Assembly: GCF_020616515.1 (NCBI RefSeq)
Contig: NZ_CP085135.1
Coordinates: 4,278,001 to 4,342,000 of the forward strand
Source: Mesorhizobium sp. PAMC28654
GTDB lineage: Bacteria > Pseudomonadota > Alphaproteobacteria > Rhizobiales > Rhizobiaceae
Direction: 5' to 3'
DNA length: 64,000 nucleotides
Part shown: one piece after another, positions 1-64,000 of the stretch
How positions within the stretch are numbered: the stretch's first letter is position 1
Layout: every line of letters starts with the position of its first letter
Notes under the pieces: generated by a model
What the model saw: the letters and a program-made list of their open reading frames with translations, nothing else
The model's database searches: none
What the model was told of the DNA's origin: nothing
Made by a program: the position numbers and the translations under genes

Positions 1-327
1 GTCCCATTCCTGGACTGTCGTTTCCAGGAACGGCTTGATGACGATGGTGCCGGCGTGGTTGAACAGGACGGTGACCGGACCGAGTTTTTCGGTTGCCGCT
101 TTCACCGCCGCCTCGACCTGCGCCTCGTCGGAGACGTCGGCCACCCAGTGTTCAGCTACGTGCCCCCGCGCGCGTATCGCCGCCGCAGTGGCTGCTGCCG
201 CATCGCCGTTGCGGTCGATGATCGCCACCTTGGCGCCCTCGGCCGCGAACAGCTCCGACGCCGCGCCACCCATTCCCGTCGCGCCGCCCGAAATGATGGC
301 GACCTTGCCGGCCAGTCTTTCGCCCAT
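1..327 (-). CDS. Short-chain dehydrogenase/reductase, C-terminus cut by window edge
   Basis: An NAD(P)-dependent oxidoreductase of the SDR superfamily; only the first 109 codons are inside the window. The protein opens MGERLAGKVAIISGG and carries the glycine-rich Rossmann motif GGATGMGG at about residues 14-21. It also shows the acidic residue ending strand beta-2 (IIDRNG), the DVSD motif near residue 64, and FNHAG, a variant of the usual NNAG motif. The catalytic Ser-Tyr-Lys lies beyond the edge. It sits 55 bp downstream of the permease on the same strand, so the two are probably co-transcribed and the enzyme may act on the imported amine, amino acid or a derived alcohol. The substrate cannot be read from this fragment. 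Confidence 0.85.
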   Translation of the reverse strand, partial: MGERLAGKVAIISGGATGMGGAASELFAAEGAKVAIIDRNGDAAAATAAAIRARGHVAEHWVADVSDEAQVEAAVKAATEKLGPVTVLFNHAGTIVIKPFLETTVQEWD

Positions 328-382
328 GCTTTTACTCCCGTCCTGTTTTCAGCGACTTTTCGTCTTCGATGATATGGCGATG

Positions 383-1897
383 CTATCCCTCGCGTTTCGG
401 ATGGCCAAGCGAGCCACCTGAAACGGCGAATTCCTCTTCCGGCGACAGCACCAGGCGGTGGCGGCGATAGAAGCCGAAGTAGGCCAGGCCGATCGCGTAC
501 CAGACCGCTGCGGCGATCGCCGCCCAGCGATAAAGCGGATCGAAGAACTGGTAGGCGAGCGTCACGATGCAGATCAGGATCGTGGCATAGGCGCCGAACC
601 TGCCGAGCGGGCTGACGAAGGGCCGCGCAATTGACGCATAGAGGGTGCGCAGGCGCAGGTAAGCGATGCTCTGCAGGATGTAGGAAACCATGCCGGCGAA
701 GACGATCATCGAGACCAGGAAGCCGCCCATGAAGGCGACGTTGTTGTTGCCGCCGAGATACCAGACCACCAGCAGCATCGACAACGCCATGGCCGAGCCG
801 GCGGCGAGCGCCCTGTTGGGGGTCTTGGTACGGGCGCCGGTCACCGACAGGCCTGTCGGCAGATAGCCGGCGCGCGACAGCGAATAGATGTTGCGGCCCG
901 AGGCAAAACTGCCGGCGAAGAAGCTGGCGGCAAGGCCTAGCACCGCGACCGAAGCCAGAAGCTTGGCCCAGCCGTCGCCGAAGATTGTGCGGAAGCCGTC
1001 GAGCAGCGGCTCGCCGGAAGAGCCCATGGCATGCGCGCCGTGCGGGATCGAGGCGCTGAAGAACAGCACGCCGAGCGCCAGCGCGATCAGCGTCACGATC
1101 GACAGGATGAGTGCGCGCGGCATGTCGCGGGTCGGGTTCGTCGCTTCCTCCGCCGTCAGCGGCAGTTGTTCCACGGCCAGGAACATGTAGACGCCAAAGG
1201 GCAGGGCCAGCATGACGCCGGTAAAGCCGAAGGGCAGCCAGGGGCCGTTGCCATCGGCCAGCGCGGCCGGTCCGTCAGTCGCGGCGCCGATGTTCAGGGC
1301 GTATCTGAAGAAGTCGACATGCGGGATGGCGACGACGAAGAAGAACAGAAGCACGGCGATCGCCGCGACGGTGATGTAGATGACCACCTTCATCGACAGT
1401 TCGAGGCCGCGCAGCGACAGGCCGAGCATGACGACATAGCCGGCCACCCACCAAAGCGGCAGCGCGCTTTGCGGCGTGCCGAAGATCGCGGCGAGGTATG
1501 AGCTCATGAAGAACATGTTGGCGGCCGGCGCCAGCACGAATTCGATGTTCTCGGCAAGCCCGGTGGTGAAGCCGCCCCAGGGGCCGAGCGCGGTGCGCGA
1601 GAAGGAATAGGCGCCGCCCGTATGCGGCAACGCCGCGCTCATCTCACCGATCGAACAGCACAGGCAGATATACATGAAGCCGATGATCAGCGCGGCCAGC
1701 AGCATGCCGCCGAAGCCGCCTTGCGCCAGGCCGATGTTCCAGCCGGAATACTCGCCGGCCACCACCGCGCCGACGCCCATCATCCACAGCGAGAACAGGC
1801 CGGCATGGCGCTGCAACTGACGCTGTTCGAAATACTGCTTGTCAACGGTCTGGTAGGTGACGCCGCCCGCCCTGCGGTCCATGGCTTGTTCTGTCAT
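383..1897 (-). CDS. APC-family permease, ethanolamine/amino-acid type
   Basis: An inner-membrane secondary transporter of the amino acid-polyamine-organocation superfamily with about 12 predicted helices over 504 residues. The N-terminal GWNIGLAQGGFGGML segment, the PHTGGAYSFSRTALGPWGGF stretch and the long hydrophobic runs resemble ethanolamine permeases of the EAT subgroup, though the exact substrate is inferred. I chose the start at 1897 (MTEQAMDRR) because AAGGGG lies 7 bases before it; a longer frame to 1921 has no better ribosome site. The SDR gene follows on the same strand. The LuxR-family gene is divergent, and the 150 bp between the two starts is the probable control region. Confidence 0.85.
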   Translation of the reverse strand: MTEQAMDRRAGGVTYQTVDKQYFEQRQLQRHAGLFSLWMMGVGAVVAGEYSGWNIGLAQGGFGGMLLAALIIGFMYICLCCSIGEMSAALPHTGGAYSFSRTALGPWGGFTTGLAENIEFVLAPAANMFFMSSYLAAIFGTPQSALPLWWVAGYVVMLGLSLRGLELSMKVVIYITVAAIAVLLFFFVVAIPHVDFFRYALNIGAATDGPAALADGNGPWLPFGFTGVMLALPFGVYMFLAVEQLPLTAEEATNPTRDMPRALILSIVTLIALALGVLFFSASIPHGAHAMGSSGEPLLDGFRTIFGDGWAKLLASVAVLGLAASFFAGSFASGRNIYSLSRAGYLPTGLSVTGARTKTPNRALAAGSAMALSMLLVVWYLGGNNNVAFMGGFLVSMIVFAGMVSYILQSIAYLRLRTLYASIARPFVSPLGRFGAYATILICIVTLAYQFFDPLYRWAAIAAAVWYAIGLAYFGFYRRHRLVLSPEEEFAVSGGSLGHPKREG

Positions 1898-2047
1898 TGC
1901 TGTGCCCCTTCGTTGCGGCAAAGCGTGTCCGCTTCGCCCCTTGCGATGGGGGGATAGTTCAAGAGCCGGTCATCGGCGTATATACCCCCAAGGAGATATG
2001 TCGGGCGCGCGGCGCCGGGTGCAGGATGCTAAGGCGGGGGAGGCAGG

Positions 2048-2875
2048 ATGGGACGGATGTCGGCGCTGGCGGACTGGCACGAGGCTTTGCCGGAGCTGGT
2101 GTCGCTGATTGGGAAACAAGGATTTGCCGAAGGGCTCGATCGCGCGTTGCGGGCGGTCGCCCCCTTCGATCTCAGCTGCGTGTTCGCCTATCCTGGCCGC
2201 AACCGGCCAATGTTCCTGCATGACGGGCTTGGCGCTGTGTCCTCGAGCCAGATCATGGCCAATTATCTCAACGGCACCTATCTTCTCGATGCTGTTTATT
2301 CGGCCTGTACGCGGCGCACGCCGCAAGGGCTGCACCGCCTGGCTGACCTGGCGCCGGACGCTTTCTTCGAGGGCGAGTACTACAATTCGCCCGACGTGCA
2401 TCCATGCATTTCGATGGAGTCAGGCACGCTGGCCGAAGAGATCGTCTTCCTCGTCCCAGTCCAGGGCAGCTTCTATCTCGCCTATTCCCTGTTGCGGGCG
2501 AACGCCAGTCCGGCCTTTCGCGACGAGGACTTTGAACGGCTGCGGCAGACGGCGCCGATGGTCACGAGCCTGGCGCAACGGCATTGGGAGCATCTGGCGC
2601 CAGCCGGGTCGGACAGCGAACCCGCGCACAAGCCCGCCGGCCAGGATGTCGAGCAGGCATTCGAAACCTTTGCGCCGTCCCGCCTGACGCGGCGCGAGCA
2701 AGGCATCGTCAGCCTGATCCTGCGCGGCCACTCCTCGATGTCGATCGGCAGGATCCTGGAGATCGCCGAGGGTACGGTGAAGATCCACCGCAAGCACATC
2801 TATGCCAAGCTCGACATTTCCAGCCAGACGGAACTGTTCAATCTTTTTATCAAGCATCTGCTTGCCGGCCGCTGA
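2048..2875 (+). CDS. LuxR-family transcriptional regulator
   Basis: A 275-residue regulator with a C-terminal LuxR/FixJ-type helix-turn-helix at about residues 208-270 (LTRREQGIVSLILRG, then EGTVKIHRKHIYAKL). The N-terminal ~190 residues are a variable ligand- or signal-sensing region that I cannot assign; the classical acyl-homoserine-lactone pocket residues are not evident. A GGGGGAGG-type ribosome site precedes the ATG at 2048, with an alternative ATG four codons in. It is transcribed away from the permease/SDR pair and is the natural candidate for controlling it. Confidence 0.85.
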   Translation: MGRMSALADWHEALPELVSLIGKQGFAEGLDRALRAVAPFDLSCVFAYPGRNRPMFLHDGLGAVSSSQIMANYLNGTYLLDAVYSACTRRTPQGLHRLADLAPDAFFEGEYYNSPDVHPCISMESGTLAEEIVFLVPVQGSFYLAYSLLRANASPAFRDEDFERLRQTAPMVTSLAQRHWEHLAPAGSDSEPAHKPAGQDVEQAFETFAPSRLTRREQGIVSLILRGHSSMSIGRILEIAEGTVKIHRKHIYAKLDISSQTELFNLFIKHLLAGR

Positions 2876-3075
2876 CCTCCCGTGGCCTGAACGCCTCGCA
2901 AGTCGATGATATGGCTGGGATTTCGCATCGGTCGGGCCGGGTTTTTCTGGTGGTGACGTAGTAGAAAATACCAATGGATCGCCAATTGGTGGAAATCCAT
3001 TCCAACAATGGTCGAAAAATAGCAATCGACAAAGTCTACAAGTTTTATAGATTAACGGCCGAGACGGAGGTCGTT

Positions 3076-3231
3076 ATGTCCTATACCCAGAACGCTCAGA
3101 CTGATCGCGGCCCCCAGAGGCTGGCCAATGCCCAGACCTTTCGTCCGGCCTATGCCGGTGCCTTCGCTTATATCGTCTTTGCCCTTGCGTTCGTGTTCAC
3201 CGGGGCTGTTGTCCTGGGCATCATTCCCTGA
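3076..3231 (+). CDS. Small single-helix membrane protein, unknown function
   Basis: A 51-residue protein beginning MSYTQNAQ with one hydrophobic helix near the C-terminus (AYIVFALAFVFTGAVVLGII). The start is supported by GGAGGT four bases upstream; a longer frame from 2974 lacks a ribosome site and runs through an AT-rich leader. That leader contains an AATGGAT/ATCCATT inverted repeat around 2972-3000. The cargo-free layout is typical of small rhizobial membrane peptides of unknown role. It stands alone between the LuxR gene and the flavin monooxygenase gene. Confidence 0.6.
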   Translation: MSYTQNAQTDRGPQRLANAQTFRPAYAGAFAYIVFALAFVFTGAVVLGIIP

Positions 3232-3384
3232 GTCCCAGGATTCAGGGCCAAGGGTAGCGTCCTACCGCTTCCGCGTAATTGGAGTTGAATGAACCGAATC
3301 CCGGTGCGTTTTCGTGCGCCCGGTGTGGCGCGATGCAAACTTCGAATTTGCCGCACGCATAATTCCAACGTGATGGAGATGGCA

Positions 3385-4338
3385 ATGCCGATCGAGTTCA
3401 CGCATGTCCCCGGAAAAGTTCATCCTGCCGGCACCATTTCGACCGTGCCCTTCTTCTATGATTTTGCCGAAACCGCGACGAAGCTGTCGCTGATCGAGGA
3501 CGTCGGTTTCCGCAGGATCGTCGTCGACGACCAGGCCGGGCTCCTGACCAACATGGACCTTGCCGCCCAGGTGCTGGACCGCACCTCTTCGCTGGAGGTC
3601 ATTCTCGCGCATTGGGCTGGCGTGATCGAGCCGACGGTGGCGGCGCGGCAACTTGCCTCGATCGGTGCAAGAAGCGGCGGACGCCTGTCGCTCAGGATGC
3701 TGAGCGAGCCGCTCAACGACTACGATGCGGAGACGCGGCCCGTCGGTCATGCCGTTGTCTGGCAGCGTATCGACGAATATCTGGTCTTGCTGAAGCGGCT
3801 GTGGTCGAACGACCGGCCCTTCGACCATGAAGGCACCTTCTACAGCATCAAGGGCGGTTATGTGCCGCGCAAGGGGCCACACGGCGCCGGCTTGACCATT
3901 CGCATGGGCGGGCAATCCGGAACGGCGCTCAAGGTCGCCGGTCGCCACGCTGATGTCTTTGAACTGGCGCCGGGCTCGATCGACGAGGTCCGGCGGCTTA
4001 TGGAACGGGCGCGCGGCGCCGCCGCCGAGCACGGTCGGGCGGGCAAGCTACGCTTTGCGCTTCCGGTCGGGATTCACCAAGGCGTTCCCGCCTCCGGCCA
4101 CAAGGCGGTCGATGTTTCAGGACCACCGGCACAGGCCGCCCTTTCGCTGCTTGCCTATGCCGGGCTTGGGATCGACGAATTCATGATCGCCGGTGTCGAT
4201 ACGCCGCGCGAGATCGCCACGGTTGGCCGGGAAACGCTCGCCTTGCTGCGCAACTCGCTGGTCCGCCGTGAAGCCGATGCGTTCCAGCCCGGGGCCTATG
4301 CGCCTCGCCACGCGCAAGGGACGCATTCAGCAATCTGA
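3385..4338 (+). CDS. LLM-class flavin-dependent oxidoreductase (luciferase-like)
   Basis: A 317-residue member of the bacterial luciferase/alkanesulfonate monooxygenase (SsuD-like) superfamily, expected to use reduced FMN and oxygen in the cytoplasm. Features supporting this are the early PFFYDFAETATKLSLIEDVGFRR segment, the LAHWAGVIEPTVAARQLASI block, the RIDEYLVLLKRLWSND motif usual in this fold, and the GGQSGTALKVAGRHADVFEL strand. The start at 3385 (MPIEFTHVPG) is preceded by GGAG at 6-base spacing; the frame to 3289 is probably untranslated. Its substrate is unknown and no flavin reductase is adjacent. Confidence 0.8.
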   Translation: MPIEFTHVPGKVHPAGTISTVPFFYDFAETATKLSLIEDVGFRRIVVDDQAGLLTNMDLAAQVLDRTSSLEVILAHWAGVIEPTVAARQLASIGARSGGRLSLRMLSEPLNDYDAETRPVGHAVVWQRIDEYLVLLKRLWSNDRPFDHEGTFYSIKGGYVPRKGPHGAGLTIRMGGQSGTALKVAGRHADVFELAPGSIDEVRRLMERARGAAAEHGRAGKLRFALPVGIHQGVPASGHKAVDVSGPPAQAALSLLAYAGLGIDEFMIAGVDTPREIATVGRETLALLRNSLVRREADAFQPGAYAPRHAQGTHSAI

Positions 4339-4399
4339 GATCATCCGCTTTCCAGAGCCGAGGCTGACACAGGACGAGCGTTGCAAGCGTGCCGTAGCG

Positions 4400-6124
4400 T
4401 CAATGCGAAGGGGCAAGATGCTGCGCGTCGTGCAGGCGACGATAGATGCCGTCGGCGCGGAGCAGTTCGCTGTGCGACCCTTGCTCGACAATGCCTGAAT
4501 CCGACACCACGACGATGCGGTCGGCACCACGGATCGTCGCCAGGCGATGGGCGATGACCAGCGTGGTGCGACCTTTGGCGAGCGCTGCCAGCGCCTTCTG
4601 GATTTCCCGTTCCGTCTGGGTGTCGAGCGCCGATGTCGCTTCGTCGAGGATCAGGATCGGCGGGTTCTTCAGGAACATGCGCGCGATCGCCAGCCGCTGC
4701 TTCTGGCCGCCCGAAAGCTTGACGCCGCGTTCGCCTATGATCGTGTCGTAGCCGGCCGGCAGGCCGGCTATCGTGCCGTCGAGCTGGGCCCGCCGCGCGG
4801 CGTCGGCGATGGCCTCGTCGGATGCGCCGAGACGGCCATAGGCGATGTTTTCACGAATCGAACCGCCAAACAGGAAGACGTCCTGCTGGACGATGCCGAT
4901 CTGGCCGCGCAGCGAGGCGAGCGTCATGTCGTGAATGTCGATGCCGTCGATGGCTATCTGACCGGTGTCCACCTCATAGAAGCGCGGCAGAAGCGAGCAG
5001 ATGGTGGTCTTGCCGGCGCCGGACGGTCCGACGAAGGCGATGGTCTCGCCCGCATGGATGGTCAAGTCTATACCCTTCAGGACCGGCTTGCCGTCGCCAT
5101 AGCCGAAGCCGACATCGCGATACTTTATGGCGCCCTTCAGATTGCCGACAACCTTGGCGCCGGGACGGTCGGCAATATCGGGTTCGGTGTCCAGAAGCTC
5201 CGTATAGCGCCGGAAGCCGGCAATGCCCTTGGGATAGGTTTCGAGCACCGAATTGATCTTCTCGATCGGACGCACAAAGACGCCGACCAAAAGCAGGAAG
5301 CCGACGAAGCCGCCATTGCTGAGGTTCCCGGTGATGACGAGATAGCTGCCGACGATCATGACCACGAGCTGGATCAGCCTGATGCCCATGTAGTTCAGTG
5401 AATTGCTCGCGGCCATGATCCGGTAGGCATCGAGCTTGGTCTGGCGATAGTTCTGGTTGTCGCGTGCGAACAGCGTGCGCTCATGCTCTTCATTGGCGAA
5501 GGCCTGCACCACGCGCATGCCGCCGACATTCTCCTCGATGCGGACGTTGAAGTCGCCGACGCGGCCATAGAGCGCCTGCCAGTTGCGCTCCATGCGTTCG
5601 CCATAGCGGATCGTCACCCAGGCGATAACAGGCACGATCACCACGGTGACCAGCGCCAATGGGATGTTGACCACGAACACCAGCGCGAAAGCGCCGATGA
5701 AGGTCATGATGGCGATGAACAGGTCCTCGGGGCCGTGATGCGCGATCTCGCCGATTTCCTCGAGATCCTTGGTCACGCGGCCGACGAGATGCCCGGTCTT
5801 GTGGTTGTCGTAGAAGCGGAAGGACAGTTTCTGCAGATGGTCGAAGCTTTTTCGGCGCATCTCGGTCTCGATGTTGATGCCAAGCATATGGCCCCAATAG
5901 GTGACCACCGCCATCAGCACCGTGTTGAGCAGATAGATCGCCAGCAGGCCAACCGCCGCGGCAATGATCAGCGTCCATTCCTGCCGTGGCAGAAGCTGGT
6001 CGACGAAAGAACGCACCGCCATCGGAAAGCCAAGCTCGAGCAGGCCGGCCAGCACGGCGCAGGAGAAGTCGAGTGCGAACAGCCCCTTCCAGGGGGCGTA
6101 GTAGGAAAGGAAGCGTCTGATCAT
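4400..6124 (-). CDS. ABC exporter, fused permease and ATPase (MsbA/lipid-A or siderophore exporter type)
   Basis: A 574-residue half-transporter: six transmembrane helices over about residues 1-310, then an ATP-binding domain with Walker A GPSGAGKTT, signature LSGGQKQR, Walker B ILILDEATSALD and the H-loop IAHRLATIR. It should act as a homodimer in the inner membrane. It is divergent from the iron-uptake operon and shares a 285-bp intergenic region containing two TGA-N9-TCA boxes, so it may be iron-regulated and export a siderophore. That role is inferred from position only; lipid or drug export is equally compatible with the sequence. Confidence 0.85.
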   Translation of the reverse strand: MIRRFLSYYAPWKGLFALDFSCAVLAGLLELGFPMAVRSFVDQLLPRQEWTLIIAAAVGLLAIYLLNTVLMAVVTYWGHMLGINIETEMRRKSFDHLQKLSFRFYDNHKTGHLVGRVTKDLEEIGEIAHHGPEDLFIAIMTFIGAFALVFVVNIPLALVTVVIVPVIAWVTIRYGERMERNWQALYGRVGDFNVRIEENVGGMRVVQAFANEEHERTLFARDNQNYRQTKLDAYRIMAASNSLNYMGIRLIQLVVMIVGSYLVITGNLSNGGFVGFLLLVGVFVRPIEKINSVLETYPKGIAGFRRYTELLDTEPDIADRPGAKVVGNLKGAIKYRDVGFGYGDGKPVLKGIDLTIHAGETIAFVGPSGAGKTTICSLLPRFYEVDTGQIAIDGIDIHDMTLASLRGQIGIVQQDVFLFGGSIRENIAYGRLGASDEAIADAARRAQLDGTIAGLPAGYDTIIGERGVKLSGGQKQRLAIARMFLKNPPILILDEATSALDTQTEREIQKALAALAKGRTTLVIAHRLATIRGADRIVVVSDSGIVEQGSHSELLRADGIYRRLHDAQHLAPSH

Positions 6125-6291
6125 CGAGGTGAACCGGAGACTTTCATCTGTATTTCGGCGGGCACGGGCCGGTGCGCCGTCGGTGGCACTGCTTACGAGC
6201 GCGGAGCCCCTGGCGGCAATATGCCAGGGTCTTTTCGGTACATCCCACTGCCTGCGGAATTTCGACGTGCGGCGGCTGTGCCAAAATTTGT

Positions 6292-6306
6292 TGATTCAAA
6301 AACTCA
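6292..6306. promoter_or_regulatory. Iron-responsive operator (RirA-type TGA-N9-TCA), copy 1
   Basis: The bases TGATTCAAAAACTCA match the TGA-N9-TCA iron-responsive operator recognised by RirA in Rhizobiales (established consensus). It lies about 100 bp upstream of the FhuC-like gene that opens the exbBD-tonB operon. Confidence 0.7.
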
Positions 6307-6315
6307 TCTAAATGT

Positions 6316-6330
6316 TGACTAGTAAGGTCA
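6316..6330. promoter_or_regulatory. Iron-responsive operator (RirA-type TGA-N9-TCA), copy 2
   Basis: TGACTAGTAAGGTCA is a second perfect TGA-N9-TCA match, 24 bp downstream of the first on the same DNA face to within about a quarter turn. Tandem boxes upstream of a TonB system strongly suggest iron repression by RirA. Confidence 0.7.
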
Positions 6331-6409
6331 TGTTTCATAGTCAACCGGCATCGGCCGCCGAAAGCCAGATCGCTGGACCAAGGGGCCGCGCAGGAGAGAG
6401 GCCAGGACC

Positions 6410-7201
6410 GTGGCTGGAATTCATGCCGAGACAGCCTTCCATATCGACGCGGTGCGTTTCGCCGCCGGCGAGCGAACATTGCTCGGCCCTGTCTCGCTCG
6501 AACTGGAACGCGCGCGCGTCTACGGGCTGATCGGCCACAATGGGTCGGGCAAGTCCACGCTGATCAAGCTGCTGGCGCGCCAGCAGCCGGCAAGCTCGGG
6601 CGCCATCACCTTCGCCCAGCGGCCGCTGGCGCAGTGGGGCGCCCGCGAACTCGCCCGCGCGCTTGCCTATCTGCCGCAGACGACGCCGGCTGCTACGGGC
6701 CTGACCGTGCGCGAACTGGCGACGCTCGGGCGCTACCCCTGGCATGGGGCGCTTGGCCGGTTCCGTGCCGAGGACAGGCGGCATGTCGAGGAGGCACTGA
6801 TCTTGACCGACATGGAGGGTTTTGCCGACCGGCTGGTGGACGAATTGTCAGGTGGTGAGCGCCAGCGTGCCTGGCTGGCCATGCTGGTCGCCCAGAATGC
6901 CGGTGTCATGCTGCTCGACGAACCGATTTCGGCGCTCGACATCGCCCATCAGGTCGAAGTGCTTGCCCTCGTCAAGGATCTCAGCCGCAAGCGCGACCTG
7001 TGCGTCGTCGTCGTCCTGCACGACCCCAACATGGCGGCGCGCTATTGCGACGAGCTGATCGCGCTGAAGGACGGCAAGCTGCTGACGCGGGGCACCCCGG
7101 ACGAGATCATGCAAGGCGATGTGCTCAAGGGCATTTTCGGCGTGGAGATGGGCGTGTTCGCGCACCCCGTCACCGGCCAGCCCATAGGCTATGTGCAATG
7201 A
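6410..7201 (+). CDS. Ferric-siderophore/haem-type ABC transporter ATPase (FhuC/FecE-like)
   Basis: A 263-residue cytoplasmic ATPase with Walker [10 protein letters not shown] (about residues 43-51), signature LSGGERQR, Walker [14 protein letters not shown] and H-loop VLHDPN. The spacing and the [16 protein letters not shown] tail match FhuC/FecE proteins that energise import of ferric chelates. It starts with GTG. No binding protein or permease is adjacent; exbB follows after 51 bp, so this is an ATPase co-transcribed with its energising TonB complex rather than a full ABC operon. The partner permease must be encoded elsewhere (inference). Confidence 0.85.
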
Positions 7202-7251
7202 TGGCATTTGCATATGTTGCACGAAATAGGGAGCGGCACACCGCTGCGAGA

Positions 7252-8217
7252 ATGAGGACGAAAACCTTGTCGAGAATTGGTCTGTTCGCCGCGCTGGTCG
7301 CATCCGCCATCCTTTCGGCCAGTGGTGTTTCGGCTCAGGAACAGCCGGCGGGCAATCCCCCGGCCGTCGAAACGCCGGCCCCCGTCACGCCAGCCCCAGC
7401 CGCGCCCACGAATGGAGCGCCAGCACCAGTCGCGCCCGCCCAGGCCCCGGCGAATGCCCAGCCCATCGCCGTCGGCGCTCCAGCGGCCGGCGGCCCGGCG
7501 CCAGCGCTGACCCTGCCGCACGATTTGTCGCCATGGGGCATGTTCATGGCCGCCGACATCGTGGTGAAGGGGGTGATGCTGGGCCTGGCCTTTGCGTCGC
7601 TCGTCACCTGGACGATATGGGTGGCCAAGTCGCTGGAAATCCTTGGTGGCAAGCTTCGCGCCCGGCGCGCCGCGCGCGCCATCGGTGATGCCGCGACGCT
7701 GACGCAGGCCGGCCGCGCGCTTGGCCACAACAGCGGACCTGGCGCCTTGCTGGTGCGGGCCGCCGAGGAAGAGGCGGCACTTTCGGCCGGCGCGCTCGAT
7801 CATGTTTCCGGAGACGGGCTGAAGGAGCGGGTCGCGTCGCGGCTGGCGCGCATCGAGGCCGCGGCGTCGCGGCGCATGTCTCGCGGTACCGGCGTGCTGG
7901 CGACGATCGGTTCCACGGCGCCCTTCGTCGGCCTCTTCGGCACGGTCTGGGGCATCATGAACGCCTTCATCGGCATTTCGCAGGCGCAGACCACCAATCT
8001 CGCGGTCGTTGCGCCCGGCATCGCCGAGGCACTGCTTGCCACCGCCATGGGCCTGGTCGCCGCGATCCCGGCGGTTGTCATCTACAACGTCTTCGCGCGC
8101 TCCATCGCCGGCTACCGGCAGATCCTCGCCGATGCCTCGGCCGGTGTCGAACGGCTGGTCAGCCGTGATCTTGATTTCCGCACGGTTCCACCGTTGAGCG
8201 CCTTGGCGGCGGAATAA
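7252..8217 (+). CDS. exbB: TonB-system proton channel subunit ExbB
   Basis: A 321-residue inner-membrane MotA/TolQ/ExbB family protein. The first ~30 residues form a signal peptide ([20 protein letters not shown]), followed by a proline/alanine-rich stretch to about residue 85, as in alphaproteobacterial long-form ExbB. Three membrane helices follow: [17 protein letters not shown], the [19 protein letters not shown] segment diagnostic of the family, and [20 protein letters not shown]. The ATG at 7252 was chosen because it starts the signal peptide; ATG-ATG at 7198 overlapping the previous stop is an alternative. It couples the proton gradient to TonB together with the next two genes. Confidence 0.9.
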
Positions 8218-8229
8218 GGGAGCGGCGCG

Positions 8230-8697
8230 ATGGGAAGTAGAATACGCGAGAATCTGGACGGCGATCTCGAGGAAAACCACGAGATCAACGTCACTCCCTT
8301 CATCGACGTCATCCTGGTTCTGCTGATCATCTTCATGGTCGCCGCGCCCCTGGCGACGGTCGACATCAATGTCGACCTGCCGGGCTCAACCGCCACGCCG
8401 GCGCCCCGGCCCGAGACGCCGCTGTTCCTGACGCTGAAGGACAATCTTAGCCTGGCGGTCGGCAACGACACAGTGCCGCGCGCAACCTTTGCTGCGGTCC
8501 TCGACGGCAGGACCAAGGGCGACAAGCAGACGCGCATCTTCCTGCGCGCCGACAAGGCGGTCACCTATGGCGACCTGATGGAGGCGATGAACCTGTTGCG
8601 CGGCGCCGGCTATCTGAAGATCGCGCTGGTCGGCCTGGAGACAATGCCATCCGCCGATGCCGCGGCGGCGGCGCCAAGTGGAGCGGCGGTGCCATGA
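8230..8697 (+). CDS. exbD: TonB-system subunit ExbD
   Basis: A 155-residue TolR/ExbD family protein with one N-terminal membrane helix carrying the functionally essential aspartate ([19 protein letters not shown], Asp at about residue 27), then a periplasmic domain. It lies 12 bp after exbB and its stop overlaps the tonB start by ATGA, indicating translational coupling. Length and layout are normal for the family. Confidence 0.92.
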
Positions 8698-9647
8698 CCC
8701 AGCAGTCGGCCGCCCCCTCGGTTCAGCTGCCGCGCTTTGGTTGGCGCGACCTGGGCTTGTGGACGGCTGCCACCGCGCTTGTTCTCGGTGCGCATGTCGC
8801 TATCGCCTATGGGGTCCAGGAATGGAGTGACGCCGACGCGTCGGACGGTGGTCCACCGCCAGCGATGATGATCGACATGGCCCCCATGATGGTTGCGCCA
8901 GCCATTGAGGAACAGGCGGCGATGCTGGATCCGACCCCGCCAGACCAGACGGAGACTACAGAAACGCAGAAAATGATCACCAAGGCGGAGCCTGTCGCGG
9001 ACCCCTCGCCGGAGCCGGTGACCGAGGAAGCGGAGGCCGCTCCGTCCGACCCGGTGGAGCAAGCCCAACCGACGATCACCGAGCCTACTGATCAGCCCCC
9101 GCTGGACGAGGTCGTTCCGGACATCGTCCAGGCCGTCGCCCCTGACGTGGTCATTCCCTTGCCGCAGCAAAAACCGGTCGAGACGCCGGTCGAGAAAAAG
9201 AAGCCGGTCGAAGCCAAGGCCAAAAAGCCCGTCGAAAAGCCCAAGCCCCGGCAGAAGAAGGAAAAGGCGGCACCGTCGAAGACCGTCGTCACCGCAAGCG
9301 CGGATGTGAAGTCCTCAGCCAAGACAGCCGCGCCGAAGTCCGCCGAGGCGGCGTCGAGATCCGGTGACGACAGCAGATGGAACTCTCGTCTGGGAGCCTG
9401 GATCAAGCGGCACACCCGCTATCCGAGAGCGGCGAGCGCGCGGCGCGTGGAGGGCAACCCATATGTGACATTTACGGTCGATGCATCTGGCCGGGTCCTC
9501 ACCGCCAGGCTTTCCCGCTCTTCTGGTAGCGACGACCTCGATCGCGCGGCGCTGTCGGCCCTTCAGGGCGCCACGGTGCCGGCGCCGCCGCCCGAGAAAG
9601 TGGGCACGAGCATCCTCGCACCTTTCGTGTTCAACCTGCCCAGGTAG
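8694..9647 (+). CDS. tonB: Energy transducer TonB
   Basis: A 317-residue TonB. A single N-terminal membrane anchor (LWTAATALVLGAHVAIAYGV) is followed by a long periplasm-spanning region rich in Pro, Glu and Lys with repeated PVEKKKPVE-type units (about residues 75-200). The C-terminal TonB domain contains RYPRAASARR and the VTFTVDASGRVLTARLSRSSG strand, ending in FVFNLPR. It contacts outer-membrane siderophore or haem receptors; none is encoded in the window. It is the last gene of the four-gene iron operon. Confidence 0.92.
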   Translation: MTQQSAAPSVQLPRFGWRDLGLWTAATALVLGAHVAIAYGVQEWSDADASDGGPPPAMMIDMAPMMVAPAIEEQAAMLDPTPPDQTETTETQKMITKAEPVADPSPEPVTEEAEAAPSDPVEQAQPTITEPTDQPPLDEVVPDIVQAVAPDVVIPLPQQKPVETPVEKKKPVEAKAKKPVEKPKPRQKKEKAAPSKTVVTASADVKSSAKTAAPKSAEAASRSGDDSRWNSRLGAWIKRHTRYPRAASARRVEGNPYVTFTVDASGRVLTARLSRSSGSDDLDRAALSALQGATVPAPPPEKVGTSILAPFVFNLPR

Positions 9648-9774
9648 ACGGCAATGGGAGCGGGCATTGCTGTCCGCACGTCGAATGGGTAAGCGCTGTC
9701 TTCTGCCACGGCGTTTGCAATGACGGTGTCATCCGTCGTAGCCATTCCGGTCACTTGATTGGAGGAGACGCAGC

Positions 9775-10176
9775 ATGGACCGATTCACCGGCGGTTGCCT
9801 GTGCGGCGACGTCCGCATTGTGGCGTCGGGACGCCCGTACCGGGTCGGCATCTGCCATTGTCTCGACTGCCGCAAGCATCATGGGGCGCTTTTTTACGCC
9901 GCGGCGGTGTTCCCGCAGGATGCGGTGACGATCGAGGGCGAGACGCGTGATTACCTCGGGCGATTTTTCTGTCCCCGCTGCGGCTCGCCCGTTTTCGCAC
10001 GCAGCGGAGACGAAATCGAAGTGCATCTGGGATCCCTGGATGCCCCTGATCAACTGATGCCAACCTACGAGAGCTGGACCGTCCGCCGCGAGTCCTGGTT
10101 GCCCCCGTTCCCGCTCGCGAGACGATACGACCACGGTCGTGACGCCACGGATCGCCTTGAGGAACAAGTCGGGTGA
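9775..10176 (+). CDS. GFA-family (CENP-V/GFA domain) zinc protein
   Basis: A 133-residue protein of the glutathione-dependent formaldehyde-activating enzyme family. Zinc ligands are visible as CLCG at the N-terminus, CHCLDC around residues 27-32, and FCPRCGSPVF around residues 63-72. Most bacterial members have no proven activity. GGAGGAG lies 8 bases before the ATG. It is separate from the TonB operon (about 127 bp gap) and convergent with the regulator that follows. Confidence 0.85.
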   Translation: MDRFTGGCLCGDVRIVASGRPYRVGICHCLDCRKHHGALFYAAAVFPQDAVTIEGETRDYLGRFFCPRCGSPVFARSGDEIEVHLGSLDAPDQLMPTYESWTVRRESWLPPFPLARRYDHGRDATDRLEEQVG

Positions 10177-10219
10177 CCGGCGGCTTTCGAATGGCCGGCC
10201 ACGAGATCACGCCGGCGCG

Positions 10220-11728
10220 TCACTCCGGAAGACCGGCCTTGCGGTAGCCATCAATGAAATGCTCAAGCACAGCCGCGTCGCGGAATGGCTCGGTGATCGC
10301 CCAGTGGCGGGTCGTGAAACGCGGGTTGCCGACGAGGAACAGTTCGACCTCCGCGCGCGCCTCGTCGAGCCGGCCGAGTTGGGCCAGGCTCGCCGCCAGG
10401 AAACGGCGTGAGCTTGTACGATACGTCTCGTCCCTGCGCAGTGTCTCGACAGCGGCTTCATAGTCGCGCGCGGCATATTGTGCCTGGCCAAGCGTCAGAT
10501 AGTACCAGCTTGCCGGAAACGGGTTCAGCCGGAACGCCTTGCGAATATGCTCAAGACCTTCCTCTACCCGCCCGGCCAGGACCGCGATATCTGACAATGC
10601 CGCCCAGGTGTCGGCCTCGTTCGGGTCGAGCTCGATCGCCTTGGCGAATTCCGCATCCGCCTCGGCGAAGCTGCTGTCATAGGCAAGCAGATAAGCCAGG
10701 ATCCATCGGCAACCGGCGTCGTTTGGATCGATCGCCACGGCCTTGCGCGCCAGTTCCAGGGCAACGCCGCGGTCAGCTTCGGTTGGTCCGCCCGAATGCA
10801 CCCAGCCCATCCAGTGGTTCATGGCAAGCCAGCGATAGGGCTCGGCGTATTCCGGATCGAGCGAAACCGCACGCGTGAGCATCAGATGGGCTTCCCGCGC
10901 CATCTGCGGCGAATCGTCGATCAGCTTGCGCGCCCGCACGCAGAGGTCGTAAGCCTCGAGATTCCTGGGCCGGTTGCGCGGCGACGTCGCGCGCAGCCGA
11001 CCGAGCAAAGCCTCGACGATCTTGGCCGTCACCTCGTCCTGAACGGCAAAGATATCTTCCAGGCCGCGATCGAAGCGTTCCGCCCATAGATGATCGCCAC
11101 TCACCGCGTCGACCAGTTTTGCGTTGATGCGCACGCGCCCTGCCGCGCGTCTTGCGCTCCCCTCCAGCAGGTAGCGTACGCCAAGATCCCCAGCGATCTC
11201 GCGCACGTCCATCGCCTTTCCCTTGTAGGCAAAGGCCGAGTTGCGTGCGATGACAAACAGGCCGGGGATCCTGGACAGGTCGGTGATCAGGTCCTCGGTC
11301 AATCCATCGGCGAAGGATTCCTGCTCGGGATCGTTGCTGACATTGACGAAGGGCAGCACGGCTATCGATGGTTTGTCGGGCAACGGCAAAGGTTTTCGTT
11401 TCGCGCCACCGAGCTGTTTGATGGCCCCCGTGAAGCGGTAGCCGACGCGCGGAACCGTTGATATCCATTCACCGCCGATGGCGGGCGAACCAAGCAGCTT
11501 GCGCAACTGCGCGATCTGGACGGTCAGGTTGCCTTCCTCGACGGCGGTGTCCGGCCAGGCCGCGTCCATCAACTCGGCCTTGGCCAGGATTTCGCCGGGC
11601 CGCCCGACGAGCGCCGCGAGCAGCTTCAGCCCGCGATAGCCAACGGCAACAGGAACATCGCCCCGAAGCAGTGTTCCCGCATCCGGATCAAGCACGAACG
11701 GACCAAAGGCAAACCGCGATCCCTGCAT
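10220..11728 (-). CDS. Winged-helix / TolB-like / TPR regulatory protein (adenylate-cyclase-associated type)
   Basis: A 502-residue soluble protein with three parts. Residues ~1-95 are an OmpR/CadC-type winged helix (FAFGPFVLDPDAGTLLRG, ending TVPRVGYRF). Residues ~110-240 are a TolB-N/FlgO-like domain (PSIAVLPFVNVSNDPEQESFADGLTEDLITDLS, ASGDH-type DAVSGDHLWAERF). Residues ~260-500 are tetratricopeptide repeats. Rhizobia carry many such proteins, usually annotated as adenylate cyclase-like or transcriptional regulators, but no nucleotide cyclase domain and no membrane helix is present here. I start at Met 11728, directly before the winged helix; the frame to 11794 runs into a dispersed repeat. 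Target genes are unknown. Confidence 0.75.
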   Translation of the reverse strand: MQGSRFAFGPFVLDPDAGTLLRGDVPVAVGYRGLKLLAALVGRPGEILAKAELMDAAWPDTAVEEGNLTVQIAQLRKLLGSPAIGGEWISTVPRVGYRFTGAIKQLGGAKRKPLPLPDKPSIAVLPFVNVSNDPEQESFADGLTEDLITDLSRIPGLFVIARNSAFAYKGKAMDVREIAGDLGVRYLLEGSARRAAGRVRINAKLVDAVSGDHLWAERFDRGLEDIFAVQDEVTAKIVEALLGRLRATSPRNRPRNLEAYDLCVRARKLIDDSPQMAREAHLMLTRAVSLDPEYAEPYRWLAMNHWMGWVHSGGPTEADRGVALELARKAVAIDPNDAGCRWILAYLLAYDSSFAEADAEFAKAIELDPNEADTWAALSDIAVLAGRVEEGLEHIRKAFRLNPFPASWYYLTLGQAQYAARDYEAAVETLRRDETYRTSSRRFLAASLAQLGRLDEARAEVELFLVGNPRFTTRHWAITEPFRDAAVLEHFIDGYRKAGLPE

Positions 11729-11743
11729 AGGGCGCCATCTATA

Positions 11744-11811
11744 GAGCAATTCCAGGAAAAGTGTGAGACGGCTTTCCGTCCGGAATTGCGCCAAAACAAA
11801 GAGTTAGAGCA
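11744..11811. repeat. Dispersed rhizobial intergenic palindromic repeat, copy 1
   Basis: GCAATTCC at 11746-11753 is the exact inverse of GGAATTGC at 11782-11789. The enclosed text GGAAAAGTGTGAGACGG followed by CTTTCCGTC closely matches the segment at 16195-16232. I recognise this as a repeated Mesorhizobium-type intergenic palindrome, from memory rather than a search. Confidence 0.6.
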
Positions 11812-11935
11812 GTTTGAAGGCTCCGGGAACCGGTTAACTGCTCTGCGGGTTTGGAAGTTTTGAGAACTATTTGGAAGGGCTTAATTACGGAGCTGACGGT
11901 ATCCGACAGAATTCAACCTCTTTCAGGTCGGCCCT

Positions 11936-12196
11936 ATGGAGGTTGCTGTGAATGATACTCTTGCATCGGCACGGCATCGCCCCGTGCGACCGGAGACGGC
12001 GGTGGAGCCGGCGGACGTGCCGCGTGGTCACCTGGCGACCCTACGAAGCATGATCGACAACTGGCGTGAGCGGACACGCTATCGTTGGGAACTCAAGCAG
12101 ATGTCTAAGGACAATCCCCATTTGATCGACGACATCGGTCTGACAAGACTGCAGGTCGAGGAAGAGATCGCCAAGCTGCCCTTCTGGCAACGATAG
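11936..12196 (+). CDS. DUF1127 small protein
   Basis: An 86-residue protein whose C-terminal half carries the DUF1127 pattern: a basic helix (NWRERTRYRWELKQM) then NPHLIDDIGLTRLQVEEEI. Family members in alphaproteobacteria are small regulators, some of which act in RNA turnover or phosphate and carbon responses (established for a few members). ATG at 11936 is given; GTG at 11948 in the same frame has GGAGGT four bases upstream and is an equally plausible start. It stands alone. Confidence 0.75.
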   Translation: MEVAVNDTLASARHRPVRPETAVEPADVPRGHLATLRSMIDNWRERTRYRWELKQMSKDNPHLIDDIGLTRLQVEEEIAKLPFWQR

Positions 12197-12296
12197 GCGC
12201 ATGGCGCGACGGCATCGGTCGCGCGCCAGCCTCGCACACTGACCCCGCGGAACCCGGCCTCAACGAGCAGGCCGTGGGCTTCGGATCAGAGCCTGT

Positions 12297-12617
12297 CTAA
12301 CGATAGGCCTGCGACTGGCAGAGGGCTTCGACCTGTTCCAGATAGAAACGGCACTTGGTGCGAAGGCTCCGCAGCCCCGGATCGCCGGCGCCGTTGAGAT
12401 CGATTGCCTGCATCATGAAATCGAAGTGGGCGTAAAACGCATCCACCGCGCCCCAGAGGTTGTCGGCATGGCATGTATCGGCGATTGCCCGTGAAACGAG
12501 CCGGCGGGCCTCCGTGCGCGCGTCATCGGGTGAGTCCGGTCGTCTTCCGATCATGTCCCTAAGCCGGCTGAATACATCGTCTGTCTCGATGCCCGTGATG
12601 GGTGCCATCATGTTCAT
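12297..12617 (-). CDS. Hypothetical protein, 106 aa
   Basis: I do not recognise this family. The protein begins MNMMAPITGIETDDVFSRL and is a mostly helical, soluble, acidic-to-neutral sequence with two cysteines near the C-terminus (KCRFYLEQVEALCQ). AGGGGGA lies 8 bases before the ATG at 12617, which supports translation; the frame extends upstream to 12680 without a ribosome site. A second small gene on the same strand begins about 450 bp upstream. Confidence 0.5.
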   Translation of the reverse strand: MNMMAPITGIETDDVFSRLRDMIGRRPDSPDDARTEARRLVSRAIADTCHADNLWGAVDAFYAHFDFMMQAIDLNGAGDPGLRSLRTKCRFYLEQVEALCQSQAYR

Positions 12618-12818
12618 GCGTGGTATCCCCCTATGCCGTTGCAGGCCGATGTCCGCCCTCCAGGGCAGGATGCGATCCAATAGGTCATTTCGTTGCGATC
12701 AAGGCGGCCGCTGCCGTTTTCAGGGACGGCAGCAGGCTTTGCGGCGCGCAGTATCTCCCAGCGACTCATCCCAGGCACAGAGCCTGTCCCTGCATTTGAA
12801 ACCGCCATCCATATTTTG

Positions 12819-13070
12819 CTACGCTCTTCTTGGCTGAGCGTGGCTGTCCCCTGAATGCGTTCTCGGATGCAGCGCATCGCCGCCAAATTTGGCGTGCCGT
12901 GCCGGCCGCGCGCCGCGAAGAACGTCGAAGGCTTCCGCATAAGCCATGCCCAGCAGATAGGAGATCATTGGGAAGCGGCCCGCTTCCGCCATCTGGACGA
13001 GCTCATTGGACATCGTAGCAATGTATTGGAGGCTATCGATTTCCGACTGACGTAACGATTGATTTGCCAC
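12819..13070 (-). CDS. Hypothetical small protein, 83 aa
   Basis: Starts with GTG preceded by CAGGAG at 6-base spacing. The first ~50 residues (IDSLQYIATMSNELVQMAEAG, then FPMISYLLGMAYAEAFDVLR) form amphipathic helices typical of short conserved rhizobial proteins, while the last ~30 residues are low in structure and rich in His and Arg. It has no recognisable catalytic motif. Its downstream neighbour on the same strand is the 106-residue hypothetical protein. Confidence 0.5.
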   Translation of the reverse strand: MANQSLRQSEIDSLQYIATMSNELVQMAEAGRFPMISYLLGMAYAEAFDVLRGARPARHAKFGGDALHPRTHSGDSHAQPRRA

Positions 13071-13221
13071 GTGTGGCTCCTGTCAATTAGGGGAAACTCT
13101 AGGAACGCTTACTGGCAATTAAGTGTACTGATGCATAAAGGTCGCGGATTGCCCGCTTGGACTGCGTCTTTGGTTCACCTCTTCGTTTTACTGCCAGGTC
13201 TAAAGTCTTTGATCCGATATT

Positions 13222-14286
13222 CTAGTTGATCGCGCCGCCCACGGCGTGCGTAGCTTTTTCCGGGACAGCGATGGTCAAAGCGTAGATCGGCGCGTCGGTG
13301 AGGCGATCGAGGCCCAGCAGCCGCTTGATTGACGAATGGCACAGCGCCGCCGTAGGACACGCCGACAGGCCATGGCTCGTGGCTGCCAGCATGATGTTCT
13401 GGCCGATATGGCCGGCTTCGATCAGCACGACACGGTAGGCATTGGCGTCCTCGTATTTCCACATCGTGCGATCAAGTTTCGCGCAGAGCAGGATCAGGCA
13501 GGGCATTGCGTCTCCCCATTCCTGCCCGCCGATCAATTCGGAGATTTTCGGCAGATGGTTTGCCGAGATCCGGCCAAGATCGTGGTCGGCGGCGGAGTAG
13601 TGGTAGACGCCAGGGTCCAGGCCCTCCACCGCCAGCGCAACGACATAGGCTTCGTATGGATTCCTGGCGCCGCCGGAAGGGGTCATGCCGAGCGGCAGGG
13701 ACCCTACGCAGTTGGTCGTTTCCCCGGTGATGCCCATGCCGGCGAACAGGCAATCCGAGAGCTGCTTCGCCGTGATAGTGGGCGCTCCCGCGGTCCGGTT
13801 GGTGCGGCGCTGGGCCATCAGCCCGAGAAGATCATTGTCGTCCAGCGCGTTCGGCAGCCGAATGGCGCCGGGCGAATTCTTGAGCATGAGCTCGGGCTGC
13901 GGAATATGACCGGCGCGTTTGACCTGCCGCTCTTCCGATTGCTCGATGGTAATGAATTCACTGTCCTGGACGCAGAAGTGCATCAATGCGGTCGGGATGC
14001 CCCAGCCCCATTGCCCCGAAAACCGGGCCTCCTGCTCGGCGAGTTCCGAGCCGGCCGTGACCAGGGCTGAAAAGTCGACCAATTGGGGAACGACGGCTTT
14101 CAACTCGGAGCGTGACCAGCCCTTGGCGCGGGCGATATCAGCCGGAGATGCCCATTCGTCCCATGAGGCGAGAAGGCCGATGACCTCGGAACTGCATTCA
14201 AACACGCTCTTGGTGAGAAAGTTGCAAGCAGTGACCTTGTCTTGCCCGGGGTAGAAAACCAGCGTTTTTGAGGAGCGCATTTTCAT
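13222..14286 (-). CDS. SagB-type flavin-dependent peptide dehydrogenase (nitroreductase fold)
   Basis: A 354-residue protein. Residues ~1-90 resemble the N-terminal winged-helix-like part of SagB proteins (ECSSEVIGLLASWDEWAS, GWSRSELKAVVPQLVDFSALV). The remainder is the FMN-binding nitroreductase fold: RRTNR near residue 160, TPSGGARNPYEAYVVAL near 205, and EAGHIGQNIMLAATSHGL near 300. In azole-forming RiPP pathways SagB/McbC oxidises azolines to azoles (established). No YcaO cyclodehydratase or E1-like partner is present in the window. A 31-codon ORF ends 62 bp upstream. The open frame extends to 14451 but then overlaps that small ORF in another frame; the start at 14286 is chosen for this reason and has only a weak ribosome site. 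Confidence 0.75.
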   Translation of the reverse strand: MKMRSSKTLVFYPGQDKVTACNFLTKSVFECSSEVIGLLASWDEWASPADIARAKGWSRSELKAVVPQLVDFSALVTAGSELAEQEARFSGQWGWGIPTALMHFCVQDSEFITIEQSEERQVKRAGHIPQPELMLKNSPGAIRLPNALDDNDLLGLMAQRRTNRTAGAPTITAKQLSDCLFAGMGITGETTNCVGSLPLGMTPSGGARNPYEAYVVALAVEGLDPGVYHYSAADHDLGRISANHLPKISELIGGQEWGDAMPCLILLCAKLDRTMWKYEDANAYRVVLIEAGHIGQNIMLAATSHGLSACPTAALCHSSIKRLLGLDRLTDAPIYALTIAVPEKATHAVGGAIN

Positions 14287-14348
14287 TGTTCGACGCCATT
14301 GCCAGGGCGGGACGCCGACGAACGATAGCCCGTCGACGCCCCATGATT

Positions 14349-14444
14349 TCAGCGCTTGTTGTAGTGCATGCCCTGCGAGAAGAAGACGGTCTGAGTGCCA
14401 GCGGCAACAGTCAACTTCGGAGCGGTGTTCACTTTCTTCGCCAT
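14349..14444 (-). CDS. 31-aa ORF, candidate substrate peptide of the SagB-type enzyme
   Basis: A small ORF on the same strand as, and just upstream of, the SagB-like gene. It opens MAKKVNTAPKLTV, has a central AAGTQ turn and ends TVFFSQGMHYNKR. A strong purine-rich ribosome site (GGAAAGGG) lies seven bases before its ATG, much better than that of the enzyme. It is basic at both ends with a Thr/Ser/Gly/Phe-containing middle and has no cysteine. It is too short for domain searches; its reality rests on the ribosome site, its position and the nature of the neighbour. If it is a precursor, modification of Thr, Ser or the C-terminal Met-His-Tyr segment is possible, but this is inference. Confidence 0.5.
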   Translation of the reverse strand: MAKKVNTAPKLTVAAGTQTVFFSQGMHYNKR

Positions 14445-14686
14445 TTTTCATCCCTTTCCTTGACCCCCCAAGTGGGATCTACGAAAGGAAACGTAGTGTT
14501 GAAGAAGTTAATGATTTATTAAAATTACAGTAGAGTTGCAGACGAAGGCAGGGATCGTGCCTTTTGTTGCTTTTGTACAAACTTCATAAACTTATTTTAC
14601 TCGCACCTGGAGTAGAATATCAGAAGTATATGCTCTTTTCGAATATCTTATCCTGATTTAGCATAACAAGCTGTGGTTGAAGCCAA

Positions 14687-15480
14687 CTATTTGGCGCTAT
14701 CCCTGGTAAGGCTGACCACGAGTTGATCGATATCCGGGTCATCGAGCCTGACGACGTGAGCCATCCGGATCGCATCCCTCGGACGAATGTTGGAAACTTC
14801 TTGGCGCATGACAACAGAGACAAATGCCGGCCCGGACTCGGTCAACAGCATAGCCTTTCCCGTCAGGACCGGTTCCGAGATGGGTGCCACTGGACCGAGA
14901 TGAGCGACGGCTCCCCGGTCTGCCGGCGATTGACCCCGCTGAAATAGATCCAGTTCAGACGTGCGATCGCCACCCCGTAGTGATTGCCGCGTGCACGGGC
15001 CCATGTCGATCCGCGGCGCTCGGACCAGCCGGTCACTCTTCTGAATGTGACCAGTTCCGCGTCGCGCCGGACAAAGGTCACCGACCGCACCAAGAGGTCG
15101 TCGCGACCCGGGATCGAGAAGTAGGTGAAATACGTTCCCCCCGCGATGGATGGGCTGGGCGGGCGTATCAACTGTTTGAACAGGCTTTCGGAAACGGCAG
15201 GCAAGCCCGGAACTCCCGCTTCCGAACTACCGTGGTCCTGGTACAGTTCGGCCTCGTCGATATGGAAATAATCACATATGAGCTTGGCCGTGGCCTTGTT
15301 GGGAACAGTCTGGCCTTGCAGGTAGCGCTCGAACTGCGTGCGGTTGATGCGCAGTTCCCGGCATACCGCGCTTACCGAGGCATGGTCTTTGCAGAGCCGT
15401 CTAAGGTTTGCAGCGATATTCTCGCGAATGGGCACTTCATTGCTTCCGCAGGCGGATTCATAATTCTGCTGGAAACCCAT
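14687..15480 (-). pseudogene. XRE-family regulator interrupted by one frameshift
   Basis: Reading from 15480, an XRE helix-turn-helix lies at about residues 17-80 (IRENIAANLRRLCKDHASVSAVCRELRINRTQFERYLQG). A ~120-residue effector-like domain follows (FKQLIRPPSPSIAGGTYFTYFSIPG). The frame closes at 14863 after SLISVQW, but another frame continues with APISEPVLTGKAM through VSVVMRQEVSNIRP to a stop at 14687. Restoring one base near 14887 (TGGCACCC to TGGGCACCC) joins both parts into one ~264-residue protein. Either the gene has lost one base of a short run or the sequence has an error. It lies about 240 bp upstream of the 31-codon ORF on the same strand, but no regulatory link is shown. Confidence 0.6.
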
Positions 15481-15750
15481 ATAGCGTTTTCGGCCGCCCC
15501 ACCGAACGCCGTGACGCAACGCACAGAAAAAACTGATACAATCCGCCGACAATAACCGGCTGGCCGTCAAAACAAATAGCAGGAGCCCGATCGCGACCAC
15601 CGCCATAAGTCCAATTGACAACCGGCTGGCCAAGTGTTGGACGCGATGATCAGGGATGGAAGCGAAGGCGCCGGATCCGGCTGGCGCGTTGCGTCGTCAT
15701 CAGCGGGCCGTGCCCGCAACGGCGCACCGCCGTTCTTTCGATAGGGCAGG

Positions 15751-15987
15751 CTACGGTGTCAGTAGGATTTCAGCGCCCGCCTGTTCGTCGAACAAAACTG
15801 AATAGCCGCACTGAAGCGCTACCATCGAGAGAGCGTTCGCCGCCACCTCGTCCGAGGACTCGAAATCGCCAGTCAGGATCCGCAACTCTTCCACGGCTTT
15901 GGCCGTCGACATGAAATGTCCAACCGCCAGATCGTGCTTGCAGGCGTCAACCACACAAAGCAAGTCAATCATTTCGAAGCCGCGCAT
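15751..15987 (-). CDS. Hypothetical small protein, 78 aa
   Basis: Starts at an ATG preceded by TTGGAGG at 6-base spacing, a strong ribosome site. The sequence (MRGFEMIDLLCVVDACKHDL, later LSMVALQCGYSVLFDEQ) is acidic and soluble with three cysteines. I do not recognise a family. It stands alone between the XRE regulator and a lipoprotein gene, all on the minus strand but with gaps over 250 bp on either side. Confidence 0.5.
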   Translation of the reverse strand: MRGFEMIDLLCVVDACKHDLAVGHFMSTAKAVEELRILTGDFESSDEVAANALSMVALQCGYSVLFDEQAGAEILLTP

Positions 15988-16194
15988 GTCCAGCCTCCAA
16001 GGTTTGTTCCTCTAAGGAACGTAGCCGCGGGCGATAATGTTCCCGCGGGTCAGTCTCAGCTTCCGCGATCGCGCCATGTCCGCACCCTGGCGACTCGGCC
16101 ATATCTGCCTTGCGGCGGACCTGTCGATCCGCCCGGCTGGCGTCCCTTCAGTTACTCCGATCTGGTGGGGACGTCAGCCACCCAAACAGCCAAA

Positions 16195-16232
16195 GCAATT
16201 CCGGGAAAGTGTGAAACGGTTTTCCGTTTCAC
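16195..16232. repeat. Dispersed rhizobial intergenic palindromic repeat, copy 2
   Basis: The segment GCAATTCCGGGAAAGTGTG is followed by a perfect 9-bp hairpin, GTGAAACGG (16211-16219) with CCGTTTCAC (16224-16232) and a T4 loop. It matches the repeat at 11744-11811 and lies immediately downstream of the lipoprotein gene, where it could also act as a transcript end. Confidence 0.6.
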
Positions 16233-16244
16233 CTCCTCGCCATT

Positions 16245-16703
16245 TCAGCCCACGGGCTGGCCAGTTTTTGGGGGTGCCTTGGGCGGCATAGGCTTGTTGA
16301 CGCTGGTGCTCTGATCAGCGGCGTCGACGGGCACGAGTGTTATCAATGCCGGGTTCGGATAGTGGTCCAGCGTCGCTCCGGACATGGCATCAACGCCGAT
16401 GCCAATAACACCGCCAAGCAAGATGTTGCCGGCAAGGCCGGCAGCGCCGTTGCCGCCCATCTTCGTGCCGATGAACAGTTGACCCGCCTTGTAACCGGGT
16501 TTCTCGGCGAAGGCCGTCAGTTCCGTCTTGCGGCTGACTTCGATCGTGCATGGCGATTGTGGGCAAGAATGCCCGAGACTCGTTCTGATCGTCGCATCGG
16601 GCGGATTCGAACTTATTACTACTTTTTCCGTGGTGCCACGAACCACGGACGCGCAGCCGCACAGGGCAGCCATGCAGGCCGCCGCAACTATTGCAGATTT
16701 CAT
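16245..16703 (-). CDS. Lipoprotein with PEGA-like domain
   Basis: A 152-residue exported lipoprotein. A signal peptide with lipobox ALCGC-A (cysteine at about residue 17) starts MKSAIVAAACMA. A short beta-rich PEGA-like domain follows (VVISSNPPDATIRTSLGHSC, CTIEVSRKTEL), then a glycine-rich hydrophobic stretch (AAGLAGNILLGGVIGIGVD) and a proline-rich tail. Homologues are commonly mislabelled as translation initiation factor 2. GGGGGAA precedes the ATG at 16703. It probably sits in the outer membrane or periplasm; its function is unknown. Confidence 0.75.
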   Translation of the reverse strand: MKSAIVAAACMAALCGCASVVRGTTEKVVISSNPPDATIRTSLGHSCPQSPCTIEVSRKTELTAFAEKPGYKAGQLFIGTKMGGNGAAGLAGNILLGGVIGIGVDAMSGATLDHYPNPALITLVPVDAADQSTSVNKPMPPKAPPKTGQPVG

Positions 16704-17161
16704 AAATTCCCCCAATCCCCAGTTGTAGTGAAACAGACGAAGGGAGGCGTGTCTAGTTCTTCATTTAAAGCCAGGCGTGTATGACTTGGTGACGAACCTG
16801 TTCCTCACGGTTTTTGTAAGAAACATGGGGCGACTGATCTTTATCTCGTCCTTTGAACCAAGAAAGGGTCCGCTTCCACGTGAGGCGGGAGCCCTTACAA
16901 CTTCAGTCAGAGGCGTCAACGTGGCCCGGAAACGATGATGACTTCAGCTGCTATTGGCTTTTGGCTCACGCGACTGCCGCAACGTCATAGCGAAGCTCCT
17001 GAAAACCGCTCTTGCAGTTCAATCGTCCGGGTATGATCCGCTGGTGGAGCTGAGGTCCACCGAACTAGCGTTTCCGGGTGTCCCACACTGTCTCCCCATC
17101 CGTTGAAAATAATGTTCTTTTTGCATTGAGTGTCTAGGACCGTCCCACATTGTCTTGTACT
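16704..17161. other. Gene-free region upstream of integrase
   Basis: No supported gene is seen in these ~460 bases. There is a short hairpin, GGTGGA with TCCACC around 17043-17061, superficially like the end of a tRNA (TGGTGGAGCT), but no cloverleaf can be drawn. G+C falls toward the integrase. This is the likely left boundary of the accessory region; no tRNA target for the first integrase could be identified here. Confidence 0.4.
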
Positions 17162-17183
17162 ATCCCCACTTCAAAGTGGGGAT
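17162..17183. promoter_or_regulatory. Perfect 10-bp inverted repeat upstream of integrase
   Basis: ATCCCCACTT (17162-17171) and AAGTGGGGAT (17174-17183) are perfect inverted arms with a 2-bp centre. AAGTGGGGA recurs directly after them, ending 4 bases before the integrase ATG. The layout suits an autoregulatory operator or a recombinase arm site. Confidence 0.45.
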
Positions 17184-17197
17184 AAAAGTGGGGACGG

Positions 17198-18400
17198 ATG
17201 GCCCGGACGCTTCACAAACTCTCTGACGTTGCCGCGAAAGCCGAAAAGGCCGCAGGTCGTCACAGCGACGGCGGCGGCCTCTACCTGTGGGTTTCCCCAA
17301 GCTGCTCCAAGTCCTGGCTGTTCATGTGGACCAAGGACGGCAAGCGGCGTGAGATGGGCTTGGGCGCCTATCCCGTGGTCACGCTTGCCAGGGCCCGAGG
17401 GAAGGCCACCGAATGCCGCACAGCGGTTGAGGAAGGCCGCGATCCAATCGCAGAGAAGGCCAAGGAAGCGGAGCCGACATTCGGCGAGTGTGCCGACAAG
17501 TACATCGCCACGATAAAATCCGAGTGGCGCAGCGCGAAACACGAGTACCAGTGGAACCAGACCCTCACCAGCTTTTGCGGAAGCATCAGGCCTAAGCGCG
17601 TGTCGACCATCACAACCGAGGACGTGTTGAAGGTTTTGTCTCCGATTTGGCAGGAGAAAGCCGAAACGGCTTCGAGGCTTCGCGGTCGGATAGAACGCGT
17701 TCTTGAGTTCGCGAAGGTGAAAGGGTGGCGCTCGGGAGAGAACCCGGCAGCCTGGCGCGGCAACCTTCGAAATCTTCTACCGAAGCGCCAACGGCTTCAG
17801 CGCGGTCACCAGCCCGCAATGCCCTATCAGGATATCCCTGCATTCGTGACGCGGCTCAAGGCGCTAGTGGCCACATCGGCTCGCGCCTTGGAATTCACCG
17901 TCCTGACGGTTGCCAGATCCGGCGAGACGCTAGGAGCGAAGTGGAAGGAAATCGACTTCAAGGGCGAGCTCTGGAACGTACCTAAGGAGCGCATGAAAGC
18001 TGGTGAACCGCATACGGTGCCACTGTCCACCCGAGCTTTCGCGATCCTGGAGGCGCTGTACGAGCATCGGGGGGACGGCGAATATATTTTCTCCCGGGAC
18101 GGTGAGAATGCGCTTTCCGACATGTCGATGATGATGCTGCTTCGCCGAATGAAGCTGACCGACATCACCGTACACGGCTTCCGGTCTGGCTTCCGCGACT
18201 GGTGCGGCGACGCCACCACATTCCCGCGCGAGGTCGCCGAAGCAGCGCTCGCCCATAAAGTCGGTGACGCGGTGGAACGCGCCTATCGCCGCTCCGATGC
18301 GCTGGAGAAGCGCCGCAAGCTCATGCAGGCGTGGGCGGATTTTCTCGCAGCGACGAAAGCCGGGAATGTGGTGAAATTGACTCGGGCTCGAAAAGCCTAA
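17198..18400 (+). CDS. Tyrosine recombinase/integrase, P4-like
   Basis: A complete 400-residue phage-P4-type integrase. An N-terminal DUF4102-like arm-binding region (GGGLYLWVSPSCSKSWLF, EMGLGAYPVVTLARAR) precedes a core-binding domain and a catalytic domain. Catalytic residues visible are Arg in ARSGETLGAKW, His-x-x-Arg in HGFRSGFRDW, His in LAHKVGD and Tyr in ERAYRRSD. GGGGACGG precedes the ATG. It would integrate or excise an island, typically at a tRNA 3' end; no att site for it could be recognised in the window. Confidence 0.9.
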   Translation: MARTLHKLSDVAAKAEKAAGRHSDGGGLYLWVSPSCSKSWLFMWTKDGKRREMGLGAYPVVTLARARGKATECRTAVEEGRDPIAEKAKEAEPTFGECADKYIATIKSEWRSAKHEYQWNQTLTSFCGSIRPKRVSTITTEDVLKVLSPIWQEKAETASRLRGRIERVLEFAKVKGWRSGENPAAWRGNLRNLLPKRQRLQRGHQPAMPYQDIPAFVTRLKALVATSARALEFTVLTVARSGETLGAKWKEIDFKGELWNVPKERMKAGEPHTVPLSTRAFAILEALYEHRGDGEYIFSRDGENALSDMSMMMLLRRMKLTDITVHGFRSGFRDWCGDATTFPREVAEAALAHKVGDAVERAYRRSDALEKRRKLMQAWADFLAATKAGNVVKLTRARKA

Positions 18401-18496
18401 CCGAATCGCAGGGGATAGGACGGCCATCCGACAAGCCGGCAGCACCTACCGGTTCCCCTGCGGCCCTCAAATAGGTGTTTTCGCAAAGGTGAGTGG

Positions 18497-18757
18497 ATGC
18501 CGAAGAATGAATTTACTCGGGAAGAAATATCCGCATGGCGGAAAGACCAGAAAACGGTCTTGCGCGAGGAGTATCAAGAAAAACTCTTGAAAAAACGTCG
18601 CACCAGCCAGCGCAAAAAACGAGATTGGATAAGCGTCGAGGACATCGCGAAGTACCTTGGGCGCGAGACAGGCACGGACACCGTAGACGAGAAGAAGCGC
18701 TTGGAATTGGCTTATTGGTCCATCTGTTCCCCGTCAGCACCTGTGTCCCAGATTTGA
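18497..18757 (+). pseudogene. Small helical protein truncated by an insertion sequence
   Basis: A basic, coiled-coil-like protein beginning MPKNEFTREEISAWRKDQ with a RKKRDWISVEDIAKYLG segment that resembles a small DNA-binding or excisionase-type domain. About 82 codons belong to the original gene; the last codons (VSQI and stop) come from the left end of the IS3-type element starting at 18744. It sits 96 bp downstream of the integrase, so it may have been part of the same island. Function unknown. Confidence 0.45.
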
Positions 18758-18809
18758 GGTTGTGAATTAAGGAGGGTTTTGATCTCGTCGTCACGACGAA
18801 GGAACCAAG

Positions 18810-19184
18810 ATGAGCCCTAAATCCTCAAGTGCCAAGAAGCCTGCCGAGCAGGTGGTAAAGGACATTCGCCGGGCGACCCGGCGGCATTTTTCAGCGGAAG
18901 ACAAGATCCGGATCGTGCTGGACGGGCTGCGCGGCGAAGACAGCATCGCCGAGCTGTGCCGCAAGGAAGGGATCGCGCAGAGCCTGTATTACACCTGGTC
19001 CAAGGAGTTCATGGAGGCCGGCAAGCGCCGATTGGCGGGTGATACCGCTCGTGCTGCCACCAGCGACGAGGTCAAGGATTTGCGCCGGGAGGCCGGCGCG
19101 CTGAAGGAATGCGTCGCTGATCTGACACTGGAAAACCGTCTGCTCAAAAAAAGCATGATCGCGGATGGGGACGAGCAAGAATGA
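18810..19184 (+). CDS. IS3-family transposase OrfA
   Basis: A 124-residue helix-turn-helix protein (FSAEDKIRIVLDGLRGEDSIAELC, then YYTWSKEFMEAGK) with a C-terminal leucine-zipper-like helix (ADLTLENRLLKKSM), as in OrfA proteins that form the DNA-binding half of the transposase. It overlaps the OrfB start by ATGA. Confidence 0.85.
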   Translation: MSPKSSSAKKPAEQVVKDIRRATRRHFSAEDKIRIVLDGLRGEDSIAELCRKEGIAQSLYYTWSKEFMEAGKRRLAGDTARAATSDEVKDLRREAGALKECVADLTLENRLLKKSMIADGDEQE

Positions 19185-20160
19185 GATATCCCGCATCCGA
19201 AAAGCTCGAGATCATCAGGATCGTCGAGCAGTCACACCTGCCAACCCGCAAAACGCTGGACCGACTGGGCATCCCGCGCCGGACCTTCTATCGCTGGTAT
19301 GACCGTTATGTCGAGGGCGGGCCTGAGGCGCTGCAGGATCGGCCCTCGGCGCCGAGCCGGGTGTGGAACCGCATCCCGCCTGCCATCCATGACCAGATCA
19401 TCGAACTGGCGCTGGAGCAGTCCGAGCTCTCCCCGCGCGAACTGGCAGTACGGTCACCGACGAGACGCGCTACTTCGTGTCAGAAGCCAGCGTTTACCGG
19501 CTCCTCAAGGCCTACGATCTGATCACCAGCCCGGCCTATGTGGTGATCAAGGCGGCGAACGAGTTCCACACCAAGACGACGCGACCCAACGAGATGTGGC
19601 AGACGGACTTCACCTACTTCAAGATCATCGGCTGGGGCTGGATGTACCTGTCGACCGTGCTCGACGATTACTCCCGCTACATCATCGCCTGGAAACTGTG
19701 CAGCACCATGCGGGCCGAGGACGTCACCGACACGCTGGACATGGCACTTACTGCCTCAGGGTGCGACCAGGCCCATGTGCACCACAAGCCTCGGCTGCTC
19801 AGCGATAATGGCCCCAGCTACATCGCCGGCGAACTGGCGGACTATATCCAGGACCAACGCATGAGCCATGTCCGGGGCGCTCCAATGCATCCCCAGACCC
19901 AAGGCAAGATCGAGCGCTGGCACCAGACCCTCAAAAACCGAATCCTCTTGGAGAACTACTTTCTGCCCGGCGACCTTGAGGCCCAGATCGCAGCCTTCGT
20001 CGAACATTACAACCATCGACGCTACCACGAGAGCCTGGCCAACGTAACGCCAGCCGACGCCTACTTCGGCAGGGCCGCAGCCATTATCAAACAGCGAGAA
20101 AGGATCAAACGCCAAACCATCCAACATCGGCGCTTGCAGCACCGCAAGATCGCCGCTTAA
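19181..20160 (+). pseudogene. IS3-family transposase OrfB, frameshifted
   Basis: The first part (MRYPASEKLEIIRIVEQ, RLGIPRRTFYRWYDRY) runs into the wrong frame after ELAV. The second part resumes with SEASVYRLLKAYDL and carries the integrase core with DDE residues in WQTDFTYF, LSDNGPSY and HPQTQGKIERW. Restoring one T at about 19454 (CGGTCACC to CGGTTCACC) gives one continuous ~325-residue OrfB reading AVRFTDETRYFVSEAS. As it stands the element cannot make a full transposase. Confidence 0.75.
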
Positions 20161-20165
20161 CATCA

Positions 20166-20510
<345 letters not shown>

Positions 20511-20551
20511 CTACCGGGCCGACCGCGATCATAAGACGCTGAAAAATTGCG

Positions 20552-20612
20552 CGGCGGCGGGGGTGTAACTCCGGTCGGGCTACGCCCTCCCTTCGTCACA
20601 CCCCCGCCGCCG
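20552..20612. repeat. Perfect 15-bp inverted repeat with 31-bp loop
   Basis: CGGCGGCGGGGGTGT (20552-20566) is perfectly inverted at 20598-20612. The loop itself contains CGGTCGGGCTACGCC, which resembles IS-associated REP-like hairpins. It lies between the istA fragment and the truncated end of the phage gene and probably marks a lost mobile-element end. Confidence 0.55.
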
Positions 20613-22826
20613 AGTCTCATCCTGATTGACGCTGAGTCTCACCTTGTTTGTCGCCGCGCACCATACGGAGTTCCAGGGCTTCCACTGGAGGGGAGCTGTC
20701 TGAAGACCAGTCATGGAGCCGTCAAAGAACTCCGTGTTCTGGGGATTGAGGATGGAGTCGCCCCGCCTGAAGGCTTCGACCGCGTTAGACCAGCCATCCG
20801 CCAAGGAGGTGATCGTATAGTGGTACTCCCGGAGACCCTGCCTGGAGAGTGAGGACAGCTCCGCCCTCTTCCCCGCATCCTTGGTGATGAGCCGTAGGGC
20901 TGCTGACCCAAAGACCTTCTCCGTTGGCCTCGCCGCCAGCATGAAGGCGTTGCTCGTCATGTTGACCAGGTGCGTTGGCCACATCCAGAGAAGGCCGTTG
21001 GTCAGGTGCCAGGTGGCCTCGTCCAGGACTCGCTTGCGCCAAGTCTCGTTGAGGAGCATGGCGACCTTCTTGGGGTCCCCGCCGGCCTTGCGCATGACCG
21101 TGATGACCTGTTGGGGGTCCATACCCTTGAGCTTGGCGATATCGGCAGGCCTGAAGCGGAACTGGGAGCGGGCGAGGCGCAAGGTGCGCCCCGAGTTGGA
21201 CAGCATGGAGTTGGCGGAGGCCATCGTATCGAAGGAAACCCCTAGCCGCGCCATGAACTCCTGGGTGGCGAGATGGACGTTGCCACCGAACTCCTGGAGG
21301 TTGCCATTGGAAATCTTGGTAGCCAGGTCGTCAGCGTCGATGAACATCCTGTTGCCGAGGCGGAGTGCGGCTTCCATCTGGGGGGCGAGGAGCTTGGCCT
21401 GTTCGCCGGCCTCCGTGAGCTGCCCTATGATGAGTGCTGGGTCCTCGTTGAACTGGGCTCCAAGCTCGTTGGCGAGGGACTTCACGTGGGCGTCTGTCAG
21501 GACCTTCCCACCCTTGGCCATGTTGAAGCGGTCTGCCAGGATCTTGGCGGAGCGCTGGAGGAGGGACTCCACGTTGCCGGGGGTGTGGAGCTTCTGCCAC
21601 GGCAGGGGGACCTTCTTACCGAAGTCATGGCCGGCTTCCTGGGCTTGTGCCCTGGAGCCATACGTCTCGACCGCCTTGGCGTCCGCCTGAGTGTCCTTCA
21701 GTATCTTCGCAATATCGTCGTCCGGTATCTCCTGGGTGGGGACAGGCGGGGTCTCGTCGGTCGGGGGGATGGGCTGACCGGTCTTGGAGTTGATGGGCGG
21801 TTCGGTGCCAACGGTCTTCTGGGCGGGACTCGGGGGAACTCCTTCGGTCTTGGCTGGGCTGGGTCCTTTGGCGGTAGGTGCCTCGGGCAGTGCCTGGCGG
21901 GGCCTGGGTGTGTCTTTCCAGATGCCAAGGCGCACCTCCTCTTCGGGGTTGATCATCTCGGGAGCCCGCACCTCGCCACCCACGGATGGGGCTTCCGGCG
22001 GGCCGAACCCGTTGGCGTTTCTCAGCCGGTACTTCTCCAGCTTGGCTATCTCCCTCGCTGCCGCCGCCTTGTCGCCACCACGCAGATATTTGATGGTCTT
22101 GACGACGCCCACCAGGGCGAGGTCCGCGCCGATGGACTCTAGGGAATTCTTGAAGCGACCCTCAGCGGCAGTGTCATCGGGATCGGCCGCCAGGTAGTTG
22201 GTCACCGGGTTCTGGAGGTCAGGGAACTCCTCGACCAGGTTCGACAGGCGGTCCTCGTGGGGGTCCAGGACAACGGCCCCGGCGAGTGCCCCCTTAGCGA
22301 TCTCCATGCCTGTCCTGAGGATGGCGCTGCCCTCGCCCAGGACCTTGAGCGGAGCCAGCAACTTGCCGGCCCCAATGAGACCCACGGCCATCTGGGAGAC
22401 CCCAGAGGCGAGGGAGTAGCCCATGCTCTCCTGGCCCAGCGCCCGGTCCTGGGACTCAAAGCTTTGCCTGAGGCCAGACTTGTCGGCGTCTGCCGGCTCG
22501 CCCACCAGGAAGTCCTTGGTTTCCAGCACCGCTTTGGCGGCCCCCAGAGAGGCGGCTCTGGCTGTCCTCTCGGCAACTCCGGCCCCGTCTGGTCCCTCCA
22601 TCTTCGCCAACTCGGCGCGATCCCTGAAGGCGGAATCCCCGGTGGGATCGGTGGGATCGGCAAGCTGGCGGCTCTGGCGGAGGGCGAGGCCCGCCTTATC
22701 GAGGGTCCCGGCCTTCTTCATGATGTCCAGACGGGCGCTGGCCCTCTCGAATGCCCTGCGGATACGGGCGGTTTCATCGTCGGCGGGGGCTGCGGCGGGC
22801 GGTGATGTTGTGTCGTTGGTGTCCAC
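20580..22826 (-). CDS. Large phage-type virion/ejection protein, C-terminally truncated
   Basis: A 748-codon frame rich in Ala, Glu and Lys. Residues ~1-130 are helical and acidic, ~300-390 form a Pro/Thr-rich linker (PPSPAQKTVGTEPP), and ~560-700 carry a THLVNMTSNAFMLAARPTEKVFG block. That pattern recurs in very large internal virion or polyvalent proteins of podovirus-like prophages (family knowledge from memory). The last ~27 codons after LQWKPWNSV look unrelated to the rest and lie over the 15-bp inverted repeat, so the true C-terminus has been lost. It is the main phage relic in the island and is unlikely to be functional. Confidence 0.55.
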   Translation of the reverse strand: MDTNDTTSPPAAAPADDETARIRRAFERASARLDIMKKAGTLDKAGLALRQSRQLADPTDPTGDSAFRDRAELAKMEGPDGAGVAERTARAASLGAAKAVLETKDFLVGEPADADKSGLRQSFESQDRALGQESMGYSLASGVSQMAVGLIGAGKLLAPLKVLGEGSAILRTGMEIAKGALAGAVVLDPHEDRLSNLVEEFPDLQNPVTNYLAADPDDTAAEGRFKNSLESIGADLALVGVVKTIKYLRGGDKAAAAREIAKLEKYRLRNANGFGPPEAPSVGGEVRAPEMINPEEEVRLGIWKDTPRPRQALPEAPTAKGPSPAKTEGVPPSPAQKTVGTEPPINSKTGQPIPPTDETPPVPTQEIPDDDIAKILKDTQADAKAVETYGSRAQAQEAGHDFGKKVPLPWQKLHTPGNVESLLQRSAKILADRFNMAKGGKVLTDAHVKSLANELGAQFNEDPALIIGQLTEAGEQAKLLAPQMEAALRLGNRMFIDADDLATKISNGNLQEFGGNVHLATQEFMARLGVSFDTMASANSMLSNSGRTLRLARSQFRFRPADIAKLKGMDPQQVITVMRKAGGDPKKVAMLLNETWRKRVLDEATWHLTNGLLWMWPTHLVNMTSNAFMLAARPTEKVFGSAALRLITKDAGKRAELSSLSRQGLREYHYTITSLADGWSNAVEAFRRGDSILNPQNTEFFDGSMTGLQTAPLQWKPWNSVWCAATNKVRLSVNQDETRRRGCDEGRA

Positions 22827-22917
22827 GTTGAGTGGCTCCTTGTAGGTTGGTCGGGCTGGATGGCGGTCTCCCCGGACAAATCGCGGTGGATACTTCGGGG
22901 AGCAATGACGGGGCGGG

Positions 22918-23736
22918 CTAGGCGCGGGTCACCATGCGGCGGTCCAGCCAGGGCTTCAAAGGCTTGTGGTCTTGCCAGTCACGAAGGAACGAGGCGGTCT
23001 CATGCTCAGGCAACTTGAGGGCGAAGGCGATGGTGAAGGCCGCGCTTGTCAGTCGTCCTAGCGTCTCCTCCGTGCTCATCTCCCCGAAAGGCCAGGTGGA
23101 TGTCTCGCTGGGTACCAGGGGCAGCGCGGAAATCGGATCTTCCCCACCGGCCTCACGGTCCACGATGGCGAAGAGGCGCTCAATGTTGGCCAGGTATGCC
23201 GAGATATCGAAGCCCTTGGGGAGGGTGCCTCCGGCTTCCCGCTCCCGTGCCAGACGCGCGACATGCCGCATGGTCGTCTTGCGGGCGTCCTTGTCGGGCT
23301 TGCCTCCGGGGATCGTGTGGAGGTTCTCGCCCCGGAGGTCGGACTTGATGCGGCCCTGCTTGATGACCTCGTGGTCCACAGCCCCGTGGAGGATGCGTGT
23401 GAAGGACATCATGTCCTCGGGCGCGTCTCGAAACATCATGCGAGGGTGGACGGTCGGGACGGGCTTAGAGTGGTTGGAATTCGTGACGCCCCGGTGTCCA
23501 CATCGGCTTACCTCGAAAAGAGCCCCGGTCTCGGCCAATGTCAGGCTGATGGCCAAGATGCTCTTTCCGCCCATGACGATGCTGACGACCGGTGCGGCGT
23601 CCAGTTCCTCAGGGCGGGTGATGGCGTGAAAGCGCACCCAGGAGGGTGCAATCGCCAGGGCGGCTACCGGATCGTTGGCGAGCCACTCGGGCGTGATGAG
23701 GGGATGGTTCTCGAAGGCAGCATTTCTCGTCTGCAT
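22918..23736 (-). CDS. Hypothetical protein, 272 aa, phage-region
   Basis: I do not recognise this family. It is a soluble, mixed alpha/beta protein starting MQTRNAAFENHPLITPEWL, with VVSIVMGGKSILAISLTLAETGALFEVS near residue 60 and a basic middle (GGKPDKDARKTTMRHVARLAREREAGG). It precedes the truncated virion gene on the same strand with a 91-bp gap, so both probably come from one phage or island transcript. A start at 23736 is given; no strong ribosome site distinguishes alternatives. Confidence 0.5.
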   Translation of the reverse strand: MQTRNAAFENHPLITPEWLANDPVAALAIAPSWVRFHAITRPEELDAAPVVSIVMGGKSILAISLTLAETGALFEVSRCGHRGVTNSNHSKPVPTVHPRMMFRDAPEDMMSFTRILHGAVDHEVIKQGRIKSDLRGENLHTIPGGKPDKDARKTTMRHVARLAREREAGGTLPKGFDISAYLANIERLFAIVDREAGGEDPISALPLVPSETSTWPFGEMSTEETLGRLTSAAFTIAFALKLPEHETASFLRDWQDHKPLKPWLDRRMVTRA

Positions 23737-24228
23737 GTGCAGTTCCTTTGCGGGATTTGGGGTGTGGGTACTGTCCCGTCCGGGTGGAGAGCGAGGAGAT
23801 GGACGGCGCGATGGAGGGTTTCGCGCTAGCTGGCGCTCATCAGCGGACCCGTTAGGCCCGGACCTTGCACCGCCTGAGGTATTCCCCTCCGACTTTCCCC
23901 TCAGGTCTTCCCTGAGTGCGACCAGCCCCTATGCTTGGCAGGCTGATTGACCGTGAGGTATAGGTCCGCCTGCCCGCTGAAGAGCGTGCGCGTGCGCACG
24001 TCTCTCCAGAGAGTTCAGTCGAACTTATTGATATGAATGGATGAGGATGGCCGAGATATCAGCGATAACTGCTGCGATAGCAAGGGTGTCCGTCGAGTTA
24101 TTTTTAGAGATTGCTCGTTCAATCTAGTGCATCTGTCGAAAAGTCCATCAGCGTACTTGAGGAGCCTCAAGTACTTGGCTCCCGATGCAGTGGCCGCTTG
24201 CTCCGATGCGGCGGCCGATAATTTGTTT
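23737..24228. other. Gene-poor region with palindrome
   Basis: No convincing gene. A 75-codon frame at 24037-24264 on the plus strand overlaps the MarR-like gene, lacks a ribosome site and is not called. GTGCGC (23986-23991) and GCGCAC (23994-23999) form a palindrome that could be an operator for the phage-region gene or for the nearby winged-helix protein. Confidence 0.3.
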
Positions 24229-24594
24229 CTACGTCGCCTTGGAGAATACGAATTGGAGCTGTGAGACCAGCCCTTTTCCCTTCGAGGTCAGATAGAAAAT
24301 CTTCTTGCGGCGATTGTCGGCATTTTCTGCTGTCTCAACCAAGCCGAGTCCCGGTGTTCCCTCGCGGTAGCCGTAAGACAGATAGCGGAGATGCTGGCTG
24401 ATAGTCGTAGGGGACACACCAATCCGAGCCGCGAGGTCTTCAAGCGTGAGCGGATCGTTTATGTCGTGTCGGTCCCTGCCCCATATTGCTGCGCCTAGGA
24501 GTGCCAGACTAACTCCGATAGGCATGTCTTTCGCGACTGTCATCAAGCACTTGTTGGCCTCAAAGTACGCACGGATTGTAGGATCGCTCATCAT
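24229..24594 (-). CDS. MarR/winged-helix transcriptional regulator
   Basis: A 121-residue winged-helix protein. The core is DPLTLEDLAARIGVSPTTISQHLRYLSYGYREGTPGLGLVE (recognition helix about residues 58-72), followed by the wing ADNRRKKIFYLTSKGKGLV typical of MarR-like regulators. The N-terminal ~30 residues form a dimerisation helix. It stands alone beside the IS3 element, in a lower-G+C setting consistent with acquisition. Targets unknown. Confidence 0.75.
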   Translation of the reverse strand: MMSDPTIRAYFEANKCLMTVAKDMPIGVSLALLGAAIWGRDRHDINDPLTLEDLAARIGVSPTTISQHLRYLSYGYREGTPGLGLVETAENADNRRKKIFYLTSKGKGLVSQLQFVFSKAT

Positions 24595-24697
24595 GACATT
24601 TACTCAAAACTGACATTGTGAAATGTGGTGGAGGAGGCGATGAACCCGCCCCCGCCATGTGGCTTAGTGGCCTGCTGCCGGTTTTTCGGACACCCGG

Positions 24698-25558
24698 TTA
24701 AGCTAGCATAGCTTGCTCCTCGAACTCGTTGGGGCTGAGATAGCCCAGCGTCGAGTGCCTTCGCCGAGGGTTATAGAAGCATTCGATGTAATCGAACACA
24801 TCTGCCTTGGCGTGATCCCTCGTCCTGTAGACCTTGCGGGCTGTCCGCTCGGTTTTGAGCGACGAGAAGAAGCTCTCCATCGCAGCATTGTCCCAGACGT
24901 TGCCGGACCGGCTCATCGAGCAGGTAATGCCGTGATCGGCCATCAGGCGCTGGAACTGCTCGCTCGTATATTGCGACCCCTGGTCCGAATGATGGAGCAG
25001 GCTGTCTGGCTTGCCTCGGCGCCAGATCGCCATGATTAGGGCGTCGGTGACGAGTTGGGCCGTCATCTCGGCCTTCATCGCCCAGCCGACGACACGCCTG
25101 GAGAACAGGTCGACGACCGCCGCAACATAGAGCCATCCTTCGGCGGTCCAGATGTAGGTGAAGTCGGCAATCCACTTCTGGTTCGGAGCAGCAGCTTCGA
25201 AGGCGCGATCAAGGAGATTGTCCGACACGGCGGCTCGCTCGCCAGTGTCCTTCGGTAGCCCGCGGCGCCGAGGCCGGGCACGCAAGCCGTTCTCCCGCAT
25301 GAGCCTCTCGACGCGATGAAGACCGCAGGAGACTCCCTCAGCCAAGACGTCGTGCCAGACGCGACGGGCGCCATAGGTGCGGTCGCTGCTCTTGAAGCTC
25401 CGGTCGATCCTGGGAACGAGCATCTCGTCGTGCTGGGACCGGGCGCTGGGGCTGCGGTTGAGCCAGGCATGGAAGCCTGAGCGCGACACATCCAGCGCAT
25501 TGCACAGCCATGCCACCGGCCAGATCGAACGGTGCTTCGCGATAAAGGCGAACCTCAT
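24698..25558 (-). CDS. IS3-family transposase OrfB (DDE catalytic part)
   Basis: A 286-residue integrase-type protein: HTH_21-like region (YGARRVWHDVLAEG), then the DDE core with Asp in WIADFTYIWT, Asp in LLHHSDQGSQYTS and Glu in NAAMESFFSSLKTE, and the closing YNPRRRHSTLGYLSP motif. It is in the -1 frame relative to OrfA and probably made as an OrfAB fusion by frameshifting. Confidence 0.92.
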   Translation of the reverse strand: MRFAFIAKHRSIWPVAWLCNALDVSRSGFHAWLNRSPSARSQHDEMLVPRIDRSFKSSDRTYGARRVWHDVLAEGVSCGLHRVERLMRENGLRARPRRRGLPKDTGERAAVSDNLLDRAFEAAAPNQKWIADFTYIWTAEGWLYVAAVVDLFSRRVVGWAMKAEMTAQLVTDALIMAIWRRGKPDSLLHHSDQGSQYTSEQFQRLMADHGITCSMSRSGNVWDNAAMESFFSSLKTERTARKVYRTRDHAKADVFDYIECFYNPRRRHSTLGYLSPNEFEEQAMLA

Positions 25559-25851
25559 ATCGCATCCCTCGCGAAGTAGGCTGCGGCCTTTTTTAGGATG
25601 TCGCGCTCCGCCTTCAGCTTAGTAACTTCCCGACGCAGCCGGTCAATCTCCTGCTGCTCAGGCTTCATTTGACCATGGCCGGGAAAGGCATGCTGCGGGT
25701 CAGCGCTCGTCTCGCGGACCCACTTGCGCAGCACATTCTCATGGAGATCCAAATCACGGGCCGCCTGCGCCACCGCAACGCCCCGATCCTTCACCAATCT
25801 CACCGCCTCAAGCTTGAACTCGCGGCTGAACTTCCTTCTCTGCATTCCCAC
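25555..25851 (-). CDS. IS3-family transposase OrfA
   Basis: A 98-residue helix-turn-helix protein (MQRRKFSREFKLEAVRLVKDRG, DLDLHENVLRKWVRE) followed by a leucine-zipper-like helix (IDRLRREVTKLKAERDILKKA). It ends four bases into the OrfB frame. Its length and motifs are typical for IS3-group elements. Confidence 0.92.
   Translation of the reverse strand: MGMQRRKFSREFKLEAVRLVKDRGVAVAQAARDLDLHENVLRKWVRETSADPQHAFPGHGQMKPEQQEIDRLRREVTKLKAERDILKKAAAYFARDAI
25588..25594 (-). other. A6G slippery heptamer for -1 frameshifting
   Basis: On the minus strand the OrfA codons CTA AAA AAG contain A-AAA-AAG, the classical IS3-family -1 frameshift site. OrfB lies in exactly the -1 frame, so slippage yields the OrfAB transposase. 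Confidence 0.75.
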
Positions 25852-25920
25852 TCTCCAGTTCCGTTAAACACCTTATCTCGGTGTCCACGAAACCGGCAGC
25901 AGGCCATAGGCCCGACCTCG

Positions 25921-26130
25921 CTAGGCCATATCCGCCGCGTCTTGCCTTACGTCTTTGACATGCTGGAGCCATGAGGTGAGGTCCTCGCCGGCCCGCCTCG
26001 ATTTCAAGAACTCACGGACCTCAAAGTCCTCAAGGCAATCAAGTGCCCAATTGATTGCGGCCTCGGGGTCCGTGAGTGCAGCGGCTGAGGTGGGAAGGCC
26101 AGGCCGGTCGGCTATGGTCGCGTTGGTCAT
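25921..26130 (-). CDS. Hypothetical small protein, 69 aa
   Basis: Begins MTNATIADRPGLPTS and continues with a helical acidic segment (DPEAAINWALDCLEDFEVREFLKSRRAGE). No family recognised. It lies just outside the right end of the intact IS element, between it and the second integrase, on the same strand as both. A longer frame to 26256 is Cys/Arg-rich and unlikely to be translated. Confidence 0.4.
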   Translation of the reverse strand: MTNATIADRPGLPTSAAALTDPEAAINWALDCLEDFEVREFLKSRRAGEDLTSWLQHVKDVRQDAADMA

Positions 26131-26262
26131 GCGCAGTCTCCGATTTGGGTTGCGCTGCCTATTAGGGTCATGTCGCAAACAATAGCAACAGTTATAACCT
26201 ACGCATCTGCACAGTGTCGTCACCAGTTTATCAATCGAGTGAAGTGTCCACTGCACCGTATA

Positions 26263-27627
26263 CTAGGCCAATGTTTTAGACACCGGAGAAGGAGGCAGCT
26301 TTATCGCTTCCACCAAGGCCCGCTTTGCATCGGCGGAGCTTGGCCCTGGGTAGTGCTTCATGGTCAACTTGAGGAAATCCTTCACGCCTTCGTCGTCGTG
26401 CCCCACCACATCTGCGATGGTCCATGGGGAGTATCCGGCATCCGGTGCGTCCAGGCGGTCACGCGCCACCATGCAGAACCAGCGGCGGAACGAGTGGAAG
26501 TCAACGTTGGACTTGGCCTTCCCGTTGGGCCGCTCATCCACCCCCACCTTCCGGCGATACCGGGTGAATGCCTTAGACGCTGGGTCCGATCTGGTATCCC
26601 TGGACTTGGGCGTCTCGGGAAGGCCGTCGATGAGGAAGGTGCCGGGTGTCTTACCCTCCGAGCGGGCCGCGACGATCTCCCCCAAGTCGCTGTGGATGGG
26701 AATGTCGCGGCGGGCGTTGGCGGTCTTGCCGTGGCGAACCGTGAAGCTGGACTCCAAGCAGTCTCCCACCCGGAGTTGGCATATCTCCTCCAGCCTCATC
26801 CCACTTAATGCGGCAATGCGCATCAAGTCCGCCATATAGTCACTGGGCGGGGCCTGGAGGTGCTCCGCAACGTCGCTATGGATGAGCGTGGCGACCTCTG
26901 GTGCGGTATAAGGCCTCTTGCCCTTGTCCAGTTCATGGTCGGCGCTCGGGCGGGCCTTGTTGGGCAGCTCCTGGTCAACCCAAGGGTTCTCGTCCACATG
27001 GCCGCGCATCTTGAGCCACTTCCAGTATTCGCGAAGGAACCCCAGGTAAGCGGCCACCTTGTCGCGGCTGCGCCCGGTCCCCAGGCTCTCGTCTATGAAG
27101 CGTCCGGCCTTCTTGCGGTCCATCATGTCGATAAAGGGGGAGAAGTGATTGGCCTTCATCCACGCCTCCAGCCACCCTAGGACCCGGAGGAAGTCGCCGC
27201 TGGACTTCTTGCGGTATGTTGCCTTGTAGGCGATGAAGGCTTCGGCGTGGTGATCGAGCGGGGTAAACATGCCTAGCGCCACCTCAGCAAACTCGGTCGC
27301 GGCCCTCGGCCCTCTAAGCTCTGCGATCTCCTCCGCCCGCTCCTCGATTTGGTCCCGAAGGTTTTCCGTCCTGTTGCGGATGCGAAGCCGCAATGCCTCC
27401 GCCCCGTGTGAGTCACCTTTGGCGAGTGCTCGCCTGGCCTCCTCAATCGTAGACCTCATGCCATCCACGATTTGCCCTTTTCGCCTGTTGGCCTGAGATA
27501 GATCAGAGGTATGGAGCGGCTGAATAAGTTGGGCTGTGCCGAGAATTGAGCGCACATGATCTGGCACTCGGACTCGGACACGCCACTGCTTGCCGTGCCA
27601 TTGAAGGTGGTCCGTTAGCTTTGGCAA
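26263..27627 (-). CDS. Tyrosine recombinase/integrase, island type
   Basis: A 454-residue phage integrase family protein, unrelated in sequence to the first integrase. The N-terminal part (HGKQWRVRVRVPDHVRSILG) is an arm-binding region, then a SAM-like core-binding domain. The catalytic domain shows Arg in ALSGMRLEEIC, His-x-x-Arg in HSFRRWF, His in VGHDDEG and Tyr in MKHYPGPS. Its start codon lies about 100 bp from a tRNA-Ser 3'-end remnant, the usual int-next-to-att arrangement. It is probably the recombinase that brought the 20-27 kb segment. Confidence 0.9.
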   Translation of the reverse strand: MPKLTDHLQWHGKQWRVRVRVPDHVRSILGTAQLIQPLHTSDLSQANRRKGQIVDGMRSTIEEARRALAKGDSHGAEALRLRIRNRTENLRDQIEERAEEIAELRGPRAATEFAEVALGMFTPLDHHAEAFIAYKATYRKKSSGDFLRVLGWLEAWMKANHFSPFIDMMDRKKAGRFIDESLGTGRSRDKVAAYLGFLREYWKWLKMRGHVDENPWVDQELPNKARPSADHELDKGKRPYTAPEVATLIHSDVAEHLQAPPSDYMADLMRIAALSGMRLEEICQLRVGDCLESSFTVRHGKTANARRDIPIHSDLGEIVAARSEGKTPGTFLIDGLPETPKSRDTRSDPASKAFTRYRRKVGVDERPNGKAKSNVDFHSFRRWFCMVARDRLDAPDAGYSPWTIADVVGHDDEGVKDFLKLTMKHYPGPSSADAKRALVEAIKLPPSPVSKTLA

Positions 27628-27724
27628 TTCGCCTCTCCTATGTCCCAGCGTTGTGTCCCACCGAGATACTCCAGAGGCTTATAAGTCAAGGGGTGCAAGG
27701 GGTCTAGAGCGCTGGAGGAGAGTG

Positions 27725-27741
27725 TCCCTCCCTCTCCGCCA
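27725..27741 (+). other. Attachment-site scar: 3' end of a tRNA-Ser
   Basis: TCCCTCCCTCTCCGCCA is the expected 3' terminus of a bacterial tRNA-Ser including CCA. The 5' part of the tRNA is missing: no GGAGAG acceptor strand occurs at the right distance. It therefore looks like an att core left by integration, next to the integrase ending the island. Elsewhere in the gene-free stretch 27628-27952 I see no coding signal. Confidence 0.65.
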
Positions 27742-27952
27742 TTCCCTTCACCCAGGATACCGCACCGTTGCTCGTTGATCAGATTGCCGAGGCGATCCCC
27801 TCAGCTTCAATGCGACCGTGCAGCTTCCGGGCATAGGCAGCCTGCCCAGCGCCGGCTATCGCGTTCACCCCCTGCTCCAAGGGGCCTACAGTCAAGGCCG
27901 GTTCATATTTCCGCATTCGACGGGGACCGATACCATAGCAGCCGGTCCGTGG

Positions 27953-28174
27953 TCATGGCTTGCGGCGCAACCAGCGCGTCGGCAAATAGGACGACAACAG
28001 CGCGCCCGCCATTACAAGAAACACTGCAATGTCAGAGTGGCGACGATAAGCCGACGTGACCGACGAGACTGATTTTTTGCCATTCGCCACGGAAGACTTA
28101 TTTCTATGGAATCGGCAGAACGCCCACCCCAGAAATACGCAGATCAAAAAGAAAGCACTAAACCAGATAAACAT
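27953..28174 (-). CDS. Small membrane protein, unknown
   Basis: A 73-residue protein with two hydrophobic segments (MFIWFSAFFLICVFLGWAF at the N-terminus and IAVFLVMAGALLSSYLP near the C-terminus) separated by a basic loop. GGGGAG lies 5 bases before the ATG. No family recognised. Confidence 0.45.
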   Translation of the reverse strand: MFIWFSAFFLICVFLGWAFCRFHRNKSSVANGKKSVSSVTSAYRRHSDIAVFLVMAGALLSSYLPTRWLRRKP

Positions 28175-28350
28175 TACAGCTCCCCAGCCTGCAATCGGGA
28201 TAACACAGATGGGGCTGTTGTAAACAGTGTGACTACCGGGGCAGCAAGACTTCGTCGTTCAAGCCGACTGTCTTGCTGCTGGCAAGGCTTGCACGCGTGC
28301 CCATTTCGACAGCCGCAAGTTTGTCGATCATCCTCCGATAAGGAAAACCA

Positions 28351-28464
28351 ATGGACATGGCGAAATTCTTCGCCGGCCTGCTTTCGCGCGGATCTGGCGT
28401 GTTCGGCACGTCGCATTCAGTGGCCCAGGTTGACGCAACAGAGCGCATCGTAGAAGTGGGCTAG
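28351..28464 (+). CDS. Possible 37-aa protein
   Basis: A short frame starting MDMAKFFAGLLSRG with GVFGTSHSVAQVDATERI downstream; AAGGAAAA precedes it. The pattern of an amphipathic N-terminal helix is plausible for a small peptide, but overlapping antisense frames exist and codon use is not decisive. Confidence 0.3.
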   Translation: MDMAKFFAGLLSRGSGVFGTSHSVAQVDATERIVEVG

Positions 28465-28735
28465 GCACGAGGCATCTCGCTTTCGGCTCGCCAATATGCT
28501 GGCCACGGCACTACGAGACAGGCGCGTCGATGAAGCGGTCCGCATTGACCTTGCAGCGCTTCAACGGCGCATCGCCCTGCATGCCGAGCGACCGTCTTGA
28601 CGATGGCGTGCAAATGGCTCTGCGCCTCACCGGTGGTGCTGGTCACCTTCCGTCGAGATGGCCGACGGAAATCGAGCCGGCTTAACGACAGGGTTGGTTT
28701 CCAGGCGATCCAACTCGAGCGCGGTCGACGGGCTA

Positions 28736-29209
28736 TCAATACCGGGGCCTTTTGTCGGAGACCACGACGAGCCTTCCTCCAACATTCTGGCACCGTTTGC
28801 ATACCAGCTTCGATGCCAGCCGCCTTTCGGTGGGGAAATCATAGTGCGTGCCGTAGATCTCGATCAGGCCATCGAGATCAAGCGAGCGCAGATGACCACA
28901 ACGGGGATTGCCGCAATATGCGCTAAGGCCCATTCCCTGGTCGCGAAGCTCGCCAAGTTTCATGGGCTGAACGACCGGCAGAACAATGGCCGCCGGCTCC
29001 GCTGGATTTGCCACCGCCACAAGCACAGGCCTTCGAATTTCTGCCCGGTCGATGGCGCCGATCGCGTGGACAGCCTTGTCTTCGGCCACGCCTATGAGGG
29101 AATCGATTTCTTTCATTGCTTCGACATGCCCGCAGGCAAAGAGTGCCCTTCGCAGCACGTGCAACGCATCTCTTGTTTCACAAAGTGTCGTCCGGAGGGT
29201 TAGAGGCAT
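28736..29209 (-). CDS. Small zinc-ribbon-like protein
   Basis: A 157-residue protein. The C-terminal half contains CGNPRCGHLRSLDLDGLIEIYG and VCKRCQNVGGRLVVV, two CxxxxC/CxxC pairs that look like a zinc ribbon common in small rhizobial proteins. The N-terminal half (LCETRDALHVLRRALFACG, EIDSLIGVAEDKAVHAIG) is helical. It starts 7 bp after the DUF982 gene stop on the same strand, forming a two-gene unit. Function unknown. Confidence 0.55.
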   Translation of the reverse strand: MPLTLRTTLCETRDALHVLRRALFACGHVEAMKEIDSLIGVAEDKAVHAIGAIDRAEIRRPVLVAVANPAEPAAIVLPVVQPMKLGELRDQGMGLSAYCGNPRCGHLRSLDLDGLIEIYGTHYDFPTERRLASKLVCKRCQNVGGRLVVVSDKRPRY

Positions 29210-29216
29210 TTCGCGC

Positions 29217-29477
29217 TCAATTCTTCATATAGCTATCGGGCAGACAATCTGCTTCGAGCGCCGCCGCAATGAAGGCTCGGTGTACGTCCCTCGTGCTGCA
29301 ACGCCCCACCCTTTCTCCCACCAAGGCCGCGAGCGCGGCCAAGAACATCGGGCCATCGGATGGCCAGTCGTTCGCCAAAGCATCGGCCATTTGAGGAAGT
29401 GTGCAAAAGATCGATATGGTGCCGTCACTGTTCTCGACGGGGATTCCGGAAAACATATTAGGTTGGCTGACTGTCAT
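29217..29477 (-). CDS. DUF982 family protein
   Basis: An 86-residue protein matching the rhizobial DUF982 pattern: an initial beta part (FSGIPVENSDGTISIFCTLPQMADALANDWPSDG) and a helical end with ARxAFIxAAxEA-like text (VHRAFIAAALEADCLPD). GGGAG lies 7 bases before the ATG. DUF982 genes are abundant on rhizobial plasmids and islands and have no known function. An AT-rich stretch of about 200 bp upstream probably holds the promoter. Confidence 0.7.
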   Translation of the reverse strand: MTVSQPNMFSGIPVENSDGTISIFCTLPQMADALANDWPSDGPMFLAALAALVGERVGRCSTRDVHRAFIAAALEADCLPDSYMKN

Positions 29478-29746
29478 TGCATAGCTCCCGCTCGGGCGGG
29501 AGAATGTTAAGCGCTCTCAAGCATCAGCGCCCATACACTGGCTGATGACAAATCTATTTGAGCACTTAAACAAAACGCCGTCTATTAACTATGACGTATT
29601 GCGTAGACAAAACACTCTTTTCGGGTTTCATTTTAGTTTGCATGGACGCACGGCAGAAATGAGTGTAGACTAAATTTGGCTGTTCTGGCTAGACCACCAT
29701 TTTAGGCACCGCTGCGCGGTCGCCTTCAGGCCGATGCGGATCGGCG

Positions 29747-29886
29747 CGCGGCGATTGCGCTCAGAAAAACCCGCCGAACCTCTTGAGCGTCGCCGCCCGA
29801 CGCCATTCACCCCGGCGAAAGCGTCGAGGTCGCGCGAGCAGCGTTCCGCCATGTCGATCAGGGTGCGATCGGAGAACACCCCACAG
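29747..29886 (-). pseudogene. Diverged second copy of the recQ 3' end
   Basis: This 140-bp stretch aligns with the 3' end of recQ at 32790-32930. The minus strand encodes VFSDRTLIDMAERCSRDLDAFAGVNGVG, versus ..CPRDLDAFAEVNGVG in the intact gene, followed by a frameshifted remainder. It is a relic of another recQ or of a partial duplication flanking the acyltransferase segment. Confidence 0.7.
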
Positions 29887-29908
29887 GCGCTCTGAGAGGC
29901 CGCCAAAC

Positions 29909-30241
29909 TCAAATGCCGGTGAGGGCTAGAGATTTGCGTACGCGATAATTCAGATAGCTGAACTGAGCGGAAAGCGGCAAATCGATCCGGTAAGGGCGAA
30001 GATGAGCGGACCAAAGGGCCTGATCTCCCTTCCAAGCGTCAGCGCCCTCGGGACCATCGCCTTCAGGGCCGGCGAGCAGTTCGAATTGCTTTGCTGGGCA
30101 CCGATCAGCGATCAGACCCGACAAGGATCTGAAATCCTGGGCCGACAGCGGTTTGCCGAAGACGAACAGTGTCGAGTGGCTGTTGTCCAGCGCACGCCTC
30201 GTTTCGTCACACCATCCATCGTGCGATGCCCGCGCTTTCAC
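29909..30241 (-). CDS. Hypothetical protein, 110 aa, possibly a fragment
   Basis: GTG-started frame with protein-like composition (SHSTLFVFGKPLSAQDFRSLSGLIADRCPAKQFELLAG, LRPYRIDLPLSAQFSYLNYRVRKSLALTGI). There is no clear ribosome site, and the frame ends next to the recQ relic, so it may be the 3' part of a larger lost gene. No family recognised. Confidence 0.3.
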   Translation of the reverse strand: MKARASHDGWCDETRRALDNSHSTLFVFGKPLSAQDFRSLSGLIADRCPAKQFELLAGPEGDGPEGADAWKGDQALWSAHLRPYRIDLPLSAQFSYLNYRVRKSLALTGI

Positions 30242-30582
30242 GTCAAACGCCAGTCGCTACACAGTTTTCATGGACAGAGGCCAGGATCTCTCGACGTCAG
30301 CCAAGAGAAGTTCCGTGGGATCAATTCCAGAGAACCAATGCTGAGGTGTCGCCGGCGAAGAACAAGGAGTGGGACAATTTTTCCTGTCCTCACTCATCCT
30401 ATTTTCGCAGGAGCACGGGCTAACGATCGAACCCCATGATTCGCCCATCATCGACTTAAGCTTGTTTGTGTTTTTTTCATTCTCGATACGAGAGCATTAT
30501 GCCAGCATATTATGCGCAATGGTTGTTGTTATTTATTTAGAAATGCCTAGAAACGAGCCTGTCGGCAATTGGTAACAAGTAT
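30242..30582. other. AT-rich leader upstream of acyltransferase
   Basis: About 340 bases without a supported gene. From 30450 the sequence is markedly AT-rich (TTTGTGTTTTTTTCATT, TTATTTATTTAG), unlike the surrounding DNA, and likely contains the promoter of the acyltransferase gene. The base composition suggests acquired DNA. Confidence 0.35.
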
Positions 30583-32595
30583 TTGAGCACGTCTAAATTT
30601 TGTCCCGAGATTCAGGGACTGCGCGCAATCGCTGTCTGTTTGGTCGCAGTGTTCCACGTCTGGCCGTCTCTGGTCCCCGGCGGTTATGTCGGCGTCGATG
30701 TATTTTTTGTCATTTCCGGGTATCTCATCACCGGCGTTCTGGTGCGGGAAGGCGAGCAAACCGGCCAGATAGACCTCATCGCGTTTTACACCAGGCGGGC
30801 GCGCCGGCTTCTGCCGATGGCGATGCTGGTGCTTCTGCTCGTCGGCGTGCTGACGCCAATATACCTTCCGGCGGTACAGTGGGTCGACGGCACCGTCGAC
30901 TTGGCCTTCAGCGCCTTCCAACTGGAGAACTGGCATCTGGCCGCGCAGTCGGTCGACTATCTGGCCATGTATAACGCGCCGAGCCCGGTGCAACATTATT
31001 GGTCACTGTCGGTCGAAGAGCAATTCTACATCGTCTGGCCCGGCTTGATCGTTGCCGGATTGTGGATGTCGCGGGTGTTCGGCATGTCGTCACGAACCAT
31101 GCTCCTCGTCCTGTTTGGAGCCATCGTCGCTGCCTCGCTTGCCGCCTCGGTCTGGCTGACCGCCACCAATCCAGCCTCGGCTTATTTTGTCACCCATACC
31201 CGGATTTGGGAGCTTGGCCTTGGAGGCCTCGTCGCACTCTGGATGCCCGCGCTCGGCGAAGGGGTGCGCCGTCTCTTCGGCTTTGTCGGCGTCGCGGCGA
31301 TCCTCGGGGCTGCCTTCGTCCTCTCCAGCAAAACGCCCTTCCCCGGCTATGCCGCGTTGCTGCCGACATTGGCAACCGTGTTGGTGGTTCTCTCGGGACA
31401 AAGCCGATCACTACTCAGCGTCTTTGCCTTCCTGAAAACGCGACCGCTTCAGTTCCTCGGCGACATCTCCTATTCCCTCTATCTCTGGCATTGGCCGATC
31501 ATTGTCTTTGTCTCGTGGCAAACAGGCGGCGCGATAAGTTCGGCGGTCGGCCTCGCCATTCTTGCCGCAAGCATGGGTCTGGCTGCCGTTTCAAAGGTTC
31601 ATGTCGAGGATCGTTTCCGGTCGCCGCGGCCGTCACAATCACGGCCGGCACAATCGCTGCGTCACCGGCTCGCCGGACTGGCCGCTGCCTTGGTCGCCGT
31701 TCCGCTTGTTGCGCTTGTCGGATTGGGCGCTGTCCGCATTGCCATTGCGCAAGAGAGAGCATTCATCTCTGGCAACTCGGACGACTATCCGGGCGCCAGT
31801 TCATTGTTCACCACCAAGCCCGTGCCGGATGTGAAGGCCTTCGCGCCACCGTTGGCACTGTTAAAAAGGGACGTTCCGCCCACGGATGCCTGCCGTCTTA
31901 CCTCTTTTGAGGTCGAGCCTGTTGGCTGCCAGTTTGGCGACCGAAACGGCAGCTTCAAGGTTTTTCTGGTCGGCGATTCGCACGCCGAGCAGTGGGTCCC
32001 GGCACTTGAAAGAGTGGCCAAGGATCGTGGCTGGAACGCTATGAGTTTTACAAAACCTGCCTGCCCGCTATTTACGGCCATGCTGATGTTCAGGGATCGC
32101 CCCTATGATGAATGCCTGACCTGGGGGCGGCGCATACTGGAGATCGTTCAGCGAGAAAATCCTGATGTCATCATTCTGGGGCAGTGGATAGCGTCGCGGG
32201 TTTACCCACTGGAAGGGGCGGTGCAGGTACCCATCAGTGCAACGCTGGTGCAATTGTGGCGCGGCCTCGAGGCAATGGGTACGAAGGTGATCGTCATCGC
32301 CGATACACCGGACTGGGGAGCGACACGACTTGGGGATTGCCTGGCGAAAGACCGGCACTGTTCCATCCCCCACGTTGCCCGCCCTGATCCGCTGGTCTTT
32401 GCCCATCAGCTCTACCCGCATGTGGCAATGATCGACTTCAACGACGTCATCTGCCCCAATGAGCGTTGTCCCGCGGTTATTGGCAACGTCGTCGTCTGGC
32501 GTGACGAAGGTCATCTGAGCGCAACCTATACACGCTCGATGGCCGCTGTCTTTGGCCGACGCCTCGATGCCGCTATCGCCAGATCTTCTGACTAG
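30583..32595 (+). CDS. OafA/YrhL-type acyltransferase with C-terminal SGNH domain
   Basis: A 670-residue membrane O-acyltransferase. Residues ~5-350 form the acyltransferase-3 domain of about 10 helices, with EIQGLRAIAVCLVAVFHVWP (conserved R-x and H), GGYVGVDVFFVISGYLITG and YWSLSVEEQFYIVWP. Residues ~430-665 are a periplasmic SGNH-like domain with FLVGDSHAEQW and a terminal DEGHLSATYTRSM (Ser and Asp/His of the hydrolase-like site). Such proteins O-acetylate surface polysaccharides or Nod-type glycans. It starts with TTG at 30583, the only start ahead of the conserved motif. It lies alone between the two recQ 3' ends. Confidence 0.85.
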   Translation: MSTSKFCPEIQGLRAIAVCLVAVFHVWPSLVPGGYVGVDVFFVISGYLITGVLVREGEQTGQIDLIAFYTRRARRLLPMAMLVLLLVGVLTPIYLPAVQWVDGTVDLAFSAFQLENWHLAAQSVDYLAMYNAPSPVQHYWSLSVEEQFYIVWPGLIVAGLWMSRVFGMSSRTMLLVLFGAIVAASLAASVWLTATNPASAYFVTHTRIWELGLGGLVALWMPALGEGVRRLFGFVGVAAILGAAFVLSSKTPFPGYAALLPTLATVLVVLSGQSRSLLSVFAFLKTRPLQFLGDISYSLYLWHWPIIVFVSWQTGGAISSAVGLAILAASMGLAAVSKVHVEDRFRSPRPSQSRPAQSLRHRLAGLAAALVAVPLVALVGLGAVRIAIAQERAFISGNSDDYPGASSLFTTKPVPDVKAFAPPLALLKRDVPPTDACRLTSFEVEPVGCQFGDRNGSFKVFLVGDSHAEQWVPALERVAKDRGWNAMSFTKPACPLFTAMLMFRDRPYDECLTWGRRILEIVQRENPDVIILGQWIASRVYPLEGAVQVPISATLVQLWRGLEAMGTKVIVIADTPDWGATRLGDCLAKDRHCSIPHVARPDPLVFAHQLYPHVAMIDFNDVICPNERCPAVIGNVVVWRDEGHLSATYTRSMAAVFGRRLDAAIARSSD

Positions 32596-32766
32596 GCGGT
32601 TTTCGTTCGGCAACCATTCCGGCGCAAGCTGATTAAATCGCGGTTTTGCGGGTTGGTTCATGCTTTCGATCGTGCCGTGTCGAGGACCGATCGGGCGCCT
32701 GTCCAAGCTTTCGGCATCAGTGGCATCGCTTGATGCCAGGTTGTTATTTCAGTGTCTCTCGCGTTC

Positions 32767-34605
<1,839 letters not shown>

Positions 34606-34882
34606 CAGGAAAAAACGACCGGCACTGCTGTGCAGCGGTCTCGGGCAGGAATCGTTCTGCGCGGTTTGGCGAGGACGAGGAAACGGGTCAAGGAGGCACT
34701 CCGCGTGGTGCATCGCAGTAGCGCAGCCGCCATCGAACCACAACCTTGGCCACGCTGACCGCACCTGCAGTAGGTGATAATTCGAACACGGACGTGTCAA
34801 TTTCCGTCGATGACGCAGATGCCGAAATGGGGGGGGCGATGTTTACCCGCCAGGAATCGGCGAGTGGTTCGCCCCGAAAAGA

Positions 34883-35323
34883 TCATTCCCGGCTGCTACT
34901 TCTTTCCAGTTCATCATAGTAGCTCTGCGCAGCCTTGTCTTTTGAGAGACGGTACGCGGCGGAGCGCCCGGCAAACTCGGACTTGAGGCTTGCTGAAAAT
35001 TGCAACGCGTAAAGACAGTATGCGGACAGACTCGCTAGCAGCAAGATAACCGCACCACTCGCCCTGCCATCGGAAATGGCAATGACTCCTATTAGCCCTT
35101 CCAACAGAAAGGCGAAAGCAGACATCACCGTAAGAAAGATTTTGGCGGCGTTTGAGCCCTTGCTGAAATAATACGCGCCGATCGCATAAGCCACACTTGA
35201 AAGGGTGGTCCCGATATTCGGGGATTTCCCAAAAATCAGTAGAGTGATCGCGGATAGTATCCCGATCGCCCCCACCAGGAAGTAGAAGCCGGCTATTGCC
35301 CGTATGTGATTTGTTCCGCTCAT
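34883..35323 (-). CDS. Four-helix integral membrane protein, unknown
   Basis: A 146-residue protein with four hydrophobic segments (IAGFYFLVGAIGILSAITLLIF, LSSVAYAIGAYYF, IFLTVMSAFAFLLEGLIGVIAI, AVILLLASLSAYCLYAL) and a charged C-terminus. GGGGGGAG lies two bases before the ATG. No family recognised. It stands alone, divergent from the aldehyde dehydrogenase gene. Confidence 0.6.
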   Translation of the reverse strand: MSGTNHIRAIAGFYFLVGAIGILSAITLLIFGKSPNIGTTLSSVAYAIGAYYFSKGSNAAKIFLTVMSAFAFLLEGLIGVIAISDGRASGAVILLLASLSAYCLYALQFSASLKSEFAGRSAAYRLSKDKAAQSYYDELERSSSRE

Positions 35324-35566
35324 GTCTCCCCCCGTATGCCGTCCATGATTTTCATCAGCCGAATGACCGCGACAAGCAGAGACCCGACCATTGGCGTGTG
35401 GGAAACTGGCAATTCTCGTATAAGATGTAAAGATACGCCATGCACCAATTGGTATAATTGTCTAAAAACGCCGGCCGCGAGGCATCCTTTCCGGGCGAAG
35501 CGAACCTTGCTGGATTCTTCCCGGTTGCGCGATGTAAGCTTGCCCCAAAACCGGCCGGAGGGCGCA

Positions 35567-36985
35567 ATGCTGCAGACCAGACAGGATGCCCTGCGCGAAC
35601 GCTTCGACTTGCAGCGCTCAGCCTTCGAAGCACAGCCCTTTCCGGACCTTGGTGTCCGAAAGGACCGCCTCACGCGCCTGCTCGCGCTCACCGAAAAGCA
35701 TGAGGCCGACATCTGTTCGGCGATCGACGCCGATTTTGGCGGCCGGTCGACCCATGAGACACGTCTTGCCGAACTCTTCGTCGTGCGCGCGGGCATCAGA
35801 CACGCGCTGGCGCATATGCGAGGCTGGATGCGGGAGCGTCGTGTGGCCACCAGCCTGCCGTTCCTGCCCGGCAGAAATCGCCTCGTCCCGCAGCCACTCG
35901 GCGTCATCGGCATCGTCTCGCCCTGGAACTATCCGTTCCAGCTTGGCGTCGCGCCTGCGACCGCGGCCCTTGCCGCCGGCAACCGGGTGCTCATAAAACC
36001 TTCCGAACTGACGCCCGGCTTCTCCGCGTTGCTGGCGGATCTGTTCGGCCGATACTTCGCCCCGGACGAAGCAAGTGTCGTCACCGGCGATGCCGAGATG
36101 GGAAAGGCATTCGTGTCACTGCCTTTCGATCATCTGCTGTTCACCGGCTCGACCGCCGTCGGCCGCCAGGTCGCGATGGCAGCGGCCGCCAACCTGACTC
36201 CGGTCACGCTCGAACTCGGCGGCAAATCGCCGGCGATCTTCGATCCGTCATGCGACCTCGACGCGGCGGTATCCAGCGTCGCCTATGGCAAGCTGCTCAA
36301 CGCCGGGCAGACCTGTATTGCGCCGGACTATCTGCTGGTACCGAAGGGACAGGCCGAAGTCGTCGCCGCCAAGCTTGCAACCGCCGTGGCGCGGCTCTAC
36401 CCGACCTTGCGGGATAACCCCGACTATACGTCCATCATCAGCGACCGGCACCACCAGCGCCTGCGCGACATGATCGCCGAGGCCCGCGATGCCGGCGCTG
36501 ATATTGTCGAGGTCAACCCGGCCGGCGAGAATTTCGACGCGACCCGCAAGATGCCACCGACCCTGGTCCGCAACGCCAATCCCAACCTGCGGCTGATGCG
36601 CGAAGAAATCTTCGGGCCGGTGCTGCTTATCCTCGAATACACAGGAATCGACGACGCCATCGACCATGTGAACCGGGCCGATCGGCCGCTGGCGCTCTAT
36701 TGGTTCGGGCGCGATGCCGGCAATCGACAACGAATCCTTCGCGAGACCATCGCCGGCGGCGTGACGATCAACGACTGCATGCTGCACCTGGTGCAGGAGA
36801 ACCAGCCCTTCGGCGGTGTCGGCGCCAGCGGCATGGGCGCCTATCACGGCGAATGGGGATTTCGCACCTTCAGCAAGGAGAAGCCTGTCTTCCTGCAATC
36901 CAAGCTGAGTGCCGGCGGCCTCCTGCGTCCGCCCTACGGCAAGACCTTTGAGCGGCTCTATCGCTTGCTCAATCTGATCACCTGA
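35567..36985 (+). CDS. Aldehyde dehydrogenase, coniferyl-aldehyde-type
   Basis: A 472-residue NAD(P)-dependent aldehyde dehydrogenase. Visible motifs are SPWNYPFQLGVAP, the catalytic region LELGGKSPAIF and GQTCIAPDYLL (nucleophilic Cys), and EEIFGPVLLI. The short N-terminus and GQTCIAPDY resemble class-3-like and coniferyl aldehyde dehydrogenases. CGGAGGG precedes the ATG at 35567; the frame to 35306 is not translated. The gene converges on and overlaps the LacI regulator by 8 bp, so it is probably independent of the amide cluster. Confidence 0.88.
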   Translation: MLQTRQDALRERFDLQRSAFEAQPFPDLGVRKDRLTRLLALTEKHEADICSAIDADFGGRSTHETRLAELFVVRAGIRHALAHMRGWMRERRVATSLPFLPGRNRLVPQPLGVIGIVSPWNYPFQLGVAPATAALAAGNRVLIKPSELTPGFSALLADLFGRYFAPDEASVVTGDAEMGKAFVSLPFDHLLFTGSTAVGRQVAMAAAANLTPVTLELGGKSPAIFDPSCDLDAAVSSVAYGKLLNAGQTCIAPDYLLVPKGQAEVVAAKLATAVARLYPTLRDNPDYTSIISDRHHQRLRDMIAEARDAGADIVEVNPAGENFDATRKMPPTLVRNANPNLRLMREEIFGPVLLILEYTGIDDAIDHVNRADRPLALYWFGRDAGNRQRILRETIAGGVTINDCMLHLVQENQPFGGVGASGMGAYHGEWGFRTFSKEKPVFLQSKLSAGGLLRPPYGKTFERLYRLLNLIT

Positions 36986-38018
36986 GCGACCCGACCGAGT
37001 TGCGTATCCGGACGGATGTCGGAAACTGCGTCGTCACCGGCGGCGTTGGCCTCACACCCTTGCGGTGAAGCAGAAGCTCCGCCGCCGCCCGCCCCATCTC
37101 CTGCGCCGGTTGCGCGACTGTCGTCAGCGACGGCATCAGGAATTCGGCGTTGGCGATGTCGTCGAAGCCGGTGATGCTGAGCTGTCCGGGGATGCTGATG
37201 CCGCTTTCGCGGCAGAACCGCATGACGCCGATCGCCATCAGGTCGTTGGCGCACAGAATGGCGGTGGGGCGTGTTGCGGCATCGCCGGCCAGGAGACGGG
37301 CCGCCGCGAGATAGCCGGAACGCTCGGTGTAATCCCCCGCGATATAGGGCGCCGCGTCGGGATCGAGGCCTACCGACGCCAGTGATTCCCGAAACCCGGC
37401 AAGGCGTTGCTCGCTGGTCCAGAGGCGCGGCGGACCGCCGATGATGGCGACCCTGCGGTGTCCGTAGTCCAGCACATGACGCGCGATCGAACGCGCGCCG
37501 GCCAGATTGTTGCTGCCGACGAAGGGCACGTCCAGGCCCGGCAGCACTTCATCGACGAAGACGACCGATCCGACCTTCGCCAATTCGAGCAGCGAGGAAC
37601 TCGGCAGGCCGGTGCCGCTCAGATAGATCACGCCATCGAGCCGCTGGGTCCTAAGGATGCTGGCGAAATATTCTTCGCGTTCCGTCTTCGACCAGGTGAT
37701 GCACAGCATCAGCAATATGTCGTTGTCGGCGATGCCGCGCTGGATGCCTTCGGCGATGCTGGCGAAGAACGGATTGCCGAGGTCCGGGACGACAAAGCCG
37801 ATCGAGGAGATGCGGCTCCGCTTGAGGTTGCGCGCCGCGTTATTGGGCTCGAAACCGAGCTCGGCGATGAAGCGCAGCACGTGCCGCTTGGTGTCCTCGG
37901 CGACGAGACCGCGCTGGTTGATGACCGCGCTGACCGTGCCGATGGAGACGCCGGCCTCGCGTGCCACGTCGCGGATCGTCGGGCGCTTGCTTCCGATGGC
38001 CTCCGTCCCGTCACTCAT
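36978..38018 (-). CDS. LacI-family transcriptional regulator
   Basis: A 346-residue repressor: N-terminal LacI helix-turn-helix (TIRDVAREAGVSIGTVSAVINQRG, residues ~13-36, then hinge helix PNNAARNLKRSRI) and a periplasmic-binding-protein-like sensor domain (IGFVVPDLGNPFFASIAEGIQRG, FDDIANAEFLMPSLTTVAQP). It is the last gene of the minus-strand transporter operon (28 bp after the permease stop region). The two identical TGAACCGGTTCA palindromes at the head of that operon are the probable operators (inference). Confidence 0.9.
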   Translation of the reverse strand: MSDGTEAIGSKRPTIRDVAREAGVSIGTVSAVINQRGLVAEDTKRHVLRFIAELGFEPNNAARNLKRSRISSIGFVVPDLGNPFFASIAEGIQRGIADNDILLMLCITWSKTEREEYFASILRTQRLDGVIYLSGTGLPSSSLLELAKVGSVVFVDEVLPGLDVPFVGSNNLAGARSIARHVLDYGHRRVAIIGGPPRLWTSEQRLAGFRESLASVGLDPDAAPYIAGDYTERSGYLAAARLLAGDAATRPTAILCANDLMAIGVMRFCRESGISIPGQLSITGFDDIANAEFLMPSLTTVAQPAQEMGRAAAELLLHRKGVRPTPPVTTQFPTSVRIRNSVGSLR

Positions 38019-38046
38019 CTCGGGGAAATGTCCCTCGTTCCTGATC

Positions 38047-38865
38047 CTATGACGGGTCCCGCCAATAGGTGCGAGACCAGGTCCGCGCTTTCGACGACGA
38101 CTTCCAAGGCGTTAGCAAATATTCCGCCAGCACCACAAGCAGGAAACTGACGACGCCAAGCAACGCCAGGAAACTGATCGCCGAGAATGTGCCGGCTGTG
38201 TTGAGGCGGGAATTGGCCTGCAGCAGATAGGCGCCCAGTCCGCCGCTGGTCGAGGCCGTCCATTCGGCGATGACCGCACCGGTCACGCTGAATGTCGCCG
38301 ACAGTTTCAGGGCCGAGAACAGCGGCGAATAGGTCGCCGGCAGTTTTACATGCCGGAAGATGTTGAACTTGGACGCGCCCATCGACCGCACCAGGTTGAG
38401 CACGTCGCGATCGACCGATGCCAGGCCGTCGAGCACGTTCACCACCACGGGGAAGAAGACGACAAGCGCGACGATGACCAGCTTGGGCGCGAGGCCGAAA
38501 CCGAGCCAGATGGTGAGCGCCGCCGAGATCGCGACGACCGGGATCGCCTGGCTGGCGATCAGCACGGGATAGAGCACGCCGCGCGTGGTGCTGGACGCAT
38601 CCATCAGCACGGCGAAGACGAAACCCGCGCTGGCGCCGAAGATGAAGCCGAGCAGGAACTCGTAGAAAGTGATGCCGAAGCCATTGAGCAGCGCCTGCCA
38701 GTCGGACTGGATGTGATTCCACACCTGCAGCGGCGACGGCATGACATAGCGCGGGATCTGGAACAGTTCGACCGCGGCCGCCCAGATGAGAATGACCAGC
38801 ACCAGCGCCAGGAGCGGATAGACGACCTGCAGGACCGTGCTGCCAGACACGCGTCTAGTGGCCAT
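38047..38865 (-). CDS. ABC transporter permease, NMT1/TauC-SsuC type
   Basis: A 272-residue inner-membrane permease with about six helices and the EAA loop motif (NLVRSMGASKFNIFRHVKLPATYSPLFSALKLSATFSVTGAVIAEW). It belongs to the family importing taurine, sulfonates, pyrimidines or similar compounds. It overlaps the end of the ATPase gene by 11 bp. Confidence 0.88.
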   Translation of the reverse strand: MATRRVSGSTVLQVVYPLLALVLVILIWAAAVELFQIPRYVMPSPLQVWNHIQSDWQALLNGFGITFYEFLLGFIFGASAGFVFAVLMDASSTTRGVLYPVLIASQAIPVVAISAALTIWLGFGLAPKLVIVALVVFFPVVVNVLDGLASVDRDVLNLVRSMGASKFNIFRHVKLPATYSPLFSALKLSATFSVTGAVIAEWTASTSGGLGAYLLQANSRLNTAGTFSAISFLALLGVVSFLLVVLAEYLLTPWKSSSKARTWSRTYWRDPS

Positions 38866-39658
38866 GGGCTGCCTCCATTTCGAGTGTTTTTGCTACCGCA
38901 TCCTCGGAATAGATCAGGTCGAGGATGCGTGCCTTCAGTGCGCTGAATTCCGGACTGGTAAGGCTGGACATCGGCCGGGGCCGCTCGATCGGAACCGGCA
39001 GAACCTCCCTCACCCGTCCCGGGCGCGGCGTCATCACGACGACGCGGTCGGCAAGCAGGATCGCCTCGTCGATGTCATGGGTGACGAAGACGATGGTCCG
39101 CTTCTCCTGTCCCCAAACGCTCAGCAACCATTGCTGCATGGCAAGGCGGGTCTGCGAATCCAGCGCGCCGAAGGGTTCGTCGAGCAGCATCACGTCGTGA
39201 TGCATGGCAAGCGTGCGCATCAGCGCAACGCGCTGGCGCATGCCGCCCGAAAGGGCTGCGGGATAGTGATTGATGAAGTCGCCCAGCCCGTAGCGGCGGG
39301 CGAGCGCCACGCCCTCGGCCCGTTGCGCATGGCTTGCGCCACCCTTGAGGATCGCGCCGAGCACGATGTTGTCGATGACCGTGCGCCAAGGCAGCAGAAG
39401 GTCCTTCTGCAGCATGTAGCCGACATGGCCGCTGCGTCCCGTAACATCCTTGCCATCGATCAGGACTTGGCCATTGGTCGGTTTCAGCACACCGGCGATG
39501 ATGTTGAACATCGTGCTCTTGCCGCAGCCCGACGGGCCAACGACCGAAACGAATTCTCCGGCCTGCACGTTGAGATCGGTGGGCGCGAGCGCCTGTGTTT
39601 CGCCGAAGGTCTGCGAGACGTCCTTCAGCGACAGTTTCGGGGTCGAGTTTTCCGGCAT
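38855..39658 (-). CDS. ABC transporter ATPase, NMT1/TauB-SsuB type
   Basis: A 267-residue ATPase with Walker A VGPSGCGKST, signature LSGGMRQR, Walker B VMLLDEPFGALD and H-loop VTHDIDEAILL. It energises the adjacent permease and binding protein. Spacing to the upstream M24 gene is 21 bp, so the whole set is one operon. Confidence 0.9.
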   Translation of the reverse strand: MPENSTPKLSLKDVSQTFGETQALAPTDLNVQAGEFVSVVGPSGCGKSTMFNIIAGVLKPTNGQVLIDGKDVTGRSGHVGYMLQKDLLLPWRTVIDNIVLGAILKGGASHAQRAEGVALARRYGLGDFINHYPAALSGGMRQRVALMRTLAMHHDVMLLDEPFGALDSQTRLAMQQWLLSVWGQEKRTIVFVTHDIDEAILLADRVVVMTPRPGRVREVLPVPIERPRPMSSLTSPEFSALKARILDLIYSEDAVAKTLEMEAAHGH

Positions 39659-39679
39659 CTGGTCTCTTTTTCCGAACGC

Positions 39680-40396
39680 TCAGAGCGTCACGCAGTTTTC
39701 ACGGCCGAACCAGACGAGGTCCTCGACCTTGACGGCGATGTCGCCGCGCGCGGCGAAGGGCTCGATGGCCCAGGCTCCCCACATCGGCGTGGTGTTTCCC
39801 GCGTCGATGAATTGGTGGAGATAGGCGGCTCCCGCCGTCAGCGAATGACCGATATTGGCAAGCTGGTCGAGCAGGATGTAGCCCTCGGCGACCAGCCGTT
39901 CATGCGTCATGCCGAAGAGTTCATTCGCCGCCATGCCGGGTCGGCACTTCGCCAGGATCTCATAGTGGAGCGTTTCGAGATCGCGCAGCGCCTGGGTTGC
40001 TTCCGGCCAGTCGCCGATCACCTTGCAGCGCGTGCAATCGCCCCACGACCCATCAGCCGTTATCGGGTGCACGTCGACCATGAGCACGTCGCGCTCCCCA
40101 GCCGCGAGGTCTGTCGGCGGATTGGTCGGGAAGCAGGTGCGCGTGTTTTCGCCCAGGCCGACATTGGTGATCGTCCAGACGTTTTCGACGCCCTGCTCGA
40201 GCAGGCAGGCACTTACCGCCAGGTCGACCGCCTGCTCCGTTATTCCCGGCCGCGCCGCCGCCAGACCCGCGGCAGCCGCCTGCTTCGCGATCGCCTGCGC
40301 CCTGGCCAGACCGGTAGGGGGCACATTGGCGACATCGGGTCCCGGCCTGTAGGTCCAGGCCGGGACGACACGTCGTGAAGAGGCGGCGACACTCAT
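39680..40396 (-). CDS. M24-family metallopeptidase-like hydrolase, catalytic domain only
   Basis: A 238-residue protein corresponding to the pita-bread catalytic domain of Xaa-Pro aminopeptidase/creatinase, without the N-terminal creatinase domain. The five metal ligands are present in order: Asp in LMVDVHP, Asp in WGDCTR, His in ANIGHSLTAG, Glu in WAIEPFA and Glu in KVEDLVW. Its place between a binding-protein gene and the ABC ATPase suggests it hydrolyses the imported compound or a peptide/amide form of it. Substrate unknown. Confidence 0.75.
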   Translation of the reverse strand: MSVAASSRRVVPAWTYRPGPDVANVPPTGLARAQAIAKQAAAAGLAAARPGITEQAVDLAVSACLLEQGVENVWTITNVGLGENTRTCFPTNPPTDLAAGERDVLMVDVHPITADGSWGDCTRCKVIGDWPEATQALRDLETLHYEILAKCRPGMAANELFGMTHERLVAEGYILLDQLANIGHSLTAGAAYLHQFIDAGNTTPMWGAWAIEPFAARGDIAVKVEDLVWFGRENCVTL

Positions 40397-40432
40397 ACGG
40401 TCAACTCCTGTCGGGCTTGCTTGGGAGAGCGC

Positions 40433-41421
40433 TTATTGGGCGAGGTACTGGTTTGTATAGTAAGCCGACGGCTCGAGGACGTCCGACACGACCTTGAACT
40501 TCTTCAGCGCGTCGAGCAGCGCCACCCAGTCGGCATTGTTATGGACCATCAGGTCCGGCCCCATTTCGCCGAAAAGCGGAACCGTGTCCTTCCACTGCTG
40601 GGTGATGAATTTCTCGTCATAGGCCTTGGAATAAAGCTCGAAGAAGGCCGCGACGGCTTCGTCCTGATGGGCGGCCGCATATTCGATGCTCTTCTGCGTC
40701 GCGCGCAGAAACGCCTTTGCCACATCCGGATTGGCCTTCAGCCAATCATCATTGCCGGCGAGCATGAAGATCGGCGAATTGGGCACGCCATGCTTGGTGG
40801 CGGCGAGGAACTCGGCGCGCTGTCCGCCGGTGGTGGCCATGCCGGTGCCCTCGGCATTGGTGATGCCGGTGATCGCGTCGACCTTCTTTTGCAGCAGCAG
40901 CGGCACCGTATCGTCGCTCGCCGCGACCGTGCTCACATCGTCAAGCGTCAGGCTGGCATCGGCGAGCATCATGGTCAGCTGCGCCTTGGTCCAGGCATCA
41001 TTGTAGATGCCGATCGTCTTGCCCTTGAGATCGGCCACGGTGAGAGGCGATCCTTCCGGGCTCAATATGCCCCAGTTGTTGCCACGGCCATAACGCGCGA
41101 TCGCGGTGACCGGCGCCTGCTGCTCCCTGGCGAAAATAACGTCCATCACGGTGGTGAAGGCGACCTGCGCACGGCCGGTACCCAGGAACTTCATCGTATC
41201 GGCGACGGTCGGCGGGTGACGATCTCAAGCTCGATGCCCTCTGCCGCGTAGAAGCCCTTCTTGTTTCCCAGGATCCACGGAACCCAGAAGCCATCCGGCG
41301 TCGGCCATTCCTGGATGAAGGTCAGCTTGGTAAGGCTTTGTGCCGAGGAAGGTGAAGGGGCCACCGCGAAAGCTGCCATGGCAGCCAATGCATAGCCGAA
41401 ACTGCGGCGGGTGAGGTTCAT
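40433..41421 (-). pseudogene. NMT1/SsuA-like ABC substrate-binding protein, one frameshift
   Basis: Starts MNLTRRSFGYALAAMAAFAVA, a twin-arginine-like signal, then LTKLTFIQEWPTPDGFWVPWILG, the usual NMT1/thiamine-precursor-binding fold. After ELEIVT the frame breaks; the other frame continues with DTMKFLGTGRAQVAFTTVMDVIFAREQ through LEPSAYYTNQYLAQ. Restoring one C in the short run at 41214-41216 rejoins both as ~330 residues (EIVTPPTVADTMKF). Either the gene has lost one base or the sequence has an error. It is the first gene of the LacI-linked operon. Confidence 0.75.
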
Positions 41422-41470
41422 GTCGCGATCCTTTGCGCTTGTCCGGTTGGCAATCTCAATTGATCGATAC

Positions 41471-41482
41471 TGAACCGGTTCA
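41471..41482. promoter_or_regulatory. LacI-type operator, copy 1
   Basis: Perfect 12-bp palindrome TGAACCGGTTCA with a central CG, as recognised by LacI-family repressors. It lies about 50 bp upstream of the binding-protein gene. Confidence 0.65.
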
Positions 41483-41559
41483 ATCTTCCTTGTCAACGGC
41501 GACGCTGCAAATTATTTATCCATTGCATTTACGACGGAACTCAGCCAAAACATGCGTAT

Positions 41560-41571
41560 TGAACCGGTTCA
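41560..41571. promoter_or_regulatory. LacI-type operator, copy 2
   Basis: An identical TGAACCGGTTCA palindrome centred 89 bp from copy 1 and about 60 bp upstream of the divergent amidotransferase-like gene. Two identical operators flank the divergent promoters. Confidence 0.65.
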
Positions 41572-41631
41572 TTATGATCCGCGCTCTCGGTTAAACCAAA
41601 TGGCGCGGCGGCACGTTAAGGAGTATTCGTC

Positions 41632-42411
41632 TTGGCAAAATCCAACAAGAAAGTCTTGCTTGTCGGCGAGACATGGATGAGCTCTTCGACCCATTTCAAG
41701 GGTTTCGACCAGTTCGGCAGCGTCACTTTCCACTCGGGCGCAGAGCCCTTGATGAAGGCGCTGGAAGGCAGCGCGTTCGACCTCACCCACATGCCTGCGC
41801 ATGAGGCCGTGGAAAAGATGCCCTTCGATATGGAGGGACTTAATGCCTACGACGCGATCCTGCTTTCCGACATTGGCGCGAACTCGCTGCTTCTGCATCC
41901 CGATGTCTGGCTGCGCGGAACCCCCGTTCCGAACCGGCTGCAGCTGCTCAAGCAGTGGACGCAGGCCGGCGGCGGCCTTGCGATGATCGGCGGCTACTTC
42001 AGCTTCCAGGGCATTGATGGCAAGGCGCGCTGGCACCGGACTCCGGTCGAGGACGCCCTGCCTGTCGAATGCCTCCCCTATGACGATCGGCTGGAGATTC
42101 CAGAAGGCTTCAGCGCGGCTGTCGACGCCGACAGCAAGCACCCCGTGCTTCAGGGACTGCAGGGCGAATGGCCGGTGCTGCTCGGCGCGAATGAAGTGCG
42201 CGTGAGGCAGCGCCCGGATGTCGAAGTGCTTGCCCGCCTTCCAGAGGCGCAGGGTGGTCATCCGCTGCTGGTGACCGGCGAATATGGGAAGGGCCGGACG
42301 CTTGTCTGGACCTCCGATGTCAGCCCGCATTGGCTGCCGGCGTCCTTCTCCGACTGGCCGGGCTATGCCACGCTGTGGCGCAACGCCCTTGGCTGGCTGA
42401 CCAGAAGCTGA
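41632..42411 (+). CDS. Glutamine-amidotransferase-like/ThuA-type protein
   Basis: A 259-residue protein of the class-I glutamine amidotransferase-like fold (KVLLVGETWMSSSTHFKG, LLSDIGANSLLL, GGGLAMIGGYFSFQG, GEYGKGRTLVWTSDVSPHW). It lacks a clear catalytic Cys triad, so it is probably a structural or noncanonical member. It starts with TTG, with AAGGAG 8 bases upstream. It heads the plus-strand arm of the LacI divergon, 25 bp before the nitrilase gene. Role in the pathway not known. Confidence 0.7.
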   Translation: MAKSNKKVLLVGETWMSSSTHFKGFDQFGSVTFHSGAEPLMKALEGSAFDLTHMPAHEAVEKMPFDMEGLNAYDAILLSDIGANSLLLHPDVWLRGTPVPNRLQLLKQWTQAGGGLAMIGGYFSFQGIDGKARWHRTPVEDALPVECLPYDDRLEIPEGFSAAVDADSKHPVLQGLQGEWPVLLGANEVRVRQRPDVEVLARLPEAQGGHPLLVTGEYGKGRTLVWTSDVSPHWLPASFSDWPGYATLWRNALGWLTRS

Positions 42412-42436
42412 CAACCACGCAACAGGACCACGCGCG

Positions 42437-43315
42437 ATGCCGAAGCAGATCGAGGAAGCCTCCGTCACCGTCGCCATCATCCAGATGGAGCCGCGCTTCG
42501 GCGAGACCGCTGAAAATGTCGCGCGGTCCATCGCCTTCATGGAAGAGGCCGCCGCCAGGGACGCGCAGCTCGTCGTCCTGCCGGAGCTGTGCAACACCGG
42601 TTATGTGTTTCACAATCGCGCCGAGGCGCGAGCGCTTGCCGAGGAAATCCCCGGCGGTCCGACAACACAGGCCTGGATGGAGGCTGCGGCGCGGCTGAAC
42701 CTTCACATCGTCGCCGGCATCACCGAGCGCGCCGGCGAGATCCTGTTCAATTCGGCTGTCATCATCGGCCCGAACGGGCTGATCGGCCGCTATCGCAAGA
42801 TGCATCTGTGGGGCGACGAAGCGCTCTATTTTTCGCCCGGCGATCTCGGCTTTCCCGTCTTCGACACGCCGCTCGGGCGCATCGGCTGCCACATCTGCTA
42901 CGATTGCTGGTTCCCCGAAAGCTTCCGTCTCGCCGCCCTGCAAGGCGCGGAGATCGTCTGCGTACCGACTAACTGGGTGCCGATACCCGGCCAGGATCCC
43001 AAGCGTGAAGCGATGGCGAACATCATCGTCATGGGAGCGGCCCATTCCAATTCCGTCTTCGTCGCCGCCGCCGACCGTGTCGGCACCGAGCGCGGCCAGC
43101 CCTTCATCGGCCAGAGCCTTCTCGTCAGCCATACCGGCTGGCCGGTCGCGGGGCCGGCCTCGCCGGACAAGGAAGAAGTGCTGATCGCCAAGGTCAATCT
43201 GGCCGACGCGCGGCGCAAGCGGAACTGGAACGCCTTCAACCAGGTATTGCGCGATCGCCGCACCGACGCCTATGACGAGATGCTCGGCAGCGGCCAGCGG
43301 CCGGGATGGTACTGA
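42437..43315 (+). CDS. Carbon-nitrogen hydrolase (nitrilase superfamily)
   Basis: A 292-residue amidase-fold enzyme with the Glu-Lys-Cys triad visible as Glu in VVLPELCNTGY, Lys in YRKMHLW and Cys in GCHICYDCWFPESFR. It resembles N-carbamoyl-amino-acid or N-carbamoylputrescine amidohydrolases in layout. It should hydrolyse an amide, nitrile or ureido group of the imported substrate. It overlaps or abuts the next gene, whose GTG start is 12 bases after its stop. Confidence 0.88.
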   Translation: MPKQIEEASVTVAIIQMEPRFGETAENVARSIAFMEEAAARDAQLVVLPELCNTGYVFHNRAEARALAEEIPGGPTTQAWMEAAARLNLHIVAGITERAGEILFNSAVIIGPNGLIGRYRKMHLWGDEALYFSPGDLGFPVFDTPLGRIGCHICYDCWFPESFRLAALQGAEIVCVPTNWVPIPGQDPKREAMANIIVMGAAHSNSVFVAAADRVGTERGQPFIGQSLLVSHTGWPVAGPASPDKEEVLIAKVNLADARRKRNWNAFNQVLRDRRTDAYDEMLGSGQRPGWY

Positions 43316-43326
43316 GGGAGGCCAAG

Positions 43327-44469
43327 GTGAACGCGATTGACGCGGTGCGGCTGACGCAGGAGCTTGTCCGCTTCGACACGCGCAATCCGCCTGGCAATGA
43401 AGCGCAATGCGCTGCCATGCTCGCCGACCTGCTCAGCAGCCACGGTCTCTCGGTAACCGTCCACAATTTCGGCCCGGGACGGACCAACCTCATCGCCCGC
43501 TTCCCCGTCCAGGCATCGAAGGCGACACAACGTCCGGTGATCTTCACCGGTCATATCGACACGGTGCCGCTTGGCGCTGCCGAGTGGTCGCACGACCCCT
43601 TCGGCGCGGAGATCGTCGACGGGCGGCTCTATGACCGTGGCTCGACCGACATGAAGGCCGGCGTCGCGGCGATGATCGCGGCGATCGTCGAAGAGGCCGA
43701 CCAGCTGCGCGAACGCTCAAACTTGGTGCTGGTGATCACCGGCGGCGAGGAAACCGGCTGCGAGGGCGCCACTGCGCTGGTGAAGGACAGGATGCTCGAC
43801 GCGGCAAGCCTGCTCGTGGTGAGCGAACCCACAGCCAATGCGTTCGTCGCCGGCCACAAGGGCGCGCTGTGGCTGAAGGCCTGCTGCAGCGGCCGCACGG
43901 CGCATGGCGCGATGCCGCATCTTGGCGACAACGCCATCTACAAGGCGGCGCGCGCCGTGACCAAACTCGAGACCTTCGGCTTCAACACGGCGCAACATCC
44001 GATCCTGGGCTCCGCGACGCTCAATGTCGGCACCATTGTCGGCGGGCTGAACATCAACTCCGTTCCCGATCGCACCGAAATGACGATCGACGTGCGCATG
44101 TTGCCCGGCATGGACAGCGCCGCCGTCACCGACCAATTGTCGTTCACGCTCGGCGGCGACTGCTCGATATCGACGATCCTCGACCTGCCGGCGGTGTGGA
44201 GTGATCCCGCGCACCCCGCCATGAAGCTCTTTTCCGAATGCCGGGAAGCGGCCACCGGTTCGGTCTCCACCGTGGGCGGCGCGAACTTCTTCACCGATGC
44301 CTCCATCTTCACGCCCGCGCTTGGCGGCGTCGATACCATCATTTGCGGACCGGGCAGCCCGGACATGGCCCACAAGACCGATGAATATTGCCAGGTGGCC
44401 CGGATTGATGAGGCGGTGAAGATCTATCGCACGATCATCGCGCAGGCCGGGCTTTTGGACACGCACTGA
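43327..44469 (+). CDS. M20-family deacylase (ArgE/DapE type)
   Basis: A 380-residue zinc-dependent amidohydrolase. Metal and catalytic motifs are GHIDTVPLG, YDRGSTDMKAG and TGGEETGCEGA (general-base Glu), with a dimerisation lid domain in the middle and a terminal ligand region ending in GPGSPDMAHKTDEY. It removes an acyl or carbamoyl group from an amino compound. GTG at 43327 has GGGAGG five bases upstream; an ATG at 43306 overlapping the nitrilase stop is less well placed. Last gene of the divergon. Confidence 0.88.
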   Translation: MNAIDAVRLTQELVRFDTRNPPGNEAQCAAMLADLLSSHGLSVTVHNFGPGRTNLIARFPVQASKATQRPVIFTGHIDTVPLGAAEWSHDPFGAEIVDGRLYDRGSTDMKAGVAAMIAAIVEEADQLRERSNLVLVITGGEETGCEGATALVKDRMLDAASLLVVSEPTANAFVAGHKGALWLKACCSGRTAHGAMPHLGDNAIYKAARAVTKLETFGFNTAQHPILGSATLNVGTIVGGLNINSVPDRTEMTIDVRMLPGMDSAAVTDQLSFTLGGDCSISTILDLPAVWSDPAHPAMKLFSECREAATGSVSTVGGANFFTDASIFTPALGGVDTIICGPGSPDMAHKTDEYCQVARIDEAVKIYRTIIAQAGLLDTH

Positions 44470-44734
44470 CCGTCCACGAACAAACTCCCTCTTGGCCGGC
44501 TTCTTGCCATTTTTCGAATCCCCTCCTCGATGCCAAAGCTGCATGTGGGCCACTCCGGCCAAGTTGTCAGGCATCAAATTTTCCTGATCGCGCCTGCGGG
44601 CCTTGCCGAGCGGATCGTTTTGCGTTCGGTGATCAGCAGGGCATCCCGCACCGCCCCAGCCTTTTACGATTATGTAAAGCGACGGGTGTAGATGAATAAG
44701 TACGGTCGAAACCGACCTGTGGACCGAGGTTGGA

Positions 44735-45568
44735 ATGATCGCGCCGCGCAGCTTCACTTTCATCCGCACCGTTCTCGCTCTCTGGTCCGTTTCAATTCTC
44801 CTGTTCGCGGCGAGCCCGGCCAATGCGTCGGTGTTCCTCGAGGACCTGACCTGGACCGAACTGCGCGACCTCATCGGAGGCGGGACGACGACCATCATCA
44901 TCCCGATCGGCGGCACCGAGCAGAGCGGTCCCGCCATGGCGCTGGGCAAGCACAATGCGCGGGTGAAGTTCCTCGCCGAAAAGATTGCCGAGCGGTTGGG
45001 CAATGCGCTGGTCGCTCCGGTGATTGCCTATGTGCCGGAAGGCAGCATCGATCCGCCGACCGCCCACATGAAATTTCCAGGCACCATCACCATCAGCGAC
45101 AAGGTGTTCGAGGCGCTGCTCGAATCGGCGGCGCGCAGCTTCAAGCTGCATGGCTTCAAGACCATCGTTTTCATCGGCGACCACGGCGGTTATCAGGCCG
45201 ATGAAAGCACTGTCGCCGATCGCCTGAATGCCGAATGGAAGAAAACGCCGGTCCGGGTGTTCGCGGATCTCGACTATTACCGGATCACGCAAGGCGCCTA
45301 TGTCGACAAGCTCTTGGCCGCCGGCGCGAAGCATTCGGAGATCGGTAGCCATGCGGGCCTTGCCGACACGTCGCTGATGCTTGCCGTCGATCCATCCATG
45401 GTGCGCAAGGACCGTCTTGCGGCCGCCTCCAAATTCACCGCGGCCGACGGCGTCTATGGCGGCGATCCGACGCGGTCCTCGGCCGAGTTCGGCCAGCTCG
45501 GCATCGACCTGATCGTCAACGGAACAACCGACGCCATTCGCGGCTTCATCGCAAAGCAGCCCAAATGA
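44735..45568 (+). CDS. Exported creatininase-family protein with altered metal site
   Basis: A 277-residue member of the creatinine amidohydrolase family carrying an N-terminal signal peptide (VLALWSVSILLFAASPANA), unusual because most members are cytoplasmic. The family motif normally reads PxGSxEQHGPHLPLxTD; here it is PIGGTEQSGPAMALGKHN, so the metal-binding His is Ser and the Asp is replaced by a Lys-His pair. GDHGGYQ replaces the NGHGGN loop. GAGGT lies four bases before the ATG. Its stop overlaps the next gene by ATGA, so the two are translationally coupled. Metal binding and activity are uncertain. Confidence 0.75.
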   Translation: MIAPRSFTFIRTVLALWSVSILLFAASPANASVFLEDLTWTELRDLIGGGTTTIIIPIGGTEQSGPAMALGKHNARVKFLAEKIAERLGNALVAPVIAYVPEGSIDPPTAHMKFPGTITISDKVFEALLESAARSFKLHGFKTIVFIGDHGGYQADESTVADRLNAEWKKTPVRVFADLDYYRITQGAYVDKLLAAGAKHSEIGSHAGLADTSLMLAVDPSMVRKDRLAAASKFTAADGVYGGDPTRSSAEFGQLGIDLIVNGTTDAIRGFIAKQPK

Positions 45569-46749
45569 CCAAGACATATCAGCGATTCACCAGCTTCCTT
45601 GCACCGTTCCTGCTGCTGACCTGCCTGTCGTCAGCGGCGTCGGCTGGCTCCTGCCCGGAGGATTGCAGCGAGCCGCCCGCCCAGGCCCCAGCCAAGGCGC
45701 AGACTCCCGTCAATATCTACAGCGAAACGACGGCCGGTCATCTCAGCCCCGCCACCGCCGGCGCTCTCTCGCGCGTCTATGTCCCCAACCGCTCCTCCAA
45801 CAGCGTGTCCGTGATCGATATAGAGACCTTGAAGGAAGTGGCCAGGTTCCCTGTCGGGCGCAAGCCCCAGCACGTCGTTCCGTCCTGGGACCTCCAGACG
45901 CTCTGGGTCGCCAACAACGCCAGCGGCACCAAGCTGGGCAGCGTGACGCCGATCGATCCGAAGACCAGCAAGCCCGGCCAGCAGATCGCGGTCGATGATC
46001 CCTACAACATGTATTTCATGCCGGACGGCAGTTCAGCCATCATCGTCGATGAAGCCTATGAGCGGCTCGACCTGCGCGATCCCCATTCAATGGCGTTGAA
46101 ATCAACCATTCCCACACCGACCTGCCCCGGCATCAACCATGCCGATTTCGCCGCCGACAATTCATACGCCATCTTCACCTGCGAGTATGGCGACGGCGGC
46201 CTGCTCAAGGTGGACCTCAAGAACCAGAAGGTGCTGGGCCACCTCTCCCTGTCGAAGATGGGCATGCCGCAGGACATCCGGCTTTCGCCCGACGGCAAGG
46301 TTTTCTACGTCGCCGACATGATGAATGACGGTGTCTTCCTCATCGACGGCGACAGCTTTACCGAAATTGGCTTCATTCCCACCGGCATTGGCACGCATGG
46401 CTTTGTCGTCAGCCGCGACGGAACCAAGCTCTATGTGTCCAATCGCGGTTCGCGCAAGATGGAGCAAGGCCGTGCCAAGGGGCCGGGCAGTGTCACCGTC
46501 ATCGATTTCGCCACCCGCACGATAACAGCGCAATGGCCAATCCCCGGCGGCGGCAGCCCCGACATGGGCAATGTCAGCGCCGATGGAAAGCAATTGTGGC
46601 TGTCCGGCCGCTTCGACAGCGAAGTCTACATGTTCGACACCACTTCCGGCGCGGTGACGAAAATCCGTGTCGGCGTGGAGCCGCACGGCCTGACGGTATG
46701 GCCGCAGCCCGGCCGCTATTCGCAAGGCCACACCGGCAACATGCGGTGA
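45565..46749 (+). CDS. Exported YncE-like beta-propeller protein
   Basis: A 394-residue secreted protein: signal peptide (FLAPFLLLTCLSSAASA) then a Cys-containing linker and a YVTN-type seven-bladed propeller with repeated RVYVPNRSSNSVSVIDIETL, LWVANNASGTKLG, KVFYVADMMNDGVFLIDG and KLYVSNRGS blades. YncE-type proteins bind DNA or small molecules or act with peptide-derived cofactors; none is shown here. It is coupled to the creatininase-like gene, so the two probably work in the periplasm together. Confidence 0.8.
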   Translation: MTKTYQRFTSFLAPFLLLTCLSSAASAGSCPEDCSEPPAQAPAKAQTPVNIYSETTAGHLSPATAGALSRVYVPNRSSNSVSVIDIETLKEVARFPVGRKPQHVVPSWDLQTLWVANNASGTKLGSVTPIDPKTSKPGQQIAVDDPYNMYFMPDGSSAIIVDEAYERLDLRDPHSMALKSTIPTPTCPGINHADFAADNSYAIFTCEYGDGGLLKVDLKNQKVLGHLSLSKMGMPQDIRLSPDGKVFYVADMMNDGVFLIDGDSFTEIGFIPTGIGTHGFVVSRDGTKLYVSNRGSRKMEQGRAKGPGSVTVIDFATRTITAQWPIPGGGSPDMGNVSADGKQLWLSGRFDSEVYMFDTTSGAVTKIRVGVEPHGLTVWPQPGRYSQGHTGNMR

Positions 46750-46993
46750 GTTGCGTCACCCCGACGATCTTTGTGAGTCCGCCGACAGGCCGGGCCGGCC
46801 GCCGTGATTTCCACCACCTGCACGGCTCAGCCGGGTCGTTGACGCGCTACTCCTCGCCCAGAACAGGTCGGTGCCATTTACCAGGCAGTCAGGAACAAGC
46901 CGCCTCGCCGTGAGTTACCAACACGGACGTACCTCTGCTGTGAACGCAAAGGCGCTTCCCGCGCATTCATGCATTCATTCAAAGGAGACGGTA

Positions 46994-47302
46994 GTGAAAA
47001 CGCATCTTTCAGTAGCAGCAGCAGGTATTCTTCTTCTCGCTGGCGTCGGTATCGCCTCGGCGGAAACTATTATCATCAAGCCAGAGCAGGAAACCGTTAT
47101 TCGGGAATACGTGAAGAAGAAGCCACTGGTTTCACTTGATCTTCCAGGCGTCGAATTGAACCTCGGCTCAAAGCTGCCCGATACGGTCGAGCTTCACAGG
47201 ATCGATGTGCCGGATGTCAGGTATCAGTATGTCGTGGTGGGCGGACGCACCTATCTGGTCGATCCGGACACCCACGAGATTGTCCAGGAAATCGAGCAGT
47301 AG
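46994..47302 (+). CDS. DUF1236 exported protein
   Basis: A 102-residue periplasmic protein with signal peptide (VKTHLSVAAAGILLLAGVGIASA), then ETIIIKPEQETVIREYV, the DUF1236 pattern, and a VRYQYVVVGGRTYLVDPDTHEIVQ end. It starts with GTG; GGAG lies 6 bases upstream. DUF1236 proteins are small stress-related exported proteins of rhizobia with no known mechanism. A hairpin terminator follows 20 bp after the stop. Confidence 0.75.
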   Translation: MKTHLSVAAAGILLLAGVGIASAETIIIKPEQETVIREYVKKKPLVSLDLPGVELNLGSKLPDTVELHRIDVPDVRYQYVVVGGRTYLVDPDTHEIVQEIEQ

Positions 47303-47322
47303 CCTCAGCGTCAAAGGCACGA

Positions 47323-47354
47323 AGACCCGCCGTGCCGGAAGGCACGACGGGTCT
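47323..47354 (+). terminator. Bidirectional hairpin terminator
   Basis: AGACCCG and CGTGCC pair with GGCACG and CGGGTCT around a GGAA loop with one C/A mismatch, between the DUF1236 gene and the convergent amidinohydrolase gene. It could end transcripts from both sides. Confidence 0.6.
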
Positions 47355-47385
47355 ACTGCGATCGGCGACGGATTCTACCGGCTGT

Positions 47386-48318
47386 TCACACTGGCTCGCG
47401 CTTGAGCGCCTGCGCCATGCAGTGGATGCCGCCGCCGGTCTTCGAGATCTCGCTCATGTCGACCGCCGCGACCTCGAAGCCGCGCGCCTTGAGCTGGCCG
47501 ATCAACGACTTCGATGAGGTCGGCGCGATCACCCGGTCCTTGCCCAGCGACATGAAGTTGCAGCCGAGCGCCATCGTGTCCTGGAACGGCACGTCGATGA
47601 TCTCGTGGCCCTTGCCCTTCAGCCAGTCGACGATGCCCGGTTCCGTGCAGGCAAGGCAGACGGCCGTCAGCTTCTCGGCGATCGGCACCACCATCAGGTC
47701 GATATGGACGTAATATTCGTCGATGAAGGCGATACGGGTTTCCCAGCCTTCCTTGTCGAACCAGGCCTGCACCTGACGCGCGCCTTCCTCCTGCGTACGG
47801 GCGCCGCCGCAGCCGATCAGTACCACGCCATCCTCGATGACGTTGAAGTCGCCGCCTTCGAAGGTGCCGGCGGTGACCATGTCATAGATCGGGATGCCGA
47901 GCTTCTCATAGGTGCGGATCGCCGCGTAGTTCTCGCCGCGCCGCCACCAGTTGGCCATGGCGGTGATGAAGGCGCCATAGGGCGTCATCACGCTGGAATC
48001 GCGCGAATAGACCTGCATCGGCAGCTCCGGCGTCGGCTCGTGCCAGTGGATGTTGACGCCGAAATGCTCGTAGGCGGCAACGAGGTCCTTGTGCTGCGCC
48101 TGCGCGATCTGGACGTTGCAGGGCGCCTCGCGCAGATGCTTGCGCGACAGCGAGCTGGTCGACAGATGGCGCAGGAAATTCGGCGAGCCGAGCAAAACGT
48201 CGGTCAGCACGTCGGTCTCGTTGGCAAAGCCCCAGGCGGTAAGCGGCTTGGTGCCGCCGGCCGGGTTGCGGCGCTGGAGCGAAAATGGTTCTGCGACAAT
48301 GCGGTCATGAACGGTCAT
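47386..48318 (-). CDS. Amidinohydrolase/arginine-deiminase superfamily enzyme
   Basis: A 310-residue amidinotransferase-fold protein. Motifs: SRDSSVMTPYGAFI and GGDFNVIEDGVVLIG (Asp pair), HIDLMVVPI (catalytic His) and KTGGGIHCMAQAL (nucleophilic Cys near the C-terminus). It may hydrolyse dimethylarginine, agmatine or a similar guanidine compound; the exact substrate is not evident. GAGGAG lies 6 bases before the ATG at 48318. It is downstream of the AbgB-like gene on the same strand with a 28-bp gap, forming an operon. Confidence 0.85.
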   Translation of the reverse strand: MTVHDRIVAEPFSLQRRNPAGGTKPLTAWGFANETDVLTDVLLGSPNFLRHLSTSSLSRKHLREAPCNVQIAQAQHKDLVAAYEHFGVNIHWHEPTPELPMQVYSRDSSVMTPYGAFITAMANWWRRGENYAAIRTYEKLGIPIYDMVTAGTFEGGDFNVIEDGVVLIGCGGARTQEEGARQVQAWFDKEGWETRIAFIDEYYVHIDLMVVPIAEKLTAVCLACTEPGIVDWLKGKGHEIIDVPFQDTMALGCNFMSLGKDRVIAPTSSKSLIGQLKARGFEVAAVDMSEISKTGGGIHCMAQALKREPV

Positions 48319-48346
48319 GGGATTCTCCTCGTGATCAAATCGGCGG

Positions 48347-49936
48347 TCATGCGGTTTGGTTGGGTATCCACCAGTCGCGGCCGCGCGGCGTGGTGACATA
48401 TTCGGGCCAGCGGAAGTGGATCGGTGGGTCGTAGTCGCACAGCGGCGCGATCCAGTTCGAACCGCCAATACCGCCACCGGTACGCTTGACGAATTCGTCC
48501 ATCGCCGCATCGCGGGCTGCCTTGTCTTCGAGCAGGCGCAGCGCCGCGAGCGCGACCGTCTTGGACGCGCAGGTGACCATCGGGTCGATGGTGGCGGGAA
48601 TGCCGCCCAGCGCATTCATGACCCAGGATGGATAAGCCTGTCCGCCGGACGAGCGCAACGCCGGACGAGCGACATAGAAACGTGCCGTCGGCGCATGCCA
48701 GCTCATGTCGGTGTAGTCGTCGGAGGTCGAATTAGTCTGCGACGGCGGCAGGTCGCGCCGCAGGATCGCTTCAGCCTCTTGTGGCGTGATCAGCCGCTCC
48801 AACGCATCGATAAACGGATTTTCCGTGGCAATGCCGCCGGCATTGACCTGGATTTCGCGCGCAACGGCTTTCGCGGCTTCGTTCCAGTGCGGCGGACCAA
48901 CCGTCGACAGCGCCCCATAGGCGATATCAGCCATCGCGTGATTGGCGAGCCCCGGTCGCGATTTGGAGACCCAGTGCCGCTCATACCGGCAGCCACTCAT
49001 CCTGGCAGCGGCTTCCGCATTGCGGTCAAGTATCGCGGTCACCTGCTCGGCCATGGCCAGGGTCGGCACGCGCATCATGTACTGGATCTCGGCGAGCCCC
49101 GCCGGCAGATTGTCGGCGGTGGCCTGCCCCGCCGTCAGGATCGCCTCGCTGATCGACCAGCCGCCCTGGTGCGGAAGCATGGAATCACGCAGCGCTTTCG
49201 AGGCCATGTACATCATCATCAGCGCGTCATTGGCGCCGGGCGCCCTGATCGCGGAATGCGACTGCGGAATCGGCGCCCCGTCGCTTGCGCGAACCCAATT
49301 TTCGGGTTCGTCGCAGATAAAGCGGTAGATCATCGCATAGGCCGCGCCGCAATGCGTGTCCCAGCGCGCCGTGTTGCAGAGCGGCAGCATGTAGAACGGG
49401 TGGAAGGAGAGCATTCCATCCAGTCCGTCATAATAGCCCCTGGCGGCATGGATGGGTTTTGAACCCCGCACCTTCTCGGCCGGCTCCCCGGTGAAGCGCA
49501 ACGTTCCGCCAATGCCATGGCGCTGCATCGCGGCCTTGGTCGCCAGCAGACCGCCAAGGCTGGAAATCCCCAGTCCGGAATGCGGATCGGTATGGCCGCC
49601 GGCATGTTCGCCGAGGCCAGGGCGCGGGCGCTTGACCGTCGCCGCATCCTGGCAATTGCCGGGCACCGCGTCATACTCGGCATACATGCCGATGGTCGGA
49701 CCGGCGCCGTTGGTCCAGTGGGCACAGAAGGCCGTGGGCATGCCGCCCGAACCTTCTTCGACCGAGAACCCCTCGCGCTTCAGCAGTTCCACGTACCAGG
49801 CGGCCGACTGGTATTCGCGCCAGGCGGTCTCACCAAAATCGAAGATGGTCCGCGTCCACGCCGACAGCGACGGCTGGATGTCGTCGAGATGGGCAAGCGC
49901 GGTTGCCTGGGCGGAGGTCGTCACTGGTTTATCCAT
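48347..49936 (-). CDS. M20-family amidohydrolase, AbgB-like
   Basis: A 529-residue zinc hydrolase of the aminobenzoyl-glutamate hydrolase B group. The metal-binding loop appears as GEHAGGHTDPHSGLG, with EYDAVPG before it and GTLRFTGEPAEKVRGSK (general base region) after it; a dimerisation domain follows. It should cleave an acyl-amino acid or amidine-linked amide. It precedes the amidinohydrolase gene in one transcript and is divergent from the LysR gene. Confidence 0.85.
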   Translation of the reverse strand: MDKPVTTSAQATALAHLDDIQPSLSAWTRTIFDFGETAWREYQSAAWYVELLKREGFSVEEGSGGMPTAFCAHWTNGAGPTIGMYAEYDAVPGNCQDAATVKRPRPGLGEHAGGHTDPHSGLGISSLGGLLATKAAMQRHGIGGTLRFTGEPAEKVRGSKPIHAARGYYDGLDGMLSFHPFYMLPLCNTARWDTHCGAAYAMIYRFICDEPENWVRASDGAPIPQSHSAIRAPGANDALMMMYMASKALRDSMLPHQGGWSISEAILTAGQATADNLPAGLAEIQYMMRVPTLAMAEQVTAILDRNAEAAARMSGCRYERHWVSKSRPGLANHAMADIAYGALSTVGPPHWNEAAKAVAREIQVNAGGIATENPFIDALERLITPQEAEAILRRDLPPSQTNSTSDDYTDMSWHAPTARFYVARPALRSSGGQAYPSWVMNALGGIPATIDPMVTCASKTVALAALRLLEDKAARDAAMDEFVKRTGGGIGGSNWIAPLCDYDPPIHFRWPEYVTTPRGRDWWIPNQTA

Positions 49937-50020
49937 GGAACGAGAAGAAAGCAGTGAAGCGCTTTTTCAAAAAGTGATATGTTTTCCCGGTTCGTGCAAA
50001 TTCGGTTCACCTGAGGCATC

Positions 50021-50917
50021 TTGAGAATACCATCGACCCAAGCGCTGCGTGCGCTCGACAGTTTCGCCCGCCATGGCAGCGTGTGGCGCGCCGCCGACGA
50101 ACTGCACCTGACCCGCAGCGCCGTCAGCCATCAGCTGCGCCTGCTCGAGCGCGATCTCGGCTTCGATCTGCTTGAGCGCATCGGCAAGGGCGTGGCGCTG
50201 ACCCCACGCGGCCAGCGCTACGCCAGCGACGTGCGCAAGGCGCTGACGGTGTTGGGCGACGCGGTGACCCGCCACGAGGGCACCGGCGTCGGCGGCTCGT
50301 TCGCCGTTTCCTGCACACCGGGCTTCGCCTCGCTGTTCCTGTGCACGCATATCGCGGAATTCCGGCAGATGTATCCGGATGTGGCCCTGCACATATTGAC
50401 ACCGCGACGCCTGGACGATGTCAGCAATCCGGAAGCCGATGCCTTCATCGCCTTCGGCGTCGGCAACTGGCCGAACCGCGCGGTGGAGCTGCTTTGCGAA
50501 ATTTCCTTCACGCCGCTGTGCAGCCCGACCCTGCTCAACAAGGTAGGCGGCCTTTCGAAGCCGTCGGACGTGCTGCGCGCAAATCTGCTCCATCTTGATG
50601 ACACCGAGGACTGGGCGCGCTGGCTGGCGCTGTCCAAGGTGGAAAACCCCGACACCGAAGGCGGCATCTTCTTTTCGGACATGAACCTTGTCTTCTCGGC
50701 GGCGATCGCCGGCCAGGGCATTGCCATGGGCGATGAGCTGACCAGCCGCCGCGCGCTGAATGAAGGCCGGCTCGTCAGACCGTTCGACATCGCGATCAAG
50801 TCGCCGCGCTCCTATTTCATGGTCTCCGAGCACGCCAAGGCGTCGCATCCTGTGCTGGAAGCGTTCGCGGCATGGTTGAGGTCGAAGCTCTCGGAGAATC
50901 CGGTCAGGCCATATTGA
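50021..50917 (+). CDS. LysR-family transcriptional regulator
   Basis: A 298-residue LysR protein: winged helix (ALRALDSFARHGSVWRAADELHLTRSAVSHQLRLLERDLG) and a type-2 periplasmic-binding effector domain (FAVSCTPGFASLFL, LCSPTLLNKVGG). It starts with TTG; GAGG lies four bases upstream. Divergent from the hydrolase operon and upstream of the polyamine-type ABC operon, it is the probable regulator of one or both. Confidence 0.88.
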   Translation: MRIPSTQALRALDSFARHGSVWRAADELHLTRSAVSHQLRLLERDLGFDLLERIGKGVALTPRGQRYASDVRKALTVLGDAVTRHEGTGVGGSFAVSCTPGFASLFLCTHIAEFRQMYPDVALHILTPRRLDDVSNPEADAFIAFGVGNWPNRAVELLCEISFTPLCSPTLLNKVGGLSKPSDVLRANLLHLDDTEDWARWLALSKVENPDTEGGIFFSDMNLVFSAAIAGQGIAMGDELTSRRALNEGRLVRPFDIAIKSPRSYFMVSEHAKASHPVLEAFAAWLRSKLSENPVRPY

Positions 50918-50936
50918 GCCAGGCGATGGAGAGCTG

Positions 50937-50982
50937 ATCTCCCCCGCGCGGGGGAGATGGCCGCGAAGCGGTCAGAGGGGTC
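50937..50982. repeat. RIME-like dispersed palindromic repeat
   Basis: The 22-bp perfect palindrome at 50937-50958 (ATCTCCCCCGC and its inverse) followed by GGCCGCGAAGCGGTCAGAGG matches the widely dispersed rhizobial intergenic repeat I recognise as RIME-like. It lies just after the LysR gene and may act as a transcript end. Confidence 0.6.
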
Positions 50983-51159
50983 GGTCCGATCGGGCTCGGC
51001 CCCGTCTGGCTTTTCACAAGAAGAGGACGTCGCGCTCGACGCGAACCGCCCTGTCTGGCGCCATAGATGAATCAAATTTGCCGATCCGGCGAAAACTATT
51101 CGGTTGCGGTGAGCCGGAACCGTGCCTACGATTTCGATAAGCGTTAGGGAAAGGGCAGT

Positions 51160-52254
51160 ATGCAGCAACCCGGCCATGCCGCAGAGATCAAGGCAATCGG
51201 GATCGGTAAGAGCTTCGGCTCCTTCCGTGCGCTTGACAATCTGTCCCTCAATATCGGCCGGGGCGAGTTCCTGACCCTGCTCGGACCTTCTGGCTCGGGC
51301 AAGACCACCTTCCTGATGATCCTGGCCGGCTTCGTCCAGCCGAGCGAAGGCAAGCTTTTCAGCGACGGGACCGACATTACCGACCGGCCAGCCGAACAGC
51401 GCGCCGCCGGCATGGTGTTCCAGGGCTATGCGCTGTTCCCGCATATGAGCGTCGAGGCCAACATCGCCTTCCCGCTCAAGGTGCGCAAGAAATCGGCTGC
51501 CGACATCAAGCGCCGCGTCGGCGAGATGATCGAGCGCGTCGGGCTGAAGGGTCATGAGAAGAAATTGCCGGCGCAGCTTTCGGGCGGCCAGCAGCAGCGC
51601 GTGGCCCTTGCCCGTGCGCTGGTGTTCGAGCCGGGCGTGCTGTTGCTCGACGAACCGTTCTCGGCACTCGACAAGGGCCTGCGCGGCCAGATGCAGGCCG
51701 AGATGAAACGGCTGCATGAGGAGACCGGCACCACTTTCGTCTTCGTCACCCACGACCAGAGCGAGGCGCTGGCGCTGTCGTCGCGCGTTGCCATCTTCAA
51801 CCATGGCAAACTGCTGCAGGTCGGCGCCCCCGACGAGGTCTACGACCGGCCGGACAACCGCTTCGTCGCCGAGTTCCTCGGCGAGATCAACATGTTGCCG
51901 CTGAAGGGTGTGCGCCCGGCCGACAACGGCTCGACGGGCCTCTGCGAGGACCGCGCGGTCAGCATGCGCTGCAAGGCCGAGGCGGTGCGTGGCGATGCGA
52001 TCCTGGCGATCCGGCCTGAATATATGTCGATCGCCGGCGAGGCCGTGGCAGGCGAGAATGGGATCGCCGCGACAGCCACCAACTCGACCTACCTGGGTGC
52101 CGCGACGCGGCTCGACCTGACGACGCGGCAAGGCGCCAAGGTCACGGTGTCGGTGCCGAACGAGGTTGCGGCCTCGGCACTCAGCAAAGGCAATTCCGTC
52201 TGGCTGACCTGGCCGGCGGAAAAGGGTTTCCTCCTTCCGGACGGAGGACAATGA
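51160..52254 (+). CDS. Spermidine/putrescine-type ABC transporter ATPase (PotA-like)
   Basis: A 364-residue ATPase with Walker A GPSGSGKTT, signature LSGGQQQR, Walker B VLLLDEPFSALD and H-loop VTHDQSEALAL, followed by a C-terminal TOBE-like regulatory domain. AAAGGG precedes the ATG. First gene of a four-gene import operon. Confidence 0.92.
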   Translation: MQQPGHAAEIKAIGIGKSFGSFRALDNLSLNIGRGEFLTLLGPSGSGKTTFLMILAGFVQPSEGKLFSDGTDITDRPAEQRAAGMVFQGYALFPHMSVEANIAFPLKVRKKSAADIKRRVGEMIERVGLKGHEKKLPAQLSGGQQQRVALARALVFEPGVLLLDEPFSALDKGLRGQMQAEMKRLHEETGTTFVFVTHDQSEALALSSRVAIFNHGKLLQVGAPDEVYDRPDNRFVAEFLGEINMLPLKGVRPADNGSTGLCEDRAVSMRCKAEAVRGDAILAIRPEYMSIAGEAVAGENGIAATATNSTYLGAATRLDLTTRQGAKVTVSVPNEVAASALSKGNSVWLTWPAEKGFLLPDGGQ

Positions 52255-52321
52255 CCGCCTGCGTGGACCGGTGGGACACGCAGGCTTCCGGAAACGATCA
52301 ACAACAATAAGGGGAACTGAC

Positions 52322-53437
52322 ATGACACACGACACCAAGAAACAAGCCGTCGAGACCCTGTCCGCCCGGGCAGGTCGAGGTGAAATCTCGCGCCGTCAAT
52401 TCGCGCAGTTGGCGGCGATCGTGCTGGCCGGCACGCCGATGCTGCTGCGCTCGACCGGGGCCTTTGCCGCGGCCAAGGAACTGGTGCTGGTGAACTGGGG
52501 CGGCGACGCCATCACCGCTTATGACGCCGCCTATGGCCAGTCGTTCACCAAGGACACCGGCATTGTCGTCAAGATGGACGGTTCGGGCCCGACCGAAGGC
52601 GCCATCGCCGCTCAGTTCAAGAGCGGCGCGCCGACCTGGGACCTCGTCGACGTCGACCCGTTCTCGGCCATCACGCTCGGCGCGCAAGGTATGCTCGAGC
52701 CGATCGACTACAATGTTGTCGACAAGAAGAAGATGCGCCCCGGCTTCGGCTGGGACTACGCCGCCTCGACCTATTTCTTCTCCTACATCATCGCCTACGA
52801 TTCGGAGAAATACGGCAAGGACGCCCCGACCGGCATGGCCGATTTCTTCGACGTGAAGAAATTCCCCGGCAAGCGCTCGCTCTACAAATGGGGCGTGTCG
52901 AGCTGGGAAGCGGCCCTTCTGGCCGACGGCGTCGCGCCAGCTTCGCTCTACCCGCTCGATCTCAAGCGCGCGCATGACAAGATCGCTGCCTTCAAGGAAA
53001 ACGTCGTCTCCTATTGGGGCGGCGGCGCCGAGAGCCAGAGTGTGCTGCTCAACGGCGAGGCGTCTATGGCCATCGTCTGGTCGACCCGCGCCTCGCTGAT
53101 CGAGCAGGATTCCGGCGGCAAGATCAAGTTCATCTGGGACCAGGGCCTGATCTCGCCCGGCGCACTTGCCGTCCTCAAGGGCAACCCCGGCGGCAAGGAC
53201 GCTGCAATGAAATTCATCGCCAGCGCCCAGGATCCGCAAAAGCAGCTGATCATGTTCGACAAGCTCGGCCAGGGCCCAGCCAATCCGGCCGCCGACGCGC
53301 TGATCCCGGCCGACAAGAAGCGGATCAATCCGGTCGACCCCGCCAACATGGCCAAGCAGATCCCGCTCGACATGGACTGGTACGCCAAGAACTACGGGGC
53401 GGCGCTCGACGAATACACCAAGATCATCTCCGCCTGA
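52322..53437 (+). CDS. Polyamine-type ABC substrate-binding protein (PotD/PotF-like)
   Basis: A 371-residue periplasmic binding protein with a twin-arginine-like signal (SRRQFAQLAAIVLAGTPMLL, cleaved near AFAAA) and the PotD fold (LVLVNWGGDAITAYDAAYGQSF, YNVVDKKKMRPGFGWDYAAS, WGVSSWEAALLADGV). AGGGGAAC precedes the ATG. The ligand is probably a polyamine or amino acid; the adjacent amidinohydrolase operon hints at a guanidine or polyamine compound. Confidence 0.9.
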   Translation: MTHDTKKQAVETLSARAGRGEISRRQFAQLAAIVLAGTPMLLRSTGAFAAAKELVLVNWGGDAITAYDAAYGQSFTKDTGIVVKMDGSGPTEGAIAAQFKSGAPTWDLVDVDPFSAITLGAQGMLEPIDYNVVDKKKMRPGFGWDYAASTYFFSYIIAYDSEKYGKDAPTGMADFFDVKKFPGKRSLYKWGVSSWEAALLADGVAPASLYPLDLKRAHDKIAAFKENVVSYWGGGAESQSVLLNGEASMAIVWSTRASLIEQDSGGKIKFIWDQGLISPGALAVLKGNPGGKDAAMKFIASAQDPQKQLIMFDKLGQGPANPAADALIPADKKRINPVDPANMAKQIPLDMDWYAKNYGAALDEYTKIISA

Positions 53438-53447
53438 TCAGGCCAGG

Positions 53448-54281
53448 ATGCGGTCCTATCTCTCAGACAGGATGGGCGCGGCGCTGTTGATGGCGCCGCT
53501 GCTCCTGTTCCTCGTGCTGGCCTATGCCTGGCCGTTCCTCGGTGTCGTCAAGTGGAGCTTCACGCTGCCGACGCCGGGGCTCGGCCAGTATGAAGCGCTG
53601 CTCACCGACGATCTCGTGCAGTCGGTGTTCATCAGGACGCTGCGCATCGCGGCAATCGTCACCATCGTGTCGGTCGCCGCTGCCTATGCCATCACAGTCG
53701 TCTGGGTGCGCGGCACGCCGGCGCAGCGCCTGGTGGCCGAGTTCTGCATTCTCGTTCCCTTCTGGATTTCCGTGCTGACCCGCGCCTTCGGCTGGGTGGC
53801 GCTGCTCTCCAACCGCGGCCTGATCAACACCTGGCTGCAGGCGCTCGGCTTCATCTCCGAACCGCTGACCTTGGTGCGCAACGAATTCGGCGTCATCGTC
53901 GGCATGACGCATTTCCTCATTCCCTTCGCCGTCTTTCCGCTGGCATCCGCCATGCGCAGCCTCGACGACCGCGTGCTTCTGGCGGCGCGCGGGCTCGGCT
54001 CCAGCCGCATGCGCACCTTCTGGTCGGTCTTCGTGCCGATGACCCGCTCCGGCATCATCGGGGCCGCACTCATCGTCTTCGTCTTTTCGCTGGGCTTCTT
54101 CGTCACGCCGGCGATCCTTGGCGGCGGCCGCAGCGTGATGGTCGCCGAACTGATCTATCTCAGGATCTTCCAGAGCCCGGATTGGGGACTGGGCGCGGCG
54201 ATCAGCGTCGTGCTGGTGCTGTTCGTCGGCGCGCTGATGGCTCTGCTGTTCCGTTACGTGCAACCAAAGCAGATGGTGTAG
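53448..54281 (+). CDS. Polyamine-type ABC permease (PotB-like)
   Basis: A 277-residue membrane permease with six helices and the conserved EAA loop (AARGLGSSRMRTFWSVFVPMTRSGIIGAALIVFVFSLGFFVTPAILGG). Gap to the binding-protein gene is 10 bp, so co-translation is likely. Confidence 0.9.
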   Translation: MRSYLSDRMGAALLMAPLLLFLVLAYAWPFLGVVKWSFTLPTPGLGQYEALLTDDLVQSVFIRTLRIAAIVTIVSVAAAYAITVVWVRGTPAQRLVAEFCILVPFWISVLTRAFGWVALLSNRGLINTWLQALGFISEPLTLVRNEFGVIVGMTHFLIPFAVFPLASAMRSLDDRVLLAARGLGSSRMRTFWSVFVPMTRSGIIGAALIVFVFSLGFFVTPAILGGGRSVMVAELIYLRIFQSPDWGLGAAISVVLVLFVGALMALLFRYVQPKQMV

Positions 54282-54286
54282 CCGCG

Positions 54287-55093
54287 ATGCCGACCTATCG
54301 CCCCGGCCCCGTCTCGCTGATCATCGCCGCCTTCGTCGCGCTGTTCCTGCTGATGCCGCTGCTCGCCGTCGTCCCGGTGTCGCTGACGCCAAGCCGCATG
54401 CTGTCGATGCCCAATGGCGAACTCTCGCTGCGTCACTACAGGTCGCTGATCGAGGACCCGCGCTGGATCGACTCGATCCTGCTCTCGATCCGCATCGGCG
54501 TCGTCAGCAGCGCCTTCTCCACCGTGCTGGCGCTGTGCTTCAGCCTGGGTGTGTGGATGTTCCAGCCGCGCTTCACCGCCGCCCTTGTCGGCTTCGTGTT
54601 GCTGCCGATGGTGGTGCCGCCGGTGGTCTCGGCGATCACGCTCTACTTCCTGTTGACCTCGATCTCAGGCTTCAGCTCGTTCTTCGGCTATGACACGTGG
54701 CTTGGCGTCGCCATGGCCCATTCGGTGATGACGGTGCCCTTCGCCACGGTGCTGATGCTGGTGTCGCTCAGCCAACTCGACCGGCGCATCGACCTTGCCG
54801 CGCGTGGCCTTGGCGCCACCGTCTGGGAGCGCGCCACCCGCATCATCATGCCCAACATCAAGTTCGGCATCATCACCGCCGCGCTGCTGTCCTTCGTACT
54901 GTCCTGGGAAGAGATCGGCGTCACCCTGTTCATCACCTCGGTCAACGCCATCACACTGCCCAGGCTGATGTGGATGGGCCTGCGCGACAACATCGACCCG
55001 GCGATCGCGGCACTTTCGGTGATCCTGATCATCATCACTGTGCTGGTGCTGGCAGTGCGCAGCTTTGTGGTCAGGCTGCGCACCACGCAGTGA
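54287..55093 (+). CDS. Polyamine-type ABC permease (PotC-like)
   Basis: A 268-residue membrane permease starting MPTYRPGPVSLIIAAFVAL, with the EAA loop AARGLGATVWERATRIIMPNIKFGIITAALLSFVLSWEEI. It begins 5 bp after the first permease stop. A strong terminator follows immediately. Confidence 0.9.
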   Translation: MPTYRPGPVSLIIAAFVALFLLMPLLAVVPVSLTPSRMLSMPNGELSLRHYRSLIEDPRWIDSILLSIRIGVVSSAFSTVLALCFSLGVWMFQPRFTAALVGFVLLPMVVPPVVSAITLYFLLTSISGFSSFFGYDTWLGVAMAHSVMTVPFATVLMLVSLSQLDRRIDLAARGLGATVWERATRIIMPNIKFGIITAALLSFVLSWEEIGVTLFITSVNAITLPRLMWMGLRDNIDPAIAALSVILIIITVLVLAVRSFVVRLRTTQ

Positions 55094-55125
55094 AGCTCCA
55101 TCCCGATCGGGATGGAGCTCTGTTT
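55094..55125 (+). terminator. Rho-independent terminator after the ABC operon
   Basis: A 26-bp perfect palindrome (55094-55119; arms begin AGCTCCATCCCGA) is followed by CTGTTTTCTTG. It overlaps the end of the permease gene and may also end dctA transcripts from the other side. Confidence 0.75.
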
Positions 55126-55183
55126 TCTTGCGTTCATGGCTGATGCGATGGAGTCGAGGACGACCCGACCCCCGTCATTGCGA

Positions 55184-56515
55184 TCAGGCAGGCTGCAGTC
55201 CTGGCACCGACAAGTCGACCTCTTCCGGCAAGGTGCCGGCCAGGGCCGCCGCGAACTTCGACTGGTCGAGCTCGCCTTCCCAGCGCGCCACGACGATCGT
55301 CGCAACGGCATTACCGACGAGGTTGGTGAGTGCACGGCATTCCGACATGAAGCGGTCGATGCCGAGGATCAGCGCCAGGCCGGCGACCGGCACGGTGGGG
55401 ACGACAGACAGCGTCGCGGCCAGCGTGATGAAGCCGGCGCCGGTAATGCCGGCGGCGCCCTTGGAGCTCAGCATCGCCACCAGCAACAGCAGGATCTGGT
55501 CGCCATAGGTGAGCGGCGTATCGGTCGCCTGCGCGATGAACAGCGCGGCAAGCGTCATGTAGATATTGGTGCCGTCGAGGTTGAAGGAATAGCCGGTGGG
55601 AATGACCAGGCCGACCACGGAGCGATTGCAGCCGGCGCGCTCCATCTTGGCCATCAGGCCGGGAAGTGCCGCTTCCGAGGACGAGGTGCCGAGCACCAGC
55701 AGCAGTTCTTCCTTGATATAGCGCAGCAGCGCCAGGATCGAGAAGCCGTTGTAGCGGGCGACCGATCCGAGCACCACCAGCACGAACAGAACAGCGGTCA
55801 GGTAGAATGTGCCGATCAGCATGGCGAGATTGGCAACGGAGCCGATGCCGTATTTGCCGATGGTGAAGGCCATTGCGCCAAAGGCGCCGATGGGTGCGGC
55901 CTTCATCAGGATGGCGACGAGGCGGAAGATCGGCGCGGTCAGCGCCTGCAGGAAATCGACGACGGGGCGGCCGCGATCGCCGACCAGCGCAAGTGCTATG
56001 CCGAACAGCACCGAGAAGAACAGCACCTGCAGGATATCGCCCTGGGCGAAGGCGCTGGTGATGGTGTCGGGGATGATGTTCATCAGGAACCCGACGATGG
56101 TCGAGTCATGCGCCTTCTCGGCATATGAAGCCACCGACTTGGCGTCGAGCGTGGCCGGATTGATGTGCATGCCGGCGCCCGGCTGCACGATGTTCGAGAC
56201 GACGAGGCCAACGAGGAGCGCCAGCGTCGAGAACACCAGGAAGTAGATCATCGCCTTGCCGGCGACACGGCCAACCTTCTGCAGGTCGGAAACACCGGCA
56301 ATGCCTGTTGCCACCGTCAGGAAGATGACCGGGGCGATGACCATCTTCACCAGCTTGATGAAGGCATCGCCCAGCGGCTTCATGGACGCGCCGATCTCGG
56401 GATAGTAGTGGCCGAGCAGGATGCCGGCGGCGATCGCCGTCAGGACCTGGACATAGAGATGCCGGTAAAAGGGTACCTTGCCGCGCGTTTCGGCGGCAGC
56501 GAATGCTGTCTGCAT
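55184..56515 (-). CDS. dctA: C4-dicarboxylate transporter DctA
   Basis: A 443-residue sodium/proton symporter of the DAACS family for succinate, fumarate and malate. Signature segments are [44 protein letters not shown] (SSSEAALP hairpin) and [32 protein letters not shown] lies 5 bases before ATG 56515. Symbiotic rhizobia need it to fuel nitrogen fixation (established). It is divergent from dctBD with a sigma-54 promoter between. Confidence 0.95.
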
Positions 56516-56604
56516 GATGTCCTCCATCGCGCCCCGATCGAGAAGCTCGACCTCCCGGGGCAATTGCATTGACCTCCAACAGCCGGAGCTGCTGGATTGG
56601 CATT

Positions 56605-56620
56605 TGCAACTGCCGTGCCA
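56605..56620 (-). promoter_or_regulatory. Sigma-54 (-24/-12) promoter of dctA
   Basis: On the minus strand TGGCACGGCAGTTGCA matches TGGCAC-N5-TTGC perfectly. It lies ~90 bp upstream of dctA and is served by DctD, a sigma-54 activator encoded next door. Confidence 0.88.
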
Positions 56621-56696
56621 GACGCGCACGGTCAGCCTATCAATCTGATTTCATTAGAAAATCACAAGTTATATGGCTACCTTCAGCTGCCAATAG

Positions 56697-56710
56697 TGCG
56701 GATATCCGCA
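56697..56710. promoter_or_regulatory. Probable DctD upstream activator site 1
   Basis: Perfect 14-bp palindrome TGCGGATATCCGCA, about 75 bp upstream of the -24/-12 element, with the layout of known DctD binding sites at rhizobial dctA. Confidence 0.6.
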
Positions 56711-56727
56711 TGGTTCCAATTGTGTTT

Positions 56728-56745
56728 TGTGCGAAATCATGCACA
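56728..56745. promoter_or_regulatory. Probable DctD upstream activator site 2
   Basis: TGTGC and GCACA arms separated by 8 bases, centred 33 bp (three helical turns) from site 1. The tandem pair fits cooperative DctD binding; it overlaps the possible early start codons of dctB. Confidence 0.55.
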
Positions 56746-56753
56746 GATGGGTG

Positions 56754-58609
56754 ATGCTGCAACGTTCAGCCATTGCTTCGTTGTCGACGCCCGAGCAACT
56801 CAGCGGGCGCGCACGCCGCGCATGGCTGCTGTTTGCAGCAATTGCGCTGCTGGTCGTGGCGGCGGCGTTGTACGGAGCCGGACGCCATGCCCGCACGGCC
56901 GCGATCGAAGCACTGGCAACGCAGGGCCGCACTGACGCCAATCTGAAAGTCGCGCTGTTGCGTGCCGTGCTGGAGAGCCCGCGCGCCCTGCCCTTGCTGC
57001 TGTCCGAGGACCAGCAGGTGCGCGATGCGCTGACCCTGAAAAGCAGCGCCGCGATCGATGTGCTGAACCGCAAGCTGGAGGGCCTCGTCTCCGGCACCAA
57101 GGCGTCGGTGCTCTATGTCATCGGCACCGACGGACTGGCCATCGCCTCCAGCAATTGGCGCGAGCCGATCAGCTTTGTCGGCACCGACTACACATTCCGC
57201 GACTATTTCACCCGGGCGATGCAGGCTGGCACGGCCGAGTATTTCGCGCTCGGCAATGTCAGCAAGCGCCCCGGCCTCTACATTTCCCGCCGCGTCGGCG
57301 GTGCCGACGCGCCGCTCGGGGTCGTCGTCGTCAAGGCGGAGTTCGACCAGCTCGAAGCCGACTGGCACGAGGCGAACCGACCCGCCTATGTCAGCGACGA
57401 ACATGGCGTCGTGCTGATCACCAGCATCCCGTCCTGGCGCTTCATGACGGTGGCGCCGCTCACCGGCCAAGACCTCGCCACAGTTCGGGACAGCCAGCAA
57501 TTCGGCGACGCGCCGCTGATGCCCCTGCCAATCACCCGCCCGGAGGCGCTGAGCCCAGACGTGACCGTCGTTCATGCCGTCACGCCCGGCGGCAGCGACG
57601 CCGAATACCTGCGCCTTTCCACCTTGGTTCCCTCGACCGCCTGGCGTCTCGACTATCTCGTTCCAACCGAGGGACCGGTTGCCGCCGCGATCCGCGAAAT
57701 GCGGCTTCTTACGCTGGGCGTCATCATCCCCCTGATGGGCCTTGCCGCGTATCTCTTGTGGCGCCGGCAGTCGACGCTGATGCGGATCGCCGCAGAACGG
57801 GCTGATCGCACCGAGCTTGAGCGCCGCGTCACTGAGCGGACCGAGGATCTGAGCCGCGCGCGTGACCGCCTGCAGGCCGAGATCACCGGCCACCGCAGTA
57901 GGCAAAGCTCCAGGGTGTGCAGCAGGAGCTGGTCCAGGCGAACCGCCTCGCGATCCTCGGCCAGGTCGCCGCCGGCGTCGCGCATGAGATCAACCAGCCG
58001 GTCGCCACCATCCGCGCCTATGCCGACAATGCGCGTGTCTTCCTTGACCGCAAGCAGACCGCGCCCGTCGAGGAAAACCTCGGCGCCATCGCCGTGTTGA
58101 CGGAACGTATCGGCGGTATCACCGACGAATTGAAGGCCTTTGCCCGCAAGGGGCGAACCGCCGCCGAGCCGGTGGAACTGCGCGGCGTGATCGAGGGCGC
58201 CCTGGTGCTTTTGCGAAGCCGTTTCGCCGGCCAGCTTGATGCGCTCGCCATCGACCTGCCGCCACCCACGCTGATGGTGATGGGAAACCGCGTGCGGCTC
58301 GAGCAGGTGCTGATCAATCTCTTCCAGAATGCACTGGAAGCGCTCGAGGGCCGTGACGACGCCAGGGTGCGGGTTTCCGTTGAAACGACCGGAGACGAGG
58401 TAAATGTCAGCGTGTCCGACAACGGCCCGGGCATATCAGCCGAAATCCTGCGCTCGCTCTTCACCCCCTTCAACACATCGAAGGAAAAGGGCCTTGGCCT
58501 CGGCCTCGTCATCTCGAAAGACATCGTCGCCGACTATGGCGGCCGCATCGAGGTTGCGAGCGGCGACAGCGGCACAAGCTTCACGATCTTTCTCTGCAAG
58601 GCGGCATGA
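56754..58609 (+). pseudogene. dctB: C4-dicarboxylate sensor kinase DctB, reading frame broken
   Basis: The N-terminal frame carries one membrane helix (AWLLFAAIALLVVAAALYG), a periplasmic PDC sensor domain (SFVGTDYTFRDYFTRAMQAGTAEYFALGNVSKRPGLYISRRV), a second helix (LLTLGVIIPLMGLAAYLLW) and a coiled coil up to LQAEITGH. Another frame then resumes with [34 protein letters not shown] (H-box), [12 protein letters not shown] and [13 protein letters not shown]. The break lies at about 57894-57903, where one in-frame TAG also occurs, so more than a single indel is needed. Start at 56754 is tentative; ATG 56739 and TTG 56727 overlap an activator site. Confidence 0.75.
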
Positions 58610-59955
58610 TGGACCAGGACGCAGCACCCGTCATCCTGATTGACGACGACCGCGATCTGCTGAAGGCGACCGCGCAGACTCTGGAGCTTGCCGGCTTTGC
58701 CGTGTCGGCCTTCTCGGCGCCTGTCGAGGCGCTGGCCCATCTCGACGCCGGTTTTGCCGGCGTCGTGGTGTCCGACATCCGCATGCCCCGGATCGACGGC
58801 CTGCAGCTCTTCGACCGCGTCCTGAAAGTGGACCAGGACATTCCGGTCATTCTCGTCACCGGGCACGGCGACATCGCCATGGCCGTCAAGGCGATCAGGG
58901 ACGGCGTCTACGATTTCATCACCAAGCCCTTTGCCGCCGACCGGCTGGTGCAGAGCGTGCGGCGAGCGGCGGAAAAGCGCCGCCTGGTGATGGAGAACCG
59001 CGCCTTGCGCGATGCGGCCGAGCAGGCGCGGGACGGCCTTCCTCTGATCGGCCAGACGCCGGCCATGGAGCGGCTGCGTCGCACGCTGCGGCAGATCGCC
59101 GACACCGATGTCGACGTGCTGGTGACGGGCGAGACCGGTTCCGGCAAGGAAGTGGTGGCGAGCCTCCTGCATCGCTGGAGCCGCCGCGCAAAAGGCAATT
59201 TCGTCGCGCTGAATTGCGGCACGCTGCCGGACACCGTCATCGAGAGCGAACTGTTCGGCCACGAGGCCGGCGCCTTCACCGGCGCGCAGAAGAAGCGCAT
59301 TGGTCGGATCGAGCATGCAAGCGGCGGCACGCTGTTCCTCGACGAGATCGAGAGCATGCCGCCCTCCACGCAGATACAGATGCTGCGGGTACTGGAGATG
59401 CGCGAGGTGACGCCGCTCGGCACCAATGAGATACGCCCCGTGGACCTGCGCGTCGTCGCCGCCGCCAAGGTCGATCTCGGCGACCCCAGCCAGCGCGGCA
59501 AGTTTCGCGAAGACCTCTACTACCGGCTCAATGTGGTGACGATCTCCATTCCGCCGCTACGCGAACGGCGCGACGATGTCGCCCTGCTGTTCGGCTATTT
59601 CACCGAGCGTGCCGCAAGCCGCTTCCGGCGCCCAACGCCCGTCGTGCCGGCGTCCGTCGTTCGCCATCTGCGGGAGCATGACTGGCCAGGCAATGTGCGC
59701 GAGCTCGCGCATTTCGCCGAGCGCTTCGTGCTGGGCCTGGAAGACATTGCGGAAACAGCGAAAGCCGGGCCGGTGTCGCCGGACATGCCGCTGCCCGAGC
59801 GCATGGAGCGCTATGAGGCCTCGGTCATCCGCGAGACCCTTGACCATCATGACGGCGACGTTCGGCGCACGATCGAGGCGCTGGGCATTCCGCGCAAGAC
59901 TTTCTACGACAAGCTCCAGCGCCACGGCATCGTGCGCAGCGATTTCTCCAGATAG
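58606..59955 (+). CDS. dctD: C4-dicarboxylate response regulator DctD
   Basis: A 449-residue NtrC-family activator: receiver domain ([10 protein letters not shown] acidic pocket, phospho-acceptor Asp in [13 protein letters not shown], Lys in [10 protein letters not shown]), AAA+ domain with Walker [12 protein letters not shown] and the sigma-54 contact [10 protein letters not shown], and a Fis-type helix-turn-helix ([26 protein letters not shown]). Its ATG overlaps the dctB stop. It would activate dctA from the upstream sites. Confidence 0.95.
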
Positions 59956-60103
59956 CAGGCCGCCGATCCGCGGCCGCAATACCAAGTCTGGCCGCAGCAT
60001 CAGGTCGAGACGGTCGTTAAACCTATTTTCACCATGATCCGGCACCTTCGAATTCAGCGGCGATGTTTGAGTACCGCGGCGCCATGAGCGTCCAGCCAAT
60101 AGA

Positions 60104-60133
60104 CCCGCGCCTCTCCGGGGCGCGGGTTTCTTC
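60104..60133 (+). terminator. Rho-independent terminator after dctD
   Basis: CCCGCGCC (60104-60111) pairs with GGCGCGGG (60119-60126) around a 7-base loop, followed by TTTCTTC. It ends the dctBD transcript. Confidence 0.75.
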
Positions 60134-60180
60134 ATTTCACAAGGTCCCAACTGTCCGGAGGTCGCCGCGTCGCTGGACGG

Positions 60181-61857
60181 TCATTGCCAATCCGGCATGT
60201 CGTAGCCGAACTCGCGGCAGAAGCTTTCGACACGGTTGAGAAATGCCGGCGGCAGGCCGTGGAGATACGTCCGGAATTCCTCGTTGCTTTCCCATTTTCT
60301 CAGGGAGGTTGCCCGGATCGGGTTGTTCGGATCCTGGCTGAAGGGGATTGCCGGTAAAAACCCGAACTGGCGGGCAATGTTGCCCTGAACCATATCCGGC
60401 TTGGCGATCAGGTCTTCATAGCGAAGGTAGAGGATGTTCCTTTCCGGGTGCGCCTCTCGCAGCCGCATCAACCCATCATACTCCGCCTCCCAGCGCCCGG
60501 TGGTTACATGGAACCGGCGCAGATGCTTCGTCTCCGGATGGGAGCTGGTCAGCGCGTCGAAGGGATGACGCACGCAGTAGATCAGTCCGACGGAAGCCGG
60601 CAATTGCGAAAGATTCTCGTGGCAGTCCGCGGTGCGCTTGACGACAAGGTTGGTTTCCGGGCGATCCAGCCTATCGAGCAGTGAGTACGGCGCTTCGACC
60701 GGGTGGACATAGATATCGTCGAAACACGCCATCAAACTCAAGCTGAGAGTGGTTCCGCTGCGCGCGCAGCCTGCGATGAAAATACCGGACCCCGTTTGCT
60801 CCGGAATTTGCGGTTCTGATGACCGTGGCGACAGCATCCGGCCAACACCGCCAACCAATCGTCCACCCAATTCCTGCAGGGACGCGATTGCCCGGCCGGT
60901 CGCCGTGATCCGCGGCGGCTCGGCGAAAGAAATCTCCGCCAACGCTATGCCGCTCTCGGCGGCAACGGCATACAAAAGCCAGGTACGACCGCCTTCCTCG
61001 AAAACCGCGGGGTCGCGCAGTGCGTTCTCCCTGCCCTTTGCCGGGCCTGGCCTACTGCGGCGGACGGGCAGATCGGCCCCTTCGTTGGCGGTCATGGGGC
61101 GCAGCAATTCGGTTGCTCCCCGCACCTTCCATTGTCGCCAATCCCCGGTGAGATCGATCGCGCCGTGAAGAACCCGCTCGGGAGCATCGCCCTTGCGCGT
61201 GTAATAGACTCTCAGTAACTCATCGAATTTCTGCACGGCGACGTGCCTCGGCACAACACGGCGGCGGACAGTGGACAGCACGACCGGGCCCTGCTTGAAA
61301 TCCGAAATGCCGTCCCTGGAGCGGCAGAGGGTGACGGCATCTGTCCCGAAAAGCCCGTACCACCAGCCGTTGTGGCGGAAAATCCTTGCATAGGATGGCC
61401 CGAGCATCTCGGGAAGCGGGTTGAAATGAAGGCCGTCACCGGATGTCGCGGCAAAGGTCATCTGGCCCTTGCCGCTTTTTGTCGGACCATGGAAATACAT
61501 CACGAAGCGGCGTCTCTGGTGATCGATATGAACGTCGGGAGAGGCAATGTGCTCTTTGATGAACGGGCATTGATCAAGTGCTAACACGCCCGCGGCGTGG
61601 ACACGCCACGGACCCTGCAAGGAATTCGAATAGGCCAGGCGAATATACGCGCCCGTGTGGTGGGCGAAATAGAGATAGTAGGCGCCCAGCCTGCCTGGCG
61701 CCCAGTCTGGCACCTTGATCAGCGACGGGCCATTGATATTGGAGCCATCTTCGCCCGGCAGCATGTTCCGCGAGATGACAGGCCCCAGTCGGCCCGCGGT
61801 AAGGACCGCGTTGATTTGAGCACCGGTATGGCGTGTACCTTGCAGGCTTTCGATCAA
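60181..61857 (-). CDS. Beta-propeller glycosidase-like domain fused to a sulfotransferase
   Basis: A 558-residue two-domain protein starting at TTG (GGGGGGACG upstream). Residues ~20-330 form a five-bladed propeller like GH43/GH130 enzymes (GPSLIKVPDWAPGRLGAYYLYFAHHTGAYI, SPDVHIDHQRRRFVMYFHG, LRDPAVFEEGGRTWLLYAVA). Residues ~350-558 are a sulfotransferase with the PAPS 5'-phosphosulfate loop IAGCARSGTTLSLSL and the 3'-phosphate motif YCVRHPFDALTSSHP, then YLRYEDLIAKPD. No signal peptide is seen, so it acts in the cytoplasm. The fusion of a sugar-binding/cleaving propeller with a sulfotransferase suggests sulfation of a glycan or glycolipid; substrate unknown. Confidence 0.75.
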   Translation of the reverse strand: MIESLQGTRHTGAQINAVLTAGRLGPVISRNMLPGEDGSNINGPSLIKVPDWAPGRLGAYYLYFAHHTGAYIRLAYSNSLQGPWRVHAAGVLALDQCPFIKEHIASPDVHIDHQRRRFVMYFHGPTKSGKGQMTFAATSGDGLHFNPLPEMLGPSYARIFRHNGWWYGLFGTDAVTLCRSRDGISDFKQGPVVLSTVRRRVVPRHVAVQKFDELLRVYYTRKGDAPERVLHGAIDLTGDWRQWKVRGATELLRPMTANEGADLPVRRSRPGPAKGRENALRDPAVFEEGGRTWLLYAVAAESGIALAEISFAEPPRITATGRAIASLQELGGRLVGGVGRMLSPRSSEPQIPEQTGSGIFIAGCARSGTTLSLSLMACFDDIYVHPVEAPYSLLDRLDRPETNLVVKRTADCHENLSQLPASVGLIYCVRHPFDALTSSHPETKHLRRFHVTTGRWEAEYDGLMRLREAHPERNILYLRYEDLIAKPDMVQGNIARQFGFLPAIPFSQDPNNPIRATSLRKWESNEEFRTYLHGLPPAFLNRVESFCREFGYDMPDWQ

Positions 61858-62001
61858 GCTTCGTCCCCCCGGGCAAAGTTCGCTGATAAGTCCATTTCAG
61901 AGCTGATGCAATTCGCTCTCCGGTTCCCGCCGATCAGCGATCAGCCATGCACCCTTCCACGCTGTCGCGGTCAATAATGAAGTTGCTCACACTCCTGCTG
62001 C

Positions 62002-63411
62002 TCAAAGCCTGTAGGCTTTTTTCGCAAGCGAGTAAGCCAGCTCCCCGGCCAGCTCATGCGCCTCGTCCTGGCCAAGCCGATGCTCCGCGACGAGCCGCGC
62101 CAGGAAGGCGCAATCGACGCGGCGCGCCACGTCGTGACGGGCCGGGATCGATGGAAAGGCGCGCGTGTCGTCGTTGAAGCCGACGGTGTTGTAGAAGCCG
62201 GCGGTTTCCGTCGTCATCTCGCGGAATCGGCGCATGCCTTCAGGGCTATCATGGAACCACCAGGCCGGCCCGAGCTTCAGCGCCGGATAGACGCCGGCAA
62301 GCGGCGCCAGTTCGCGCGCATAGCTGCTCTCGTCAAGCGTGAAGAGCACGACCGTGAGATCCCGTTCCAGCCCGACGCAGTCCAGCAGCGGCCTCAGCGC
62401 CGTCACATAGTCGGTTCGGGTCGGGATATCGAAACCCTTGTCCCGGCCGAATGTCTCGAACACTGCGCGCGAATGATTTCGCAGGGAGCCGGGATGGATC
62501 TGCAGGACCAGCCCGTCGTCCAGGCTCATCTTGGCCATCTCGGTCAGCATCTGGGCGCGAAACAGCCGCCGTTCGCGCTCGTCGTCCGAGCCAAGACGAA
62601 TCCGGTTGAACAGCTCCTCGGAAGCAGCGGCGGAAAGATTGGCGGTTTCGGCCGTCGGATGGCCATGGTCGGAGGAGGTCGCGCCAAAGCCCTTGAAGAA
62701 AGCCCGGCGCTGGCGATGCGCGTCGAGATAGCCGCTCCAGCTACCGGTATCGCAGCCGGTGATTTCGCCGAAACGATCGAGATTGGCCAGAAAGCCCTCA
62801 AAATCCGGATCGACGACCGCGTCGGGCCTGTAGGCGGTGACGACCCGGCCCTGCCAGCCGCTGTCGCGGATCATCTTGTGCCACTGCAGATCGTCGAGCG
62901 CGCCTTCCGTTGTCGCGATCACCTCGATGTTGAAGCGCTCGAACAGCGCGCGTGGGCGATAATTGTCCCACTGCAGCAAGGTCGCGATCGTGTCGTAGTG
63001 ACGTTCGGCGGTCGTGGCGTTCAGCGGCTCTTCTATGCCGAAAAGATGAGACAGCACATGGTCGAACCAAAGCCGGGTCGGCGTACCACGAAACAGATAA
63101 TAGTGTTCGGCGAAGCGTTTCCAGATCGCCCTGCCGTCGGTCTCCATGGCCGAACCGCCGAGGGTTGGAACGCCGAGATCCTCGAGGCGAACACCCTGGC
63201 TGAGCAGCATGCGGAAAATATAGTGATCGGGAACGATGAGCAGTCGCGCCGGATCGGGAAACGGTTCGTTGAGCGCATACCAGCGCGGATCGGTATGGCC
63301 GTGCGGACTGACGATCGGCAGGCTTTTTATGCCCGCATAGAGGTCGCGGGCAATGGAGCGCGACTGCGCATCGGGTTGAAAAAGCAGGTCCGGATCGGTC
63401 AGCGCGATCAT
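62002..63411 (-). CDS. uxaC: Uronate (glucuronate/galacturonate) isomerase
   Basis: A 469-residue metal-dependent isomerase of the amidohydrolase fold that converts D-glucuronate to D-fructuronate and D-galacturonate to D-tagaturonate. Motifs: LPIVSPHGHTDPRWYALN (HxH), FRGTPTRLWFDHVLSHLFGI, HPGSLRNHS and GFNDDTRAFPSIPARHDVARRVDCAFLARLVAEHRL. It is divergent from the fructuronate-reductase-type gene, giving the first two pathway steps. Confidence 0.95.
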   Translation of the reverse strand: MIALTDPDLLFQPDAQSRSIARDLYAGIKSLPIVSPHGHTDPRWYALNEPFPDPARLLIVPDHYIFRMLLSQGVRLEDLGVPTLGGSAMETDGRAIWKRFAEHYYLFRGTPTRLWFDHVLSHLFGIEEPLNATTAERHYDTIATLLQWDNYRPRALFERFNIEVIATTEGALDDLQWHKMIRDSGWQGRVVTAYRPDAVVDPDFEGFLANLDRFGEITGCDTGSWSGYLDAHRQRRAFFKGFGATSSDHGHPTAETANLSAAASEELFNRIRLGSDDERERRLFRAQMLTEMAKMSLDDGLVLQIHPGSLRNHSRAVFETFGRDKGFDIPTRTDYVTALRPLLDCVGLERDLTVVLFTLDESSYARELAPLAGVYPALKLGPAWWFHDSPEGMRRFREMTTETAGFYNTVGFNDDTRAFPSIPARHDVARRVDCAFLARLVAEHRLGQDEAHELAGELAYSLAKKAYRL

Positions 63412-63548
63412 GGGAAAAACAGCTCCTTCCAGGTTGGATATCGGTACGGTTGGGCAAGGGTGATGTCAACGTATACGCCGAAACAGGCATCCTTGCGGCA
63501 ACCGGGAACAGGTGTTACGCAACCCGCGATCCGCTCGGGGACGACGCC

Positions 63549-64000
63549 ATGACCAGCAACCATTTGTCGGACAACACGCTACGATCGCTGTCCAAGGGCG
63601 TCACGACCCCCGGATATGATCGAGACAAGGTTGCGCTAGGCATCGTCCATCTCGGTGTCGGCGCCTTCCATCGCGCCCACCAGGCTGTCTATGTCGACGA
63701 TTGCCTCGGAGCCGGGGAGACAGGTTGGGGGATTGTCGGCGTCTCGCTGCGCAGCGCCGACACCCGCGACGCCCTGTCGCCGCAGGATGGGCTCTATACG
63801 CTGGCGGTCCGAAGCAGCCGCGGTGAACAGCTGCGCGTCATCGGCTCGATCGGCTCGATGCTGGTAGCACCGGAGGACGCTGGTGCCGTGCTTGCGGCAC
63901 TTGCCGATCCGCGCACGCGCATCGTCACCCTGACGATCACCGAAAAGGCCTATCTGAGGGCGCCGGGCGGCGGTCTCGACAGCGCTCATCCCGACATTGT
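63549..64000 (+). CDS. Mannitol dehydrogenase/fructuronate reductase family, cut by window edge
   Basis: The first 150 codons of a long-chain polyol dehydrogenase: GIVHLGVGAFHRAHQAVYVDD is the N-terminal Rossmann motif of the family, followed by WGIVGVSLRSADTRDALSPQDGLYTLAVR and IVTLTITEKAYL. With uxaC next door, fructuronate reductase (UxuB) activity is the best guess; mannitol or arabinitol dehydrogenase is possible. The catalytic Lys lies outside the window. Confidence 0.8.
   Translation, partial: MTSNHLSDNTLRSLSKGVTTPGYDRDKVALGIVHLGVGAFHRAHQAVYVDDCLGAGETGWGIVGVSLRSADTRDALSPQDGLYTLAVRSSRGEQLRVIGSIGSMLVAPEDAGAVLAALADPRTRIVTLTITEKAYLRAPGGGLDSAHPDI

Follow-up and report, generated by a model that had tools for sequence, protein, structure and literature searches.

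A SagB-like dehydrogenase and a conserved 31-codon open reading frame form a candidate minimal RiPP-type cassette in Mesorhizobium and related bacteria

The window that we analyzed, a stretch of 64,000 nucleotides from the genome of Mesorhizobium sp. PAMC28654, contains on its minus strand a unit transcribed in the order regulator, 31-codon ORF, enzyme (Table 1). A first-pass annotation had claimed a 31-codon ORF beside a stand-alone SagB-type dehydrogenase, and we located this ORF at 14349-14444 of the minus strand, with an AAGGGA ribosome site. The same annotation considered the peptide ORF to be the only other frame in the transcript, which is incomplete, since a gene for an HTH regulator lies just upstream on the same strand. 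A conserved block upstream of the peptide may serve as a promoter or operator.

Table 1. Features of the peptide-enzyme unit in the window, and tandem cores of related loci
Feature	Position	Strand	Basis or remark
SagB/ThcOx-family FMN dehydrogenase, 354 residues	13222..14286	minus	likely start MKMRSS; K277-Y278 motif
RNA hairpin in the peptide-enzyme intergenic region	14309..14342	minus	fold z -3.1
31-residue precursor-like peptide MAKKVNTAPKLTVAAGTQTVFFSQGMHYNKR	14349..14444	minus	dN/dS 0.165; C-terminal motif GMHYNK conserved
Ribosome-binding site AGGAAAGGGA of peptide	14451..14460	minus	sequence
Promoter- or operator-like block upstream of peptide	14507..14534	minus	strong conservation, 32 aligned Mesorhizobium sequences
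XRE-type HTH regulator, C-terminal domain of unknown type	14696..15432	minus	split between two frames
Tandem core RIVFSTGSA x 5	L102
Tandem core RIVFATGSA x 4	L107
Tandem core RMLWATGSA x 3	L106
Tandem core RMPYAA x 3	L112
Tandem core RMPYC x 2	L115

The open frame of the enzyme (13222-14451, minus strand) holds RRTNR, TPSGGARNPYEAYV and EAGHIGQN, and thus all three of the SagB/nitroreductase motifs initially assigned to it are present. The protein scores 98.3 bits against the SagB model TIGR03605 (curated cut-off 78.4) and 65.1 against Pfam Nitroreductase (cut-off 23.5), and its sequence matches in the PDB include CyaGox and McbC. The best-scoring NCBIfam model is TIGR04511, against which the enzyme reaches 139.6 bits, less than the curated cut-off of 240; five relatives score 137-197 bits against this model. 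The K277-Y278 pair is invariant in 46 of 46 aligned enzymes, comprising the window enzyme and 45 from the best 80 of 108 loci; this alignment omits most close Mesorhizobium copies, near-copies such as L077, L085, L113 and L122, and L123, which has a stop codon in its stated frame. A Lys-Tyr motif serves the TOMM (azoline) dehydrogenases, according to PMC11055893.

The enzyme most likely starts at the MKMRSS methionine (14286). The open frame of L005 and L013 starts with this methionine, in other relatives the upstream part is out of frame or interrupted by a stop, and the enzymes of distant relatives align from the same methionine. The N-terminus is plausibly a PqqD-like recognition domain: comparison of the first 100 residues with the PqqD family by hhalign gave a probability of 79.5% (pairwise E 1.5e-5, 50 columns), while the controls gave 0.1% for the enzyme N-terminus against XRE regulators and 9.8% for PqqD against regulators. 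A Pfam scan of the N-terminus returned no PqqD match, nor any Pfam match for this part of the window protein, and its best match in the PDB, the N-terminus of the radical SAM protein 8vpo, was not significant (E 0.085).

The 31-codon ORF is a real gene. Pooled over 35 distinct Mesorhizobium nucleotide sequences, dN/dS is 0.165 for the peptide frame, whereas the frame in which the enzyme's 55-residue extension would be read gives 3.0. The annotation had staked its idea on this comparison, and the idea survived: purifying selection acts on the peptide frame and is not seen in the extension frame. Likewise, its suggestion that the extension is probably not translated agrees both with the dN/dS of 3.0 and with the frame changes or stops seen in relatives. 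Variable columns number 11, 6 and 18 at codon positions 1, 2 and 3 of the peptide frame, and among the same 35 sequences stops occur in the extension frame of one and in the third frame of all 35. These sequences were drawn from 51 loci and are a fair number, because some genomes are present twice among the loci; the strict pattern used to define the set excluded 7 of 58 sequences, namely the distant L021-L023, the remnants L024-L026, and L048, in which the peptide is present with a Q to K change. Outside Mesorhizobium, changes in the peptide at codon positions 1, 2 and 3 number 14, 8 and 35 in six pairs, two of which have a common member (a seventh pair, of unequal length, was not counted). 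The window peptide contains no Cys. No Pfam or NCBIfam model matches any of nine peptides scanned (the window peptide and eight short relatives), which suggests that annotation may miss short peptides; of five longer precursor-like relatives scanned, two gave no match and three gave sub-threshold matches only.

The signals around the peptide bear on how much of it is made. The peptide had been credited with a better ribosome site than the enzyme, which agrees with the non-Mesorhizobium loci of the same type, where the ribosome-site 4-mer precedes the peptide in 26/26 cases and the first aligned codon of the enzyme in 7/26. Of 37 intergenic regions homologous to that between peptide and enzyme, 35 fold with z < -1.5 (mean -3.3; the exceptions are L092 and L100), and within Mesorhizobium both sides have changed in 3 of 12 consensus pairs of the hairpin. 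A U-run follows some of the hairpins and is absent from others. The strong ribosome site and the hairpin favor production of precursor in excess of enzyme; an attenuator would look similar. Positions 12500-16500 gave no Rfam match to known RNA elements.

We find that the peptide and the enzyme occur together. When the small ORF was looked for beside the enzyme across Mesorhizobium, it was found in all 31 of the 99 genomes with a full-length enzyme (one of which, G893, is counted as full-length but has an internal TAG) and in 4 of the 68 others (Fisher P = 1.1e-21 over the 99 genomes, not corrected for kinship). Of the four, G868 has the peptide with an enzyme in two pieces, G045 and G871 have deletions that fuse the peptide to the final portion of the enzyme gene, and G886 has the peptide, which reads MARKVNRPPKLTIAAGTQTVFFSQAMHDNKR, without any enzyme match. 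This enzyme-less peptide (L170, 1161-1253) has QAMHDNKR in place of QGMHYNKR, and thus the motif has lost its Gly as well as its Tyr, as might be expected of a substrate released from selection, in what is a single case. In L025, L026 and L171 most of the enzyme gene is deleted and the peptide ORF is joined to the enzyme's last part; the junctions in L025 and L026 differ and the joined frame is open in both. These may be products of decay or small new proteins.

The peptide-enzyme unit is not limited to Mesorhizobium. We scanned the enzyme alignment against one genome per species and took the best 80 of 108 loci, 32 of which are close Mesorhizobium-type loci, all with the peptide (32/32). Of the other 48, we examined 47, leaving out L104, in which the enzyme start is off the contig, and 26 of these 47 have an ORF of 25-37 residues with a ribosome site, ending 50-151 bases before the enzyme. 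In control windows of 280 bases elsewhere in the same loci, such an ORF is found in 114 of 1960, and an ORF that also has the C-terminal pattern in 3 of 1960, compared to 26/26 upstream of the enzyme; the pattern was drawn from the same loci as those counted, and the 26 loci were picked after seeing their ORFs. Three new peptides from held-out loci (L128, L141 and L142) all come from ORFs with the aromatic residue in place, and the strict pattern fits one of the three, with L128 (by eye) and L141 missing it. The peptides of L133, L139, L140, L143 and L144 are identical to ones already found, and the more distant enzymes of L145-L147 have no such ORF upstream.

In a tree of 51 enzymes, all 31 short-ORF enzymes form one clade (support 100/100), which the 26 loci and the three held-out ones share without exception. 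Every one of its 31 rows has an ORF of 25-41 residues, mostly ending in G-M-x-[Y/F]-[N/D]-K-x. The clade is mainly from Hyphomicrobiales; L128 is filed under Roseateles, with the organism unverified. Five enzymes from multi-core loci fall in a separate clade (100/99), and the tree does not resolve L099, L108 and L131, whose longer ORFs are of the YNK or LNK type, into a single group.

Conservation within the peptides is concentrated at the tail. Among 27 distinct tails from 31 loci, position -4 is Y in 12, F in 11, L in 3 and H in 1, the single H belonging to a tail that is one residue shorter and has F adjoining, while Gly is found at -7 in 19, Asn at -3 in 16 and Lys at -2 in 22. The N-terminal half varies widely in length and sequence. 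Nevertheless, [LV]x[VIL] is present in 21 of 31 leaders, compared to a mean of 14.6 after shuffling (as high in 6 of 2000 shuffles). The five Caulobacteraceae-type loci have longer ORFs, in which a leader with LDL or LEL is followed by 2-5 tandem cores. Longer ORFs in Mucilaginibacter (L099) and Polaribacter (L108) contain GAAGYNKA and GALRYNKA, with 11 and 21 residues, respectively, after the YNK. The short, multi-core and YNK-type ORFs share the element [G/R]-[mostly hydrophobic]-x-[aromatic]. RiPP precursors are often marked by tandem cores, and those seen here point to the aromatic residue as the putative site of modification. Three of the five multi-core loci (L102, L107 and L115) have a cytochrome P450 gene whose end lies 0.5-1.0 kb upstream of the enzyme; this gene may encode a second tailoring enzyme.

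The 21 of 47 loci of other types, again among the best 80 of 108, include eight with longer precursor-like ORFs recognized by eye (L099, L102, L106, L107, L108, L112, L115 and L117), and in six (L110, L111, L113, L116, L121 and L122) we saw no precursor-like ORF. In the Massilia loci L110, L111 and L113, an upstream protein (about -80 from the enzyme) ends in FSTFxGNGLYPDxRR, a sequence that resembles the core motif but here closes a larger protein. L118-L120 and L123-L125 have a different small, helical-looking ORF directly upstream of the enzyme, possibly another peptide-enzyme pair, and their surroundings have in common a gene that we take from its sequence to be kinase-like. In L114 (1-113), from a Gemmatimonadota bin, an ORF at the contig edge has the repeat SPFVAAPA before the enzyme and is perhaps another multi-core precursor. 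Inspection by eye of the plasmid relatives L129 and L130 revealed no peptide of the short type. On plasmid pTi6.2 of Rhizobium rhododendri (L131), a 113-residue ORF (5540-5881) with ALSLNKS precedes the SagB-like gene, and its neighbors are an adenylate-kinase gene and an MFS transporter. In Sinorhizobium medicae (L129) the relative lies among AMP-binding, cobalamin-dependent and hydroxylase genes, and because this cluster is of another kind, not all relatives of the enzyme need have ribosomal-peptide substrates. By contrast, a role of the wider family in peptide maturation is supported by the more distant Filimonas locus (L117), where an ORF with a GG leader, a flavoprotein, a radical SAM enzyme and a C39-peptidase ABC transporter lie beside the enzyme.

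A homolog of the regulator is present in 58 of 81 loci (the window and the best 80 of 108), all of the short-peptide type. The 23 loci without it are the 21 of other types, L073, which holds 302 bases before the enzyme, and L104, in which the contig starts inside the enzyme. In L095 and L103 the regulator is downstream of the enzyme. Within a flank of 1.5 kb, it is also found in L021-L023, L133, L139, L140, L142 and L144, but not in L141 or L143, and it is still present at L170, the locus of the orphan peptide gene. Its N-terminus is an XRE-type HTH, and its C-terminal domain gave no informative match. In the window the regulator frame is split near 14878-14890 while the peptide and enzyme frames are open; a paralog elsewhere in the genome (L172) has a single open frame and is 74% identical to a relative's copy.

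The surroundings of the unit were also described beforehand as free of YcaO, protease and transporter genes. The first two absences stand, as a Pfam scan of 13 flanking ORFs found no YcaO and no peptidase, while the third needs amendment, since at a distance of 6-7 kb there are two transporter genes of the ABC type (4403-6124 and 6410-7198), and nothing indicates that they are linked to the unit. A genome-wide search for YcaO gave no match, compared to matches in 5 of 14 control genomes. Clustering of neighbors within plus or minus 6 kb revealed no protease or exporter at a fixed place, and relatives of the L117 ABC gene are found in five short-type loci, at scattered places. A phage origin was considered and rejected, with one distant match among 50,697 phage records and one weak locus in viral contigs. 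The 64-kb window has no tRNA genes; a nearby island is possible, because genes for an integrase and for IS-type integrases are located at 17-26 kb of the window.

Taken as a whole, the unit is probably a minimal RiPP-type cassette, found mainly in Hyphomicrobiales, in which the leader of a small precursor would be bound and its core oxidized by a single enzyme. The peptide of about 30 residues would be made in excess over the enzyme, owing to the strength of its ribosome site and to a downstream hairpin that would limit read-through. That this peptide is the substrate of the enzyme is the part of the proposal that we hold with most assurance, and we consider it very probable. The first half of the peptide, which often contains an L-x-[V/I/L] strand, would serve as the leader, and recognition by the PqqD-like N-terminal domain of the enzyme is reasonably likely. 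The FMN dehydrogenase with its Lys-Tyr pair would then act on the core G-M-x-[Y/F]-[N/D]-K and oxidize its near-invariant aromatic residue, which the sequences favor slightly as the site of modification. Azole oxidation is unlikely, because the genome lacks YcaO and the window peptide lacks Cys. We favor dehydrogenation between C-alpha and C-beta, with modest confidence, because a site that is Y, F or less often L fits the preference of AlbAB, and because cyclodipeptide oxidases would offer a precedent on Phe and Leu; by this analogy the assignment is a tentative one. The linked regulator would probably control the unit or sense its product, and a signaling role for that product is speculative.

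The main rival of the RiPP reading is that the 31-codon ORF encodes a regulatory leader or arrest peptide, in which stalling at the C-terminus together with the hairpin attenuates an enzyme whose substrate is another molecule. A conserved C-terminus and a hairpin are both typical of arrest-peptide attenuators. Indeed, in this family strong conservation adjoins the stop codon, 35 of 37 loci have a terminator- or attenuator-like hairpin, and the first aligned codon of the enzyme is without the ribosome-site 4-mer in 19 of 26. However, an arrest peptide does not explain 2-5 repeats of the core, or a YNK that lies 11 or 21 residues before the end, and the U-run that accompanies the hairpin in only some loci is unlike one fixed attenuator. 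We judge this explanation improbable.

Less probable still is that the small protein stays unmodified and acts as a partner or chaperone of the oxidase, as an AlbB-type protein does for AlbA, with a free small molecule as the enzyme's substrate. The near-perfect co-occurrence of peptide and enzyme would be expected of such a pair, and the cyclodipeptide oxidase filament needs a second subunit, according to PMC11055893. The tandem cores in related loci argue against a partner, as does the retention of a short tail motif next to a first half that varies widely in length and sequence.

There is very little chance that the enzyme serves an ordinary azoline-forming TOMM pathway with its cyclodehydratase elsewhere in the genome. 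Its score above the cut-off of the SagB model agrees with such a role, but a genome-wide search that detects YcaO in 5 of 14 control genomes finds none here, the window peptide is without Cys, and the conserved residue of the core is aromatic; on the lack of any YcaO match in the whole genome we rejected an azole pathway. The least credible explanation is that translation of the enzyme includes the 55-residue extension and that the small ORF is spurious. It can draw on an ATG at 14451 beside the same ribosome site and on a frame that stays open over the overlap, both in the window and in 34 of the 35 distinct sequences, but was rejected on the dN/dS of 3.0 versus 0.165 in the small frame, and is further opposed by the stops or frame changes between both parts in several relatives and by the alignment of distant relatives from the MKMRSS methionine.

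Returning to the RiPP reading, the unit may represent a new class, in which a single PqqD-like/SagB-like fusion enzyme, working without a cyclodehydratase, would introduce a double bond at an aromatic residue of a linear peptide of about 30 residues, and the linked XRE-type regulator would respond to the product as a signal; as a whole this combination of features is somewhat doubtful. If true, the class would extend to the multi-core precursors of Caulobacteraceae and the YNK-type precursors of Bacteroidota. An oxidase that stands alone with a tiny precursor of its own would rank among the smallest RiPP pathways, and might open a way to linear peptides with unsaturated aromatic residues.

The SagB-type oxidases known in RiPPs are helpers that finish the azoles that a YcaO enzyme began, and we found no exception to this in the literature covered. 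The SagB/McbC/ThcOx azoline dehydrogenases of TOMM and cyanobactin pathways have in common with the window enzyme the FMN nitroreductase family and the Lys-Tyr motif, but the window genome is without YcaO, the core residue is aromatic rather than Cys, Ser or Thr, and the precursor is only about 30 residues long. The enzyme superfamily was known already, and the NCBIfam model TIGR04511 has a name, 'putative peptide maturation dehydrogenase' (SagB_rel_DH_2), that anticipates a role for a SagB relative in maturing peptides; the window enzyme lies below the curated cut-off of this model (139.6 vs 240 bits). We did not find a description of the precursor family, its motif, the multi-core relatives or the link to the regulator, and the peptide-enzyme system is undescribed in the literature covered, which was mainly open-access, bioRxiv apart, and included PMC12452194, PMC10036551 and PMC10880069.

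The unit has one feature of RiPP pathways, a short conserved precursor gene adjoining a putative modifying enzyme. PQQ- and mycofactocin-type RiPPs are made from short precursors in which an aromatic residue lies close to the C-terminus, and they use a PqqD-type domain for recognition. AlbAB, which makes albonoursin, is a nitroreductase-family flavin oxidase that alpha,beta-dehydrogenates the Phe and Leu of a cyclic dipeptide (PMC11055893), residues that compare with the Y, F or L at the putative site of the window family. In contrast to the AlbAB system, the substrate here would be a linear ribosomal peptide, and we noticed no second, AlbB-like subunit. The likeness to PQQ and mycofactocin lies in the short precursor, the aromatic residue near its C-terminus and the putative PqqD-like domain; unlike those systems, the neighbor clustering of the clade shows no radical SAM gene, and the recognition-like domain is fused to the oxidase itself.
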